Positions 1-64,000 of a stretch of 64,000 nucleotides of DNA are shown in pieces. The stretch comes from Methanobrevibacter sp. V74 (GTDB taxonomy: Archaea; Methanobacteriota; Methanobacteria; Methanobacteriales; Methanobacteriaceae): positions 204,001-268,000 of the forward strand of contig NZ_CAUJAN010000004.1 in the NCBI RefSeq assembly GCF_963082495.1, written 5' to 3'. Made by a program: the position numbers and the translations under genes. How positions within the stretch are numbered: position 1 is the first letter of the stretch; each line of letters opens with the position of its first letter. Below the pieces are notes generated by a model. That model saw nothing but the letters and a program-made list of their open reading frames with translations, was not told where the DNA came from and made no database searches.

Positions 1-64
1 TAAAATCAACCACAAAACGAGAAATATGATTCTCTGGAACATTAAAATCTATAAGTCCTAATGC
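1..64 (-). pseudogene. Possible transposase N-terminal fragment, cut by window edge
   Basis: The minus strand reads GLIDFNVPENHISRFVVDF and runs off the left edge without a stop. The pattern of 'FNVPENH' followed by 'RFVVDF' recalls the N-terminus of IS1182-like transposases seen in methanobrevibacters, but this is from memory and only about 20 residues are visible. A TAG lies in frame at 67-65 with no ATG between, so this is either a decayed N-terminus or one with a non-standard start. The rest of the gene would lie left of the window. Confidence 0.35.
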
Positions 65-381
65 CTAATTCAGCCTGATTCTTAATAACTTTCTTACTAA
101 CCATAAATAACCAACACATAATAACTCATATCTAATATAAAATATGTACATCATAGTATATAAATATTACTATTCTAAAAATGACTAAAATCAAATATAA
201 ATAAATCATTATAATCCATATTAAAAATTATGAATAATAAATAATTAAAATTAAATTCTAATTAATTTAATGAAAAAAATTAACAAAACAAGAAAATTAT
301 AACGCAGTTATAAAAAATTCAAAATAAAAAAAATTAGTTTTGGCGGACACCCAACAAATGTATCAAAGACTTTAGTAATGT
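65..381. other. AT-rich non-coding stretch
   Basis: No supported gene was found. The sequence is strongly AT-rich with several TATA-like stretches (for example around 150-175). It separates the possible transposase fragment from the next minus-strand gene. Confidence 0.5.
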
Positions 382-825
382 TTAAACCATATTTTGAACT
401 ATTAGGATTTCTTTTATATTTTTTAAGTATCCCATCAATTTTTGTGATGGTTTTCTTTTATATTTTTCAAGGAGATTTATTTTCCCATCAATACTTACAA
501 CAAAATAAGTATCCTCAAATTTATATAATTGTTTAATTGAGTCTAAATCCCAAGCATTATCTATTAATTCATCTCTAAAGAATCTTGCATCATCTAAACT
601 TGCAAATTTACCATAATTTTTTGAATTTTTAATAATTGTATATGAACTATTAATCAATCGAATATATTTTTCAGCCATCAATATGACTTTGTTTTTAAAA
701 ACAGATAAGTTTTGAGATTGAAACTTTAGATAAGTTGTTTTATAAGTTACTTTTTTACCAATTTTAAGTTTAGACATTGTCTTTGATTCTAACCTGTTTT
801 GAACAACAAATCTTAAATTTAGCAT
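382..825 (-). CDS. Hypothetical protein with AP2-like repeat motif
   Basis: A 147-aa basic protein. Residues about 53-90 carry a motif of the form YIRLINSSYTIIKNS followed by GKFASLDDARFFRDELIDN and a Trp. This resembles the short AP2-like or integrase-arm repeats ('tyr-gly-xx-phe-xx-leu-xx-ala ... arg-asp ... asn-xx-trp') common in methanobrevibacter proteins of unknown function. The N-terminal segment before residue 17 may not be translated: an internal Met (MSKLKIGKK) is an alternative start. It has no operon partner. The function is unknown and DNA binding is only a suggestion from the motif. Confidence 0.45.
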   Translation of the reverse strand: MLNLRFVVQNRLESKTMSKLKIGKKVTYKTTYLKFQSQNLSVFKNKVILMAEKYIRLINSSYTIIKNSKNYGKFASLDDARFFRDELIDNAWDLDSIKQLYKFEDTYFVVSIDGKINLLEKYKRKPSQKLMGYLKNIKEILIVQNMV

Positions 826-858
826 GAAAACGTTTTAATTTAAAATGTTCTCAAATAC

Positions 859-1315
859 ATGGAAAAAGGAAAAAATGGTTTTATAAGCTATTTTAAATTT
901 AAAATATCATTTTTAGACAAACCAGTTATTTCAACAATATCTTCAATCGAATAAGCTTTTTTAATCATGTTTTTAGCAACATCCAATTTAATTTCTTGTC
1001 TACCTTCTAACCTACCTTCTTCTCTACCTTTTCGTTCACAGTAACGATCCATTGGATTAAGTAACATATAAGTTTCCTCCCTATGAAAAAGGAAAAAAAA
1101 TAGTTTTATAAACTATTTTATATTCAAAATATTTTTTTTAGACAACCCAGTTATTTCAACAATATCCTCAATCGAATATCCTTTTTTAATCATGTTTTTG
1201 GCAATGCCAAATTTAACTTCTTGTCTACCTTCTAACCTACCTTCCTCTCTACCTTCTTCTCTACCTTTTCGTTCACAGTAACGATCCATTGGATTAAGTA
1301 ACATATAACTTTTCT
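859..1315. repeat. Tandem duplication of the rpn 3' end
   Basis: Bases 859-1081 and 1082-1315 are two diverged copies of the same segment. Each runs from the internal Shine-Dalgarno of the rpn gene through its stop codon into 3' flanking sequence. The left copy lacks one 12-bp EEGR-encoding unit and has about eight amino-acid differences. The junction at about 1081 joins the 3' flank of the full-length gene to a copy of the internal ribosome-binding site, so the duplicated piece is a separate small gene. Confidence 0.85.
888..1067 (-). CDS. Stand-alone Rpn C-terminal small protein (59 aa)
   Basis: A 59-aa ORF beginning MLLNPMDRYCERKGREEG and ending KNDILNLK. It is almost the same as the last 63 residues of the upstream Rpn-type nuclease. 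It starts with ATG preceded by a strong GGAGG Shine-Dalgarno 8 nt away (plus-strand 1076-1080), so it is likely translated on its own. It contains no PD-(D/E)XK residues, only the charged EGR-repeat linker and the C-terminal helix ('YSIEDIVEITGLS'). In E. coli Rpn systems a small C-terminal product made from an internal start inhibits the toxic full-length nuclease. By analogy this could be an extra antitoxin copy. The alternative is a neutral remnant of a tandem duplication. Confidence 0.65.
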   Translation of the reverse strand: MLLNPMDRYCERKGREEGRLEGRQEIKLDVAKNMIKKAYSIEDIVEITGLSKNDILNLK

Positions 1316-2021
1316 CCTCATATTGTTTTGATTCACTATCATCTAACATATTTGTACTTAAAACATCGAACAAATAAATAATCGCTTTTTTCTCATTAAT
1401 ATCCATTTTAGATTTTTCAGCAATCTTTTCAAAAAGATTACGAGCTTTAATTAAAATATTTAATGGAGATTCTTCATAATCTGTGTAAACAATTACTTGA
1501 AGTGATGCAATATCTTCATCTGTAATTTCCTCACTGTTTTTTAGTTTATTTTCAATATTTTTAAAGATATCTGTTGCTTTGAATTTTTTAAGAGAAATCA
1601 TGTGCATTATATAATTACATCCCTCATTAATCCCAAATTCTATTTTATCATATTTTGCTTTTTTAGTGCACAAAATAAATAAATCAACATATTCATCTAT
1701 AAATATGCGTAAAGTAGACACATACTGATAAAATCTTTTAATATCTTCACCTGTTGGAAGTGTTGACTGACATTCCAATATTAATGATGTCCTCTTCCCA
1801 TCTTTTTCTGCTTCACATACAAAGTCAAGACGGGAAATTGAGGGCCCTAAACTAATATATTCAGACAACAATACTTTTTTGATAGTATATGGAATATTCA
1901 TGAATTTTAATAGACCATTTGCTCGACTATGTAGAATAGCTTTAAAAATATAGTCGTTGAATTGACCATAAGTTTTATTTGAAATATCTATTTTTGAATT
2001 CATAATCATTATTTTGGACAA
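1113..2021 (-). CDS. Rpn family PD-(D/E)XK recombination-promoting nuclease
   Basis: A 302-aa protein of the Rpn / PD-(D/E)XK transposase-like nuclease family, involved in DNA cleavage, recombination or phage defence. The catalytic pattern is visible as Asp66 (SRLDFVCEAE) and Glu83-Cys-Gln85 (LILECQS). The opening NKTYGQFNDYIFKAILHS is the usual 'D-x-xFK' N-terminal block. A highly charged RGREEGREEGRLEGR linker at about 252-268 precedes a C-terminal helix domain (VEITGLS). Inside the gene, a GAGGAG motif lies 9 nt before ATG at codon 240, which would give a separate 63-aa product. The gene stands alone, followed by a duplicated copy of its own 3' end. Confidence 0.85.
   Translation of the reverse strand: MSKIMIMNSKIDISNKTYGQFNDYIFKAILHSRANGLLKFMNIPYTIKKVLLSEYISLGPSISRLDFVCEAEKDGKRTSLILECQSTLPTGEDIKRFYQYVSTLRIFIDEYVDLFILCTKKAKYDKIEFGINEGCNYIMHMISLKKFKATDIFKNIENKLKNSEEITDEDIASLQVIVYTDYEESPLNILIKARNLFEKIAEKSKMDINEKKAIIYLFDVLSTNMLDDSESKQYEEKSYMLLNPMDRYCERKGREEGREEGRLEGRQEVKFGIAKNMIKKGYSIEDIVEITGLSKKNILNIK
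1302..1320 (-). promoter_or_regulatory. Internal Shine-Dalgarno and start inside rpn
   Basis: On the minus strand TGAGGAG is followed by 9 nt and an in-frame ATG (1304-1302). Translation from here gives MLLNPMDRYC... to the normal stop, 63 aa. The same arrangement is kept in the duplicated copy, with the even better match GGAGG and 8-nt spacing, which supports a real internal initiation site. Confidence 0.6.
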
Positions 2022-2268
2022 ATTCCTATTTATATTTTTCTGTTCATTAAATAGAAAGCAATAATTAATTATTATTAAAATTTAACAAATTTAAAGCAAT
2101 ATTGGAGTATACAAAATTAATTCACCACTAAAATTACACCTCCTCTAAATTCAACAATATCTAGTTTTGTTTGATATAAAGTATATAATCGCCATTATTT
2201 AAATATTAAGGATGTATGGACTTATAAAATTGCTCTAGGTTCAAAAAATTGCTTTAATATAAAAATAA

Positions 2269-5187
2269 TTAGTCGCGAACAAAATAACTGTAGAGCTCAT
2301 CTTTGACTTCACAGTCAAGACGGAATGTGAAATTAACAATCGGATGACTTTTACCATCAATATTTCTGTAAAGTTGTTTATAATTTAATGGTGTCAGACT
2401 GCCCATATAATAAAACTCTATTCCTTCATCATTACTTTTTTGGATAAATAACTCAATATCCAAATCATCATAATCAACTAACGGCTCCAATTCTTTTGAA
2501 GAAACTTTGCGATTATTCCTACTCATCCATGAGAAGGTACCTTTATTAATAAAGTGATCATTGTAGTTTATTGTCTCTGAAATATCTTCTGACTTATCAT
2601 AAGTGACAAATATTGGGCAGGTATTGTATTTTATTTTATACCCTCCGATATTTTGCCCATTCATAAAGTAATCCCAGTTCAAGATCCTTAAAACGTCTTC
2701 ACGAGAGTATTTCTCATACAATTTAAATTGCAAGTCAGATTTATAAATCATTTCATATTTATAAAATGCATATTTTAATGCGTCGTTTAAATGATTATAA
2801 TATGTTGGATTTGTTAGCGCTTTTTTAAAGCTTGAGGATATTTCAAATCTCTCCGTATCATCTTTGAAGTTGAAAAATAAATTCTTGGGGTTTGATACAA
2901 TGTTTTCTATCGTATTCTTTTGATGACCTTCACCGTTTTCTTTTCTATAAAAGTTCAGGCTTAAAAAGTTAATGGCCCCTTCAATATCATCTATCTGATT
3001 GAGAAGGCCAAAATTATCTTTTAAACACTCTTCGACTTGTGAAACAGTGAAATATTTGTTGATTTTCAAACATTCCAAAATTATAAGTTCATGTGGCCTA
3101 ATTCCCTTTAACAATTTTTTTGAAATAAATTTCAATGAATCCCTCTCATCGTCACTTATATGTGAAGAATAGTCCTCTTCAATGTCGCATAAAAAATCAT
3201 GATATGTCGGATAGTCCTTGTGATTGAGAATCAATTCAGGATTAAATTCGCCGTTGACTGCAAAATCATATAATGACGGAATGTGGCCCAACTTGTATTT
3301 TAATTGATTGTACTTTTCTTTAAACAATGCCTTTCTTGAAAAGGAAGTATTGTTAATTGACTCATAGATGCGCTTTTGTGAAATTTCATCGAAGTTGATT
3401 GATGATGCTCCAGGAATGATCTTATTTCCTTCCATCAAATACTTGCGAATCCTGTCCTTATCATAAGATCTGTCTCCCGAAAGAGCTATTGGAATCATGA
3501 AATTATTTTTGTAATTTCCAATAAAGTCAATGATGACAACATACTCCTTATCCTGATATTTCCGAAGACCCCTGCCTAATTGCTGAATGAAAATAATAGG
3601 AGATTCAGTTGGACGAAGCAATAGAACTTGATTAATCTCTGGAATATCAACACCTTCATTAAAAATATCAACAGTGAAAATAAACTCCAATTTATCTGGA
3701 TTGTCATCATTTACTAGTCTGTCAATGGCCTCAAGACGCATATCCTGTGCATCCTCACCGGTTAGGACAAGAGAAGCATGACCTCTTTTATTAAATTCAC
3801 GAGACAACATTTGGGCTTCTTTTTTTCTTGAGCAAAATACTAACGCCTTTCGTCTCTCTCCCGAGTATCCGTAAAACTCGGATTTTTCAATCAAATAATC
3901 TGCTCGCTCATCTGATGCAAGCAAGTTAAAGTCATCAAAATCATCATCAATCTCACCACTCTCAAATACAACATCGCTAATGCCAAAGTAATGAAACGGA
4001 CATAACAGATCTTCTTCAAGAGCCTCTTTTAATCTAATCTCATGGGCAATATTGTTGTCAAACAAATCATAAATATTGAAAGCGTCACTGCGCTCTGGTG
4101 AAGCGGTCATGCCCAGTGAAAATTTGGGTTTGAAGTAGTCTAAGACTTTTAAATAGGACAATGCTCCTGCTTTGTGAACTTCATCCACTACAATATAGTC
4201 AAAATAATCTGGAGAGAATTTGTGATAAACCTCATCTTTAGACATGGTTTGGATAGTGGAGAATAAATAATTTTTATCGAAATCTTTTGAATTGCCGGTC
4301 AATAGGCCAAAATCATCATGATTTTCAAATACATTCCTATAAGCTTCAATAGATTGCTTTGCAATCTGTTCCCTGTGAACTAAAAATAGAAATCTTTTAG
4401 GATTAAAATCCTTAACTGCAAAAGCAGATGCATAGGTTTTACCAGTTCCTGTAGCAGATACAAGGATTGCACGCCTTTCACCGTGACTCACTAGATTTCG
4501 AATATTTTCTAGAAACTGCTCCTGCATATAGTTTGGAGTCAGAACAATATTGTTTTCTTTTATTTTACGTGTTAACTTTCTAAAACTACTGAACTTTTTA
4601 CTATCCCTATAAATTTTTTCATAAATTGGAAGCACATCACAGAGATTTTCCCCATCAACCCATAGTTTTTCAAATTCGTTTTTGATTTGGTTTAACATCT
4701 CCCCCTCTTTTAGTGATGTGAACTCGACATTCCATTCTTTGTTAACGCTAAGTGCATTCATTGTCATGTTGGAGCTTCCAACAATTCCTGTGAAAACATC
4801 CCCTTTTCTAAAAATATATCCTTTAGTGTGAAAACCTTCATTTTCTTGCAGATAAAGTTTAACATCAATATTTTTAAAAGAATTGAGTTTTTTTAATGCT
4901 TCCGGTTCGGTGAAGTTCAAATAATCAGTAGTTAGGATTTTACCTTTAATATCATGATTTTCTAGATAACTAAAAACTTCCAGTAAGGGAGTGATGCCGC
5001 CTTTTGTGATGAAAGCAACCGAAATAATAAACTCATCGCAATTTAGAAGCTCATCCCTAATTGAATTAATGATTTTGGAGTTATCATTGTTTGACAGCAA
5101 TCTTGGACGAAAGTTAGCACTGGAAGTGGAATTTTCATCAACGAATGCTGTTCTTGCACCATTTAAAATTTCAATCTGATTATTCAT
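2269..5187 (-). CDS. PLD nuclease / SF2 helicase / DUF3427 protein
   Basis: A 972-aa multidomain protein. Residues about 40-180 form a phospholipase-D-like nuclease module, with His120-x-Lys122 in 'FHTKGYIF' and GSSN at 137-140. Residues about 215-390 are the first helicase domain: Walker A SATGTGKT at 244-251, DEVH at 335-338, TASPERSD at 361-368. The second helicase domain lies at about 430-570 (VDIFNEGVDIPE, QQLGRGLRK). The C-terminal third matches the DUF3427 type (CPIFVTYDKS, SRNNR). It probably unwinds or cleaves DNA. Its ATG overlaps the stop of a 48-aa ORF (ATGA), and a NUDIX gene precedes that, so the three are likely translated together. Family members occur in defence-rich regions, so a role against foreign DNA is plausible but unproven. 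Confidence 0.85.
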   Translation of the reverse strand: MNNQIEILNGARTAFVDENSTSSANFRPRLLSNNDNSKIINSIRDELLNCDEFIISVAFITKGGITPLLEVFSYLENHDIKGKILTTDYLNFTEPEALKKLNSFKNIDVKLYLQENEGFHTKGYIFRKGDVFTGIVGSSNMTMNALSVNKEWNVEFTSLKEGEMLNQIKNEFEKLWVDGENLCDVLPIYEKIYRDSKKFSSFRKLTRKIKENNIVLTPNYMQEQFLENIRNLVSHGERRAILVSATGTGKTYASAFAVKDFNPKRFLFLVHREQIAKQSIEAYRNVFENHDDFGLLTGNSKDFDKNYLFSTIQTMSKDEVYHKFSPDYFDYIVVDEVHKAGALSYLKVLDYFKPKFSLGMTASPERSDAFNIYDLFDNNIAHEIRLKEALEEDLLCPFHYFGISDVVFESGEIDDDFDDFNLLASDERADYLIEKSEFYGYSGERRKALVFCSRKKEAQMLSREFNKRGHASLVLTGEDAQDMRLEAIDRLVNDDNPDKLEFIFTVDIFNEGVDIPEINQVLLLRPTESPIIFIQQLGRGLRKYQDKEYVVIIDFIGNYKNNFMIPIALSGDRSYDKDRIRKYLMEGNKIIPGASSINFDEISQKRIYESINNTSFSRKALFKEKYNQLKYKLGHIPSLYDFAVNGEFNPELILNHKDYPTYHDFLCDIEEDYSSHISDDERDSLKFISKKLLKGIRPHELIILECLKINKYFTVSQVEECLKDNFGLLNQIDDIEGAINFLSLNFYRKENGEGHQKNTIENIVSNPKNLFFNFKDDTERFEISSSFKKALTNPTYYNHLNDALKYAFYKYEMIYKSDLQFKLYEKYSREDVLRILNWDYFMNGQNIGGYKIKYNTCPIFVTYDKSEDISETINYNDHFINKGTFSWMSRNNRKVSSKELEPLVDYDDLDIELFIQKSNDEGIEFYYMGSLTPLNYKQLYRNIDGKSHPIVNFTFRLDCEVKDELYSYFVRD

Positions 5188-5330
5188 TCTTGATCTTGAA
5201 GATATTTGATTAAGGCATCCAATTTATCAATCTGCATTTTGAATTCTTCTTCTCTTGGAGATCCTTTAACTTTTTGGAGTTTCACTTCAAGATCTGCTTT
5301 TTTTGCTTTTGCAAGTTCTATTCTATTCAT
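5184..5330 (-). CDS. Small coiled-coil protein coupled to PLD-helicase
   Basis: A 48-aa ORF (MNRIELAKAKKADLEVKL ... ALIKYLQDQE) sandwiched between the NUDIX gene (2-nt gap) and the PLD-helicase (4-nt ATGA overlap). The charged heptad-like pattern suggests a helical hairpin or coiled coil. GGAAGAT upstream, at the end of the NUDIX gene, could serve as ribosome-binding site. No family is recognised. The tight coupling suggests a subunit or regulator of the operon rather than a chance ORF. Confidence 0.6.
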   Translation of the reverse strand: MNRIELAKAKKADLEVKLQKVKGSPREEEFKMQIDKLDALIKYLQDQE

Positions 5331-5332
5331 AA

Positions 5333-5725
5333 CTAATCTTCCATAGTTTCTTTTAAATAATTAACCGCTTTTATATCGGCAGGAATCCAATCAACATCAT
5401 CCAATTGACTTTTAGTTAACCATTTAGCATCATTATGTTCAAGAAGTTTTGGAGTGCCTTCGCTGATGACTGCTTCAAAACAACTCATTTTTAAATAAAA
5501 GGTAGGGTATTGATATTCCAACTCTAAGGCGAATTTAGTGGGTTTTATTATGCAATCAAGTTCTTCTTTGATTTCTCTTATGAGAGCTTCTTCTTTTGTT
5601 TCATTATTTTCAATTTTGCCCCCTGGAAACTCCCACATATTAATAAATTCTCCATAACCTCTTTTAGTAGCTAGGATTTGATTATCTTTTTTAATAATAG
5701 CTGCAACAACATTTAAGGTTTTCAT
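5333..5725 (-). CDS. NUDIX hydrolase, MutT-like
   Basis: A 130-aa protein with a full Nudix box at about residues 35-57 (GGKIENNETKEEALIREI then KEEL), fitting G-x5-E-x7-REUxEE. The N-terminal VVAAIIKKDNQILATKRGYG and EFPGG are typical of 8-oxo-dGTP-type MutT pyrophosphohydrolases. Start: AGAGGAG lies 5 nt before the ATG. It is the first gene of a three-gene operon with a 48-aa protein and a PLD/helicase/DUF3427 protein. In that setting it may act on a nucleotide or a modified nucleotide signal rather than only cleaning the dNTP pool; this last point is inference. Confidence 0.88.
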   Translation of the reverse strand: MKTLNVVAAIIKKDNQILATKRGYGEFINMWEFPGGKIENNETKEEALIREIKEELDCIIKPTKFALELEYQYPTFYLKMSCFEAVISEGTPKLLEHNDAKWLTKSQLDDVDWIPADIKAVNYLKETMED

Positions 5726-5826
5726 CTAAACTCCTCTGGTTAAATATTAAGCAGCTTACGTTATAAATGTTATTTAAAAAATGAGCAATTTGGGAAAGAT
5801 TGAAATTAATCTTCTAGATATTCCAA

Positions 5827-5925
5827 TTATTGTGATGAAACTTGTGCCAATACTATTTCCTTAACTGAAAGGCCACTTACATCAATGAATATCTTCATTA
5901 ACTCTGAAGCGCATAGACATAAGAG
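5827..5925 (-). pseudogene. Possible remnant of an Rpn-type C-terminus
   Basis: The minus strand has a short open stretch ASELMKIFIDVSGLSVKEI followed by a few residues and a stop. The 'xVSGLSVKEI' pattern resembles the 'VEITGLSKKNI' tail of the Rpn protein at 1113-2021. There is no start codon or upstream domain, so if real it is a decayed fragment. The match is short and could be chance. Confidence 0.22.
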
Positions 5926-5948
5926 ATTAAAAGTTAAATTAATTTATA

Positions 5949-6425
5949 ATGAACTATATACAGTATACTATGAAAATAGATAAAAGAATTATAATATTGA
6001 TTGCAATTATTGTCATATTATCCATTGGAGTTGCATGGGGATTATATACCCAACACACATCAAACAAGGACAATAGAACCCTTGTAGACAATTCAACTGT
6101 TAAAAATGCGACAATGAATGAATCATCAACTACAGGATCTTCTTCTGAAAGCGGAGAATATGGATACTGTGCAATATGTGGAAAAGCTCTGACATATGCA
6201 GAGGCAAATGATGATTATACTCAAGGAAAAATTTGTCACAGTTGTGCAGCAAATCCTTATTATGAAACCGGTGAAGGTGCAGACTATGCAAATAAAAAAC
6301 TATCCGAGGCATACCCTGAGGAATATTCATGGATGAATGAAGATACTTCTAGTTATGAGGATTATGAAGATACTTCTAACTATGAAGATTATTCCGATGA
6401 TTATTATGAAGATTATGAGTATTAG
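5949..6425 (+). CDS. Membrane-anchored zinc-ribbon protein with acidic tail
   Basis: A 158-aa protein. A membrane anchor lies at about residues 13-32 (IIILIAIIVILSIGVAWGL), followed by a Ser/Thr-rich linker. A treble-clef-like zinc module comes next at about 74-97 (CAICGKAL ... CHSC), and then a tail dominated by Glu, Asp, Tyr and Ser. An alternative start at Met8 (MKIDKR) would keep the anchor. The second half probably faces outside the cell. No family name is known to me. It stands alone with AT-rich flanks. Confidence 0.6.
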   Translation: MNYIQYTMKIDKRIIILIAIIVILSIGVAWGLYTQHTSNKDNRTLVDNSTVKNATMNESSTTGSSSESGEYGYCAICGKALTYAEANDDYTQGKICHSCAANPYYETGEGADYANKKLSEAYPEEYSWMNEDTSSYEDYEDTSNYEDYSDDYYEDYEY

Positions 6426-6479
6426 AATTACTAATTTTATAATACATTGAAAAGTGCAGTATCCTATGATTTAAGATAA

Positions 6480-6890
6480 TGTACAACTTGCAAACATGAA
6501 ATTAGAGTTTAAATATGGGATTTTGTGAAAACTGTGGAAATGGAATTTTTATAGTGGATTAAAACTTGTGAATCTGAAGAATTAAATCCTTCATTTGGAG
6601 GAGGAAGACCTAAAAATAAACTCATGATCTCATAATTATAGATGAAATCATCGAAAAAAGACAAATATAACAATTAAAGAAATGCATATTCTTGTTAATG
6701 AAAAATTCAATGAGATTATGGTTTAAAATAAAACGGAAAAATTGTAAGGAAATAATGTTATAATTTAGTAAAGCATATTCAAAATTTTCAAAACATCCTA
6801 AAGATGCTAAAGAACAGTGAAATTCAACAATATAATAATTATTTGATGAAATATCATTTCAATGAATCATAAACTAAAAAATCACTAGAA
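6480..6890 (+). pseudogene. Degenerate transposase remnant (IS630-like)
   Basis: Several broken frames on the plus strand recall one transposase. They are a zinc-finger-like GFCENCGNG, then GGGRPKNKL, then IDEIIEKRQ ... IKEMHILVNEKFNEI (helix-turn-helix-like), then KYSKFSKHPKDAKEQ and a short LFDEISFQ motif. The order fits an IS630-type helix-turn-helix plus the start of a DDE domain, but stops and frameshifts interrupt every part. No intact ORF and no clear inverted repeats were found. The family assignment is from memory and tentative. Confidence 0.35.
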
Positions 6891-7023
6891 TAATCTGAAA
6901 ATATTTAATCATATCACTTAACAATCTAAAAAAAGATACCCTATCAAAAATGCATATAAAATTTATCCAATTACTATCGATCATATTAATCGCAACAAAT
7001 ATCAATAATTAGGAATTATACTA

Positions 7024-8895
7024 TTAAAATTTAAAGTAATTAAACCTTGATTGAATTAATAAAGCTTTAATAACTTCTTTAATAAATACTTCTAAATTAT
7101 CTTCTTCAGAACCATCATTTCCAGGAGTTAACGAAAATGCACCCACTGATGGAATTATCATATTCGACTCAAAGAATTGTTTTGTTTTATTTCCAGGATA
7201 CAATACATAAGATCCTTCAGTTTTTAAAATAGAATCTTTGTAAGTATGCATTTTATAGATATCTCCATCTTTAAAAACGTATTCTTTTTCTTCACGTGAG
7301 TCCCGTTCCTCAATTTCATCATCAATTTGTTTATCAGAGTGTATTGTACTATAAAAATCAACAATTTCAAGTTCTGATCTGTATTTTGCATCAAAATGAA
7401 TATAATTTATATTATCATTAATTTTAACAAGCAAAGTGTAATCTGGTTTAAAAGCCAATGAATAAGATCTGTATTTTGACTCATCGGAAAATCTTAAATT
7501 ATAAAACAAATTTATTTCAATATCAAAACCATACAAATTTAAATAAAATCTCTTAAAATGATTGATGATTGTGCTCCTTTTTTAATACTTATTGACCAAT
7601 TATCTTTGTTAATTTTAAAAACATCTTCAAAATCACTTTTACAAATACTTAAATCATTTAAAACTTTTAATAATTTAAAATAACACCAATATTCATATAA
7701 TTCACTTAATTTCTTTTCAAACCCTTTGAATTGATCATTAATTTCATTCCAACTTAATCTAAATGAAAATTCAAGAATTAAAAAGTATTGGAAAATTTCT
7801 CTGTATCCCTCTTTTTTCTGCAAAATTTGTGAGTTAAATGGAACATATTCCATTGTTGAGATATGATTAAAAAATTTATTTGATAGATAATAGTCAATTT
7901 CCTCTCCAAAATACCATAGCTGATCTTTAATATAACCTTCTTTAGAACTTTTAAGTAACTTTTCAACCAAATCCCTAATTAATTCTAAAAAATATTTAAA
8001 AAATCTATTTTCAGGAGTATTGATAATATCTTCATGTTTAATTTGCTCTATTTCATGGGGAACATATCCCATTTAATCTATGAACAATTTTAAAATCAGC
8101 ATCTGATTTAAACAGATCATTTGGATTAGATACAATATTTTTTAAAGTATTTTGATTAACATTAGATGCAAAAGATAATGGAACCGTTTCAGCATGAGTT
8201 TTAAGATGAGAATGTAAGTTTTTAGACAGATATTCAAAAATTGATGGGAGATTTTCTTGTCGGAATAGATATTCTAAAAACATGAAGTCCTCATAATATG
8301 TTTCTTTTTGTCTGTAATCAAGTTCAAATTCTTGGTATAACTGTGAGTTAATCTCAAATAATAAATTTAATGAATATTGTGATAAATCAGCGATCATAGT
8401 AGAGTATTGATTGAGATAATCAATTTTTTTAGATCTAACTTCAATTGGAATTTTAGTAGAAGTTATCCCATCTTTTTTAACATCTAAAAATGATTTTCCA
8501 ACATAGCTTCTAAAATTTAGAGTTCCAGCGATTTTATACTGATTACTATTCCCTAATGAGAATCTAAACTCTTTGAAATGATTATCGTTAACTTTAGTTA
8601 GTGAATATAACACTTCGAAACTAGATTTTACATCTTCTGATTCGAATAGTATTTGATACTCTGTTTCTTCTAAAAACATTAATTTAGCAAAATTAGCTCC
8701 AATATTTGGACAATATTGAATTGGAGTTATATTATCTGGTTCATCGACAACAGGAACATTATTTAATGATATTGAATGTGAAATATCCAGATTAGAATTA
8801 TGATTACCATTGTAATCTAGTGAACTGACCGTCAATGTTCCAAATTCATTTGAATCCTCATCAACAAGTTGAATAATAACTTTTTGCTCAATCAT
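7024..8895 (-). pseudogene. McrC-like DUF2357 nuclease, split by two frameshifts
   Basis: Three consecutive frames make one protein. 8895-8053 is a DUF2357-type N-terminal region (KIPIEVRSKKIDYLNQY). 8072-7539 is the middle. 7536-7024 carries the PD-(D/E)XK core, seen as PDYTLLVKI and HFDAKYR. The joins are single-base slips. At 8068-8070 GGG should be GG, restoring RLNGYVPHE. At about 7536-7541 one T is missing, restoring RDFILNLYGF. It sits 7 nt behind mcrB and would be the nuclease partner in a McrBC/LlaJI-like restriction system. As sequenced it is inactive. Sequencing error in short homopolymers is possible. Confidence 0.75.
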
Positions 8896-8902
8896 TTAAA
8901 TC

Positions 8903-10749
<1,847 letters not shown>

Positions 10750-10854
10750 ATCAATAACCTACTTAAAGCAATTTTACGAAATGAAATCAATTTTTCATAA
10801 TTAATACAATTTATATATATCCCAATATTAAAAAATGTCGATATCACTTTAAGA

Positions 10855-10904
10855 CTCTTTCAAAAACTTAAGTGATAAAATTGTTGATTAATTATAAACT
10901 TAAA
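10855..10904. mobile_element. Solo insertion-sequence end (ISM1-like)
   Basis: The sequence starts CTCTTTCAAAAACTTAAGTG. It matches the inverted repeats of the IS remnant at 32017-33399 (CTCTTTCAAAAACTTGTGTG) except for two bases. A near copy with the same downstream pattern (GATTAAT then ACTTAAATT) is at 60977-61032. No transposase is attached, so this is a solo end or small non-autonomous element, lying just upstream of the mcrB operon. Confidence 0.5.
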
Positions 10905-11070
10905 TTTTCTACAATAAGCAATTAATTAACTTTAAATTATAAAAATAATTCAACCATTGGGGGAAAATTTTTAATGAAAAATTTGTTTAAATTAAAATCG
11001 CACAAGTTTTAAAGAACTCCAAATACTTATTACTAAGAAAAATATAACTCAAAACATAAGGAGACATATT

Positions 11071-11956
11071 ATGGTTAAAATTAATTTGAAATTGACATTT
11101 TTACTTTTAGGATTGTTGTTTATATTAATTGGCGCTGCTTCTGCTAGTGAAAACACTACAGATATAGCTAATGATGTAAATACCACACACCCAGAAGAAG
11201 TTGAAAATATCTCAACTGACATCACCAATAGCTCAGTTGAAACAAATCCTGTTAAAAAACCCCCTGTAAAAATCGAAGCTAAACCTGTTAGTGGCAAACA
11301 AGGACAAAAAGTCAAAATAACAGCAAAATTTAAAACACAAGACAATAAAGTACTGAAAAATAAAAAAGTGACCTTCAAGTATGATGGTAAAACCTATAAA
11401 ACCAAAACAGATAAAAAAAGGAAAAGCCAGCATAACTATCAAACTTCCTAAAGCAAAATACTTCAAAACTATCAAAAAACTAAAAGGAAAAATTCTTACA
11501 GTTGAAAAGGTTTATAAAACAACAAGAATTTGCAATATAAGTATTGGTGGGTCTGATACTCAACTTAAAGGTTCCGTTAATGTAAAAGTTACCTCTAAAA
11601 AGAAATCCAGCATTAAAAAGTACAAATATGCAAAATATAGAACAAATGTAATTCCTTTCAAAAAAGGAGAGCGAAAATACACAATTGGTTCTATAGTTAT
11701 TGGAACTTTTAATTATGTAGAAAAAGACATGCAATATATTTTGGTAATAGCTGGGAATAAAACGGCAAAAACCTATCTGGACATCACAACAAAACTCAAA
11801 ACACTCCACCATAATGGAAAATATTATTGGGACCGCTCTTGGGAGTCCTGCTTAGACTTTAATGAAACCCCTGGTGTAGTGTACTGTCATGATTTGGATA
11901 AGGTGAGTAAAATTAAAATCAGATACGAATCCCCACATTATGAGCGAATAAAATAA
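11071..11956 (+). pseudogene. Adhesin-like secreted protein, frameshifted
   Basis: The first part (11071-11451) has a signal peptide (LLLGLLFILIGAASAS) and the start of a methanobacterial Ig-like repeat (KVTFKYDGKTYKTKTDKK). At 11413-11419 there are 7 A where 6 would keep the frame. With the extra A removed the sequence continues GKASITIKLPKAKYF through the second frame to the stop at 11956, giving a protein of about 294 aa. The good Shine-Dalgarno (AAGGAGA) before the ATG suggests it was expressed. Surface adhesion is the usual suggestion for this family. The one-base slip may be real, phase-variable or an error. Confidence 0.7.
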
Positions 11957-12205
11957 TCGAGGAGTAATCCTCATTATTTTTATTTAAATGAATTATGGCA
12001 TTTTATGAATAGGAATTACTTCTTTTCATTTAAGATTGTGGCAATCAACAGCGAATCTGATTCTTTTTTTTTTAAGATTTCAACTATCCGAATTACTGCA
12101 AATCATTATGCTCTCCAATAAGACCATTATTATCAGAGCTACTTTGGATTATGCGGCAGGCATGGATATTAAATTGAGATGAATGGTTATGATGAAAGTT
12201 ATTTT

Positions 12206-12649
12206 TTAATAAGTCCTATACCAAACCTTCGCTTTATAAGGAGCGTATCCTTTAATCAATCCTGTTGAAATATGAGCGCTATTTCCTTTGACTGTTTTGG
12301 TTTTCACATGTTTTTTTACATTTTTAAAGTAAAATTTAACTTTAACTATCTTAGTGTGATGGGGTTCAATGTCCCCATTCATGCCATTTCCAATATACCA
12401 TGCTGTAACGCCTGTTCCCCTGTCAAATTGCATATTGCCTGAGTATGTAACATATCCGGCTATCGCATCCCCATTTTTAAGTTTGACCGCTTTTGGAGCC
12501 CATAACACTCCAGGTTTAAAATCATGAATCCTAACTGCTACTTTTTTAGTTTTAGCCGCATCCACATCTTTTGCTAAAGCCACACCCATAACAAGCAAAG
12601 CACAAATGAAAATTAATAAAATCATTGCATGTTTTTTATTGAATCCCAT
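12206..12649 (-). CDS. Secreted hypothetical protein
   Basis: A 147-aa protein with a clear signal peptide (HAMILLIFICALLVMGVALA) and a basic, beta-rich mature part (HDFKPGVLWAPKAVKLKNG). No cysteine motif or known catalytic site is visible. It is followed 18 nt away by another small secreted protein on the same strand, so the two may be co-transcribed. Likely exported; function unknown. Confidence 0.6.
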   Translation of the reverse strand: MGFNKKHAMILLIFICALLVMGVALAKDVDAAKTKKVAVRIHDFKPGVLWAPKAVKLKNGDAIAGYVTYSGNMQFDRGTGVTAWYIGNGMNGDIEPHHTKIVKVKFYFKNVKKHVKTKTVKGNSAHISTGLIKGYAPYKAKVWYRTY

Positions 12650-12667
12650 ATTATCACTAAAAATAAT

Positions 12668-13102
12668 TTATTTAACTCCTTCCATAGCCCCAATCATTAA
12701 TGGCATGTTTTCTGATTTAATGACAACCAATTTATCATTTTTCATATAAGAAAATGTATAAGTGCCATTTTTATCTACAAGATAACCCTTTTGAGACCCA
12801 AGCATTGTTTTTCCGGAAGTGATGTTTTTTGACATGTCCTTTTTAACTTTTTCAACAGTTCCATTATCCGCAACAGAAATATTTAACTTGTTTTTTCCAT
12901 GTTTGAAATCCATTTCAGTGTTATTTTCATAAGTTATATTATAATCTGCAGGTATTGTAAAGTTAATCCCATTTATCTCAAAGATTTCCACTTCCCTAAA
13001 TGCAAATGTTCCAGATTCAGGAGTGAATTTCTCACCATGAACACATGCAATTAATGTAAATAAAATTAAAATTGCAAGAACATATCTGACTTTCATAACC
13101 AT
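12668..13102 (-). CDS. Secreted hypothetical protein, 'FTIPADY' type
   Basis: A 144-aa protein with a signal peptide (VLAILILFTLIACVHG). The mature part has the pattern FREVEIFEINGINFTIPADYN, shared with the next upstream protein (FRDVKFTIPAGYG), so the two are paralogues. It ends in a short beta-rich domain. It is probably exported or held at the surface. The family is unknown to me. The start may be Met1 or Met3 (MKVRYV), both adjacent. Confidence 0.6.
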   Translation of the reverse strand: MVMKVRYVLAILILFTLIACVHGEKFTPESGTFAFREVEIFEINGINFTIPADYNITYENNTEMDFKHGKNKLNISVADNGTVEKVKKDMSKNITSGKTMLGSQKGYLVDKNGTYTFSYMKNDKLVVIKSENMPLMIGAMEGVK

Positions 13103-13258
13103 GATTTTGTTTAAATTTATTAATATAATTATTTACCAATTGAATTTTTAAAAATATAGATTGAATTTGATTTAGTCAAATCTAAATGCCTTGAATCAAA
13201 ATTTAGGCATGTAAAAATAAATAAAACTTTAAATAAGACATATAATATATTACTATGC

Positions 13259-13278
13259 ATAACACACTCCTGTGTTAT
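13259..13278. promoter_or_regulatory. Perfect 8-bp hairpin followed by a second palindrome
   Basis: ATAACACA-CTCC-TGTGTTAT forms an 8-bp stem with a 4-nt loop. Four bases further, CTAAAAAA/TTTTTTAG forms a second palindrome (about 13280-13297). It lies between two paralogous secreted-protein genes on the minus strand. The T-rich second palindrome could be a terminator for the upstream gene, and the first could be an operator or RNA hairpin. Confidence 0.4.
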
Positions 13279-13339
13279 ACTAAAAAAATTTTTTAGTTTA
13301 AGTTCTAAAGGTACCATCCGCCTTTAGACTTAACAGTAT

Positions 13340-13768
13340 TTATAAGATTACCTGAGACAGCCTTGTTTCATTTGTAACAGCTATTATTATACCTTTATCA
13401 CCTTGAACATATCCAAAGTAGTGTAAGCCGTCTTCAGTATAATTCCAACCAGTATGATTATTTATTGTTGATTTATTAGCACCCTTTTTGTACAATTCAT
13501 CTAAACTCATGCCCATCCAGTCTGAGATGACGGTTATGATAATTTCTCCCTTGGCTTCATTAATATAAAAACAAGTTTTTCCATCAGATCCCAAATCATT
13601 GAAGTTTTCATTATCTTTTGATTCCCCATATCCTGCAGGAATTGTGAATTTCACATCCCTGAAGGTTATATTTTTTGCTTCATCTGAATACTTCACATCC
13701 TCGCTTGCACTTACAATACCCATAAGAAACATTGCCAAAAGCACAATAACTGCCAACTTCACTTTCAT
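13340..13768 (-). CDS. Secreted hypothetical protein, 'FTIPAGY' type
   Basis: From the ATG at 13768 it encodes 142 aa starting MKVKLAVIVLLAMFLMGIVSA, a clean signal peptide. A longer reading from 13837 would place 23 polar residues before it and is unlikely. The mature part begins with FRDVKFTIPAGYG, paralogous to the gene at 12668-13102. It probably functions outside the cell. No enzymatic motif was seen. Confidence 0.6.
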   Translation of the reverse strand: MKVKLAVIVLLAMFLMGIVSASEDVKYSDEAKNITFRDVKFTIPAGYGESKDNENFNDLGSDGKTCFYINEAKGEIIITVISDWMGMSLDELYKKGANKSTINNHTGWNYTEDGLHYFGYVQGDKGIIIAVTNETRLSQVIL

Positions 13769-13929
13769 GGTTAAAATATTTATTTTAATATATGATAAAT
13801 ATTTCCATGCCCATTTACTAAAAGAATGAATAGACAATTTAGTTTAAATGACCCAAAAGTATTAAAATAATTAGCTGCAAAGTAAATATAATTAAACATA
13901 CAAACTAAAGTGCAAAGGATTTGAGGACA

Positions 13930-14145
13930 ATGAATACCAATTCACTAAAATATGGAATTTTCTCATTTATCATACCCGGCCTAAGCCAATATTTAAATGG
14001 GGACAAACAGAGAGGATTATGGCTTTTTAGCGCAGCAGTACTTATCCACATAATCGTTTGGTTTTTTATAAATAACTCCTTTGGAAGTGGTCTTCAAACA
14101 TTATACCACCTATACTCCGGATATGATGCATATAAAAATTATTAA
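13930..14145 (+). CDS. Small TM2-like membrane protein
   Basis: A 71-aa protein (start ATG at 13930, after GAGGACA). Two hydrophobic helices (IFSFIIPGLSQYLNGD and LWLFSAAVLIHIIVWFF) flank a G-x-x-Q-x-x-N-G-x-x-x-x-G turn, and it ends in a YSGYDAYKNY motif. This layout is common for small methanobrevibacter membrane proteins similar to TM2/DUF5683 proteins. It converges with the symporter gene; function unknown. Confidence 0.6.
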   Translation: MNTNSLKYGIFSFIIPGLSQYLNGDKQRGLWLFSAAVLIHIIVWFFINNSFGSGLQTLYHLYSGYDAYKNY

Positions 14146-14151
14146 ATGATG

Positions 14152-15606
14152 TCAGTCATTTGCCGGTTTAATTTTTGTCAAAAGAATTGCAGCAAGAACT
14201 GCGGCAACAATAATCATTAAATCAACCATAATCTCAAATGTTTTTGCAGTTGAAAATAGCTGAACTATGCCGATAGCCCACATCAGGATTAAAACACATG
14301 GAAGCAAATATTTAATCACGAATACCCAAGTTCTGCCAACTTTAAATGTGGAATGTTCGTTAAGTACAGACAGGAAACGTTCCACACCATAAAACCAAGC
14401 AAATACAATACATTGAACACCTATTAAAAGTAGAATTCCGAATTCATTTACAAATGAATCTATAATGCCAACAAGGTAACTGCTAATGCCTGTTGTTAAA
14501 ATGACTGAAAATATGCATCCAACAATGCTTAAAACTGTTGCGGTTTTCTTTCTAGACCATCCAAGTTTATCTGATGTTGAATTTAACATCGGTTCTAAAA
14601 AACCTAAAGCTGAAGTAATGCCTGCAAATAATATGGCCAGGAATAGTAATGGCGCTAAAACTCTTCCTATTGGACCCATAATGTTGAAAATCATTGGAAA
14701 GACAATGAATATTAATCCGGTGCCTTCAGTGATTAACTGAACCATAGGAGTTCCTCCAGTATATGACATGTAACCTAAAATTGAAAATACTCCAAATGTA
14801 GTGCAAATTTCAAATAAAGAGTTAGATGCAACCACTATTAAAACATTATCGATTAACTTAGAGTTTTCCGGCAAATAACTTGCATAAGTAAGTGCAATGG
14901 CCTGACCCATACTTAAGGAGAAAATAATCTGTGCAAAAGCAGCAAGCCAAATGTTTACATCCAAAAGCTTATTCCAATCCGGAGTCAATAATGTTGTAAC
15001 GCCAATACTTGCACCGGGCAAAGTCAATGCATAAACAATAATAGCCCCCATCATAATAAATAGAGAAGAAATAAGAATTTTAGATGCCTTTCCAATACCC
15101 TCCTCAACATTTTTATGTGAAATAAACCATAAAACACCCCATAGAAGTAAAACACCAACAGTTGTTGGAATTAATAAAAAACTAGCATTGTCAAGATTGG
15201 AACTTCCGCCTACGCTGTTAACGAAGTAGGCCGCCGCATCAGATCCCCAGCTAAATGTGAAGCTAGATCCAAGATATACCAAATCCCAACTTAAAATTAC
15301 CATATAATAAACTGTAACAATAAAGACGAACAAAACCAAAATCCATGCAATAATCTCGAATTTCGTGTTGATTTTCTTCATAATATTCGAGAAAGATTCT
15401 TTAAACGAGAACCCCACACCATATTCAAGTATTAAAAATGGAATTCCCATGATGGCAATAGCAATAAGATAAGGAATGAAAAATGAACCTCCCCCATTAG
15501 AGTAGAGCACATAACTAAACCTCCATATATTGCCAAGCCCAACAGCTGCCCCAATCATGGCGAAAATGAATGCTGTCGATGAATCCCATTGATTTTTTTG
15601 TGACAT
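14152..15606 (-). CDS. Sodium-dependent symporter, NSS/SNF family
   Basis: About 484 aa from MSQKNQWDSSTAF. It is a polytopic membrane protein of the neurotransmitter:sodium symporter family, likely importing an amino acid together with Na+. The hallmark N-terminal block is present: FIFAMIGAAVGLGNIWRFSY and then NGGGSFFIPYL, which form the unwound TM1/Na+ site. About 11-12 hydrophobic helices can be traced. An earlier start at 15645 would add 13 residues before the conserved block, and no ribosome-binding site separates the two choices. The substrate cannot be told from sequence. Confidence 0.88.
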   Translation of the reverse strand: MSQKNQWDSSTAFIFAMIGAAVGLGNIWRFSYVLYSNGGGSFFIPYLIAIAIMGIPFLILEYGVGFSFKESFSNIMKKINTKFEIIAWILVLFVFIVTVYYMVILSWDLVYLGSSFTFSWGSDAAAYFVNSVGGSSNLDNASFLLIPTTVGVLLLWGVLWFISHKNVEEGIGKASKILISSLFIMMGAIIVYALTLPGASIGVTTLLTPDWNKLLDVNIWLAAFAQIIFSLSMGQAIALTYASYLPENSKLIDNVLIVVASNSLFEICTTFGVFSILGYMSYTGGTPMVQLITEGTGLIFIVFPMIFNIMGPIGRVLAPLLFLAILFAGITSALGFLEPMLNSTSDKLGWSRKKTATVLSIVGCIFSVILTTGISSYLVGIIDSFVNEFGILLLIGVQCIVFAWFYGVERFLSVLNEHSTFKVGRTWVFVIKYLLPCVLILMWAIGIVQLFSTAKTFEIMVDLMIIVAAVLAAILLTKIKPAND

Positions 15607-15795
15607 AGGTATTACATTCATTCCTAGAAACTTAAGATTTTTCATGTGAAATTTTTTATTAATTCTGTTTATTTGATAACGTTGTTATATTATTTTGGGA
15701 TTAGGATTTGATTTTCGTAAGTTTTTTATATGATTTGTGAACAGAACTATTAAACAAGATGTGAAAACTCACTAATTTTTGGTGAAATTATTTGA

Positions 15796-17127
15796 TTAGT
15801 GTGTTTTTTTCTTGTTTCCTGGATGTTTATTATAAACATCCGGGGTTTTTCGTTCTTTATTATTGTATTGATTTTCTTTATATTGTATTAGTTCTTTAGA
15901 TGCTTCTTTTACTATAAAATCGATTATTTGCTCTCTTTTCGTTTGCGTTTCAAATATTAGGTCAAATAAGAATAAATAGATGTTTCCCGTTATTTTTGCG
16001 AAATTCGACTGATAAATTATTTTTTCATCTTTATTTCTGGGTATTCTTGTTATATTGTTTTCTGCATGATTTTTAATTGTCATTGCTAGGTTATAAACGA
16101 ATATGTGGGCGTGAAAATCTTGTTCGATTATTGTTCTTCGAATTCCGCTGAAATCTTCGATTTCGATTAAATTTTTTAATCTGTCAAATCCAGTTTCAAC
16201 TGCCCATCTTTTACCATATAATTCTTTTAAATCTTCTGTTGAGAATTCTTCAGATGTTAAATTTGTTGCAAGTATTTCAGGTTCGTTCTTACCAATATCT
16301 ACTAATGCTATGCGAATTTCTAATCGCCCCATCTTTCTTGCTTTTTCTTTTAAATTTTCATCATCAAAATGACTTAATCTATTATTTGTTAAATTTATTT
16401 TTATAATTTCATCATTAGTCTTCATTTGTTTGATTAAATGTCTAAATACATTTTTTGGTAGTCTTATTAAAAATTTAGAGTTTAAATCAATGGTTTTTGC
16501 CATGAGTTCGATTGATGGATATCCTCGATCGTAAATGGTAATTAATTTTGTAATGTTTAATCTTTGTTTTAAGTTCTCTAAATGTTCAATTGCTAAATCT
16601 ACTTCATTTATTGTTGTTTCAACAATTTTTGCTGTTAAAATATGTTTAGAATGAACGTCTAAAAGACATGAAACTCTTGCACGAATTCTTTTTTCTTTTA
16701 ACAGGTTTTCATCACCAACAGGGAATTCTTCACGTGTTAAAGTAACATTGGGAAGATCAATAATACTTCCATCACAAGCACTAACAATATATCCTTTAAA
16801 TTTTGAAAATCCAGAATATTTGCCATATAATTGGTCAATAAAAGATTCATTCATATCAATAAAAACTTTTGGGTCAATGAACATTCTTTGTTTTCCAATT
16901 CCTTGGCTAGAAATTGTTTTAAACTTCTTATTCAATCCTATTGTGAAAAATCTAATCGTTTCAATATAAGATGTACAGCTTCTTTGAGAAAGAATAAATG
17001 TTGTATACTCTTTTTGAGTCATTTTTCTATCTCTAATAAACTTATTATCTTCAGTTACATATTTTTCAGATATAAAAACATCAAATAAACTGAAAAAATC
17101 TTTGACAAATCTATCATAAGAATACAT
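15796..17127 (-). CDS. IS4-type DDE transposase
   Basis: About 443 aa from the ATG at 17127 (preceded by GGGGGTTGG). The DDE triad is visible: Asp in 'SACDGSIIDLP', Asp in 'IYDRGYPS', and Glu in 'YGKRWAVETGFDRLK', the Y-x2-R-x3-E-x6-K signature of IS4-family enzymes. The ORF is intact and could be active. Weak imperfect inverted similarity (ATTATTTGATTAG near 15786 against ATTTATTTGATTGG near 17141-17156, minus strand) may mark the IS ends. It interrupts an otherwise gene-poor stretch between the symporter and the DUF4258 gene. Confidence 0.85.
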   Translation of the reverse strand: MYSYDRFVKDFFSLFDVFISEKYVTEDNKFIRDRKMTQKEYTTFILSQRSCTSYIETIRFFTIGLNKKFKTISSQGIGKQRMFIDPKVFIDMNESFIDQLYGKYSGFSKFKGYIVSACDGSIIDLPNVTLTREEFPVGDENLLKEKRIRARVSCLLDVHSKHILTAKIVETTINEVDLAIEHLENLKQRLNITKLITIYDRGYPSIELMAKTIDLNSKFLIRLPKNVFRHLIKQMKTNDEIIKINLTNNRLSHFDDENLKEKARKMGRLEIRIALVDIGKNEPEILATNLTSEEFSTEDLKELYGKRWAVETGFDRLKNLIEIEDFSGIRRTIIEQDFHAHIFVYNLAMTIKNHAENNITRIPRNKDEKIIYQSNFAKITGNIYLFLFDLIFETQTKREQIIDFIVKEASKELIQYKENQYNNKERKTPDVYNKHPGNKKKTH

Positions 17128-17424
17128 CAATCCAACCCCCAATCAAATAAATTCATGATTAAAAAACTTTAATTACTTATATAAATATATATATAATTAA
17201 TAATATTTAAAATAAACTATTAATAATTATTAAAATTAGATATAAATAAATTAAAATTAATTAATAAAGTATTAAAATAAATAATAACTGATTAAAGCAA
17301 AATAAATCAAAATTAGCAATTTTCAATGAATAAACAATGATAAAAAAAATAAAAAATCTTAAGTTTCTAGGAATGTATTACATTTGTAAAAAATATATAA
17401 TAAACATTTACATATTAATAACTG

Positions 17425-17802
17425 ATGAATGTTTTTGACAAATTTATAATGGGTGAAACCACAGGCATAAATTGGTGCTTTGAAAATCACCATTTTATCG
17501 AAAGGCTCAAAGATAACGGATTAAGTCGCGAATATGTTGTTAACTGCATACTATGTGAAGAACCTATAAATTACGAACACACAGAAAATAATCTATATGC
17601 CGTAGTCTACAATGCTCCTTCAAATAAGGATTATAAAGAAATACGAGTGATAATGGCATGCAGCGGCAATTCAATAGATCTTGTAACAGTAATGAGAAAT
17701 AATGAAACAGCAACCAATCGCCAAAAGAAACAATACCAATCCGATAGGGAAAAAAATATTGAAAAAAAGCGCATAAAAGCACTAGCAAAAAGAAAATGGT
17801 AG
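17425..17802 (+). CDS. DUF4258-type protein
   Basis: A 125-aa protein with the pattern FIERLKDNGLSREYVVNCIL ... NYEHTENNLYAVVY ... IRVIMACSGNSIDLVTVM, which fits the DUF4258 family (distantly related to the MqsR/RelE-type toxin fold). A very basic C-terminal tail (QKKQYQSDREKNIEKKRIK) follows. No antitoxin gene is adjacent, so a toxin role is uncertain. It stands between the IS4-type element and the surface-protein pair, a mobile-looking setting. Confidence 0.55.
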   Translation: MNVFDKFIMGETTGINWCFENHHFIERLKDNGLSREYVVNCILCEEPINYEHTENNLYAVVYNAPSNKDYKEIRVIMACSGNSIDLVTVMRNNETATNRQKKQYQSDREKNIEKKRIKALAKRKW

Positions 17803-17821
17803 AGTTAATAAAATTAACTCA

Positions 17822-19357
17822 TTAAACTTTATTAAAATTAAAATTGCAACTTATACCAAATCTAAATAAAACAATTCCATTTGCCCCTCCATTTTTAGCG
17901 GCTTTTGCATCTTTTAAAAGAGCCTTATGAGACAATTTTATAGCATTGCTGTCTGAATGGTAAGATTGAAGGCCGCACCAGACTTGGGCTCCATTTGATT
18001 GATCGACAAAAGTCCTTGTAACTGAAGTAATCCAAGAAGTATCCTGACCATAATTTCCTTTATAAACCATCGGAAGTAGTGCATCCAAGTATCTGCTGAT
18101 TTTTGGAACATCTTGACCATAATAATACTCCATCATGCCGGGTTCAGGCATTATAGCTCCTGAAACTATACACTTGGACTTAACTTTATGAACAGATACG
18201 CTAGCCTTTTTAACGAAATAATTAATAGCTTTTGTTGAAGTTTTATACAAGTGTGCTGTTCCTCCAAATCGCATATAGTCAAAGTGAATTCCATCAACAC
18301 CTTTAATTTTAGCATATTTTTTAGCTTCTTTGACTTTCTTATTTAAAAACCAGTATTTTAAAGAACCATCTTTATTAACCGGCCTTACCCATTTTCCATT
18401 ATTATAGCATACTTGCATCCATAAATGAACTTTAATTCCATATTTATGTGCTTTTTTAATAAATGATACTACAGAAGGTTTTCCATGCTGATATATGGCA
18501 TGGACATGGAGGAAAATATGTTTAGTTCCTTTTCCAGACAGGCGTTTAAGATTTACTTTTTTCATATGAGAAGACCATAGCCAATAGCCATTGCCTTTAG
18601 GCATTTTATTTTTCACATCAATTTTATATGATCCGCTAGAAGAAAGATATGGAAAAGATGTTTTAAAGGAATATTTTACTTTATATTTACCCTTCTTAAG
18701 TTTTAAATAGATTTTAGCATTACCGTATGCGTTTGTTTTAACCGTATAATTTTTACCATCAACATTAAATGTAACCCACTGGTTTCCAATAGCATTTCCA
18801 TTTGAATCAACTAGCTTAACATAAAATAAGCATTTAGAACCTTGGCGATAATTAATATCCTTATCTCCCAATTTAAGTTTGGTTTTAATTAGATCCATAA
18901 CCATTAATTTTGAAGTTGCAACTGCATTGCTTGTTAAATTATCCCCATCGTGGAAAAATTGGGCAGTGTAGGAACCTTCAGCTAATTTAACATTTAAACT
19001 AACTTTACCGTTACTATCAGTGATTTTGTTATATGTTACCCCATTTAAAACAATTTTAACATTTTTAGAAGACAGTGGCGTTCCATTTGATGTTAATATC
19101 CCTGTGATTGTTGTGGGAAATGATTTATATCCGACCACATCTGAAGAGGATATTTCAGAAATAGCTATATCCTCATTAGTGTTTGTAGAATTTGTATTTT
19201 CAATTATTGAATCGTCAATTTCATTTATTTGAGATTCATTAGTAATTATGCTATCCTCCACTTCAAAAGTACCGGTTACATTATCATTTGCCGATATCGC
19301 AGAAGCGGATAAAATAGCCATTAAAATCATTGAAAAGATTAATATTTTATTGTTCAT
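17822..19357 (-). CDS. Secreted Ig-repeat protein with GH-like TIM barrel (copy 2)
   Basis: A 511-aa protein: signal peptide (IFSMILMAILSASAISA), an acidic Ser/Thr linker, two Ig-like repeats (about 70-155 and 160-250, each with 'VTFNVDGKNYTVKT'-like strands), then a C-terminal barrel at about 255-511. The barrel has KVHLWMQVCYN, GVDGIHFDYMRFGG and MPEPGMMEYYYGQ. The GI-x-FDY-x-RF strand recalls DUF4015-type glycosidase-like domains, where the Asp lies near the active site. It is probably a cell-wall or surface polysaccharide hydrolase. It is the second of two paralogues, 2 nt after the first, so they share one transcript. Confidence 0.65.
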   Translation of the reverse strand: MNNKILIFSMILMAILSASAISANDNVTGTFEVEDSIITNESQINEIDDSIIENTNSTNTNEDIAISEISSSDVVGYKSFPTTITGILTSNGTPLSSKNVKIVLNGVTYNKITDSNGKVSLNVKLAEGSYTAQFFHDGDNLTSNAVATSKLMVMDLIKTKLKLGDKDINYRQGSKCLFYVKLVDSNGNAIGNQWVTFNVDGKNYTVKTNAYGNAKIYLKLKKGKYKVKYSFKTSFPYLSSSGSYKIDVKNKMPKGNGYWLWSSHMKKVNLKRLSGKGTKHIFLHVHAIYQHGKPSVVSFIKKAHKYGIKVHLWMQVCYNNGKWVRPVNKDGSLKYWFLNKKVKEAKKYAKIKGVDGIHFDYMRFGGTAHLYKTSTKAINYFVKKASVSVHKVKSKCIVSGAIMPEPGMMEYYYGQDVPKISRYLDALLPMVYKGNYGQDTSWITSVTRTFVDQSNGAQVWCGLQSYHSDSNAIKLSHKALLKDAKAAKNGGANGIVLFRFGISCNFNFNKV

Positions 19358-19359
19358 GA

Positions 19360-21114
19360 TTAAACCTCTGCAAAGTCAATATAGTTAATTAAACCATACC
19401 TAAATAAGATTACTCCATATGCTCCACCAAGCGCTGCCGCATCTGCATCCCTCATCAGTTCTTTGGCTGAAATCTTTTTAATATTTGAATCTGATTTGTA
19501 AGTTTGAAGGCCTGTCCAGATTTTTGCCTTAGCTGATTTTTTAGAAAAGGACTTGGTTACCGATTTAATCCATTTTGAATTGGCATGATAATTCCCTTTA
19601 TAAACCATAGGGACGATGATATCCAAGTATTTGCCCATTGTGGAGATGTCCTGACCATAATACGTCTTCATTGAAGAGGGTTCAGGCATAACTGCCGCCG
19701 ATACAATGATTTTCTTATTTACTTTATGGATTTCCTTAGTTGCTTTTTTAGTAAACAAGTTAACTGCTTTTACAGCATTTTTATACTTATAAGCAGTGCC
19801 TGGGAAACGTAAATAATCAAAATGAACTCCGGAAACGCCTTTTATCTTGGCATATTTTTTAGCTTCCTTAACTTTTTTATCAATTAGTTTATGATTAATT
19901 TTGCCATTTTTAATTGGATTTACCCAACCTCCATCTGAGTTGTAAAATACCTGCATCCATAAATGAACTTTAATGCCTTTGGATTTAGCGGTTTTAATCC
20001 ATGATTCAACATATTTTTTACCGAATCTTTCAATGCATTTGGAATTCAAGAAAATGTGCTTTGTTGAAATCTTTTTAAGGCTGGTAAAATTAACTTTGCC
20101 CATATCAATGGAAAGTAGCCACATTCCATTGTTTCGAGCCTGTTTTGGTTTAACTTTTATTTTAATAGTCTTTGAAGTTTTATTATATATTGAGGTCTTT
20201 TTAAATATCGCCTTTACTTTATATGTTCCTGTTTTTAATTTGATTTTAACTTTTGCAATTCCGTTGCCGTTTGTTTTTTTAATATATGTTTTGCCATTTA
20301 CTTTAAAAGTAACTTTTTTGGATTTGAGCAAGTTTCCACGGGCATCATAAAGTTTGACCTTAAGATAATCGGCTTTTTTATGTCTATAAATTACAGAATT
20401 TTCCTTTTTAATTTTGGTAGGAATCCCTTTTATGACCTTAACTTTAGCTTTGCATTTTGCAGAATCAATATTGTCCTCACCATAATAATAGCAGCATATA
20501 TTATAGGTTCCTTTAGGTTTTTCAATATTAAGACTTGCTCTGCCATTTCTGTTCGTTTTTTTGATATATTTTTTACCATCAATTTTAAAAACTATTTCCC
20601 TGCCGGATAATGGAACATCACCAACTGTTAAACAAACTGTGTATTTATTTTTAATCCCAATATAAGCATTATAATTTGAAGCCAATATCTTAGAAGCAGA
20701 AGTCGGGATGACAAATATTTTAGTTGAATTTTCACATCCAGCATATCCATCAGAAGAAAACGAGTATTTGACTGTGTATTTTCCAACATCCTTTAAAATC
20801 TTAAGTTTTGCAGTTCCATTTTCATCAGTCGTGACATTAGTGACTTGAGAATCCAGAGTGAACTGAACTGATTTATTTGCAACAGGTGTGGAATTTTCAT
20901 CTGTTAATTGTACAATGAAGTCATTGCCTTTAACAATATTAGTATTGTTGCTTTTAATTGTTGTTTGAATTTCTCTTTGATTGTCCAAAAGTACCTCATC
21001 GTCTAAAGAGTCATCAGGAGAATCAACTACATCGGTTTCATTAACTGCACTAACTGCACCTATCATGAAAAATAAGATTAGCACAATTGATAAAATCAAT
21101 GTTTTGTTCTTCAT
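19360..21114 (-). CDS. Secreted Ig-repeat protein with GH-like TIM barrel (copy 1)
   Basis: A 584-aa protein: signal peptide (LSIVLILFFMIGAVSA), three Ig-like repeats (about 45-130, 135-225 and 235-325) and a C-terminal barrel at about 335-584 with KVHLWMQVFYN, GVSGVHFDYLRFPG and MPEPSSMKTYYGQ. It has one Ig repeat more than its downstream paralogue. A GAGGTGGTG ribosome-binding site lies before the ATG and a TATA-like palindrome about 45 nt upstream. Role: probably extracellular, attached to or acting on the pseudomurein or surface glycan. The catalytic function is inferred only from the barrel motif. Confidence 0.65.
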   Translation of the reverse strand: MKNKTLILSIVLILFFMIGAVSAVNETDVVDSPDDSLDDEVLLDNQREIQTTIKSNNTNIVKGNDFIVQLTDENSTPVANKSVQFTLDSQVTNVTTDENGTAKLKILKDVGKYTVKYSFSSDGYAGCENSTKIFVIPTSASKILASNYNAYIGIKNKYTVCLTVGDVPLSGREIVFKIDGKKYIKKTNRNGRASLNIEKPKGTYNICCYYYGEDNIDSAKCKAKVKVIKGIPTKIKKENSVIYRHKKADYLKVKLYDARGNLLKSKKVTFKVNGKTYIKKTNGNGIAKVKIKLKTGTYKVKAIFKKTSIYNKTSKTIKIKVKPKQARNNGMWLLSIDMGKVNFTSLKKISTKHIFLNSKCIERFGKKYVESWIKTAKSKGIKVHLWMQVFYNSDGGWVNPIKNGKINHKLIDKKVKEAKKYAKIKGVSGVHFDYLRFPGTAYKYKNAVKAVNLFTKKATKEIHKVNKKIIVSAAVMPEPSSMKTYYGQDISTMGKYLDIIVPMVYKGNYHANSKWIKSVTKSFSKKSAKAKIWTGLQTYKSDSNIKKISAKELMRDADAAALGGAYGVILFRYGLINYIDFAEV

Positions 21115-21150
21115 CGAAATTTTTTCACCACCTCAAATTGAGTGATTAAT

Positions 21151-21176
21151 GGTTTATATAAAAACATATATAAACC
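21151..21176 (-). promoter_or_regulatory. TATA box within a 9-bp inverted repeat
   Basis: GGTTTATAT-(8 nt)-ATATAAACC is a 9-bp perfect inverted repeat. On the minus strand its second arm supplies a TATA-like element about 45-55 nt before the ATG of the Ig/TIM-barrel gene, a fitting distance for an archaeal promoter with a short leader. A symmetrical site on the TATA box is a plausible target for a dimeric repressor. Confidence 0.5.
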
Positions 21177-21404
21177 TTTTTAATAAGATATTTGGATTGA
21201 GATAGCTTAATTTTTAAAAAATAGCTTTAAACAGTATAGAACTAATTAAAAAAAGAACAATGATGATAAAATAAATTTAAATAAGTTGAATTAAAATTTA
21301 TTTAATAATGAAATTATAAGATTTCAAATCTTGATTTGAAAGAGTATTTAAGAAAAAATAAAAAGTATTTAACTGACAATAAGATATATCAGTTAAATCA
21401 AGAG

Positions 21405-22598
21405 CTATTCATCACCGGTTGCTTCATTTTCTTCAGAAAATAACTGATTCAGCATCCATTCAGCATCATATTCCCTGATGTCGTCATATCCTTGACCAAC
21501 ACCTAAAAACATGATCGGTTTTTTAATAACATGACCAATAGAAAGCGATGCGCCACCTTTACTATCAGCATCGGCCTTGGTAAGAATTACACCATCAATA
21601 TCAATAGCTTCATTGAATTTTCTGGCCTGTTCGGTTGCATCATTACCAGTGATTGCATCTCCAACGAAAATGACCAAATCAGGTTTGGATACTCTTTTAA
21701 TCTTTTTCATTTCATCCATAAGATTAGTGTTGGTTTGCATTCTACCTGCAGTATCTATCAAAACCAATTCTTTGCCTTGAGCACATGCATGTTCAACTGC
21801 ATCATATGCAACGGCCGCAGGATCAGATCCCTTCTGGTGTTTGATGATTTTAACACCGACATTATCGGCATGATGAGTTACTTGTTCAATAGCCCCTGCC
21901 CTAAATGTATCTGAAGCGGCAATGACTGGAGTGTAACCTTTTTTTAAGTAATAATTAGCCAGTTTACCAATAGTGGTGGTTTTGCCTGTACCATTAATTC
22001 CAACAAACATTACCACTAATGGCTTCCTCTGTGCTTTTTTTTCTTCAAGCATTTCAGTAATTGATTTTGCAGGAATATCAATTATCTCGGAAATTGCATC
22101 TCTTAAGGCATAATAAACATATTCAGTAATATCATTGCTTCTTTTGATTTTTTTACCTATAAGATCCTCTTTAACGCTTTCTACAACCTCAGTTGCAACC
22201 TCCATTGCAACATCTCCCTGCAGCAATTCCATTTCAAGTTCAAATAGAATATCATCAACATGTTTTTCCTGAATGGTTTTTTCACGTACAAAAGAAAACA
22301 TTCCACCTTTAGCTTCGCCGTCAACAGATTCAACAGGTTTTTTATCCCTTTTCCAGAAGTGAGATTTTTCCTCATCAACTTCCTCTTCAAAAATCTCCTC
22401 TTCCACTTCTTCAGGAATTTCACCAGCACCAGAGAGTGAATTTTCTTCCTCTTCTTCATTATTACGTCCAAATGAGAAAAATGAGAATCTGTCACCTGAT
22501 TCTTCTTCGATATTGTCTTCATTTTTTGCTTCTTCAACAAGTTCTTCTTCTAATTTTTCACTTGTTTTTGAAAGTTTCTTTTTTAGTGATTCGAACAA
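21405..22598 (-). CDS. ftsY: Signal recognition particle receptor FtsY
   Basis: A GTPase receptor that docks SRP-ribosome complexes at the membrane. About 397 aa from a TTG start (MFESLKKKLSKTSEK, the usual archaeal FtsY opening); a GTG three codons upstream is less likely. Residues 1-95 are an acidic A domain (EEVEEEIFEEEVDEE). The NG domain follows, with G1 GINGTGKTTTIGK at about 200, DTFRAGA, the DTAGR motif and TKAD. It is the last gene of the translation operon, 94 nt after prefoldin alpha, the order typical of Methanobacteriales. Confidence 0.95.
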   Translation of the reverse strand: MFESLKKKLSKTSEKLEEELVEEAKNEDNIEEESGDRFSFFSFGRNNEEEEENSLSGAGEIPEEVEEEIFEEEVDEEKSHFWKRDKKPVESVDGEAKGGMFSFVREKTIQEKHVDDILFELEMELLQGDVAMEVATEVVESVKEDLIGKKIKRSNDITEYVYYALRDAISEIIDIPAKSITEMLEEKKAQRKPLVVMFVGINGTGKTTTIGKLANYYLKKGYTPVIAASDTFRAGAIEQVTHHADNVGVKIIKHQKGSDPAAVAYDAVEHACAQGKELVLIDTAGRMQTNTNLMDEMKKIKRVSKPDLVIFVGDAITGNDATEQARKFNEAIDIDGVILTKADADSKGGASLSIGHVIKKPIMFLGVGQGYDDIREYDAEWMLNQLFSEENEATGDE

Positions 22599-22692
22599 AA
22601 CTAACACAACCTGTTAAAATGTGAATATTAATAGTAAGTTTATCATTTATATTAAATAAATGGTTTTATAAAAAAAAGTGAAAAAAGATAAT

Positions 22693-23127
22693 TTAACCCA
22701 TTTGGGTCGTATTACCTTGTGCTGCAGCTGCAATTTGCTGTGCTTGAGCTTCAAGATTGCCGGCGATGTCGCTTACCTGTTGTAAATTAGCAAGCATTTT
22801 ATCCAAACTGTCTTTTAATTCCTCTTTTTGTCCGGATAATATTTCACGAGCACCTTCGGCATCTTTTTTAACTGCAATTCCTGCACCGATACTGACAATG
22901 ATTTCGTCAGTGCTTTTTAATTCTCCTTTAACAAAAGAACCGGCACCAACAGGTACAAATGCTTCAACAGATTCCTTACCTTCAATATCATCTAATGTAG
23001 TAAATAGTGCATCCACTTCACTAATAGAAGCCTGTATTAATTCAATTTGTTGTTGAATTAAATCTGCTTGTTGCCTATATACATTGATTTCATTAACAAG
23101 ACTGTTTAATCTTTGTTGATCTTCCAT
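22693..23127 (-). CDS. pfdA: Prefoldin alpha subunit
   Basis: A 144-aa subunit of the hexameric prefoldin chaperone, which hands unfolded proteins to the thermosome. Two long coiled-coil helices (residues about 3-45 and 90-135) flank the beta-hairpin region with FVPVGAGSFVKGEL, a pattern typical of alpha prefoldins. The C-terminus is Ala/Gln-rich. It lies 18 nt downstream of rpl18a in the translation operon. Confidence 0.93.
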   Translation of the reverse strand: MEDQQRLNSLVNEINVYRQQADLIQQQIELIQASISEVDALFTTLDDIEGKESVEAFVPVGAGSFVKGELKSTDEIIVSIGAGIAVKKDAEGAREILSGQKEELKDSLDKMLANLQQVSDIAGNLEAQAQQIAAAAQGNTTQMG

Positions 23128-23145
23128 GCCAATCCCCCAATGCAG

Positions 23146-23370
23146 TTATAAAATTTCTTTAACGACTGGGTCTATAACATCTTCAGGAGCAATTTCTTCA
23201 ATTGATTTGATTGAAATTTGATTCCTGTTGATACCATGTTTACTTCCAAAATTAGAATAGATCTTGTCTTCTATATCACTTTCACAAGTTGCTTTGTATT
23301 CTTTAGTAAATCCATGGTATTCATCACCCATTACAAAAGTACCTTTAACTCTGTAAATTTTTGTTATCAT
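23146..23370 (-). CDS. rpl18a: Ribosomal protein L18a (LX)
   Basis: A 74-aa archaeal LX protein of the large subunit. MITKIYRVKGTFVMGDEYHG and the FTKEY ... SKHGINRNQI pattern are characteristic. Its position between aIF6 and prefoldin alpha is the conserved archaeal order. aIF6 ends 25 nt before its start, so co-transcription is likely. Confidence 0.93.
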   Translation of the reverse strand: MITKIYRVKGTFVMGDEYHGFTKEYKATCESDIEDKIYSNFGSKHGINRNQISIKSIEEIAPEDVIDPVVKEIL

Positions 23371-23395
23371 ATAAAATCCCTCATGATTATATTAA

Positions 23396-24067
23396 TTAAA
23401 AATCATCTAAAAAGCCTAACGCTTCCTCAACTCTAGCCATTTCAGGACCAGTACTGCCTTTAGCGACTATTGCACCCTTGGAATTGCCAATAGTGCAGGC
23501 GCCTACTAATGGAATACCTCTTCCAACAGTACCTATATCTCCTTCAACACCAAATACTTCACGAGCGAAGTTAACTTCAGATTGCAGGGCGCTTGAACTG
23601 ATTAGGAAACCCTTATTAGTTACTTTAATCAGTGAACCGATAATGTCACTTCCAACAATATGGGAAGTTTTAACATCAACATCTAAAGTTTCTTCAAGGA
23701 CCTCAATAGCCTCGCCTTCCAAAAACGGACTAGCTATTGCACCATTATCGTTTGCGGCAACAATATTTCCAACTGCAGTATAAGTGCCCGGAATTGTAGC
23801 AACGTTTAAGCCCATATCCCTGAATTGTTTAACTTCTCTATCCAAAACATGTGGGGAAACAACAATACCATTTGAATTAGCTACAGATAAAGATCCTATA
23901 AGGCTTGACCCTGAAATAGAAGATTTTAGTACCTCAACATCCAATGTTTCCTTAATAATATCTACTTTATCATCTAAAAGATTATAAGGAACAATTGCTA
24001 AATTATCGGTTGCTGTGATAAAAACTCCCACATTCGGATTTCCTACAATATCTACTCTTTTTAACAT
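23396..24067 (-). CDS. eif6: Translation initiation factor aIF6
   Basis: A 223-aa ribosome anti-association factor that binds the large subunit. Five internal repeats of the pentein-like fold are visible, seen as recurring GxxxxGSLxxANxxG/VGNIVAANDNG blocks (for example SLIGSLSVANSNG, AVGNIVAAND, IIGSLIKVTNKG, PLVGACTIGNSKG). Full length for the family. It is part of the rpl31e-eif6-rpl18a-pfdA-ftsY run. Confidence 0.94.
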   Translation of the reverse strand: MLKRVDIVGNPNVGVFITATDNLAIVPYNLLDDKVDIIKETLDVEVLKSSISGSSLIGSLSVANSNGIVVSPHVLDREVKQFRDMGLNVATIPGTYTAVGNIVAANDNGAIASPFLEGEAIEVLEETLDVDVKTSHIVGSDIIGSLIKVTNKGFLISSSALQSEVNFAREVFGVEGDIGTVGRGIPLVGACTIGNSKGAIVAKGSTGPEMARVEEALGFLDDF

Positions 24068-24096
24068 ATTGTTACCTCACATTAATTATTGTGTGT

Positions 24097-24342
24097 CTAT
24101 TCAGCTAAAGTAGCTTTTACAACACCATCATCATCTTTAACTGCTTTTACAGTGATTTTTGAAGGTATTTTTTGAATACCCCTTTCCCAAATAGCATGAT
24201 TAATAGATTCGTCGATTTTAACTTCACTAGCTTTCATGTGTTTGGTTAAGAAATTTTTAATTTCCCTAATAGCTCTAGGAGCCCTGATAGTCCTTTTGAC
24301 TTCTTTCACATTTCTAAGTGGAATTGTGTAAACTCTTTCCAT
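24097..24342 (-). CDS. rpl31e: Ribosomal protein L31e
   Basis: An 81-aa large-subunit protein starting [20 protein letters not shown], with [18 protein letters not shown] and the [17 protein letters not shown] block diagnostic of L31e. It lies 11 nt after rpl39e and 29 nt before eif6. Confidence 0.95.
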
Positions 24343-24353
24343 AATTACCCCTC

Positions 24354-24509
24354 TTATAACTTAAGACTGTTTCTTCTCCAATGTCTAGGTTTAGGCCTGT
24401 ATCTAAGTTTACGGTTAGTTTTAGCATAAGCCCAAATTGGAATTCTCCTATTTTGTTTATTTGCTTTTGCCATTCTTAATTTTTTAGCTAATGGTTTATT
24501 TCTACTCAT
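24354..24509 (-). CDS. rpl39e: Ribosomal protein L39e
   Basis: A 51-aa very basic protein: [20 protein letters not shown], then [20 protein letters not shown] and ending [10 protein letters not shown]. The 'P-x-W-x-x-x-KT-x-R-K-x-R-x-x-P-x-x-RHWRR' pattern identifies L39e, which lines the peptide exit tunnel. The TAA is at 24356-24354. It is too short for many gene finders but is clearly real, placed 11 nt before rpl31e. Confidence 0.96.
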
Positions 24510-24528
24510 TTTCTCACCTTAATAATAA

Positions 24529-25113
24529 TTATTGTTTATATCCTATAACACGAGTTTGATAATGCACCGGGAATATGTCTAGAGAATTTCCCCCCATATC
24601 ATCAATCATGGACCTTATCTCAACCTCAAAATCCGAACTATTGTCTTTGCTAGATTTCTCTTTTGAAATTTCAAATAAATTTTGCGTGATTAATCTGATT
24701 GATTTGTGACCAAAACTGTCTAAATTAATATATTGTACATCAAATCTATCTTCAAGACTTTTAATTTGATTGATATTTAATTTTGGAGTTCTATCATCTC
24801 GTCTTGTCCCATCTGCTATAATATCATGATTTTTAGCAAGTTCCTCAACTGTTTTTTCGTGGATGTATTTTATTCCATCATTTGGAAATCCATCTTCCAA
24901 GATTTTCTCACATGTTTCTTCTAATATGCTCCTATTCATTTTAAAAACATTGTGCTTAAAACCTAAAGACTTAGCGGATTTTGATGCAGGAACATACGAA
25001 TCATAAACACCGAAGTTAGCCGTGTATAATTCAACGTCAAGACCCAGTCTTTTAAGCATGACCGCAACAAAAGATGAATCTTTACCACCGCTATATAAAA
25101 CAGCTGCAGACAT
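24529..25113 (-). CDS. PP-loop ATP pyrophosphatase-like protein
   Basis: From the ATG at 25113 it encodes 194 aa starting MSAAVLYSGGKDSSFVAVML. The SGGKDS motif is the PP-loop of N-type ATP pyrophosphatases, which adenylate a substrate (often tRNA). Later conserved pieces are HNVFKMNRS, DGTRRDDR and HYQTRVIGYK. An earlier start at 25158 would overlap the upstream gene and is unlikely. It sits inside a ribosomal protein operon in many methanogens, which suggests a role in tRNA or rRNA modification, but the substrate is unknown to me. Confidence 0.75.
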   Translation of the reverse strand: MSAAVLYSGGKDSSFVAVMLKRLGLDVELYTANFGVYDSYVPASKSAKSLGFKHNVFKMNRSILEETCEKILEDGFPNDGIKYIHEKTVEELAKNHDIIADGTRRDDRTPKLNINQIKSLEDRFDVQYINLDSFGHKSIRLITQNLFEISKEKSSKDNSSDFEVEIRSMIDDMGGNSLDIFPVHYQTRVIGYKQ

Positions 25114-25117
25114 GATA

Positions 25118-25474
25118 TTATTTCCTTGTAATCTTAATTTCTCTTTTTTGACCAGCAATTTGTCTAAGCAAGACCTTTAACTGTTCATCAGTGACTTTTC
25201 CTCTTAAGCTTCCAGCTTGCGCTGATTGAATCAATTGAAGTTCGATTTGATTAACCAACTCAGGTTTGGTTAATTTAAGATTGGCCAATCTTTGACGAGC
25301 TTCAGGAGTCATGATTTGACCTAAGATTTGTTTTTTCTGAGCTTCGAATTGTGCTTGAGCTTCATGCTGTTGAGCTTGAGCCATAGCTTGTTGTTGAGCT
25401 TGGTTTTGTGCAGCAGCTTGCTGAGCTTGCAATTCAGCCATTCTTTTTTGACGAATTTCATCTAAATCGCTCAT
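25118..25474 (-). CDS. PDCD5-like DNA-binding protein
   Basis: A 118-aa homologue of eukaryotic PDCD5/TFAR19. A long Gln/Ala-rich N-terminal helix (about residues 8-50) precedes the three-helix core (ILGQIMTPEARQRLANLKL ... LIQSAQAG), and it ends with VLLRQIAGQKREIKITRK. Family length is about 110-120 aa. The role in archaea is unsettled; nucleic acid binding or a chaperone link to prefoldin/TRiC has been suggested for relatives. It is 20 nt downstream of rps19e. Confidence 0.9.
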   Translation of the reverse strand: MSDLDEIRQKRMAELQAQQAAAQNQAQQQAMAQAQQHEAQAQFEAQKKQILGQIMTPEARQRLANLKLTKPELVNQIELQLIQSAQAGSLRGKVTDEQLKVLLRQIAGQKREIKITRK

Positions 25475-25494
25475 ATCAAACTCTCCTAATATAA

Positions 25495-25932
25495 TTAATA
25501 TTTTGCAAGTTCAGGAATGTCTTTAATTATTTCTCCGGAAATTTTATCTAAAAAGGATCTTCCTTGAGGAGTGACAACTCTTCCACCTTTTACTTTTTCC
25601 ACATATCCTGCATTTTCAAGTTGATGAAGTGCAGTTCTAATAATAGATCCGCTACCTTTCCTAAATGCTTCAGGGCGTACACCACGGTCTTTTTTACCAC
25701 CGTAGAAAGTTCTTAAACTTGAAACACCAACAGGTCCATCAATGTAAACTCTTCTGATGATTGAAGCAGTTCTTATAAACCACCAATCAACATTTTCTGG
25801 TTTTCTTTCCTTGTGAACACCGGTTCTAACAAAATTGGACCATGCAGGAGACTCTATCTTATCATTTTCTTTAAATTCTTCTGCGACTTTTTCAATTAAT
25901 AAATCTGCAGGTACATCAAATACAGTAGTCAT
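25495..25932 (-). CDS. rps19e: Ribosomal protein S19e
   Basis: A 145-aa small-subunit protein. [74 protein letters not shown] and [15 protein letters not shown] are all typical of S19e. Full length. It is 90 nt downstream of the YhbY-type gene. Confidence 0.95.
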
Positions 25933-26022
25933 ATTAATTCTCCAATATTTTTTATTGTAGCTTAATCCACTGTAAACTTAAGACCTAAAAAAATAGGGCC
26001 TGTAACTCTAAATTTATAATGT

Positions 26023-26280
26023 TTAAGGCTTTTTCTTGTAAATAACAGCAACGTGTCCTCTAACGTCTATGAGCTTGGCTTTAGTTTTAGTGACAATTTC
26101 GTCGATGTATTTATCTTTATCGCGAGCGATATTTTTTGCAAATTTAAGTTTAACAATTTCATTAGCTTTAAGTTGACGTTTGATTTCTTCAATAACATTA
26201 TCATTAACGCCTGATTTGCCAATGTTAATTGTCATCGCATTAAGAGCTCTATTCATCATTTCCTTCTTTTCTTGACTCAT
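26023..26280 (-). CDS. YhbY/CRM-domain RNA-binding protein
   Basis: An 85-aa single CRM-domain protein associated with ribosome assembly. Visible are TINIGKSGVNDNVIEEI (GKxG loop), ANEIVKLKFAKN and IDVRGHVAVIYKK (beta strand and C-terminal RGxxxVLYR-like motif). It overlaps rnp4 by 32 nt, so translation is probably coupled. Confidence 0.88.
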   Translation of the reverse strand: MSQEKKEMMNRALNAMTINIGKSGVNDNVIEEIKRQLKANEIVKLKFAKNIARDKDKYIDEIVTKTKAKLIDVRGHVAVIYKKKP

Positions 26281-26614
26281 ATTTAGCTCTCCTTTTAAAC
26301 TTTTTCTCCTTTTTATAAGGAATCTTCATTACATGACCGCATTCACCACAAAAAATGTTAACCTCCTCGTTAACGAGCCGGACGGTGCAATTGCGACCAG
26401 GCTGTAGAAAGGATTTGCAACTCTTACAATACCTTCTTGACCATTCTTCAGGTATTTTGGTATTGTACTTAGTAGACAATTTAAGTGCTAATTCGACATA
26501 ACGATTGGATCGCTCAGGATGGTTGATGAATTCCATCTCAGCACGGTTAAAAAGAATATTCATTCTCTCAATCGCTATTTCAATCATCCACTTTGGTCTT
26601 TTTCCTCTACTCAA
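26249..26614 (-). CDS. rnp4: Ribonuclease P protein component 4
   Basis: A 121-aa Rpr2/Rpp21 homologue of the RNase P holoenzyme that trims tRNA 5' leaders. The zinc ribbon CKSCKSFL ... CGECGHVMKIPY gives the two Cys pairs, and the N-terminal helices (IAIERMNILFNRAE, ELALKLSTKY) match the family. Start: TTG at 26614 with GGGAGG 7 nt upstream. A TATA-like ATTATATC lies about 35 nt before it. It is the first gene of the long translation operon. Confidence 0.93.
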   Translation of the reverse strand: MSRGKRPKWMIEIAIERMNILFNRAEMEFINHPERSNRYVELALKLSTKYNTKIPEEWSRRYCKSCKSFLQPGRNCTVRLVNEEVNIFCGECGHVMKIPYKKEKKFKRRAKYESRKEGNDE

Positions 26615-26831
26615 AAATATCCTCCCTTAAAATGTAGGATATAATATTCAAAATTGAATTAAAATGATTTGCGCAAATTAAAACAAAAACCATAGTTAAA
26701 ATAACCTTAGGTTAATATGAATATTAAGAATAATTATGTTTATTACTATTAATAAAGGTTGTGAATTTGAGACAATTCAGTACCTTCAAAAACTTGGATG
26801 ATGGATTATTTTTTTGATTAATTGGAGTGTT

Positions 26832-27409
26832 GGCAGAAATTATTTGATTTTGAACATTTTTTCATTTTCAAAATTCTGAAAAGCTGACCATGAAATTAAA
26901 TCTGCCATCTGCAAACCTTTATAATGCATTGAATCCTCATGTTATATATTAATAGGTTGCTTTTGAATATTATTCAAACTGTTTAAAAAGATATCATTGA
27001 AATTATCAATTTCTTCTTGCTTGTTTTTTGACCTGTCAATGAATATGAAAGTGGATTTATCGATATTAATTAATTCCGCCAGCTTTGAAGCTAAAATGTC
27101 ATACACTTCCTTGTTGTCATATTCATAACCTATTTTATATCTGTTTAATTTGTCGAAAACGATTATGAAAACCTCATAATCAATGTTTTTTAACTTTTTG
27201 AGGATTTTGATTTTTAATTCATAGGATAAGTTTCCGCCCTTGATTTCAGCAGAAATTAACATTTTCTTTCTAGAGAACCTTCGGATTTTCTTAATTATCT
27301 TATCTAACTTCTTGAATCCTCAACTTTAATGACAGCCATGATAAAATACTTTGAACTACCTTGTTTAGTTCCCAAATCACCGCTTTCATCAATATAAATA
27401 TAAGACGTG
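26832..27409 (-). pseudogene. DUF3800-type gene, broken by frameshifts
   Basis: Pieces read in order on the minus strand. First, SYIYIDESGDLGTKQGSSKY (with the DES-GD active-site-like motif of DUF3800) runs to a stop after VEDSRS. Then, after a frameshift, KKLDKIIKKIRRFSRKKMLISAE and onward to a stop at 26942. Then, in another frame, HYKGLQMADLISWSAF, the conserved C-terminal 'GLQxADLI-W' motif. No ATG precedes the first piece. DUF3800 proteins are RNase H-like and often linked to mobile or defence elements. This copy is inactive. Confidence 0.7.
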
Positions 27410-27466
27410 TTTAAAACCAGATATAATTATTTTAATAACACTATTACTCTAAAACACAACAATAAC

Positions 27467-27994
27467 TTATTGTGCAATTAACCAATCCATAAAGTCAACA
27501 CTGCCAACTGGATAATCTCCGCCATTAGCAATCACATCTTCAATTAGTCCAATTGCTTCACTAATTTCTAAATCACTAATATCCAACTCAAAGACTTTAT
27601 CACCATATTTTTCATAGCTTTCAGCTGAACAAACCCCAAGTGTTTCTGCTTCTAGGTTTTCACGGATTTTTGAGGCGGAATAATTTCTTGCTTTAAGTCT
27701 TGACTCTAAAATTTCTGGACGTACCCTCAAAACGATTACCTTATCTGCCCCATCACATAAATGTGAGAGGTGGCCTTCACAAATTACCACACCTTCACAA
27801 TCTTTAGTGATATCAGATATATGCTCGCTTAATCTTGGAATGTCAATGATCTTATATCCTTTATCCTCATCAATACCCAATAAAAAACCATTGTTTATTG
27901 CAACATCGTTTATTTTAATTAAGTGCCCATTTAATTTAGAGGCAATTGTTGTTTTGCCGACACATGGTGTGCCGGTTATAAAAATAGTTGTCAT
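27467..27994 (-). CDS. Adenylate kinase-like protein (Fap7/hCINAP type)
   Basis: A 175-aa P-loop kinase with [20 protein letters not shown] (Walker A TPCVGKTT) and a DIP-R LID-like region, followed by CEGHLSHLC and [19 protein letters not shown]. This matches the archaeal broad-specificity adenylate kinases related to Fap7/hCINAP, which act in 18S-type rRNA maturation in eukaryotes. The stop lies 2 nt after the next upstream gene (DRG), so they form an operon. Confidence 0.85.
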
Positions 27995-27996
27995 GA

Positions 27997-29091
27997 TTAT
28001 TTCTTTAAAATTACACGCAAAATATCTTCATCATCAAGTACATGATCAGGACCTACTTTTTGACCAGGGAATTTAACAGAAGTTCCCCATACCTTGGCAT
28101 GTCTAAAGTTTTTGACGAACTCGCGGTGAAGTTTGCCGCAGGCATCAATAACAGTGGAACCTTTTTTAATAACCAATGGATCTTTCATGTCAGCTTTACG
28201 TCCTTGTGGTTTTAAATAAATCCGCACCAAATCAAGATTATCAAAGATAATGTCTTTTAACTCATCAATGTTAGTGTTTTTATCTGCGGAAATTGGAATG
28301 AAATCCGGAATATACTTCTTTAATTCATCAATATATGCATTATCGACCAAATCTACTTTGTTAAGTAAAATTAACATTGGAACGTATGATTTGTTGCGGT
28401 CCAATACATCAATGAACTGATCCATACTTACATCATCACGGAAGAGCACATCAGCGTTAATATATCCATACTCGTTGAGGATTGATCTGATTGTTTTTTC
28501 ATCCAATTGAGTTAGTTTGCAGGTGGATGAAACTTTAACCCCGCCCAGCTTTTTCCTTTTAACTGTGACATCAGGCGGTTGTTCATTCGGTCTAATGCCG
28601 ATGACCCTAAGTTCTTTTAGAATAACATCCAGGTGTTGTGGATTAAGTGTATCGAGAACAACTAAAATTAAATCTGCAGTTCTTGCAACTGAAAGGATTT
28701 CCTTACCTCTACCTTTACCGCTGCTGGCTCCTGTAATAATACCTGGAATATCAAATACTTGTATTTTGGCATTTTTATGCTCCATTACACCAGGTACAAT
28801 ATCTAAGGTGGTGAACTGATAAGCTCCAACCTTACTTTCTGCATTTGTGATGTTGTTTAATAATGTTGATTTACCAACAGATGGAAACCCTACAAGCACT
28901 ACTGTCGCATCACCAGTTTTCTTAACATGGAATCCTTGACCTTTAGACCCTCCACTGCTTCTCTGTAGAGATTCTTCTTTTAACTTGGATAATTTAGCTT
29001 TAAGCTTACCAATATGATGTGAAGTAGCCTTATTATAAGGTGTTTTTTGAATTTCTTCCTCAATATCTTTAATCTTCTCCTCAATACCCAT
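27997..29091 (-). CDS. DRG-family GTP-binding protein with TGS domain
   Basis: A 364-aa Obg/DRG GTPase that binds ribosomes or tRNA. An N-terminal coiled region ([18 protein letters not shown]) precedes [19 protein letters not shown] (G1, about 68-86), [11 protein letters not shown] (G3) and LLNKVDLVD (G4). A helix-rich insertion is present ([15 protein letters not shown]), and the C-terminal TGS domain lies at about 290-364 ([16 protein letters not shown]). Full length for archaeal DRG. It pairs with the kinase 2 nt downstream. Confidence 0.93.
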
Positions 29092-29191
29092 GTACGAAAA
29101 CCTCTAAAAAAATTAGTCAATCTAAATAGTATATTAGATTATTATAATATAAATAAATTTAAAAAAATAAGAAAAAAAGTAGTTAAATAAA

Positions 29192-31876
29192 TTAACTACC
29201 TGCTTTTGTATTATTGAAGTTTACTTTGAATAACATTACACCGCTTTCAGTGTGTACTGGCTCAAATATTTTTTGGCCCGAACCTCCAAGTAGGTATAAC
29301 TTAGTAAACATGGAATCGGTAAGTTCATTACTCATCAAGATTGGAGTATACTCGTTATTTTGTGCCATTACAAACAAAGTATAATTACCATCACTAGCAC
29401 CTTTAATGGATTCATTCTTCATAACATATCCGTTTTCGATTAAAATTAACTTGGATGCTTTTAATGGATTATATTCACTACCATTAACTTCAATTGGTTT
29501 GCCTGTGTCGGTGTAAACTGATTCAACATGAACATTGGTAGTGTTATTGCCGTTACCCCTTTCAATTACAGCATTTACTGTCATGCCTTGGTCTTCAAGT
29601 AATCGTACCTTAGCAGAATGTCCTGCAGTTACTTTCGCTGAATCATATGGCACATAGTAGTTGTAGTTTTCGGAAGATTGGTTTTTAAAGTTCCATGCAC
29701 CAAAGTAACTCCACCATCCAGCTTTTTGAAGCATGTCTGAAGATGCGACAAATATCACAGGCCTTATCTTGCTTGGGTGAGTATATTTAACCGTTTGTTT
29801 AGCTTCAGCTGAAGTCAAATCATATTTACTGATTAATGTTTTTTGAGCATTTTCTTTAGTCATTGGCAGAATATCTATAAGTATCTTGGTTGTTTTACCT
29901 GTGCTGCCTGTTACATTTACTAAATACTCATCGGCCAAGGTACCGGTTGAATCCAGCATTCTAAATATGCCTGCAGACAATTCTAAATCCCCAGTAGTCA
30001 TAGCCTGACCCAGCCAGAAAGCGCGTTCCCCTGACTGGGAACCTCCATCGAATGTTACCTGTCTATCAGCAGCAACCTCAAAGAGGTAACCAAAGTCCCA
30101 CCAGGATGTAAGTACAGTATCTTTAGGTTGAGTTTCATTAACCCATTCAAGTGCATTCCACATGTAATCATTTGTACCCGGAACAACATTTTCTGAAGTT
30201 TGATAAGCTCCGCAGACAACAGGAGTAATTAATGCAAGTACTACAACACAGATTAACACATATTTTTTAACCGGAACATAATTTTTATCTGCAGAGTTAG
30301 ATTTAAGAGCATAAATACTAACTAAACCGATGGCAGCAATTGCAGCAAATGCTAAAATACCATAAGTCTTGTTGATTGTTGCAAGTGGCACACCCACTAA
30401 AAATCCGCAGAATGCTGTGCTTACTGCTAACAATTTATCATTGTTAAGTCTGAATTTAATATAATCATAAGCATAACCAACAAATACTCCTGCTAAAAGT
30501 GCAAACGGCAATACGATTGTGGTAATAAATCTTGAACCTTGGTTAACCGCTAAAGCAGTTACTACTACCCATACAACAAATAATGTTGCATATAATACGG
30601 TTAAACGTTTATTTGATAAAATTGGATCGTCCCCACCGAATTTTAAATCGGTAAGTGCAAGTTTGAATTTGCGACTGTCATCTAGTTTTTTAGCTGCAGA
30701 TAATCTTTGACCTTTTTGAGGCTTTTCATTAACAACAGGTCTTTGACTTGAATTTCTGAATTTCCAAGCCCTTATAACTAAAATGACCAATACTGCAAGA
30801 GCTGCAAAGAATACTGCAATACCTCCGATACCATTTATGAAACCTTCGGTGTTTGCTAAAAACATTGAAGTCATTCCAGAACCTAACATATTAGGTGCTT
30901 GCATCTCTGCAACAGAAATGAGTACATTCGGGAATCCTCCTACAACAACAGATGCAGATTGTAAGCTTAATAAGCTAAATACTCTTGAAAATATTCCTAA
31001 AACACCACCAACACCTTTAAATATTGCAAGACCTGCAAAACCGACAATACCCATAAGTACAATAGACTGCAGTTCTTTATTATGAATCAGCCATTGACCT
31101 TTACTGTCATATAATTCTTTATCCTCATCAACCTTGAATATGAATGTTGCAATTAAATATATTACTGCAAACAATCCCATCATCGCAACGTAAAAGATCC
31201 ATCCTGTCCATTGAATAGAAAATAGTCCGATTGAGATAATTGAAAGTGCTGCAAAGACTACTTTCCAAATCCAATTATCACTTCTAATTGATTCTACAAA
31301 GAAGAATATGAATAAAAGTGAAAATATGTAATAGAACATATCTGTATCGAAAAATCCTGGGAACGTGTGCGCAAAGTAGTTCGGAGCAAGCGCAATAATC
31401 AATGTTGCAACTATTGCCCCATAATCGTTAGTTATCCTTCTTGAAAATATAAATGCCGGAATTACACATAATGTTGATATAATCGCTCCTGTCCAAAATG
31501 CAACTTCTTTAACGGAGTAATCTCCAAAGAAAGTATTAACTACACCATGTAACCATGATGTCAAATAGACAATACCCAACTCATAATCAATTTCATTTCC
31601 TGTTGGGGCATACCTATGCATATCCCATTCACTACCATTTATAATTTTATCTCCCACATAACCATGATCTACATAATCATTAGTCAACCTGTAGTTATAA
31701 TATGAATCCATTTCACTGAAATAAGGAAGACCAGATGAATCGGTGTATAAAGCTTTACCTTCATCATCAAAGTAATGTAAATCAGCTGCAGGAACTTTTA
31801 ATGCAAAAACAACAGCTAAAAGAATTAAAACAATGATAATTCCTTTACCTACTGTTAATAAAGTTTCTCTGTTCAT
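29192..31876 (-). CDS. aglB: Oligosaccharyltransferase STT3/AglB
   Basis: An 894-aa membrane enzyme that transfers the lipid-linked glycan to Asn of exported proteins. About 11-13 transmembrane helices fill the N-terminal half. The first extracellular loop has the DxD motif in FFDTDMFYY (about 177). The catalytic WWDYG-type motif appears as TSWWDFGYLF at about 590. A long soluble C-terminal domain follows. This is the expected length for methanogen AglB. It links the N-glycosylation system to the surface-glycan genes 4 kb away, but no AglB accessory genes adjoin it. Confidence 0.93.
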   Translation of the reverse strand: MNRETLLTVGKGIIIVLILLAVVFALKVPAADLHYFDDEGKALYTDSSGLPYFSEMDSYYNYRLTNDYVDHGYVGDKIINGSEWDMHRYAPTGNEIDYELGIVYLTSWLHGVVNTFFGDYSVKEVAFWTGAIISTLCVIPAFIFSRRITNDYGAIVATLIIALAPNYFAHTFPGFFDTDMFYYIFSLLFIFFFVESIRSDNWIWKVVFAALSIISIGLFSIQWTGWIFYVAMMGLFAVIYLIATFIFKVDEDKELYDSKGQWLIHNKELQSIVLMGIVGFAGLAIFKGVGGVLGIFSRVFSLLSLQSASVVVGGFPNVLISVAEMQAPNMLGSGMTSMFLANTEGFINGIGGIAVFFAALAVLVILVIRAWKFRNSSQRPVVNEKPQKGQRLSAAKKLDDSRKFKLALTDLKFGGDDPILSNKRLTVLYATLFVVWVVVTALAVNQGSRFITTIVLPFALLAGVFVGYAYDYIKFRLNNDKLLAVSTAFCGFLVGVPLATINKTYGILAFAAIAAIGLVSIYALKSNSADKNYVPVKKYVLICVVVLALITPVVCGAYQTSENVVPGTNDYMWNALEWVNETQPKDTVLTSWWDFGYLFEVAADRQVTFDGGSQSGERAFWLGQAMTTGDLELSAGIFRMLDSTGTLADEYLVNVTGSTGKTTKILIDILPMTKENAQKTLISKYDLTSAEAKQTVKYTHPSKIRPVIFVASSDMLQKAGWWSYFGAWNFKNQSSENYNYYVPYDSAKVTAGHSAKVRLLEDQGMTVNAVIERGNGNNTTNVHVESVYTDTGKPIEVNGSEYNPLKASKLILIENGYVMKNESIKGASDGNYTLFVMAQNNEYTPILMSNELTDSMFTKLYLLGGSGQKIFEPVHTESGVMLFKVNFNNTKAGS

Positions 31877-32019
31877 TAAAATCCTCTGTCTAATTTATTA
31901 TTAATTTAAAATCAAAATTATAAGAAAATAAAAATAATTTCAAGCAATGTGAAAAAATATTTTTATTGAGTTATATATTTAACTTTACTATTATTAAAAG
32001 ATTATGTAATCCCACACGG

Positions 32020-32043
32020 CTCTTTCAAAAACTTGTGTGATTT
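32020..32043 (+). repeat. IS left inverted repeat
   Basis: Starts CTCTTTCAAAAACTTGTGTG and is an exact inverted copy of 33374-33397 over 24 bp. Two solo relatives with the same first 15 bases or nearly so occur at 10855 and 60977. Confidence 0.85.
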
Positions 32044-33373
32044 TTTTCTTTTTCATTATTTATGTTCCAATAATTTAGTTTTAGCATGAATCTTGTTAAA
32101 AGTCCTTGTTTTATCTTCATTGTTCTTTTTATATGTTTTGGGAATACTTTTTGGAAGATGTTTTCGATTTTATTGTTTGTTGATGGAATATTCGTGTTTT
32201 CAAGGTGGTTCGTTAATTTTTTAAAGTTGGGAATGATGAATTTCCATAGGATTTTGTATTGTGAAGTTGTTTGGAGGGTATTTTTTTATCAATTAACATG
32301 TCACGTAGTTTTTTAGCATCATCGAGTGTTTCTGCATCCAATATTTTTATAAATGTCTTGTTTTAATTCTGTTAAGATTTCTTTTTCTTCATCTGTTAGT
32401 TGGTTTTTATTAAAATAGTCTTTAAATCTTTTTATGTTTTGTTTCACGTGAAATTTGCAGAAATGATGTTTTACTTTTAGTTTATCTATTGCTTCTCGAT
32501 ATTCATGTTTTAAGTCTGTTTCCTATTGATATTTTTCTTTTGATTTCTTAGTGATTCGTTTAAGAATTGATAAATGGTCTTGGAATCTTCTGATTCGACT
32601 AATTTGACTGAAACTAAAGTATTCAGTTTAACGTCGAATAATGCTAAAAATATAATATCCAAATCCCATTAATTTTAACCCAAAGACTGTCGAATAAATA
32701 ATAAACCATAAATAAGTCCAATTTGGATAGTTAAATTGATAATTTGAGTTTTAATAATATGTTTTCTATGCTTTGGTGTGAGATTTCGATGTTGTGTTGA
32801 TTTTTTAAGTCAAATCGTATTTTGTGGGAGCCCTGCACCATAAAATTTGATATAAATTTTCAATACACTCAACAACCAGTAATGTAATATTAGAATTAGA
32901 ATAAACAAGTGAAGATAAATTAGTATATAAAAAAAACTTTACCGCATTTTTTTGCATTTATATTTTTGAATAGTACAAATTTGTTCTCCAATTCTTAAAA
33001 AAATATTAGTTTCCTTTCGTAAGTTCCATTTTTAACAGCATCTTTTGATTTACAACTTGGATAAAATACTAATTCTATTTTTCAAAATAAGTTTTTTCCT
33101 CTTTTTTTCCAGTCTAATATAGATTATCAGCAATATTTTTCACAACCAAATCGAGAAAGATCATCATATTGACGGAATTCAGAAAAAACTCTGGAATAAA
33201 ATCGGAAAGTTTATATTCTTTTAACTCCATACAATCATATGGAGCTTTAATATTCTTATTAGACATATTAATATTTAAGTTCCACCTTATATATTAATTC
33301 TACTACTTTTAAATTAAAAATAAAGAAAAAATTAAACGAAAAAATTTCGTGACTCAAAAACTAGTAAAAATTC

Positions 33374-33397
33374 AAATCACACAAGTTTTTGAAAGAG
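33374..33397 (-). repeat. IS right inverted repeat
   Basis: Perfect 24-bp inverted partner of the repeat at 32020-32043. The flanking TCCCACA on both sides suggests the element arrived by transposition with a 7-bp (or longer, now diverged) target duplication. Confidence 0.85.
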
Positions 33398-33430
33398 ACT
33401 CCCACAAAAAATAAGAAAAATTAAAAAAAT

Positions 33431-35602
33431 TTATTTTTTTAATTTGGATTCAAGTTCATCAACTGAACAAGTAAATCTGCATTTTGGAAATCCGCTACAA
33501 CCAATAAACTCACCATAACGCCCGGAACGTTTAAGAAGTGATTTACCACATTCTGGACATTCTCCAACCTCTTCAGGTTTATATGGTTCGGTTTTTTCCC
33601 TACCGCAATTAGGATCAAGACATGCCCTTTGTCTTGGTTTTCCAAATGATATTATTGGCAATCCACACTTCTCACATTTCTTTTTAAGGAAATTAGTTCC
33701 TTTTGGAATAGAATAAATTGTGGTGCAATCCGGATAATTAGCACATCCAACAAAAGAACTTTTAGTTTTTGGAGAATAACGTTTCACAAGATTTCCTCCA
33801 CAATTAGGACAAGTTCCAACAATGTTGCTTTCTTGATAAGACTCATATAATTTAGTTCCGATTTCTTTAGAATTTTTAGAAATATCCCCTAAAATTATAG
33901 TAACTTCTTTTTCTCCTTCTTTTATGATGTCTTGTCTTGAAGAAGTGTTTTTATCAATTCCATCAAGTTTGTTTTCAAATGAACGAGTAAGCTCTTCTGA
34001 AGTTAAATCATTACAATAAGTACTTAAAGTATCAATCATGTTAGTTCCAAGCTGATTAACCTCAATTTGCTTATCTCCAGTTATGTATTTTCTATCATAA
34101 AGCTTATCAATGATATCTGCACGAGTTGCTTTAGTACCCAGTTCTCTTTTTTCAAGTTCTTTAATTAAAGATGCTTGATTATATCTTGCAGGAGGTTTAG
34201 TTTCTTTTTCATCAGCAATTAATTTTAAAACTTTAACTACATCCCCTTCCTTAATATCTGGAAATTCGTCATTATCAATATTTCTAAAAGGATAATGCTC
34301 CATCCACCCTTTATGAGTAACCCTTCTTCTTTTAAATCTGAATTTTTCACCTTCAATTTCTAAAGTAGTATTCATTGTTTCAAATTTAGCCGCTTCAAAA
34401 AATACTGAAATAAACCTATAAACAATTAAATTGTAGATTTTACGATCATCTTTAGATAATCCTTGTGGCAAAATGCCAGTTGGATGGATTGCAGGGTGAG
34501 CTGCATCTTCTTTTTTACCATTGTTTGGTTTTATTTTAGAAGGTAATTGATCTATGTGTTGCTTGAACTCATTATCCCCAGATAATTGTTTAAATATGCT
34601 TTTAAAATCAAGACTTTCAGGCAATTTTTGAGAGGAAGTACGTGGATAAGATGTATAACCTGAAGTATAGAGATTTTGAGCTATAACCTGTGTTTTTTTA
34701 GGTGAAAATCCAAATACATTATAAGCTTCGCTTTGAAGGCCTCCTAAGTTAAATGGAACTGGTGGTTTGGTTGTTGAGTTAAATAAAGAAATTTTAGAAA
34801 CAGTTGCATCTTTTCCTCTGCATTTACTCATTATCTCTTCTGCACGGGTTTTATCAAATATTTTGCCATCAACATGATTGATTTCAATGTTGTCATCCTC
34901 AGAACCATTGATTAATGCTCTAATCAACCAATAAGGTTCAGGTATAAACTCTTTAATTTCGTTTTCACGCTCAACAAGAATAGATAATGTAGGTGTTTGC
35001 ACACGTCCCGCTGATAATTTTAAAAATCTATGTTTAGCATCACTTACAGACTTCATTAAAGCTTTTGATATATTTACACCAAAATAATAGTCTAAAACAT
35101 GCCTTGCAATACCAGTATCAACCTGATTCATGTCTAAATCGATTCTATTGTCATATGCTTCTAAAAGATCTTTTTTGGTTAAAGTGGAAAATTTCATTCT
35201 TGTGATTTTGCTGAGGTTTTCTTGACCACAGGCATATTTTAAAGCATTATAACCAATTAAGGTTCCTTCTGTATCATAATCACAAGCATGTATATAAGAT
35301 TCGGCATTCTTACCTAATTTTTTAATAGCTCTTACATAATCTTTAGTAAATCCACTTCCTTTTTTGTTTACCTCATATGCTGGAGCCCAATGAAGGTCAA
35401 AATAAACTTTATCTTTTGGATTATCTGGTGTTAGTGAGTAAAGATGCCCAACAGCAGATACCACAGTAATATCTTTTGAATCTTTCTTTAATTCCCAATA
35501 TTTAACTTTTTTATTATATATTTTCTTTTTAGCACTTGGAGAAAGTGCTTTTGCTATTTTTTCAGCTGATGTTGGCTTTTCACAAACTATTACTTCATGC
35601 AT
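33431..35602 (-). CDS. topA: DNA topoisomerase I (type IA)
   Basis: About 723 aa from [20 protein letters not shown]. The Toprim domain has EKPTSAEKI at the start and DYDTEG at about 106. The active-site Tyr lies in TSYPRTSSQ at about 318. Three or four zinc-ribbon modules fill the C-terminus (CPNCGGNL ... [23 protein letters not shown] ... CSGFPKC). It relaxes negatively supercoiled DNA. Start: the ATG at 35602 is preferred over a TTG seven codons upstream, because it matches the family and AAAGGT precedes it by about 12 nt. Confidence 0.94.
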
Positions 35603-35709
35603 TATACTCGTACCTTTCCTCAATTTTTATTAAATATATTTTAAAGAAATTTATTATATAAAAAGATTTTCATTAAATATTAAAAACAGTAATAAAATGT
35701 GTCATTTAC

Positions 35710-36552
35710 TTATTTAACATATTCCCCAAAATCTAAATGTTCAGTAATATGATTATATCTTTTTTCCTTAGGAGGCAAATCCATATAATTTCCATATAAA
35801 CTTTTCAATATACTATCATAGTTTTTAGGAGCATTTACTTCAATATTCTCAAATTTAAGTTTAATTATTTGATTAAAATCTTTTTTATAGTAGATTTGAG
35901 GATATTCGTCAGAAGTGGCCGAAATATCAAATACACATTTACAATTATCATCCTGATATTTTTTTAAAAAATTTAAACATCTTCTGTTAATAGTTTTAGG
36001 TTTTATTTTGAATAGATTAAGAATGTAATATCCAAAATGAGTAATTACTTTTGTTAAAAGAGGTAAATCCTCTAATTTAATTTTAGACATGATTAATAAT
36101 TTATTATAAAGAAATGATTTTTTTAGTTGATAAAATCTTTTAAATTTACCATTAGCCAAATCATCTAAAACAAAAATATCAATATTAATTCCAACATGAA
36201 ATTCAACTTGATTAACCCATTCCTCCTCAAAAAGAGTATTTTTAAGCATTAATTTTGAAAGCAAATGAAAATAATCTTCAGATGTTTCATTAGTTAATAA
36301 TTCATATTTATCATTTGGTGTAGAAAGAAAAATCTTTTTGAATTTTTCATAATCCTTTCTAAACATTACCACATCCAAATCATCATCCCATGGAATAAAA
36401 CCATTATGTCTAACTGCTCCTAAAAGCGAGCCTGCATAAATATAATAAGTTAAATTGTTTTTTTCACAAAATTTGATAAAATCTTTTAAAATCATTAACT
36501 CTAAATTTTGCAAATGTTTTAAAGTTTTATTATCATATTCTGTGTATTTCAA
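35710..36552 (-). CDS. LicD family phosphotransferase (LicD1)
   Basis: A 280-aa LicD protein, which typically moves a phosphocholine-like group from a CDP-activated donor to a glycan. The signature is YYIYAGSLLGAVRHNGFIPW then DDDLDVVMFRKDYEKF (residues about 36-70), and the C-terminal block is ENIEVNAPKNYDSILKSLYG. It is the last gene of a seven-gene phosphonate operon, 8 nt after the phosphonopyruvate decarboxylase gene. In this setting the transferred group is more likely a phosphonate alcohol or related head group than choline; that is inference. Confidence 0.85.
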   Translation of the reverse strand: MKYTEYDNKTLKHLQNLELMILKDFIKFCEKNNLTYYIYAGSLLGAVRHNGFIPWDDDLDVVMFRKDYEKFKKIFLSTPNDKYELLTNETSEDYFHLLSKLMLKNTLFEEEWVNQVEFHVGINIDIFVLDDLANGKFKRFYQLKKSFLYNKLLIMSKIKLEDLPLLTKVITHFGYYILNLFKIKPKTINRRCLNFLKKYQDDNCKCVFDISATSDEYPQIYYKKDFNQIIKLKFENIEVNAPKNYDSILKSLYGNYMDLPPKEKRYNHITEHLDFGEYVK

Positions 36553-36560
36553 TTAACCAC

Positions 36561-37679
36561 CTACTTATTTAAAAAGTCCATGAAATTTTCTTTATTTTCA
36601 ATTGCAGTTGTTGTTGGTCTTCCAAGGTCTTCTCTTGCACCAATTGAAGATTTTATTTCAATAAACGAAAGATTATTTGAAGATTTAACTTTATTAAGTT
36701 CATCATCTAACTCTTTAAAATTATCAACTGATGCAACATATGAATATCCACATGCTTTTGCAATATCAACTAGATTGATATTATTTGCTACAGTCGGCAT
36801 TCCTCCAACAGTTTCATGAGCTTCATTATTAATAACAATATGAACCAAATTATTAGGATGTATATTTCCAACAACTGCAACGGCTCCCATATGCATTAAA
36901 AGAGATCCATCACCATCAATACACCAAACTTTTTCATTAGGTTTATTTATAGCTACTCCTAAAGCAATAGAAGAAGTATGTCCCATTGAACCAACAGTTA
37001 AAAAATCATTTTGGTGAGATTGATTATTTCTTTCCCGTATTTCGAATAATTCCCTACTAGTCTTACCAGTAGTTGAAATAATTGGATTATCCTCAGTTAT
37101 TTTGATAATATGTTCAATAATTTCCTCTCTAATCATACCATTATCATTTTGATATTTTATTTCACCATCATAATATAAAGCACCTTTTTTAATTACAAAT
37201 GCAACTTGTTTACCCTTTTTAAGAACATTGTTATATTCATTCATAGTATTTTCAATTTCATCAATTGTTGTGTCTTTATCTATTGTGAAATTATCAATAT
37301 CCATTAAATCAAGTAATTTACAAGTAATCTCGCCTTGGTAAATGTGTTGAGGTTCATCATGAGTCTCTGGTTGTCCTCTCCAACCTATTATAAAAATAGC
37401 CGGAATTGCATATACATTATCATTTAAAAGTGATGCTACAGGATTAATAATATTGCCTTCACCACTATTTTGTAAATATATAACCGGAATTTTATCAGTT
37501 GCTAGATGATATCCTGCAGCAAGTGCAGTACAATTACCCTCATTTGCGGCAATAATATGGTGTTTTTCATCAATCCCATAAGTATTCATTAAATAATCAC
37601 ATAATGCTTTAAGTTGTGAATCTGGAACGCCCGTATAAAATTCGCAAGCTAAAACATCAACAAAATCTTCAACTTTCAT
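36561..37679 (-). CDS. ppd: Phosphonopyruvate decarboxylase
   Basis: A 372-aa TPP-dependent enzyme that drives the unfavourable PEP mutase step by converting phosphonopyruvate to phosphonoacetaldehyde and CO2. Visible are the N-terminal TPP Glu region (IIAANEGNCTALAAGYHLAT), GWRGQPETHDEPQHIYQG, and the C-terminal TPP-Mg motif GDGSLLMHMGAVAVVGN ... NNEAHETVGGMPT. The length fits Ppd, which is encoded here as a single chain. Its place in the same operon as PEP mutase makes the assignment firm. Confidence 0.92.
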   Translation of the reverse strand: MKVEDFVDVLACEFYTGVPDSQLKALCDYLMNTYGIDEKHHIIAANEGNCTALAAGYHLATDKIPVIYLQNSGEGNIINPVASLLNDNVYAIPAIFIIGWRGQPETHDEPQHIYQGEITCKLLDLMDIDNFTIDKDTTIDEIENTMNEYNNVLKKGKQVAFVIKKGALYYDGEIKYQNDNGMIREEIIEHIIKITEDNPIISTTGKTSRELFEIRERNNQSHQNDFLTVGSMGHTSSIALGVAINKPNEKVWCIDGDGSLLMHMGAVAVVGNIHPNNLVHIVINNEAHETVGGMPTVANNINLVDIAKACGYSYVASVDNFKELDDELNKVKSSNNLSFIEIKSSIGAREDLGRPTTTAIENKENFMDFLNK

Positions 37680-37691
37680 GTATTTGCCTTT

Positions 37692-38873
37692 TTATTTATT
37701 TAATTGTGGAGTGATAATTTCATCTATTAAGAAATTAGCTGTTTTTTCAATATCCTCATATTTAACTTCCTTTGGAAGATCCACTTTAAATACATTATCC
37801 ACTTTAGAAATTAAGTCATCAGTATAATATAGAGAACCATCTTTAATATCTTCTATACCATCTAAAGCTAGAGATTCACGGTTTGCTTTATCCATTTCAT
37901 CAAAACTAAATACTGATTCATCAATCCAAGCAGATATATTATCATCTTTATACCCTATGATTATAGGATATCCTCCAATATGTCCAAATACTCCTGGAGC
38001 AAACACTTTTTGGTTCTCACCAGTGCGTATTGCATCAATTATCGCTGATATAATGCGATAATTACTAGATGCATTCATCATATTTCTTTTTTGATCAACA
38101 GGCATGCTTATAGAACACATCTTATAAATATCATTATGAGGAATGTTTTGTTCTTCTCCATTATAATAAATTTTAAGAGGTAAATCTATACCTTCAGTTT
38201 GGCCTTCTTTACTTATGCAAACATCATGAAAATGTGCTGCTGCAAAATTAAAGTCTACATTCCAGAAATCATCAACTCCTAAAATATCTGCTACAGCAAA
38301 TTTCATTCTTGGAATTAAATGATTTAAATTACCACTTCCAAAGTCAGGATATGCTTTACCTGCACTTTTAATCCATGGAATAACCGCATCAGAATAAGAA
38401 GTGTTAATAACAATTGCATTAGTATCTACATTGTCACAAGCTTCCATTATATTTTTGGTGAATTTAATAGATAATGGAGTCCAAATACCATATGCTCTTA
38501 CATTATGCCATGATATACTTCCATATTTAATTCCCGCATATGCTCTACTTGAGTTAACAATGAAATCTGGATTATGTTTAGAAATCACTTTTTCAATTGA
38601 TTTTATATCATTTAAATCCACATTACCTTCAATTTCAATTTGTGATTTGTTAACTTCACGTATTAAGCTTGCAACTCTAACAATGTTAACATCAGATTGC
38701 ATTTTTTCAGTATTTCTTCCAACAACGACTAATTTTATTGCAGAATCATTTTTACCTACTAAAAAATCTAATAAATAGGTTCCGACACTTCCTAAACCTA
38801 TTATCATGATTGTTATTTCATTATTATTTACATTTTCTTCAACTATTTTTAATCTTTCATCTAATGATTTCAT
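37692..38873 (-). CDS. Rossmann-fold dehydrogenase, phosphonate operon
   Basis: A 393-aa protein with an N-terminal NAD(P)-binding Rossmann motif (ITIMIIGLGSVGTYLLDFLVG, GxGxxG) and VVGRNTEKM, the usual end of the second strand. The rest (NSSRAYAGIKYGSISW, NTSYSDAVIPWI, FAAAHFHDVCISKEGQ, GGYPIIIGYKDD) is not a family I can name. It lies between the nucleotidyltransferase (1-nt gap) and Ppd (12-nt gap), with GGAGGG before its ATG. Its place suggests it acts on phosphonoacetaldehyde or a later intermediate, for instance reducing it to 2-hydroxyethylphosphonate. Confidence 0.6.
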   Translation of the reverse strand: MKSLDERLKIVEENVNNNEITIMIIGLGSVGTYLLDFLVGKNDSAIKLVVVGRNTEKMQSDVNIVRVASLIREVNKSQIEIEGNVDLNDIKSIEKVISKHNPDFIVNSSRAYAGIKYGSISWHNVRAYGIWTPLSIKFTKNIMEACDNVDTNAIVINTSYSDAVIPWIKSAGKAYPDFGSGNLNHLIPRMKFAVADILGVDDFWNVDFNFAAAHFHDVCISKEGQTEGIDLPLKIYYNGEEQNIPHNDIYKMCSISMPVDQKRNMMNASSNYRIISAIIDAIRTGENQKVFAPGVFGHIGGYPIIIGYKDDNISAWIDESVFSFDEMDKANRESLALDGIEDIKDGSLYYTDDLISKVDNVFKVDLPKEVKYEDIEKTANFLIDEIITPQLNK

Positions 38874-38874
38874 A

Positions 38875-39654
38875 TTATTCCCTCCAGTATTTTTTTATTA
38901 ATTTATAATCTTCCCTAGTATTACAATTTACCCAACGTCTTAATCCAATTAGTTCAATTTCCTCATTATTTTCAACTAAATCCAAATATTTTTGAATTAT
39001 ACCTAAATTAGTGTCTTCAATTAAATATTTTTTAAAATAATCATTTGCTATTTTTAGCAAATCCATATCTTGGAATTTCCATATTTGACCTGAATTAAAA
39101 ATTGCTTTAAATGGTTCATTTATAGTTAAATTTCCATGATCACTATTAAATAAGTAATTATATTCATTATTATCATTTTGATATAAAACTACTGCTTTAT
39201 TTGAGTAAATTACTTCATGATTAAATGTTAAAACATTTTTATTTGACTTTACAATATTCAAAAAGGATTCATTATCAACATCTAAGTCTCCTTCAACAAA
39301 TAGAATCTCATTAATATTTTCAAAATTAGTTAAAGCCTCTTTAATTCCAATATATAAGCTATAACCTGATTTTAAATCATCATAATGATTATTCATAAAT
39401 AATAAAATTTTATCTTTAAAATCTTTGGGAATATTTTGAGAAATATAACTCACTAAATCATCAAATTTAAATCCCCCTACAATTATGATTTTATCATAAT
39501 CTGAGACTTTTTCAATTAATTGATAAAGTAAAGTAAATTTAGGATTATCTTCCCAATACAAACATTTTAGAACTTTATTTTCCTCTGAAATATCTTTATT
39601 AAAACGACTAGAAATTCCAGCAACAGTTATAATAGCTATTTTCAAACAATCCAC
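38875..39654 (-). CDS. NTP transferase (LicC/PntC-like)
   Basis: A 259-aa nucleotidyltransferase. The N-terminal IAIITVAGISSRFNKDI carries the G-x-S-x-RF nucleotide loop and a nearby Lys (NKVLKCL) of sugar-phosphate/LicC-type cytidylyltransferases. A second motif, ILFVEGDLDVDNESF, gives the metal-binding Asp. It probably makes a CMP-phosphonate or CDP-alcohol from CTP. Start: the gene overlaps the epimerase stop. A TTG at 39645 (MKIAIITVAG) with GGTGG 6 nt upstream is a good alternative to the GTG at 39654. Confidence 0.7.
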   Translation of the reverse strand: MDCLKIAIITVAGISSRFNKDISEENKVLKCLYWEDNPKFTLLYQLIEKVSDYDKIIIVGGFKFDDLVSYISQNIPKDFKDKILLFMNNHYDDLKSGYSLYIGIKEALTNFENINEILFVEGDLDVDNESFLNIVKSNKNVLTFNHEVIYSNKAVVLYQNDNNEYNYLFNSDHGNLTINEPFKAIFNSGQIWKFQDMDLLKIANDYFKKYLIEDTNLGIIQKYLDLVENNEEIELIGLRRWVNCNTREDYKLIKKYWRE

Positions 39655-40656
39655 CTATCTAGTATAATTTTCAATACATTCATCTAAACCATTATCTAAA
39701 TCAATGATTGGATTCCAATCAGTTCTTGTTTTAATTTTATCTGTAGATAACAATCTTCTTTCTGGATCAGATTTACGATAACCTTTAAATTTAATAACAG
39801 GATGTTTAATACCCATTTTTTCTGCAATTAAATTAGTTAGATCAATTATAGATATTTCTTCGTCGGTTGCAACATTATATATTGAACCATCTAATGCAGA
39901 ATCGGTTTTTGCTAACTCCAATACAGCACTACAACTATCATAATTATTTAAAAATGTTCTACAATTCTTTTTAGAATTTTCAAGTAATATAACCTTTCCT
40001 TCATTTTTAAAGCTATTAATAATATGTGGAATAATATGTTTTGGATATTTTTCATCTTTACTGTAAACATTTGCAAAACGAATAGAACATCCTTTTATTT
40101 TACCATTATCTACTGCATCTTTCATGAAAAATTCTGTTAATAATTTTCCAGTTGCATAACTTGTTCTTTGACTATGTTCCGCATCAGCCATAGTAATATA
40201 ATCCGATTCTTTAACTCCCCCACATTCATTCCAGGAGTTCATGGAATATATTTCTGAAGTGGAACAATTAATGTATTTATCTGCACCTACACGGATTGCT
40301 TGGCTTAAAAAGTCATTCATTCCAACAACATTTGTCTCATAGGTTTCATAAACATTGTAAAAGTGTTCTGTATGAACTACTGCCGCACAATTTATATAAA
40401 TTATTTCATCAAATTCATTTTTTGATTTTGAAACTAATAATTCAATAGATTTCATTTCCTCTTTATTATTTAAGTCATATTCAAAAAACGTGAATCCGCT
40501 ATGACCTAAACAGTCTTTAACTGTATCAATTGAAGATGCATAGAAATTATCAAAACCAATTATTTTTACTTTATCTTGATTTTGATTTAAAAGTTGGCGA
40601 ACCAACTCATTTCCAGTCATTCCAGTTACCCCACTAATAACATATAAAATTTTCAT
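39655..40656 (-). CDS. NAD-dependent epimerase/dehydratase
   Basis: A 333-aa extended SDR protein. The NAD-binding site is SGVTGMTGNELVRQLL (GxxGxxG). The catalytic YxxxK is SYATGKLL, preceded by STSEIYS (Ser/Thr of the triad). The 'RFANVYS' and 'FLNNYDSCSAVLELA' blocks are usual for sugar nucleotide epimerases. Its substrate is unknown. It is the third gene of the phosphonate operon, overlapping or touching the nucleotidyltransferase, so it may prepare the sugar to be decorated. Confidence 0.78.
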   Translation of the reverse strand: MKILYVISGVTGMTGNELVRQLLNQNQDKVKIIGFDNFYASSIDTVKDCLGHSGFTFFEYDLNNKEEMKSIELLVSKSKNEFDEIIYINCAAVVHTEHFYNVYETYETNVVGMNDFLSQAIRVGADKYINCSTSEIYSMNSWNECGGVKESDYITMADAEHSQRTSYATGKLLTEFFMKDAVDNGKIKGCSIRFANVYSKDEKYPKHIIPHIINSFKNEGKVILLENSKKNCRTFLNNYDSCSAVLELAKTDSALDGSIYNVATDEEISIIDLTNLIAEKMGIKHPVIKFKGYRKSDPERRLLSTDKIKTRTDWNPIIDLDNGLDECIENYTR

Positions 40657-40668
40657 TCTTGTTTCCTC

Positions 40669-41394
40669 TTAAATCCCATTATATAATCTTTTTCTGTAAA
40701 AATCATCAATACTTCCATCATATAAATTCATAGCTTTTTCTTTTGGATACTTAACTGATTTTAATTCAATACTCATTGAATCTGTGTCTAAAACTGCATA
40801 ACAAGCATTAGGATTATGGTTTCTAGGTTGGCCTACAGAACCTGGATTAATAAACAAAACTGCTTTTTTATCTCTCATTTCAGGATTGTCCATTTCATAA
40901 AACTTTTGAAATACATGTGGATAATGTGAATGTCCCGACAATACAATGTCATAATTCATATAATTTCCATTAAGATTATCTGGAAAAATTGCCTTCCAAT
41001 AACTATCAATTAATGACCCATGAATTGCCAATACATTTTTTCCAGTAATTTCAAATTCATATTTACCTTCATGAATTAATTCATTATTTAGATAATCTCT
41101 GGTTTCATCAGAAAGTCTTGACGCAGTATATTTTGCTGAATCTACTCCTCTTTTGGATGAAAACTGATTAAAATTCTCAGTTAAAATTGCTTTTTCATGA
41201 TTTCCCCAAATATTACAAATGATCATTGAAGATAGATTATTTTTAATATACTCTACAACTTCATTAGATTGCATTCCATAATCTATTAAATCTCCTAAAA
41301 GAATAATAAAATCAATATCATTAAAATTATTAATTACTTCTTTTAAGGCTAATAGATTTCCATGAATATCTGATAAAATTGCATATTTTGACAT
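40669..41394 (-). CDS. Metallophosphoesterase (YfcE/MJ0936-like)
   Basis: A 241-aa calcineurin-like phosphoesterase. Metal-binding motifs are seen in order: LSDIHGN (D-x-H), LLGDLIDYG (GD-x-x-D), IWGNHEKA (GNHE), AIHGS and LSGHSHYPHVF (GHSH), followed by FINPGSVGQPRN. The reaction could be removal of a phosphate from a biosynthetic intermediate or cleavage of a phosphodiester. It lies 9 nt downstream of pepM, so it probably belongs to the pathway. Confidence 0.8.
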   Translation of the reverse strand: MSKYAILSDIHGNLLALKEVINNFNDIDFIILLGDLIDYGMQSNEVVEYIKNNLSSMIICNIWGNHEKAILTENFNQFSSKRGVDSAKYTASRLSDETRDYLNNELIHEGKYEFEITGKNVLAIHGSLIDSYWKAIFPDNLNGNYMNYDIVLSGHSHYPHVFQKFYEMDNPEMRDKKAVLFINPGSVGQPRNHNPNACYAVLDTDSMSIELKSVKYPKEKAMNLYDGSIDDFYRKRLYNGI

Positions 41395-41403
41395 GTAATC
41401 ACA

Positions 41404-42711
41404 TTATAATTCATCAATTAAGGTTATAATATCTTTAATGGAAAGTAATTCTTCATCAATTTCATGTGCTCTGTGATGTTTTAAAATACTTTTCGCAGCA
41501 TTTTGCATTGCAGGAAAAGCAGCTCTTAATAACTGATTAGCATAAATAACAATATTAACTCCATGAGAAATTAATTCGTCTTCAGTTATGGAATTATATG
41601 ATGAAGGAACAACGATAATTGGAGTTTCTTTATCTCTAGCTCTAAATTTATCACAGAATTCTAATATTTCGTCAGGTTCTTTTTTTCTACTATGAATCAT
41701 TATTCCATCAGCACCAGCATATCTAAATGCAAATGCTCTTTTAAGCGCATCATCCATACCTTTCTCAAGAATAAGACTCTCAATTCTTGCAATAATCATG
41801 AAATCCTCAGATAACTGAGCATTTTTACCTGCAGCAATTTTTTCACAGAAATGCTCAATATCATCCTGAGTTTGCTCGACTTCGGTTCCAAACAGCGAAT
41901 TTTTCTTTAAACCTATTTTATCTTCAATGATAACTGCTGAAACGCCCATTCGCTCAAGTGATCTTACAGTGTAGACAAAATGTTCTGCAATACCTCCAGT
42001 ATCTCCATCAAAAATTATTGGTTTAGTTGTAACTTCCATAATATCATTAATTGTTCTAAATCTAGAAGTCATATCAACTAATTCAATATCGGGTTTTCCT
42101 TTTTCTGTACTATCACATAAACTAGATATCCACATTGCTTCAAATTGATCAATATGATTTTCCTCAGCAATGACAGTTTTTTCAGCAATTAAACCAGTTA
42201 AGCCACTATGAACTTCAATAGTTTTAACAACAGGAACCATTTTTAATAATTGTCTTAATCTTGCTCTTCTAAGTTCAGGCATGGCCAATTTTTCTCTCAT
42301 TTGCCTATCGGTTTTTTGAACTTCACTGCTAAAAGTGTATGGAACTTCAATTAATTCTCCACCATATTCATTAAGGACCGTTAAGATATTTTTCTTAATT
42401 ACTTTCATTGAATCTTCGACCCAATTATCCCCATGAATAATATAATTTGGACGAAGTTCTTTCACTACATTATCATACATTATGTCATCTTGAATTATAA
42501 CTTGTTTTACATTTGGAATTGATTTAACTAATTCCACACGTTCACCAGCAGATTTTAATGGAAATCTATTATATTTGACCATTTCAGAATCACATAAAAC
42601 ACCAACTACAACATCACCATATTTATTAGCTTCATTAATTAGATTTAAGTGACCATCATGGATTACATCAGTACAAAAACAAGTATAAACAATTGGATTA
42701 TTAGATTTCAT
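41404..42711 (-). CDS. pepM: Phosphoenolpyruvate mutase fused to cytidylyltransferase-like domain
   Basis: A 435-aa two-domain protein. Residues 1-140 form a nucleotidyltransferase-like domain (YTCFCTDVIHDGHLNLI, HxGH-type motif, then KSAGERVELV). Residues about 150-435 are PEP mutase, with the key EDKIGLKKNS motif at about 262-271 and FDGDTGG. PEP mutase rearranges phosphoenolpyruvate to phosphonopyruvate, making the C-P bond. It leads a seven-gene operon with the decarboxylase, a second nucleotidyltransferase and LicD. A TATA-like TTTAAATATTT and an AAGGT ribosome-binding site precede the ATG. Confidence 0.92.
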   Translation of the reverse strand: MKSNNPIVYTCFCTDVIHDGHLNLINEANKYGDVVVGVLCDSEMVKYNRFPLKSAGERVELVKSIPNVKQVIIQDDIMYDNVVKELRPNYIIHGDNWVEDSMKVIKKNILTVLNEYGGELIEVPYTFSSEVQKTDRQMREKLAMPELRRARLRQLLKMVPVVKTIEVHSGLTGLIAEKTVIAEENHIDQFEAMWISSLCDSTEKGKPDIELVDMTSRFRTINDIMEVTTKPIIFDGDTGGIAEHFVYTVRSLERMGVSAVIIEDKIGLKKNSLFGTEVEQTQDDIEHFCEKIAAGKNAQLSEDFMIIARIESLILEKGMDDALKRAFAFRYAGADGIMIHSRKKEPDEILEFCDKFRARDKETPIIVVPSSYNSITEDELISHGVNIVIYANQLLRAAFPAMQNAAKSILKHHRAHEIDEELLSIKDIITLIDEL

Positions 42712-42829
42712 AGAAATTACCTTTATACAGATATATATGAAAAAAAGAAATATTTAAAAATTTCCAAGATAAATATTATAACTAACAAAATTTAACTAAA
42801 AAAAATATTTAGAAACGTTATGTGTAACT

Positions 42830-42943
42830 ATGAATTTTAAAATAATTGCAATAATCTCAGTTTATAATATTGGAAAAACTTTAGAAAATGCAGATTCCAG
42901 ATTCTTTGATAAAGATTTCTTTATAAAATATATTATCAAGTAA
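42830..42943 (+). pseudogene. Glycosyltransferase family 2 N-terminal fragment
   Basis: A 37-aa ORF, MNFKIIAIISVYNIGKTLEN followed by a few residues and a stop. 'KIIAIISVYNIGK' is the start of a GT2 domain (compare ISVVIPVYN). The rest of the enzyme is missing, so this is a relic of a transferase that once headed the plus-strand half of the cluster. It lies in the divergent promoter region between pepM and licD2. Confidence 0.45.
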
Positions 42944-43149
42944 ACAAATTACAATTTGCTAAAAACTTATGTTTATAGGTATTATGCTCTTTTCATTGCA
43001 AAATTTTATTTAATCCATTTAATAAGATTATTCAAATAATATATTATCAAACACTAATGTTAACAAGTAATAGGATATGAATCCAAAAATGCTTAATAAT
43101 TATCAACTAAACTTATAAAAATGATAACAGATAGTCAAGGAGAGAAAAT

Positions 43150-43967
43150 ATGTTTAAATCAAAAAGGTATGATGATGAAACATTAAAACATCTTCAAGAA
43201 GTTCAGATAATGATTTTTAAAGATTTCATCAAAATTTGTGAAGAAAATGATTTAGATTACTATGTATATGGTGGAACTTTACTTGGTACAATCAGACATG
43301 GTGGTTTTATCCCTTGGGATGATGATATAGATGTAATTATGTTTAGAAAAGAGTTCGATAAATTAAATAAAATTATGGAAACTAATTTAGATGAAAAATA
43401 CGATTTTTACAATTGTTTAAATGAAAAAACCTATTTCTATACATTTGCTAGATTAACTTTAAAAGGTACTTTATTTGAAGAATGGTGGGCCAATCAAGTA
43501 GAATACATTCCAAATATATTCATAGATATTTTTATTTTAGATAATATTCCAAATAATAAAATCTGTCTCTTATACCACATCTCCGAGCCCACGAGACCTC
43601 TCTACATCTCGTATGCCGTCTTCTGCTTGAAAAAAAAAAAATCCAAGACATTTCTCGCACTGTTCTATTAAAAATTTTACCAATATCTCCACAAAAAATT
43701 AAAGAAAAATGTATTAAATCATATGAAAAATATAAAGATATAGAATGTAGTCATGTTTGCGATTTTCCAGCAATGTGTCAAATGCCAATTTATGATAAAA
43801 AAGATTGGTTACCTATAAAAAAGGCAAAATTTGAATCTATAGATGTCAATATACCAAATAATCCTGATAAAATTCTCAGTAGAATTTATGGAGACTACAT
43901 GAAATTACCTCCAAAAGAATCAAGATTTAGACCCTCTCCTGAAAAAATTGATTTTGGAAAATATTAA
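43150..43967 (+). pseudogene. LicD family protein (LicD2), broken by adapter sequence
   Basis: The first part (43150-43562) has YYVYGGTLLGTIRHGGFIPW then DDDIDVIMFRKEF, the LicD signature, and runs to DNIPNNKI. At 43563 a Nextera adapter begins. After it, in another frame (ATC at 43641), the same protein resumes as IQDISRTVLLKILPISPQ and ends KIDFGKY at 43967. Aligned to LicD1, about 30 residues are missing between the two halves. The gene is probably intact in the organism, and the break is in the assembly. An AAGGAGAG ribosome-binding site lies 6 nt before the ATG. Confidence 0.85.
43563..43641. other. Illumina Nextera adapter read-through plus poly-A (artefact)
   Basis: Bases 43563-43596 spell the Nextera transposase read-through sequence (CTGTCTCTTATA, then ACATCTCCGAGCCCACGAGA) with one extra C. 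An 8-base index CTCTCTAC follows, then ATCTCGTATGCCGTCTTCTG and CTTG, the standard P7 end. Twelve A's come next (43630-43641). Together this is a sequencing adapter carried into the contig, not genomic DNA. Confidence 0.97.
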
Positions 43968-43999
43968 AGAATAGTATATTTATGAAAAGAGATGATAAA

Positions 44000-44968
44000 A
44001 TGAAGTTAAATGTTGCAGTTATTGGTGCTGGAGCAATGGGAACTGCTATTTCACAATCAATAGCTAAAAATGTAAATAAATTATTTTTATATGCTCGAAA
44101 AGAAGAAATTTGTAATGAAATTAATTCAAAACATTATAATACGCACTATTACCCTAATTTGAAATTGAAAGACAATATTATCGGCATTAATGATTTTTCT
44201 AAACTAAACCAAGTAAAGGTTATTTTTTTATGCATACCTTCATCAACCGTTAGAGAACTGACAACTGAATTGAACAGAGTTATTTCAAATGATTGTATAA
44301 TCATCACAACAGCTAAAGGATTAGAATCAACCACTAATAAACGTATGACTGAAATAATAGAAGAAATTACAAAAAGACCCGCAGTAGCATTATCTGGACC
44401 CAATATTGCATCTGAAATGGCTAAAAATTTATCAACTGCCACAACAATTGCTTGTTCTGACGAAAACTATTTGAAAATTGTTGAACGAATCCTAAAAACA
44501 AAAAAATTTAAAGTTAATTCAAATACTGACGTTATAGGAACTGAGTTTTGTGGAGTAATAAAAAATGTATTGGCCATTAGTCAAGGAATTTGCGAAGGGT
44601 TAGATATAAATGATAATGCTAGATTTGCATTATTTACCAAAAGTTACAACGAAACAAAAGATTTAATTGAATTATTAGGAGGGAACAGAGATACGGTGGA
44701 TGATTACTGTGGATTTGGAGATATTATAACTGCCTCAACATTATCTGTAAGTAGGAATCATACATTAGGAGTTTTATATGGGCAAGGAATTGTAGTTGAT
44801 GAAAAATCGTCGGGAATACTATTTGAAGGCAAAAATACTGCAATTATATTAAAAAAATTATGCGAAAAAAACAATTTTGAAAGTTTAACCGTTAATTTTG
44901 TTTATGATATAATTGTTAATAAAAATAATGCCAAACTATCATTTAATAACTTTTGGGACGGATTATAA
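44000..44968 (+). CDS. gpsA: NAD(P)-dependent glycerol-3-phosphate dehydrogenase-like
   Basis: About 322 aa from MKLNVAVIGAGAMGTAISQS. GAGAMGT is the NAD(P) loop. FLCIPSSTVREL, TTAKGLE, ALSGPNIASEMA (SGP), KNVLAISQGICEGL and CGFGDIITAS are GpsA signatures. Such enzymes make sn-glycerol-3-phosphate from dihydroxyacetone phosphate. Archaeal lipids use the opposite isomer, so G3P made here is more likely for a polymer. It overlaps nothing upstream and is 1 nt before the cytidylyltransferase. The ATG at 44000, with GAGATGAT before it, is preferred over 43982. Confidence 0.82.
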   Translation: MKLNVAVIGAGAMGTAISQSIAKNVNKLFLYARKEEICNEINSKHYNTHYYPNLKLKDNIIGINDFSKLNQVKVIFLCIPSSTVRELTTELNRVISNDCIIITTAKGLESTTNKRMTEIIEEITKRPAVALSGPNIASEMAKNLSTATTIACSDENYLKIVERILKTKKFKVNSNTDVIGTEFCGVIKNVLAISQGICEGLDINDNARFALFTKSYNETKDLIELLGGNRDTVDDYCGFGDIITASTLSVSRNHTLGVLYGQGIVVDEKSSGILFEGKNTAIILKKLCEKNNFESLTVNFVYDIIVNKNNAKLSFNNFWDGL

Positions 44969-44969
44969 T

Positions 44970-45671
44970 ATGATTTTTGCAGCAATGCTCGCTGGAGGTA
45001 TTGGAACAAGAATGGGATTAAACAAACCAAAGCAATTCATATGCATTGGAAACAAACCAATCCTTATACATTCAACTGAAACATTCCTAAAAGTTAATGA
45101 AATTGATAAAATAATAATATCCTCTCCTAAAGAATACATCAATACAACAAAAGAACTAATTAATAAATACTTTCCAAATAATCCGCGAATTGTAGTCATA
45201 CAAGGAGGTAAAACAAGAAATGACACTATTTTAAATTCAATTAATTATATTAAAGAAACCTACAATAATAATCATATATTAATTACACATGATGCATCTA
45301 GGATCTTTGTAAGTACAGGATTAATTAAAAAAAGTATTAAAAATGTAATTAATCATGATGCGGCAAGCCCAGTTATTCCTGCTATCGATGTGATATTTGA
45401 AAGTAAAGAAAAAGGAAAATTAACTGATATCCCTCAACGAAAGAATTTATTTCATTCACAAACTCCTCAAAGTTTTAAAATCGATAAATTTATGGAAATT
45501 TATGAAACACTAAATGAAAATGAAATAAAGCAATTAGATGAAGCTATGATGTTATTTTTCTTAAGAAATGGAAATGTTAAATTATTTGAAGGAGAATCAA
45601 CTAACTTTAAGATCACACGAAATATTGATTTGAAAATTGCAGAGACATATCTAAATAAAAATAGTCTATAA
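44970..45671 (+). CDS. IspD/TarI-like polyol-phosphate cytidylyltransferase
   Basis: A 233-aa protein starting MIFAAMLAGGIGTRMGLNKP, with GGIGTRMG (nucleotide loop) and KPKQF (Lys of IspD/TarI). VIQGGKTRNDTILNSI, THDASRIFVS and QTPQSF are all IspD/TarI hallmarks. Archaea do not use IspD for isoprenoids, so a CDP-ribitol or CDP-polyol role is likely. It starts 1 nt after gpsA and probably forms a two-gene unit feeding a teichoic-acid-like polymer or LicD donor. Confidence 0.8.
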   Translation: MIFAAMLAGGIGTRMGLNKPKQFICIGNKPILIHSTETFLKVNEIDKIIISSPKEYINTTKELINKYFPNNPRIVVIQGGKTRNDTILNSINYIKETYNNNHILITHDASRIFVSTGLIKKSIKNVINHDAASPVIPAIDVIFESKEKGKLTDIPQRKNLFHSQTPQSFKIDKFMEIYETLNENEIKQLDEAMMLFFLRNGNVKLFEGESTNFKITRNIDLKIAETYLNKNSL

Positions 45672-45909
45672 AATATTAACTCTTAGTGAAAATCAAGAAA
45701 TCTGCAAAAAATTTAAACTATCAATTTTTAAATAAATAAAAAACAAAATCAAGATGTCTAAATCATAAAATGCCTTAAATAGCATAATAATCATTGCCAA
45801 ATATTTACTAAAAATATCCAGTAACTATCAAGGTAACAGAAAACTTATTAAATTAATAAAAAATAATAATAAAAATATAAATTAAAATAATTACACTGCG
45901 AGGATAACT

Positions 45910-46956
45910 ATGGATTTAAGTAAGTTATATAAAAAATTACCCTCAAAAATTCAAGAATCAGATGAATTATTAATATTGCTTATGAAAATTTCTAAAACTA
46001 TCAGAAAAACTAACTCAAAATCAACACCAAATTATGCATTAAATTCTATGTTTAAACATAATAATGTGAAAATTACAGGATCTCTTCGCCATATCCAACA
46101 AATGTATTTAGAATTATTACGATTTATAGATAATATTTGCGGAAAATATGATTTAGACTATTGCTTAATTTATGGAACATTGATTGGAGCTATGCGACAT
46201 GAGGGTTTTATTCCATGGGATGATGACTGCGATATTTTAATGATGAGAAAAGATTATGAAAAATTAATTGAAGTATTACCTCAAGAATTAAAAAAAAATG
46301 AATTTTTAAAAGAAAATTGTGCGCTAACAAAATTAATTAATAAAGAAGAAAATTATTTTAAGGACATGAATTCCATTTATAACAAAAAATTGGGTCATGA
46401 TGATTATTTCAATCAACCACATTTAGGAAAATCAATATTTTTACAAATTGGTTGGTTAAAACCTATGGTTAAATTAGATATTTTCCCATATGATTATGTC
46501 AAAGAAAACAAAATTGATTATTACAATAAAAGTTATAGTGCTTATAAATTTTCATTTAGAAGTTCCTTATTTGAAAAAAATAACTTTAAATTTAATGAAG
46601 AATTTAACAGAATCTTCAGTAAAATGGGTTTAACCTTGAATAAAACTGATTATATTGGAGAAGGAATTGATGCTAGCGAAATTGATGATTTTGGATGGTT
46701 TCCAACAGAATACATATTTCCCTTGAAAACAATTCAATTTGAAAATTATGAATTCAAATGTCCTAATAAACCAGATAAATTACTTAAATTATGGTATGGT
46801 GATGATTATATGGATATCCCCTCAAATATTACAATGCATGGTTATCAAGAATATAATTCCACATTATTTAATTCTCAGACAGAAATGGAAATGTCTTTTA
46901 AAAATACTATAAAAAAATTAAAAGAGATTAATGATGAAATAGAACAAAATATTTAA
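45910..46956 (+). CDS. LicD family protein (LicD3)
   Basis: A 348-aa protein, longer than the other two LicDs because of an N-terminal extension of about 70 residues. The signature CLIYGTLIGAMRHEGFIPW then DDDCDILMMRKDYEKL is at about 94-130, and the C-terminal block is EYIFPLKTIQFENYEFKCP and KLWYGDDYMDIP. A GAGG ribosome-binding site lies 7 nt before the ATG. It may transfer the polyol-phosphate or phosphonate group to a glycan; donor and acceptor are unknown. Confidence 0.82.
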   Translation: MDLSKLYKKLPSKIQESDELLILLMKISKTIRKTNSKSTPNYALNSMFKHNNVKITGSLRHIQQMYLELLRFIDNICGKYDLDYCLIYGTLIGAMRHEGFIPWDDDCDILMMRKDYEKLIEVLPQELKKNEFLKENCALTKLINKEENYFKDMNSIYNKKLGHDDYFNQPHLGKSIFLQIGWLKPMVKLDIFPYDYVKENKIDYYNKSYSAYKFSFRSSLFEKNNFKFNEEFNRIFSKMGLTLNKTDYIGEGIDASEIDDFGWFPTEYIFPLKTIQFENYEFKCPNKPDKLLKLWYGDDYMDIPSNITMHGYQEYNSTLFNSQTEMEMSFKNTIKKLKEINDEIEQNI

Positions 46957-47269
46957 TATGAAATTAAAAATTGAGAATAAATCAAGACACATCAAATATT
47001 TTTTAAATGAATCGGAATATAGTGAATAATCCTTTTTAGATATTTGTAAAAAAATTATTATAGATTTATAAACTTTTAATGATTAAACAATATTTATGTC
47101 CATTAAAATAAAATATCAAAATAATAGTGAATACATACCTGAATAGAAACTTTAAAAGTTTTATTATGAAAAAATATGAACTTTAATCTTTTAAATCGTT
47201 GCAAAAATTAAAAAAAATAGATTAATTCAGTATATACAAAAAATATATTTAAGCAAAAGGAGACATAAT
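46957..47269. other. Intergenic, AT-rich
   Basis: No supported gene. A 23-codon open stretch (from 46958) follows the LicD3 stop but has no support. An AAGGAGA ribosome-binding site for the flippase lies at about 47259-47265, and a TATA-like AAATATATTTAA about 20 nt before it. Confidence 0.5.
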
Positions 47270-48700
47270 ATGGGCCAAATAACAACAATATTTAAAAATA
47301 TGAGTTGGATATTAATTTCGCAAATCATAGCAAGCATATGTGGATTTATTTGGACTATTCTAATAGCAAGATACCTTGGAGTTCAGGAATATGGAATTTT
47401 AGGATTTGCCACCTCATTAACTGCTATTCTATCAATTACTAGTGATTGGGGCATCAGCACCCATATTGTTCGCCATATTGCAACAAATTATGAATCATCC
47501 CCAAAATATCTAGGAAATGCACTTCCATTAAAATCCATTTTTGCAATAGGTACATTATTTTTGACATGTATATTATTATTAATAATGAAATCTGATGAGA
47601 TTACACTTACAGTGACATTACTCTTCACCCTAGAAATAATAATCAAATCATTCATTAATTTATTAAATGGAGCATTCCAAGCATTTGAAGAAGGAAAATA
47701 TCAAGGAATAGGCAATACTTTATTAAATTCTTTATTACTCATATTTATTCTAATTGCAATTTTCACGGATTTAGGAATCATTGGAATCGCAATTTCTTAT
47801 TTAATAGCTAATTTTATTACATTAACTTTTGAATATTATTATCTAAATAAAAAAATTACAAAACCAAAATTTGAATTAGATACAACTTTCTGTAAAAAAA
47901 TAACATTATATTCGCTTCCTTTTGCTATATCAAGTTTATTATACTCAATTTACTTCTCAATAGATGTTGTAATGTTAACCCATATTTCAGGCAATTATGC
48001 TACGGGAGTGTATAATGCAGCATACAAATTAATTACTGTTTTAACAGTATTTTATACTGCATATACTGCAGTAATATTTCCAGTAATGAGTAAATTTTTT
48101 AAAGAGAATGAAAAAATTTTAACAATAATATATGAAAAATCAATTAAATATTTAATGTTAATTATGATTCCTCTATCAATAGCAACACAAATTTATGCAA
48201 CAGATATTGTCCAATTAATATATGGACAAGAATATTATGCCTCTGCACAAATTTTATCAATTTTAATATGGACTGTCTGTCTATTATTTATAGCTAGTCC
48301 CGGAAACATACTATTAGATTCATCACACAAAGAAGTAACTGTTACAAAAATTTACGCTATAGTTGCAGTATTTAATATCATTTTAAATTTTATTTTAATC
48401 CCAAAATTTTCATTTATAGGAGCTGCAATTGCAACCGTATTAAGTGATATCTTGATTGTGATAATCCAAAAATATATAATCCATAAAATTGGCCATAAAC
48501 CAAATAAAAAACTATACACTGATTTAATAAAAATCACCATAGGATCAATAGTTTTAGGAATCGCACTCTACTTCTTAAACTTAAATATGTGGATAGCCAT
48601 ACCTATTGGAATAATGATTTACTTAACAGTTGTTTACCTCTTAAAAGTCTTTGATAATGATGATAAATACGTGATAAAAGAAATTCTAGGTAAAAATTAG
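47270..48700 (+). CDS. Oligosaccharide flippase (Wzx/MATE-like)
   Basis: A 476-aa polytopic membrane protein with about 12-14 helices. The N-terminus (FKNMSWILISQIIASICGFI, then IARYLGVQEYGILGFATS) is typical of polysaccharide-export flippases. Such proteins move lipid-linked oligosaccharides across the membrane. The gene closes the plus-strand half of the surface cluster and would export the glycan that the LicD proteins decorate. Confidence 0.88.
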   Translation: MGQITTIFKNMSWILISQIIASICGFIWTILIARYLGVQEYGILGFATSLTAILSITSDWGISTHIVRHIATNYESSPKYLGNALPLKSIFAIGTLFLTCILLLIMKSDEITLTVTLLFTLEIIIKSFINLLNGAFQAFEEGKYQGIGNTLLNSLLLIFILIAIFTDLGIIGIAISYLIANFITLTFEYYYLNKKITKPKFELDTTFCKKITLYSLPFAISSLLYSIYFSIDVVMLTHISGNYATGVYNAAYKLITVLTVFYTAYTAVIFPVMSKFFKENEKILTIIYEKSIKYLMLIMIPLSIATQIYATDIVQLIYGQEYYASAQILSILIWTVCLLFIASPGNILLDSSHKEVTVTKIYAIVAVFNIILNFILIPKFSFIGAAIATVLSDILIVIIQKYIIHKIGHKPNKKLYTDLIKITIGSIVLGIALYFLNLNMWIAIPIGIMIYLTVVYLLKVFDNDDKYVIKEILGKN

Positions 48701-48786
48701 CCCATTAGAAAAAAGAGTATAAAATTAAAAAAGATTTTGTTATAAATGTTCAATCCAGATTGGTTATTTTCTTCTTATTCTAGAAA

Positions 48787-48897
48787 ATGCTCCCAGTGAA
48801 GGTTTTTAAAGATAATGATTATCTACATTATTCCGAAAGTGTTAAAAAAGAATTTAATGAAAAACATGGTGAAACTTCCCTCCCATATGGAAAGTAA
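48787..48897 (+). pseudogene. Small orphan ORF, possible gene fragment
   Basis: A 36-aa open frame, MLPVKVFKDNDYLHYSESVK ... TSLPYGK, just before the metK 3' end. It has no Shine-Dalgarno. The composition looks protein-like (charged, Tyr-rich), which suggests a remnant of a larger gene, but I cannot name the family. Confidence 0.3.
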
Positions 48898-48911
48898 AGT
48901 TTCCGAACCTA

Positions 48912-50090
48912 TTAATTCTTAATATACTTTTTTAAAACGTCAACTTTATCTGTTTCTTCCCAAGGAAGCCCTTCAATACCAAAATGACCTTTTTTAGCTG
49001 TTTGTTTGTAGGTAGTGTCTCTCAGGTGAAGAGATTCGATGATGCCATCTGGAGTTAAACTGAAGTTTTCACGTACAATTTCTTCCATTGTCTTATCACC
49101 AATGTCTGCACCGGTTCCAAAGGTATCTATCATGACCGAAGTTGGTTGAGCCACCCCAATTGCATAAGACAATTGGATTTCACATTTTTCAGCAAGTCCA
49201 CTAGCTACAATGTTTTTAGCAATGTATCTTGCCATGTAACATGCACTCCTATCTACCTTAGTACAGTCTTTTCCTGAAAATGCCCCTCCACCGTGTCTTG
49301 CATATCCACCATAAGTATCTACGATGATTTTACGGCCAGTCAAACCGGCATCACCATGAGGTCCGCCAATTTCAAATTTGCCTGTTGGATTAATGTGTTC
49401 TTTAGTGTCTTCAGTCATTAGCTCTTGGGGAATAACCTCTTTAAAGAGTTTCTCACGAATATCTTCTTTCAGTCTGTCCTGATTGTCTGAAACAGACTCG
49501 TCATGCTGAGTTGACAATACTACCGCATCAAGTGAAACAACATTTCCATCACCATCATAGTTAACTGAGACTTGTGCCTTACCATCAGGCCTTAAATATG
49601 GTATCTCCCCACTTTCCCTAAGTTCTGTTAATTTATTTGTGAGTTTGCGAGCAAGATCAATTGGGAATGGCATTAATGATTCGGTTTCATTGGTTGCATA
49701 GCCAAACATCATACCCTGATCTCCAGCACCAGTTTCTTCATCTTCTCCTCTGTTTACACCTTGGTTAATGTCTGGAGACTGTGAATGAAGTTTATTTGAA
49801 ATTATACAATCATGCCCATCAAATTCTAAATCAGGACTATCATAACCAATTTCAATGATTGTATCTCTTATAATCTTTTCAATTTCATCACCTGAAATAT
49901 CAGCAGTTGATGTAATCTCACCAAATACCATACAAAAGTCGGTTGTTACGCAAGTTTCACATGCAACATGTGAATATTTATCCTGTGCCATATATGCATC
50001 CAATATTGCATCAGAAATTATATCAGCAACTTTATCCGGATGCCCTTGAGTTACTGATTCAGATGTAAATGTCCTATATACTTCGCTCAT
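48912..50090 (-). CDS. metK: S-adenosylmethionine synthetase, bacterial type
   Basis: A 392-aa enzyme making SAM from ATP and methionine. GHPDK at 16-20, [12 protein letters not shown] at 121-132, [14 protein letters not shown] and [16 protein letters not shown] are the signatures of bacterial/eukaryotic MetK. The archaeal MAT family has a different sequence, so this copy was probably acquired by transfer from bacteria. A GGTGAAATA ribosome-binding region precedes the ATG, and a hairpin lies 32-56 nt upstream. It pairs functionally with ahcY at 59.6-60.9 kb. Confidence 0.95.
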
Positions 50091-50121
50091 TATTTCACCA
50101 TTTATGAATTATTAAAAGTCA

Positions 50122-50146
50122 GTTTCTTAAACATTCACTAAGAAAC
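50122..50146 (-). promoter_or_regulatory. Hairpin upstream of metK
   Basis: GTTTCTTA ... TAAGAAAC forms an 8-bp perfect stem around a 9-nt spacer, 32-56 nt before the metK ATG. It may be an operator or RNA hairpin in the leader. It does not match the SAM riboswitch classes I know. Confidence 0.45.
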
Positions 50147-50283
50147 GATAAACATACATATTTTAATATCTTTTAATTATTAAAACTTATTAAAAAATGA
50201 AATATTTTATAAAAATCCACATCCAGTGACAATAATCCAATTAATTTTATTAATATTGAAAAACAATTATTATATAGATTAAA

Positions 50284-51387
50284 ATGAATGACAAAATTAG
50301 TATTATTTTACCTATTTTTAATGTTGGAGACCATCTCAAAGGTGGAATTGACTCTTTAATTAACCAAAGCATAGGTAATGAAAATTTAGAAATCATAATG
50401 GTCAATGATTGCTCAACTGATGAATCTAACATGATAATAGATGAATACGATGCTAACTATGATTGTTGTCATGCCATCCATCATGAAAAAAACAGCGGCG
50501 CCGCATATACTCCCCGCAACACCGGTATTGAAGCATGCACCGGAGACTATATAATGTTTCTTGATCCGGACGACAGATACACTCCAGATGCAATTGAAAC
50601 ACTATACCAAGCAGTTAAAGTCAATGATGCCCAAATAGCTTTTGGCCGTTTTAGAAGAATATTCGAATACGGAGGCAAAGTTCAAAAGTCATACTCCCCA
50701 TATAAAGATGAGATAGAAAAGCACTACCCGAATGAGGTTTTTGAAACTGAAAACTTCATTAATGTTCCGGATTTCCTTTGGGACAATTTTGTTGAGAGAT
50801 TCCTATATGGCAAAACATTAGAAGTAACATACCCAAGAGACACTCCTCTCGATATTATAAAGGTAGATAATATTGAACAGGAACCGGATATTCTGAAAAT
50901 GCACCCGTCAGTGTGGAGTAAAATTTATAGAAGGGACTTAATCATGGATAATGGCATTCGTTTCCAGCCATTTGTTTCAGGAGATGACATGGCATTTGCC
51001 CTTGAAACGTTCCTTAAAGCTGAAGGAATAGTATTCTTAAATAATTTCATGTGCTATGACTATTATATTCGTGATTTGCCAAATGATAAATCAATTACAA
51101 AAACCGTCAATGTCAGATTGCTTGACGAATTGATGGAATCCTATATTTACTGTAGGAAATGTACCGATGGCTTTTCAAAAGAAGTGCAAAACGTTAGCGT
51201 GAATCCTCACCTCCTACATTGGACATATACTTGGAAAAACTCTCCGTTTACCAAAAAAGAGAATAAATTACTTTTAAGTAAAGTAAATAAACTTAAAAAG
51301 ATCCACTATACTGATTTAAAAACTAAATGCCTGTTATCTTCCATTACAACAGCATTAGAAAGTAAAATTTATACCACACGTGAGTAA
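50284..51387 (+). CDS. Glycosyltransferase family 2
   Basis: A 367-aa GT2 enzyme. ISIILPIFNVGDHLKGGIDS, VNDCSTDESN, NTGIEACTGDYIMFLDPDDR (DxD-type metal site), then a variable acceptor-binding part to about 360. It probably adds a sugar to the surface polymer or to a lipid-linked glycan. It stands alone next to metK, and no start-proximal ribosome-binding site is evident. The G+C at the 5' half seems slightly higher than in the LicD genes. Confidence 0.85.
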   Translation: MNDKISIILPIFNVGDHLKGGIDSLINQSIGNENLEIIMVNDCSTDESNMIIDEYDANYDCCHAIHHEKNSGAAYTPRNTGIEACTGDYIMFLDPDDRYTPDAIETLYQAVKVNDAQIAFGRFRRIFEYGGKVQKSYSPYKDEIEKHYPNEVFETENFINVPDFLWDNFVERFLYGKTLEVTYPRDTPLDIIKVDNIEQEPDILKMHPSVWSKIYRRDLIMDNGIRFQPFVSGDDMAFALETFLKAEGIVFLNNFMCYDYYIRDLPNDKSITKTVNVRLLDELMESYIYCRKCTDGFSKEVQNVSVNPHLLHWTYTWKNSPFTKKENKLLLSKVNKLKKIHYTDLKTKCLLSSITTALESKIYTTRE

Positions 51388-51420
51388 ATCTCACGAAATA
51401 ACATTTTAAAAAATAAGGAG

Positions 51421-51582
51421 TCAATCCTTTTTCGTACTTAAATCATCATTATAAAAACGATAGAAATCAGCACAGAAATCACAAATCGGAAATTGGCCAT
51501 TGCGATAATATGCCAAGTCGGCTTTATTCATATCGAATTTCTTGCCGCAGATAAAACAAGTTTCTATTTTTTTTTCCGCCAT
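51421..51582 (-). CDS. Small two-CxxC zinc protein (53 aa)
   Basis: MAEKKIETCFICGKKFDMNK ... ICDFCADFYRFYNDD. Two Cys pairs (CFIC and CDFC) about 24 residues apart could bind one zinc. No family is named. It converges with the glycosyltransferase gene and is upstream of nothing on its strand within 160 nt. It is short enough to be missed by routine gene calling. Confidence 0.55.
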   Translation of the reverse strand: MAEKKIETCFICGKKFDMNKADLAYYRNGQFPICDFCADFYRFYNDDLSTKKD

Positions 51583-51624
51583 ATTAAACCTTAAAAAAAA
51601 GAAAATGATTAGGTTAAATTATAT

Positions 51625-53151
51625 TTAACCTATGTTGTATTTTTGCAAGAGCAAAATCTCTTCGGTAGATACTTTTCCACCTTTTTTGAATTTTTCAAAG
51701 ATTTGCTGTGCCCTTTGTCTTTCTTCACGGTTTTTATTAGGGCCGGAAGATCCTTTGTTATCAGGTTTTCTACGTTTAGGTTTGTTGGAACCTAATTTTT
51801 TGTTGATAACATGAATATCACTTAAGATAGCTTTAAATTCTTCATGTTTAGCGGATGCATTTTTACGTGCTTCAATGAAGTTTTTATGTGCTTCATCTGC
51901 TGCAGTTCTGATGTCATCTGTTTTTCTGAAATATTTAAGCATTTCCTCGTGAGCTGTTTGAGCTTTTTCTGAAAGTTCAATAACTTTTTCATGTTCTTTT
52001 TCAGACAGTTTTCTCAATTCATCAGCTTCAGCTTTAACAGATTCATCTTCATGAATGTCCATTAATTGTTTTCTTAAATCATTTGCATTTTTAACAAGCT
52101 GATTTTCTTTCTTGATATCTAAAACGCGAGTTTCAATGATCTTGTCGATTTTTTTGATTTCATTTTCTATTTTAACTTTATCGCGTTTACCGGAATTCCA
52201 TTCAATATTTTTGATTTTGATGTTTGCTTCATTACGAGCTCTTTTAGCAGCTTCAACATCTTTATTGATTTCATTACGCTCGTTTTTGTATTCAATAGCT
52301 TTGTTTAAGTTTTCCTTTAAAGATGCATTTAACTCATCTCTAATTCTACGGTGTTCTCTAGCTATTTTATTGAACTCTTCCCTTTCATCAGCAGCTTTTG
52401 CGATTTCAGCTTCTTTTTCATTTTTTTGTTTTCTTACGCCTTCCATGGTGTCGGCAAGAACAAATTCAGGTTTTTCTTCAGAAGCATCTTCGGCTTCTTC
52501 AACAGTTTCTTCTTCAGCGGTTAATTGATTAAGGATTTTATCTAAGACTTTGGTTAAGTCTTTTTCTTCTACTACAACATCAGCTATTTCCTTTACAGAA
52601 TCTTTTGCATTGAATGCAATTCCGCAACCAGCTGATTCAATCATAGAAATGTCGTTTGCGCCATCTCCAACAGCAACTACATCTTCAAGTGCAATTCCTG
52701 CTTTTTCAACATGGTCTTTTAATACATCTAATTTAGAACCAGAAACTAAAGGACCAGTCACTTCGCCAGTTAATTTACCATCTTCGACTGTGAAACTGTT
52801 AGTGTAAACTGCTTCAACTCCGAGTTTGTCGCAAACTTCGCTAGCCACTACATCAAAACTACCACTGATGATAGCCACATCAATATTTTTTTCCTTCAAG
52901 CCATTGATGGTGTCAAGAGCACCAGCCATTAATGGAAGTTCGCTAGCAACTTTTTGGATTTCCTCAATTGAAGTTCCTTCAAGAAGTTGAACTCTGTCTT
53001 TAATAGAAGTTTCAAAGTCTATTTCACCTTGCATAGCTTTTTCAGTAATTTCAGCTATGTCTTCTTCAACATTTGCTAATTTTCCTATCTCATCTATTGC
53101 TTCACCATCAATAATAACATTATCTAAGTCAAATACTACAAGTTTAATCAA
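51625..53151 (-). CDS. HAD phosphoserine phosphatase-like domain fused to long coiled coil
   Basis: A 508-aa protein. Residues 1-210 are a SerB-type HAD phosphatase: motif I FDLDNVIID, motif II ISGSFD, motif III/IV VGDGANDISMIESAG. Residues about 225-470 are a highly charged coiled coil (many EK/RE heptads), then a basic linker (KPKRRKPDNKG) and a short C-terminal helix. Start: TTG at 53151 with GGTGG 5 nt upstream; the nearby ATG frame stops at once. It lies 12 nt after tbp and is probably co-transcribed. The coiled coil suggests binding to a polymer or complex besides any serine-biosynthesis role. Confidence 0.8.
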   Translation of the reverse strand: MIKLVVFDLDNVIIDGEAIDEIGKLANVEEDIAEITEKAMQGEIDFETSIKDRVQLLEGTSIEEIQKVASELPLMAGALDTINGLKEKNIDVAIISGSFDVVASEVCDKLGVEAVYTNSFTVEDGKLTGEVTGPLVSGSKLDVLKDHVEKAGIALEDVVAVGDGANDISMIESAGCGIAFNAKDSVKEIADVVVEEKDLTKVLDKILNQLTAEEETVEEAEDASEEKPEFVLADTMEGVRKQKNEKEAEIAKAADEREEFNKIAREHRRIRDELNASLKENLNKAIEYKNERNEINKDVEAAKRARNEANIKIKNIEWNSGKRDKVKIENEIKKIDKIIETRVLDIKKENQLVKNANDLRKQLMDIHEDESVKAEADELRKLSEKEHEKVIELSEKAQTAHEEMLKYFRKTDDIRTAADEAHKNFIEARKNASAKHEEFKAILSDIHVINKKLGSNKPKRRKPDNKGSSGPNKNREERQRAQQIFEKFKKGGKVSTEEILLLQKYNIG

Positions 53152-53163
53152 TCATACCACCAA

Positions 53164-53709
53164 TTATAATAAATCTAGCTCACTTAATCTATCGTAAGCT
53201 CTTTCGACACCAAGTTTAGCGTCGCTTTTGGTTTTAGCACCGGTACAAACCACTTTACCAGAACCAAATAATAACAATACAACTTTAGGGTCAGATAATC
53301 TGTATACCAAACCAGGGAATTGTTCAGGTTCGTATTCAGTATTTTCCAATTCTAAAGCGACTGCTTCTAAGTTTAATGTGGATTCTAAGTTTGCAGAAGC
53401 CACAATGTTTTGAATTTTAATATCGAATTCGTGAGGAATTTCAGTATCAATACTCCTCATCAAGTCGACAGTTTTTTTAATTGCTAATCTAGAATCATCT
53501 ATAGATTTTGCTCCAGTACAAACAAGCTTACCAGAGCTAAAAATTAATGCTGCTGTTTTAGGATCTTTGAGTTTAAATACCAATCCCGGAAACTGTTCAC
53601 GATTAAAATTAACCCCTTCCAAAGCTTCAGATACTTCAGTTAAGACAATATCTTTTCCAATGCTTGCAGAAGCAACAATGTTTTCAATTTTAATATCAAC
53701 ATCGGTCAA
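53164..53709 (-). CDS. tbp: TATA-box-binding protein
   Basis: A 181-aa general transcription factor. Two direct repeats of about 88 residues are plain: IENIVASASIGKDI ... EQFPGLVFKLKDPK ... GKLVCTGAKS, and IQNIVASANLESTL ... EQFPGLVYRLSDPK ... GKVVCTGAKT. Each supplies half of the DNA-binding saddle. It starts the tbp-serB-like operon. A TATA element lies about 100 nt upstream. Confidence 0.97.
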   Translation of the reverse strand: MTDVDIKIENIVASASIGKDIVLTEVSEALEGVNFNREQFPGLVFKLKDPKTAALIFSSGKLVCTGAKSIDDSRLAIKKTVDLMRSIDTEIPHEFDIKIQNIVASANLESTLNLEAVALELENTEYEPEQFPGLVYRLSDPKVVLLLFGSGKVVCTGAKTKSDAKLGVERAYDRLSELDLL

Positions 53710-53807
53710 TTTAAAACCTCCAATTTGTTTTTAAAAGTAGTAAGTAAAATTTAAGAAAACAAAAATATTAAATTAAATTTTCACTAATTAAATATTTTAT
53801 TTAAATA

Positions 53808-53819
53808 GTATATAAAGTT
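53808..53819 (-). promoter_or_regulatory. TATA box of tbp
   Basis: On the minus strand ACTTTATATACT is a good archaeal TATA element about 100 nt before the tbp ATG, which implies a leader of about 70 nt. No BRE could be judged firmly. Nearby A/T stretches make alternative sites possible. Confidence 0.4.
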
Positions 53820-54073
53820 ATGTTTATTTAAAATAGATTAGACTTTTTATAAAAAAAAGCAAAATAATGACTTTTCGAAATAAAAGTTTATTTATAAATA
53901 AAAATCAAAAACATGTATTGAAAAAACCTGTTTATAAATGTTGCTACTTTTCAATAATATTTTATAAAAACCGGCTATTAAAAAATGAAATTGCAATAAA
54001 CACCAAATCAACCACCGATGTTCACTAATCATTATATATAATAATCAATGCTGACAAAAGTACATTTGATATC

Positions 54074-54610
54074 ATGATTGAAGTTGAAGTAAAAGCTGAA
54101 ATAAATAATTTTAAAGAAATGGAAGAAAAACTAGAAAAACTAGGTGCTGAAAAAAGTAAAAAGGAATTTCAGGAAGACATATACTTTGCAAGCCCAATTG
54201 TAGACTTTGCCAGAAGTGATGAAGCCCTAAGAATAAGGTCTACAAACAATGACACTTTCATAACCTATAAAGGCCCAAAACTCAACGATAAAGCAAAAAC
54301 CAGAAAAGAAGTTGAGATGGCAATAGAAAGTGCAAGAAAAGCCAGAGATATCCTTGAAGAGATTGGTTTTAAAGAAGTAAGGCGCGTTAGGAAAAATCGT
54401 CAATACTACACTTTTGAGAACTTTGAAATTTCACTTGATGATGTCGAAGGATTAAGGCCATATATGGAAATAGAAATAGCTTTAGAGGGCAATTCTGACT
54501 ACAGTGAAGCCCAAGATAAAATTTTCAAACTCTTTGAAAAATTAGGCATCACAGAAGGCTTTGAGAGAACCTCTTATTTGGAACTTTTAGAAAACTTAAA
54601 TAATGACTAA
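54074..54610 (+). CDS. CYTH-domain protein (class IV adenylate cyclase CyaB-like)
   Basis: A 178-aa CYTH fold protein. The EVEVKAEI opening is the ExExK motif. Later come EALRIRSTNN, FITYKGPKL, KTRKEVEMAI and KNRQYYTFENFEISLDDVEGL, each giving the charged tunnel residues. Archaeal relatives may act as triphosphatases or thiamine-triphosphatase-like enzymes rather than cyclases. A TATA-like ATTATATATAAT lies about 40 nt before the ATG, and the leader is very short. Confidence 0.85.
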   Translation: MIEVEVKAEINNFKEMEEKLEKLGAEKSKKEFQEDIYFASPIVDFARSDEALRIRSTNNDTFITYKGPKLNDKAKTRKEVEMAIESARKARDILEEIGFKEVRRVRKNRQYYTFENFEISLDDVEGLRPYMEIEIALEGNSDYSEAQDKIFKLFEKLGITEGFERTSYLELLENLNND

Positions 54611-54647
54611 ATAATAATATTAAATATTAACTTAACGAAGTGATATA

Positions 54648-55811
54648 TTGCAATATTTTATAAGTCATTATAATAAAGAATGTGAAATTACATTTCCCGA
54701 CGATTTCATAATTTATGATACAACCTTAAGAGACGGTGAACAAACTCCCGGAGTTTGCTTTAGCCTTAATGAAAAATTGGAAATCGCTAGAAAATTGGAT
54801 CAATTAAAAATTCATCAAATTGAAGCTGGATTTCCTATTGTTTCACAAAGCGAAAGAGAATCAGTAAAAGCAATAGCCAATGAAGGTCTTGATGCTAAAA
54901 TTTTGGCCCTGACAAGAACAAAGCCGGAAGATATTGATGCGGCGATTGATTGTGATGTTGACGGAATAATCACATTTGTTGGAACCTCCGACATTCACCT
55001 AGACCACAAAATGCACATTACACGTCAAGATGCCATTAACTTATGTGAAACTGCAGTTGATTATGCTAAAGATCATGGATTATATGTTGCATTTTCCGCA
55101 GAAGACGCAACCAGAACCGATATTGAATTTTTAAAAAGGATATATTCAAAAGCGCAGGAATGTAAAGCTGACAGAGTTCATATTGCAGACACCACAGGTG
55201 CAATAACACCTCAGGGTATCGAGTATATGGTTCGCGAACTTGTAAAAGACCTGGACATCAACATAGCTCTTCACTGCCACAATGACTTTGGCCTTGCAGT
55301 CATAAACTCAATTACAGGAGTCTTGGCCGGTGCTAAAGGTATTTCAACAACTGTAAATGGAATTGGTGAGAGAGCAGGCAATGCTTCACTTGAAGAAATA
55401 ATTATGGCTTTGAAAATCCTTTATGGTAAAGATTTAGGTTTTAAAACAAAATACATTACAGAACTGTCAAATATTGTTTCAAACGCCAGCGGACTTCCGA
55501 TTCCATACAACAAACCTGTTGTTGGAAACAATGTATTTAGACACGAATCCGGAATCCATGTTGATGCGGTTATTGAAGAGCCGCTATGCTATGAACCTTA
55601 TATACCTGAGCTTGTTGGACAGAAACGTCAATTAGTGCTCGGCAAACATTCCGGATGTAGAGCTGTAAGAGCTAAATTAAATGAATGTGAACTTGATGTG
55701 AGTGATGACGAGTTAATTGAAATTGTAAAACAAGTTAAAAAACAAAGGGAAGAAGGCAAATACATTAACGACACAGTATTCAAGGAAATTGTTAAAAATA
55801 CTAAAAGATAA
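54648..55811 (+). CDS. aksA: Homocitrate synthase (AksA-like)
   Basis: A 387-aa alpha-isopropylmalate/homocitrate synthase family enzyme. IYDTTLRDGEQTPGVCFS, EAGFPIVSQSER, HCHNDFGLAV and VNGIGERAGNASLEE are the family motifs. It lacks the long C-terminal regulatory domain of LeuA and CimA, which favours AksA, the enzyme that extends 2-oxoglutarate for coenzyme B. The aconitase-type gene 9 nt downstream supports this. Start: TTG at 54648 after GAAGTGAT. LeuA-type function is the main alternative. Confidence 0.8.
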   Translation: MQYFISHYNKECEITFPDDFIIYDTTLRDGEQTPGVCFSLNEKLEIARKLDQLKIHQIEAGFPIVSQSERESVKAIANEGLDAKILALTRTKPEDIDAAIDCDVDGIITFVGTSDIHLDHKMHITRQDAINLCETAVDYAKDHGLYVAFSAEDATRTDIEFLKRIYSKAQECKADRVHIADTTGAITPQGIEYMVRELVKDLDINIALHCHNDFGLAVINSITGVLAGAKGISTTVNGIGERAGNASLEEIIMALKILYGKDLGFKTKYITELSNIVSNASGLPIPYNKPVVGNNVFRHESGIHVDAVIEEPLCYEPYIPELVGQKRQLVLGKHSGCRAVRAKLNECELDVSDDELIEIVKQVKKQREEGKYINDTVFKEIVKNTKR

Positions 55812-55820
55812 GGCAATAAT

Positions 55821-57074
55821 ATGAATATTACTGAAAAAATCTTATCTGCAAAAGCGGGCCATGAAGTAACCCCTGGAGAAATCATAGAAATTCCAGTTGA
55901 CCTTGCAATGTCTCATGATGGAACAAGCCCCCCTGCAATTAAAACATTTGAAAAAATATCCAACAAAGTATGGGATTCGGAAAAAATAGCCATTATCTTT
56001 GACCACAATGTCCCTGCAAATACTATCGGTTCGGCAGAATTTCAAAAAGTCTGTAGGAATTTTATAAACGAGCAAAATATCACAAAAAACTTCATTCATG
56101 GGGAGGGAATTTGCCATCAGGTAGTTCCTGAAATGGGTCTTGTCGAACCTGGAAAAGTTATCGTTGGTGCTGATTCGCATACCTGCACCTATGGTGCATT
56201 CGGAGCATTTTCAACTGGTATGGGAGCAACTGACCTTGCAATGGTCTGGGCAACTGGCAAAACATGGTTTATGGTTCCTCAAGCCATTAAAATAAATGTT
56301 ACAGGAAAACTGAATGAATACATTGCTCCTAAAGACATCATACTAAACATTATCGGCAATGTAGGAATAGCTGGCGCAACTTATAAGACTGCAGAATTTA
56401 CAGGTGAAACTATCGAAAATATGGGCGTTGAAGGAAGAGCGACCATGTGTAATATGGCAATTGAAATGGGTGCTAAAAATGGCATAATGGAACCGAATAA
56501 TGAAGTAATCCAATACATTTGCCAAAAAACAAATAAAAAAGAGTCTGAATTAAATATTGTTAGGTCTGATAAAGATGCAGTTTATGAAAAAGAACTCAAT
56601 TTTGACATTAGTGATTTAGAACCGCAAATTGCCTGTCCAAATGATGTGGATAATGTAAAGGACATCTCAAAAATTGATGGAACATCAATTGACCAATGCC
56701 TAATTGGATCATGCACTAATGGAAGACTTTCAGATTTAAAAGAAGCCGCTGAAATTTTAAAAGACAATGAAATTGACGACAGCGTTAGACTGCTAATTCT
56801 TCCAGCTTCAAGAGAAATATACAAAGAGGCGATGCATCTAGGTTTCATTGATACATTTATTGATGCCGGAGCCATCATTTGTAATCCTGGCTGTGGTCCG
56901 TGTCTTGGAGGACATATGGGCGTTTTATCCAAAGGAGAATCCTGCATTTCCACTACCAATCGTAACTTTAAAGGCAGAATGGGAGATCCTAAATCTGAAG
57001 TATACTTATCCAGCTCCAAAGTAGTAGCGGCATCAGCCATTACTGGAGTTATTACAAATCCAAAAGATTTATAG
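55821..57074 (+). CDS. Homoaconitase/3-isopropylmalate dehydratase large subunit
   Basis: A 417-aa aconitase-family large subunit (AksD/LeuC). It binds a [4Fe-4S] cluster through Cys in CLIGSCTNGRLSDL and the pair in CNPGCGPCLGGHMG. MSHDGTSPPAIKTFEK, HGEGICHQVVPEMG and GADSHTCTYGAFGAFSTGMG are conserved. Next to an AksA-like synthase, the homocitrate-to-homoisocitrate step of coenzyme B biosynthesis is more likely than leucine. The small subunit is not in this window. Confidence 0.85.
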   Translation: MNITEKILSAKAGHEVTPGEIIEIPVDLAMSHDGTSPPAIKTFEKISNKVWDSEKIAIIFDHNVPANTIGSAEFQKVCRNFINEQNITKNFIHGEGICHQVVPEMGLVEPGKVIVGADSHTCTYGAFGAFSTGMGATDLAMVWATGKTWFMVPQAIKINVTGKLNEYIAPKDIILNIIGNVGIAGATYKTAEFTGETIENMGVEGRATMCNMAIEMGAKNGIMEPNNEVIQYICQKTNKKESELNIVRSDKDAVYEKELNFDISDLEPQIACPNDVDNVKDISKIDGTSIDQCLIGSCTNGRLSDLKEAAEILKDNEIDDSVRLLILPASREIYKEAMHLGFIDTFIDAGAIICNPGCGPCLGGHMGVLSKGESCISTTNRNFKGRMGDPKSEVYLSSSKVVAASAITGVITNPKDL

Positions 57075-57083
57075 GTAATTAAA

Positions 57084-57641
57084 ATGACCCCCGATAAAAA
57101 TGAGGCCAACAAAAGCCTCATCGAAAAAATAACAGAACTAGAAGAAAAACACGACGAAAATTTCTCGAATACACAAAAAATCCTACTAACAACCGACGGA
57201 TCCATTACCGCAATTTTAGATGTATTGTACGGTAAAATTACCCTTAAAACACTTGACCAGCATTTCGAAGATGCAGATGAAAATCATGCAAGATTAGTGA
57301 ATGTTGGCGAAGGCGAGGAGATTAATTTTAGAGAAGTTATAATGCATAGAAACGGTAATCCTTTGATATATGCCATCTCGCATATACCGTTAAAACGATG
57401 CTCCAAAGAAGTTTGTGCAGATTTGATTAGGGCAGATATACCGATTGGTAGAATCTTAAAAAATTACCATATTGAATCCAGACGTGAAGTAAATAACATA
57501 TTCATAGAAAAACCAAATGAAACTCTAAAAAAGATTTTCAAAACAGACGAGGACATGCTGGCACGTGATTACATTATAATCCACCATGATGAAATATTGA
57601 TGTGGATTAAAGAAGTATTCCCAATTAGCTATTTCAGGTGA
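57084..57641 (+). CDS. Chorismate lyase-like protein (DUF98/UbiC family)
   Basis: A 185-aa protein. ILLTTDGSITAILDVLYGK, VNVGEGEEINFREVIM and NPLIYAISHIPLKRC fit the DUF98/chorismate pyruvate-lyase family. Archaeal members are thought to supply 4-hydroxybenzoate for methanopterin. It is 9 nt after the aconitase gene and overlaps or touches the FEN1 start, so the four genes form one transcript. Confidence 0.75.
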   Translation: MTPDKNEANKSLIEKITELEEKHDENFSNTQKILLTTDGSITAILDVLYGKITLKTLDQHFEDADENHARLVNVGEGEEINFREVIMHRNGNPLIYAISHIPLKRCSKEVCADLIRADIPIGRILKNYHIESRREVNNIFIEKPNETLKKIFKTDEDMLARDYIIIHHDEILMWIKEVFPISYFR

Positions 57642-57646
57642 TTGAA

Positions 57647-58630
57647 ATGGGTGTGAAACTTAAAGATATTGTTGAACCGGAATCGATTAATTTCAAAGAT
57701 CTAGAAGGAAGAATCGTCTCGATTGATGCCTTCAATACACTTTATCAATTCCTATCGACCATTAGGCAACGTGACGGAAGACCATTAAGTGATGAAAACG
57801 GCAATGTAACCTCACATTTAAGTGGAATATTATATAGAAACTCTTCAATGATTGAAAAAGGCATTAAACCTATTTATATCTTTGATGGAAAAGCACCTGA
57901 ACTTAAAAGTGAAACACAAGCAAAAAGGCGGGAAGTAAGAGATGAAGCAGAACAAATTTATAAAGAAGCTCTAAAAGAAGGAGACACTGAAAAAGCAAGA
58001 AAATTTGCAATGAGATCATCCAAACTCTCACCAGAAATTATTGACTCCTCTAAAAAACTGTTAACATATATGGGCATTCCATATGTTGAAGCTAAAGGTG
58101 AAGGAGAAGCACAGGCAGCTTATCTTGTATCCAATGGAGATGCATATGCAGTTGCCTCCCAAGATTACGATTGTCTATTGTTTGGAGCTAAAAGAGTTGT
58201 AAGAAATCTTGCAGTTAGCTCAAATCTAGGAAACCTTGAATATTACCAGCTAGACAAAGTGCTGTCACAATTAAATGTTACCCATGAACAATTAGTAGAC
58301 ATGGGGATTCTAATTGGAACTGATTTTTGTGAAGGCCTTAAAGGCATTGGTGCGAAAACCGCACTTAAATTAGCCCACAACGGAATGTTACAGGAAAAAC
58401 TAGATGAACTTCAAAGTCAATCCACACATGACTTAAAAGAAGTTCGTGAAATATTCCTAGAGCATAATGTAAATACCGATTATGAAATAAGATGGCAAAA
58501 AGCAAAAAAAGATAAGATTATTGAATTTTTATGCTACCAGCATGGTTTTTCAGAAGACAGAGTATTAAAAGCTTCTTCGAAACTTAAAAACTTAAATTCA
58601 TCCCAAGGAAGCCTTGATGCATGGTTTTAA
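57647..58630 (+). CDS. fen: Flap endonuclease FEN-1
   Basis: A 327-aa structure-specific nuclease that removes Okazaki flaps. MGVKLKDIVEPESINFKDLE is the usual N-terminus (ATG at 57647, AGGTGAT just upstream). Acidic metal residues are seen in SIDAFNTLYQF, IFDGKAPELK, VEAKGEGEAQAAYL, ASQDYDCLLFG and GTDFCEGLKGIGAKTAL. The C-terminal PCNA-binding tail is SQGSLDAWF. Full length. Confidence 0.96.
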   Translation: MGVKLKDIVEPESINFKDLEGRIVSIDAFNTLYQFLSTIRQRDGRPLSDENGNVTSHLSGILYRNSSMIEKGIKPIYIFDGKAPELKSETQAKRREVRDEAEQIYKEALKEGDTEKARKFAMRSSKLSPEIIDSSKKLLTYMGIPYVEAKGEGEAQAAYLVSNGDAYAVASQDYDCLLFGAKRVVRNLAVSSNLGNLEYYQLDKVLSQLNVTHEQLVDMGILIGTDFCEGLKGIGAKTALKLAHNGMLQEKLDELQSQSTHDLKEVREIFLEHNVNTDYEIRWQKAKKDKIIEFLCYQHGFSEDRVLKASSKLKNLNSSQGSLDAWF

Positions 58631-58967
58631 TTATTATTGATTGCATTAACAATAGCCAACATCTTTAATTATTTTTTCATTTTCAAAAAAGTTCTAATTG
58701 ATTGAAAATACCATCATGTAATGATTGGCCCATATAAAATTAATCAAACCCCTATTTCAGTATGCGATTTCACTTTAAACAAAATTTCCCTGCCATCGGA
58801 GTTATTTCTATAACTTAAAGCTTATAAATAGCTTATCGTGAAACAATTGTGCATAAATTAATCAAAAAGCAATACAGAGACAAATTTTTAAAAGAGACCA
58901 TATTCCATTAAAAAGACAATTAATTGGATTTTGGATACTCCATATACTATTCCAGAAACAAAGAATA
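58631..58967. other. Convergent intergenic region
   Basis: It lies between fen (plus) and the DUF2119 gene (minus). T-rich tracts after the fen stop (about 58660-58685) may act as terminator. No gene or RNA structure was recognised. Confidence 0.5.
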
Positions 58968-59618
58968 TCAATATGGAGGAAAATTCTCTCCAAAAACTTT
59001 TTTTGCATATTTCATAGCCAGTTCAACTTGCCTCTGGTGATGTTTCATCATTTCCCTTTCAAAATAATTCCGTGAAGGTGATTTTAAAATTAATTTAAGC
59101 AAATCCTCATAAGTTTCAATAGCTAATTCCATATTAAAATTGTGTTTTTCAATTAATTCCGGAGTTAATTTCTCAAAGCATGGAAATTCCAATGTTTTAC
59201 ATACAGCATCAGTTGAAAAATAAGTCATACGAATTAAAGGAGATATTGAGGATACAAGCACATGGTTTCCAAGTTTAATCAATGGAGGAATTCCGGTTTT
59301 TTCATACCTCTCCATTGAGGTTAGTTTATCATGATTTTTAAGATCATAACAGTGCAGTTCTGTGTAAAAATCAGGGCGGAAATAATTTATTAAACCTAAG
59401 ATTTTCAAACCTAATTCAGACTCATAATATTCTTTTTTAATAGTGGAAATATATGGAGTTTTGTCAAAATTGTAAAAATAAAACTGCCCATCCGATAGGT
59501 CATCTTCATTAATGCGTTTTAAGAACCTGCGAGATGTTAAACCTTCATTTCCATGAATTCCACCAATGAATAATTTGGTTGGTCCCCTACCATTGTCAAT
59601 ATATCTAAAATAAGACAT
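58968..59618 (-). CDS. DUF2119 protein, metallopeptidase-like
   Basis: A 216-aa protein of the DUF2119 type, found mainly in methanogens. LFIGGIHGNEGLTSRRFL has the H-x-x-E of zinc carboxypeptidase/aspartoacylase-like folds, and a later His comes in FYTELHCYDLKNHDKLTS. A metal-dependent hydrolase is likely, substrate unknown. It is 28 nt after ahcY and likely in the same operon. Confidence 0.75.
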   Translation of the reverse strand: MSYFRYIDNGRGPTKLFIGGIHGNEGLTSRRFLKRINEDDLSDGQFYFYNFDKTPYISTIKKEYYESELGLKILGLINYFRPDFYTELHCYDLKNHDKLTSMERYEKTGIPPLIKLGNHVLVSSISPLIRMTYFSTDAVCKTLEFPCFEKLTPELIEKHNFNMELAIETYEDLLKLILKSPSRNYFEREMMKHHQRQVELAMKYAKKVFGENFPPY

Positions 59619-59646
59619 GTGAAAAAAAAGTATTTGGAAGGAAAAT

Positions 59647-60897
59647 CTATGTTCCTTCCTGCCAATTATTCATGTAATCTTTTTGCTTATCTGTTAAAGA
59701 ATCTATTTCAATGCCCATAGCCTCTAATTTCATAGTAGCTACATTATAATCGATTTCATCAGGTGCTTTAGTAACTCCAACAGACAAGTCATTGTCTAAA
59801 ATGTGTTTAGCGGACAGTGCCTGTACGGCAAAACTCATATCCATAATCTCAGCAGGATGACCTTGTCCACGTGCAGCTGATAAATTAACAAGTCTTCCAT
59901 CGGCCAATAAGTAAATTTTACGTCCATCCTTAATGGTGAACTCTTCAATACTTTCACGTACTTCTTTTACTTCAGTTGAGATTACCTCTAAATCTCCCCT
60001 ATTGATTTCAACATTGAAGTGACCTGAGTTTGCAAGCATGCAACCATCTTTCATGTATTTAAAGTCATCACCACAGATAATATCGGCATTGCCTGTTACG
60101 GTAATGATTAAATCAGCTTGTTTTACAGCTTCACGAATGGTCATTACACGATATCCGTCCATTCTAGCTTCAAGTGCACGGATTGGATCAACTTCAGTTA
60201 CGATTACATCGGCACCAAGACCTGCCGCTCTTAAAGCAAGGCCTCTTCCACACCAACCGTATCCGCATACGACAATTGTCTTGCCTGCAATTACCATATT
60301 GGTAGTTCCCATAATCGCGTCAAAACTGGATTGTCCTGTACCGTAACGATTATCAAATAAGTATTTGGTATAGGCATCATTTACAGCAATAACTGGGAAT
60401 TTTAATGCGCCATCAGCATGCATTGCCTGAAGTCTGTGGACCCCAGTGGTGGTTTCTTCACATGCCCCCCTAATATGACTTAAGAGTTCAGTTCTTTCAT
60501 TGTGAAGTACCATAATCATGTCTGCACCGTCATCAATGATTATGTCCGGTTTGTGATCAAGTACCATGTTAATGGTTTGGTAGTATTCTTCATCGTCTTG
60601 TTCCCTCCAACCATAAACGTTCAGGCCTAAGTCAGCAGCTCCAGCTACTGCATCATCATGAGTAGATAATGGGTTGCAACCAGTCATTGCCACTTCGGCA
60701 CCGCCAGCCATTAAAGTTAATCCTAGGTTAATGGTTTTAGGTTCCAAGTGCAAACATGAGCCAATTGTTATTCCTTTGAATGGTTGAGTTTCTAAAAATT
60801 CTTGTTTAATGTGTTCTAAAACAGGCATATGTTTTTGAACCCATTCAATTTTTCTTACACCTTCAGGTGCAAGTGAGATATCTTTTACTTTACTCAT
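59647..60897 (-). CDS. ahcY: S-adenosylhomocysteine hydrolase (SAH/SIH hydrolase)
   Basis: A 416-aa NAD-dependent enzyme that clears the by-product of SAM methylation. In methanogens the preferred substrate may be S-inosylhomocysteine. MAGGAEVAMTGCNPLSTHDD, GRYGTGQSSFDAIMGTTN-like, and the NAD site VVCGYGWCGRGLALRAAGLG are visible, and the C-terminal part ends DYMNNW. It pairs with metK elsewhere in the window. Confidence 0.95.
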   Translation of the reverse strand: MSKVKDISLAPEGVRKIEWVQKHMPVLEHIKQEFLETQPFKGITIGSCLHLEPKTINLGLTLMAGGAEVAMTGCNPLSTHDDAVAGAADLGLNVYGWREQDDEEYYQTINMVLDHKPDIIIDDGADMIMVLHNERTELLSHIRGACEETTTGVHRLQAMHADGALKFPVIAVNDAYTKYLFDNRYGTGQSSFDAIMGTTNMVIAGKTIVVCGYGWCGRGLALRAAGLGADVIVTEVDPIRALEARMDGYRVMTIREAVKQADLIITVTGNADIICGDDFKYMKDGCMLANSGHFNVEINRGDLEVISTEVKEVRESIEEFTIKDGRKIYLLADGRLVNLSAARGQGHPAEIMDMSFAVQALSAKHILDNDLSVGVTKAPDEIDYNVATMKLEAMGIEIDSLTDKQKDYMNNWQEGT

Positions 60898-60976
60898 AAT
60901 ATCATCATTGAAAATTTGTTAAATAATATTTTATTAAATTTAAAAGTAATTAAATATAACTTTTTAATTGGTGACA

Positions 60977-61032
60977 TTTTTCAAAAACTTAAGTGATAAA
61001 ATATTTTTTTGATTAATATATGCACTTAAATT
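60977..61032. mobile_element. Solo insertion-sequence end (ISM1-like)
   Basis: TTTTCAAAAACTTAAGTGAT followed by AAAAT, then GATTAAT and ACTTAAATT, repeats the pattern at 10855-10904. Its first part also matches the inverted repeats of the IS at 32020. No transposase adjoins. It lies in the promoter-side region of ahcY. Confidence 0.5.
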
Positions 61033-61115
61033 ATAAAAATATTCCCCGGTGAACTGTCCAATAGCTTGATTTTTATAATTACTGTATTTATCGCATTATT
61101 TAAGCTTTAGCTTTA

Positions 61116-61460
61116 TTATCCGTAGTGTTCTCCAATCCAACCCTGATTATTTGGCCAACTGCAACTATAACAAAAATTTGGATCTTCTAAGAGTTCACCG
61201 CATTCCGGACAATATTTTTCTTCTTCATCTTCCTCTTTTCCTTTATTATGGCAATATTCACATATCCATAAATCCTTTCCATGATCAAAGAGTGTTTCAC
61301 AATTTTCACAAGTGTAAAAACCTTCTCCCCTATCAGTTTCACCGCAATATGGGCAAACAAACTCTACATACTCAGTATATACTTTTTCATCACAAAATGT
61401 GCAAGCAAACCATGCATCCTCATCATCTGCTTTTTCATTACAATCATTATATTCTACCAT
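61116..61460 (-). CDS. Acidic multi-zinc-ribbon protein
   Basis: A 114-aa acidic protein with six or seven Cys pairs: CTFC, CPYC, CENC, CEYC, CPEC and CYSC. This makes three zinc ribbons back to back with Trp/acidic linkers (DLWICEYCHNKGKEEDEEEK). No DNA-binding basic patch is evident, so a protein-interaction or redox role may be more likely. Function unknown. Confidence 0.65.
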   Translation of the reverse strand: MVEYNDCNEKADDEDAWFACTFCDEKVYTEYVEFVCPYCGETDRGEGFYTCENCETLFDHGKDLWICEYCHNKGKEEDEEEKYCPECGELLEDPNFCYSCSWPNNQGWIGEHYG

Positions 61461-61471
61461 TTATATCACCT

Positions 61472-61699
61472 TTAAAAAGAACCCTGTACTTTATTTAAAT
61501 AATTTTTAATCCGTTTCTTATCAATTTTCCTTTTCACTCGAACTTTTATTTTTGTTAAAGTTTTTTCATAAAATGCTTGGATTTTACATTTAAGCGATTC
61601 AACTGCTTGCTTTTTTTTACACTTGAAAAAATACTTGGCATTATTTAAAAATCCCAATAATAAATTATGAATAGTGTAATGGAAAATAATTATTATCAA
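61472..61699 (-). CDS. Hypothetical basic membrane-type ORF
   Basis: A 75-aa ORF with a hydrophobic N-terminus (MIIIIFHYTIHNLLLGF) and a strongly basic remainder (KTLTKIKVRVKRKIDKKRIK). It ends 11 nt before the zinc-ribbon gene. The composition reflects the AT-rich DNA, so it may be chance. Confidence 0.3.
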   Translation of the reverse strand: MIIIIFHYTIHNLLLGFLNNAKYFFKCKKKQAVESLKCKIQAFYEKTLTKIKVRVKRKIDKKRIKNYLNKVQGSF

Positions 61700-62351
61700 T
61701 AATAATAAAACAGCCCATTCTCCATATTATTGTTTGAATTCCAGACATTTAAATCTTTTGGGTTTTGGGCTTAATATTGATGGAAAAACTCAAATGGGGA
61801 ATGGATTATTCGATTTTCTTTAATTAACATTTAACTACGGAAAATGGATATTTCCAAAGTATTCCTGTAAGTATAGCAACACATATACCGCCACCCATTT
61901 TATCCGGTGCTGTCTAAAATTATCATGACGACATCATGTTTATTTAAGTATTTACAAGTGCATTTATTCATGATGATTTGAAAACTTATTTATTTAACTA
62001 TAATAAAAATGGGACTGTCAATTGTTAGGTCTTGAGTGTGTATTTTGTGTTTATTTTTTTATTTTTCATTTTTTTGATGGTTTTTGGGTTTTTTAATCAA
62101 AAGTTTATTGGGTGTGTTTTTATTTTTTTGTTTTTGAGTTTTTCATTTTTGGCGTATTTTTTTCTTTGATTGTTTTCATTAGATTTAGTTTTTTAGTAAC
62201 TTGTTGTTATTTAATTAACTTATAATTTGTTTAAAATTTGTTATAGTAATTTTTAAGAATAATTAAGTATATATAGATTGGAAGACATATTATTAGGCAT
62301 GTATAATAAAAAATAATAAAAAATAATAAATTGTACAAAAAATATAAAAGT
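61700..62351. other. Gene-free stretch with T/G-rich tract
   Basis: No supported ORF. 62028-62240 is unusually rich in T and G on the plus strand (tracts such as GTGTTTTTATTTTTTTG). 62304-62330 holds AATAATAAAAA direct repeats. The whole segment may be a decayed gene or IS. No tRNA or CRISPR repeat was seen. Confidence 0.5.
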
Positions 62352-63314
62352 TTAATGGTGATCTAAATTAGCTCCACAATTTGTGCAAAACTTATCATCC
62401 ATATTCAAAACTTCCCCACAATTACCACAGAATCGAGGAGTTTCCTCCTCTACACTTTTAGAATCTTTATTAAATAATTCTTGTTTTTTCAAATCAAATT
62501 CTTCTTTAGTTAATAAACCTTTTTCATACAATTCAGCATATTTAAACAAAATATCATCATTGCTTGAACATATATTTGAAGTAAGATTATCTTCAATAAT
62601 TTCTTTTAAAACAGTAGAATCCTCACTAGCGACTTTAAATATTAAATTATTCTTATCATGAGTAATGATTGTCATGATAGTGTGAATAAAACCTCTTTTA
62701 CCTAATACAACACTTTTAATATCTTCATATAATGCAACAGCACCATTAGATTTAACATTTAATCCATTATCCATTAATATTAACTCTGTTCTTTTCCATT
62801 TTATATTTCCTTCATCAAATGCACCTAATCCTAAACCTGCAGTTCCAAATACTGCACCACCAATTATAGTAGAATTAACACCATTAGACTGATAAGGTAA
62901 CTGAATACTAATTTTTCTTTTACTAAGAATTTCTTGTTTTATCCTGTCTTGTTGACTTCTAACATTTTTGTTTATTCTTCTTGTTTTTCCATTTGCTTTT
63001 TTTTCATACAATTCTACATACTCTTCTTCTGTTGTGATTATATGAGAATTACCAGAAATTTCTAAAATTATTTCATCAATTCTTTTTTCAATATCATCTA
63101 GGTTTAATTCCCCATTTTTTAATTCTGTTTTAATTTGTTCGTTGATTTTATTCCATGTTTTATTAATATTTTTAACTGTAAAACCGTTTAAAGCCAGTTT
63201 TCTAGCGAATTTACGATTTTTAACTAGTTTTCCGCCCATAATATCTTTTAATATTTTTTCTCCTCTTTTTATTTCATTTTTATCGACATTTAATTTTGAT
63301 TGTGATAATGGCAA
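62352..63314 (-). CDS. PH-like, SHOCT and zinc-ribbon protein
   Basis: A 320-aa protein. Helical N-terminus (about 1-120). A PH/YokE-like domain follows at about 135-245 (glycine-rich IIGGAVFGTAGLGLGAFD, then KRTELILMDNGLNVKS and IKSVVLGKRGF). A SHOCT motif is at about 253-280 (LFKYAELYEKGLLTKEEFDL). The C-terminal zinc ribbon is FCGNCGEVL ... FCTNCGANL. Such mixes often sit at membranes or sense signals. It is 25 nt downstream of an ion-channel gene, so the two may work together. Confidence 0.75.
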   Translation of the reverse strand: MPLSQSKLNVDKNEIKRGEKILKDIMGGKLVKNRKFARKLALNGFTVKNINKTWNKINEQIKTELKNGELNLDDIEKRIDEIILEISGNSHIITTEEEYVELYEKKANGKTRRINKNVRSQQDRIKQEILSKRKISIQLPYQSNGVNSTIIGGAVFGTAGLGLGAFDEGNIKWKRTELILMDNGLNVKSNGAVALYEDIKSVVLGKRGFIHTIMTIITHDKNNLIFKVASEDSTVLKEIIEDNLTSNICSSNDDILFKYAELYEKGLLTKEEFDLKKQELFNKDSKSVEEETPRFCGNCGEVLNMDDKFCTNCGANLDHH

Positions 63315-63339
63315 ACTTCTAACCCCATGTAAAATTGTT

Positions 63340-64000
63340 TTATTTTTCTTTTAACATCTCTTTTAAAATATCCATATCCTTTTTTAAATCATGAATATTT
63401 TCTTTCAGCATTTGATTTTCTCCATGTGTTTTATCTAATTCATCAAAGATTATCTTGAAATTATTACTTATATCCTCCTCTTCATCATCAAGTATTCTAT
63501 CAGTTAAAAAGGAAGATATCGCACCAGTAATTGTAGAAAACACTAAAATCCCGATAAAAATTAAAATAATTGTAATTAATTTTTCATTGAAAGTATTGGG
63601 AGTTATATCTCCATATCCAACAGTAGTTAATGTTACTACAACAAAATAAAAACTATCAAATAAGTTATAATTATTACCAAAAACATATATTAGTATTGTG
63701 AAAAGTAGTATTGTGAAAACAATTCCACCAATTATTTTATCCATATTAGTTTTTTTAATGAAATTTGAAATTCCATTAAATAATTTATTGAATAAAACCA
63801 TTATTCTTAATAATTTAAGTAATCTAAGATACCTTAAAAGATTCACTCCTGGAATAACAGCAGGTAAAATCACATCAAATGGAATAGATGCAATTAACGA
63901 AATTATATTGTCCTTTTGCTTTAAAAAAACTTTTTTAGGTTTGGATAAATAGAAATTAATTGTCCATTCACTTAATAAAAGAATACACACGACAAAATCG
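63340..64000 (-). CDS. Voltage-gated-type potassium channel, partial at right edge
   Basis: The visible 220 or so residues include an S4-like segment (LLRYLRLLKLLRIMVLF, regular Arg/Lys spacing), S5, the selectivity filter TVGYGD in VVVTLTTVGYGDITPN, S6 and a coiled-coil C-terminus (ENQMLKENIHDLKKDMDIL). The frame is open to base 64000 (DFVVCILLLSEW), so S1-S3 lie beyond the window. A K+ channel is firm; gating by voltage is inferred from the S4 pattern. Confidence 0.85.
   Translation of the reverse strand, partial: DFVVCILLLSEWTINFYLSKPKKVFLKQKDNIISLIASIPFDVILPAVIPGVNLLRYLRLLKLLRIMVLFNKLFNGISNFIKKTNMDKIIGGIVFTILLFTILIYVFGNNYNLFDSFYFVVVTLTTVGYGDITPNTFNEKLITIILIFIGILVFSTITGAISSFLTDRILDDEEEDISNNFKIIFDELDKTHGENQMLKENIHDLKKDMDILKEMLKEK

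Follow-up and report, generated by a model that had tools for sequence, protein, structure and literature searches.

The closest described relatives of the locus analyzed here are the Rpn systems of Escherichia coli, presented as the first characterized antitoxin encoded inside its toxin gene: a small protein, RpnS, made from an internal start, blocks the full-length protein RpnL (Zhong et al. 2023; PMC10327210, cited throughout from the parts of its text available to us). The number of 4-residue repeats in RpnS varies and influences specificity, and RpnCS lengthened by one repeat failed to inhibit RpnC (PMC10327210). The same source describes second RpnS copies downstream of rpnE (the ypaA gene) and, in some strains, of rpnC, each clustering with its own parent. 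RpnES (ypaA) is expressed, and the K-12 protein was detected (PMC10327210); PMC5350276, likewise available to us in part, saw no activity of K-12 RpnE in its assays. As cited in PMC10327210, the TAEL repeats of EcoR124I and EcoR124II also derive specificity from the number of 4-residue repeats, but there the repeats read the spacing of a DNA target, whereas in Rpn they set the register of a protein-protein contact. Two archaeal phyla are named in PMC10327210, and a fusion is mentioned as well. In the available text, we found neither archaeal stand-alone copies nor a register mismatch and its frequency, and a literature search by titles and abstracts found no further paper on stand-alone Rpn copies.

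An rpn gene and a stand-alone copy of its tail in Methanobrevibacter

The window, a stretch of 64,000 nucleotides from Methanobrevibacter sp. V74, contains on the minus strand an rpn gene (1113..2003) for a probable PD-(D/E)XK-type nuclease (RpnL) with a variable C-terminal tail, as judged from a profile match, aligned residues, and AlphaFold2 modeling. The open reading frame (ORF) ends with the stop at 1113 and comprises 302 amino acids (aa) if it starts at TTG 2021, or 296 aa if it starts at ATG 2003; the latter is the start that agrees with close relatives in the alignment, and TTG 2021 is a possible extension. The 302-aa protein matches TIGR01784 (COG5464/TIGR01784 family) with E = 8.9e-13 and 48.7 bits, below the curated cut-off of 52.1, over residues 22-299 (profile positions 2-271); a sum of 82.2 bits is reached only if adjacent matches are added up. 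The PD-(D/E)XK catalytic residues are present: in an alignment of 20 sequences, D60 and E77 are invariant, and 90% or more of the sequences have Q79 and R90. The first-pass annotation of an Rpn nuclease is supported. The probable roles of D60, E77, and Q79 are assigned by likeness to the PD-(D/E)XK active-site residues mutated in RpnA (PMC5350276).

The AlphaFold2 model of the rpn product (20 sequences, mean pLDDT 82.7) consists of a mixed sheet/helix core, a 35-residue helix (residues 239-273) containing the repeats, and two short helices; the weaker part lies at about residues 231-260, with block means of 52-63 pLDDT. Besides the active-site residues, the protein shares with RpnA a three-helix tail in the models and a weak tail match (phmmer against RpnAS, 7TH0, E = 0.058). 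It differs from RpnA in its low overall sequence similarity, and a stand-alone RpnA copy goes unmentioned in the available part of PMC10327210. In the 2.3-Mb genome, a protein search (E <= 0.01) matched just the rpn gene and the stand-alone copy described below, which were again the sole places found by a TIGR01784 search (E <= 0.001).

Inside the rpn gene, the hexamer GAGGAG (1314..1319, minus strand) precedes by 9 nucleotides (nt) an in-frame ATG at 1304, which corresponds to residue 234 of the 296-aa form. Initiation at this internal Shine-Dalgarno (SD) site and ATG, both of which had been correctly noted in the first-pass annotation, would yield a putative intragenic RpnS-like product of 63 aa (1113..1304, minus strand), a candidate suggested by the sequence and by the family-wide synonymous-site test presented below. 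Four 4-residue repeats of the G-R-x-E type (1218..1265, minus strand) fall within the long helix of the parent protein. A tail with a varying count of 4-residue repeats in its first helix is present in the archaeal family, as in the Rpn genes-within-genes systems.

Downstream of the parent gene, on the same strand, is an ORF for a 59-aa stand-alone RpnS paralog (888..1067, minus strand; TIGR01784 E = 9.2e-10), with three 4-residue repeats at 993-1028. Its start codon lies 45 nt past the parent stop and has its own SD sequence, GGAGG (1076..1080, minus strand), 8 nt upstream, an arrangement of the rpnE-ypaA type. The AlphaFold2 model of the 59-aa protein alone contains three helices (mean pLDDT 73.1). 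That this ORF is a tandem duplicate was borne out by two pairs of direct repeats, far above chance: one of 161 nt (89% identity, spacing 225 nt) and one of 103 nt (84% identity, spacing 237 nt). The inner duplication unit (1084..1317, minus strand) runs from the SD sequence to the 3' untranslated end, with approximate outer edges, and the outer unit (859..1080, minus strand) shows homology from 13 nt before the ATG to an approximate 3' edge. Chance or an assembly artifact as the source of the duplication is ruled out by the direct repeats and the genome search; four single-contig genomes share the arrangement. An AT-rich inverted repeat followed by a T run, spotted by eye, is found after both stops (1084-1115 and 859-890, minus strand), possibly a terminator carried along in the duplication.

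Once four residues are taken out, 51 of the 59 residues of the copy are identical to the parent tail. The "EGR deletion" reported earlier is therefore real in that four residues are missing; it is not a mere detail, being one unit of the family's known variable 4-residue repeat. With three repeats against four in the parent, the copy lacks the equal repeat number expected of a cognate antitoxin under a rule drawn from one E. coli experiment. In our view, this difference matters most: if that rule applies, the copy in the window is not expected to fit the adjacent toxin. The arrangement itself is already published for E. coli (rpnE/ypaA and rpnC; PMC10327210), a point that the first-pass annotation overlooked; the E. 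coli precedent that it did name, inhibition of the toxin by an intragenic small product, is supported (PMC10327210). The locus resembles E. coli rpnE-ypaA (RpnEL/RpnES) and rpnC with rpnCS, as described in the available part of PMC10327210, in combining a nuclease gene with an internal start, a tail with variable 4-residue repeats, and a separate downstream copy closest to its own parent. The copies are also out of register in the E. coli pairs that we read. What sets the present locus apart is the archaeal host and an identity of at most 66% to the relatives aligned.

Directly upstream of rpn is a gene for a 972-aa PLD/helicase/DUF3427 protein (2269-5187, minus strand) that matches PADLOC mREase_IV (E = 1.7e-222), so that rpn adjoins a restriction-type defense gene. 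Farther away, a McrBC-like region (7024-10438, minus strand) has its DUF2357 and PDDEXK_7 matches split over three ORFs (7024-7536, 7539-8072, and 8053-8895), which suggests a broken or frameshifted gene; these ORFs adjoin a 511-aa protein matching PADLOC PDC-M26A. A DDE transposase (PF01609) is also encoded nearby (15796-17142, minus strand). On the other side, 62 nt past the small copy, is a 147-aa ORF (382-825, minus strand) with no Pfam match. Its relatives occur in 57 of 138 family genomes, the best ones mostly in frames of about 300-360 aa, so the ORF may be a remnant of a longer gene. We dropped it as a candidate part of the Rpn system because the relatives listed sit elsewhere, mostly in these longer frames.

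The internal start and the retention of copies in Methanobacteriaceae

Among 138 genomes of the family, 72 had a match to the full protein and 50 to the small protein. The matches listed and the stretches fetched around them gave 145 loci and 138 frames with the N-terminal domain; 120 of these frames were at least 200 aa long, and 113 had at least 300 nt downstream. To find copies, the same-strand sequence following each gene, over a maximum of 900 nt, was scored against that gene's own tail. A clear upper group emerged, with 42 of the 120 genes scoring at least 50 and 39 at least 100. The antisense control reached a maximum of 46, and the upstream control exceeded 50 four times (61, 75, 149, and 338), where adjacent rpn genes are probably responsible. 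Intact-copy counts were based on 36 of the 42 parents scoring at least 50. Left out were G068:C214 and G056:C77, whose copies are broken; G054:C52, at a contig end; G029:C36, with truncated rpn copies of greater length; and G018:C32 and G029:C18, which had no candidate of score 70; as well as one fragment at G072:C35.

The arrangement, which had been proposed for a search in related genomes, does recur across the family: 42 intact stand-alone copies follow 36 of the 120 Rpn ORFs among the matches listed, a proportion that is not an unbiased frequency because the loci came partly from the small-protein search. Relative G100, for example, has both rpn and a stand-alone copy. At one locus (G058:C21, L126), the Rpn tail has apparent 7-residue repeats, and the downstream copy is 21 residues short, equivalent to three such units.

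The internal start was analyzed by comparing the real Methanobacteriaceae genes with 200 synonymous shuffles of those genes. In 84 of 118 genes, the tail region contained an in-frame ATG preceded by an SD match of at least 5 nt, against 44.1 +/- 4.4 (maximum 54) in the shuffled sets. The N-terminal region, used as a control, had such internal sites in 6 of 97 cases, against 8.2 in the shuffles. At E-E-x-x-M sites, the Glu-Glu pair is written GAGGAR in 18 of 21 cases, compared with 37 of 140 other Glu-Glu pairs (Fisher P = 2.7e-7). The internal start in Methanobacteriaceae is therefore selected at synonymous sites, and this excess supports, by sequence alone, internal translation of RpnS in archaea.

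The copies are also kept: more of them have remained open than would be expected under neutrality. In a neutral simulation with half of the divergence placed on the copy, 14.9 +/- 2.8 of 42 copies were expected to lack a premature stop, against 42 observed; the simulation used closed copies only, a choice that inflates the excess, though few broken or weak candidates were seen. The pooled copy-parent dN/dS was 0.46 (median 0.39, 40 pairs). Six of the 42 pairs fell between 0.86 and 1.3, five of them at 0.9 to 1.3, and three of these above 1. An SD match of at least 5 nt precedes 29 of the 42 copies. In 32 of 42, DNA homology to the parent begins 3-60 nt before some shared Met codon, a raw count in which the Met is not always the SD-linked one. 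Taken together, the homology borders and SD counts indicate that the duplicated unit tends to resemble a translation unit.

The first-pass annotation viewed the copy as an antitoxin being freed from its toxin gene. The survey speaks against this: an internal SD match of at least 5 nt is present in 30 of 36 parents with an intact copy and in 47 of 72 without (P = 0.07), so that parents with copies retain the internal start. Within the compared set, 37 of the 42 copies are most closely related to their own locus, which implies repeated duplication rather than relocation.

Repeat numbers and possible tail exchange

The length of the repeat region equals that of the parent in only 2 of 42 archaeal copies; 37 are off by non-zero multiples of four residues, and 3 differ otherwise. 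Copies are shorter in 28 cases and longer in 12 (P = 0.017). At loci with two copies, the parent and both copies are all unequal in five of six; at the sixth, G037, the two copies equal each other. Six copies at five loci in four single-contig genomes are all mismatched.

Orthologous parents of comparable divergence match more often. When every gene entered a single pair, 6 of 10 parent pairs with at least 85% identity matched, compared with 1 of 20 tandem loci (Fisher P = 0.002); with the limit lowered to 70%, the counts were 7 of 17 for parents and 2 of 32 for tandem loci (P = 0.005). The matched parents include two full-length rpn genes that lie in tandem within a single genome (G025:C383). 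If this pair is set aside, 5 of 9 parent pairs match at the higher limit (P = 0.005) and 6 of 16 at the lower (P = 0.012). When the comparison was confined to the 70-85% band and genes were reused, parents and tandem copies showed no difference in matching (5 of 23 and 1 of 14, respectively; P = 0.38). A stratified permutation, in which pairs share genes, favored an overall excess of mismatch in tandem copies (P = 0.0028).

None of the E. coli pairs that we read matches either. For rpnE/ypaA, the 11 pairs differ by +1, +1, -4, -3, +3, +3, -4, -5, -3, -4, and -4 repeats, the K-12 pair among them. The seven rpnC pairs, which exclude an rpnC with an internal stop (L183), differ in length by -6, -10, -10, +8, -8, -14, and -6, not all multiples of four. 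These 18 pairs represent 15 distinct ones, from loci picked for a seeming downstream copy rather than at random; from the printed lengths, by eye, the two repeat numbers look independent. The K-12 ypaA is annotated as a pseudogene, and 9 of the 10 other ypaA copies are flagged as incomplete, AHB7 being the exception.

The mismatch may come from fast repeat turnover without selection or from the duplication event itself. Matches may also be depleted if identical tandem copies are lost by recombination or collapsed in draft assemblies, but the six single-contig copies and the complete E. coli genomes argue against assembly alone as the cause. In one pair of archaeal parents (G066:C191 and G077:C17; L105 and L095), 82 aligned tail residues and 210 N-terminal residues are identical, and the tails differ by 8 residues, or two repeats; in this pair, repeat number was apparently the first thing to change.

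Tails and free copies also appear to have been exchanged. In E. coli 146, AQ15, and KE51, rpnE bears the ypaA tail, and a separate ypaA is absent; these are the three that we read among 24 records with a single query place in a spread sample of 60 rpnE matches. The repeat block of KE51 is the ypaA block of LR-58-2 and SCU-313. The fused rpnE could have arisen either by deletion between direct repeats or through the opposite history. These alleles imply that the free RpnS sequence and the toxin tail are interchangeable in natural genomes.

Searches of phage and viral-contig sequences gave no support for phage-borne RpnS mimics or viral inhibitors. A search of 50,697 phage records with the 59-aa archaeal protein gave no matches (E <= 0.01), and none of 123 pattern-matching stretches in viral contigs was confirmed with alignment A2. 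E. coli YpaA matched 8 records of the phage collection, two of which carry the label of Salmonella strains instead of phages.

Possible roles of the stand-alone paralog

The reading that we tentatively favor is an archaeal Rpn toxin-antitoxin gene accompanied by a register-shifted RpnS paralog that would act as an alternative antitoxin and as a tail donor. By its sequence, a single gene carries both the nuclease RpnL and, behind the internal start, the C-terminal RpnS; the RpnS unit (SD, ATG, ORF, and 3' end) has been duplicated in tandem and has stayed open, with one 4-residue repeat fewer. Both small ORFs are presumably translated, and the internal RpnS, always in register with RpnL, would be the cognate inhibitor. 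The out-of-register paralog may bind to itself, or to an RpnL with the matching register, and not to the adjacent RpnL. It could be maintained both as an antitoxin for the alternative register and as a homologous donor: if the two repeats recombined, RpnL would acquire a new tail, switching toxin register and internal antitoxin in one step. Against the favored reading, this genome contains no second RpnL on which the copy could act.

The lack of another RpnL is a point in favor of a rather doubtful alternative, a plain second dose of antitoxin, in which the copy is translated and inhibits the adjacent RpnL, and the repeat difference only tunes affinity. The 45-nt spacer and the strong SD site suggest co-expression, copy and parent are closely related, and RpnES (ypaA) is made in E. 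coli (PMC10327210). Repeat-region length, however, differs in 40 of 42 archaeal copies and in all 18 E. coli pairs. Given that one extra repeat abolished RpnC inhibition (PMC10327210), most stand-alone copies are predicted not to silence the neighboring toxin. The register statistics thus argue against the spare dose, provided that the RpnC rule, which was derived from a single E. coli protein with a single extra repeat, is general. The recurring mismatch suggests that the additional copy does not merely increase the amount of the cognate antitoxin.

Such mismatch could also be a by-product of recent tandem duplication with fast repeats, the copies being neutral or nearly so and subject to continual birth and loss. 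That most copies have their best relative in their own locus, that broken copies exist (G068:C214 and G056:C77), and that repeat number shifts between the otherwise identical G066 and G077 parents are all in line with this explanation, and gene conversion or very recent birth could imitate part of the retention signal. The excess of open copies over the neutral expectation, even if inflated by the choice of closed frames, the pooled dN/dS, and the SD sites before most of the copies speak against it, and we consider a neutral origin unlikely. A DNA-binding role, with the stand-alone protein as a helix-turn-helix (HTH)-like repressor of the rpn promoter or modulator of the toxin mRNA, appears quite improbable: a weak HTH_7 match (E = 0.024) and the HHPred likeness of RpnS to HTH motifs (PMC10327210) point that way, but the HTH matches fall under curated cut-offs, and the RpnAS structure is explained as an oligomerization domain (PMC10327210).

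Extending the favored reading, Rpn loci in archaea and bacteria might be small register-switching arrays, in which the nested pair matches and downstream RpnS units are kept in other registers. These units could provide immunity to RpnL alleles of the corresponding registers that arrive by gene transfer, or spare tails that recombination would place on the toxin, changing its register at a stroke, for example, to escape a viral inhibitor adapted to the previous register. We offer this broader scheme as speculation and think it, on balance, improbable.

Compared with the E. coli work, what is new here is that, in Methanobacteriaceae, the internal start is under selection, copies are retained, and the frequency of mismatch has been measured. 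The synonymous-site result carries selection for internal translation of RpnS over to archaea. If free copies are indeed systematically out of register, the assumption that they supply a second dose fails, and the locus would become a test case for the ways in which a defense toxin diversifies its interaction specificity. Loci that combine two free copies with three different repeat numbers would offer ready-made matched and mismatched pairs.
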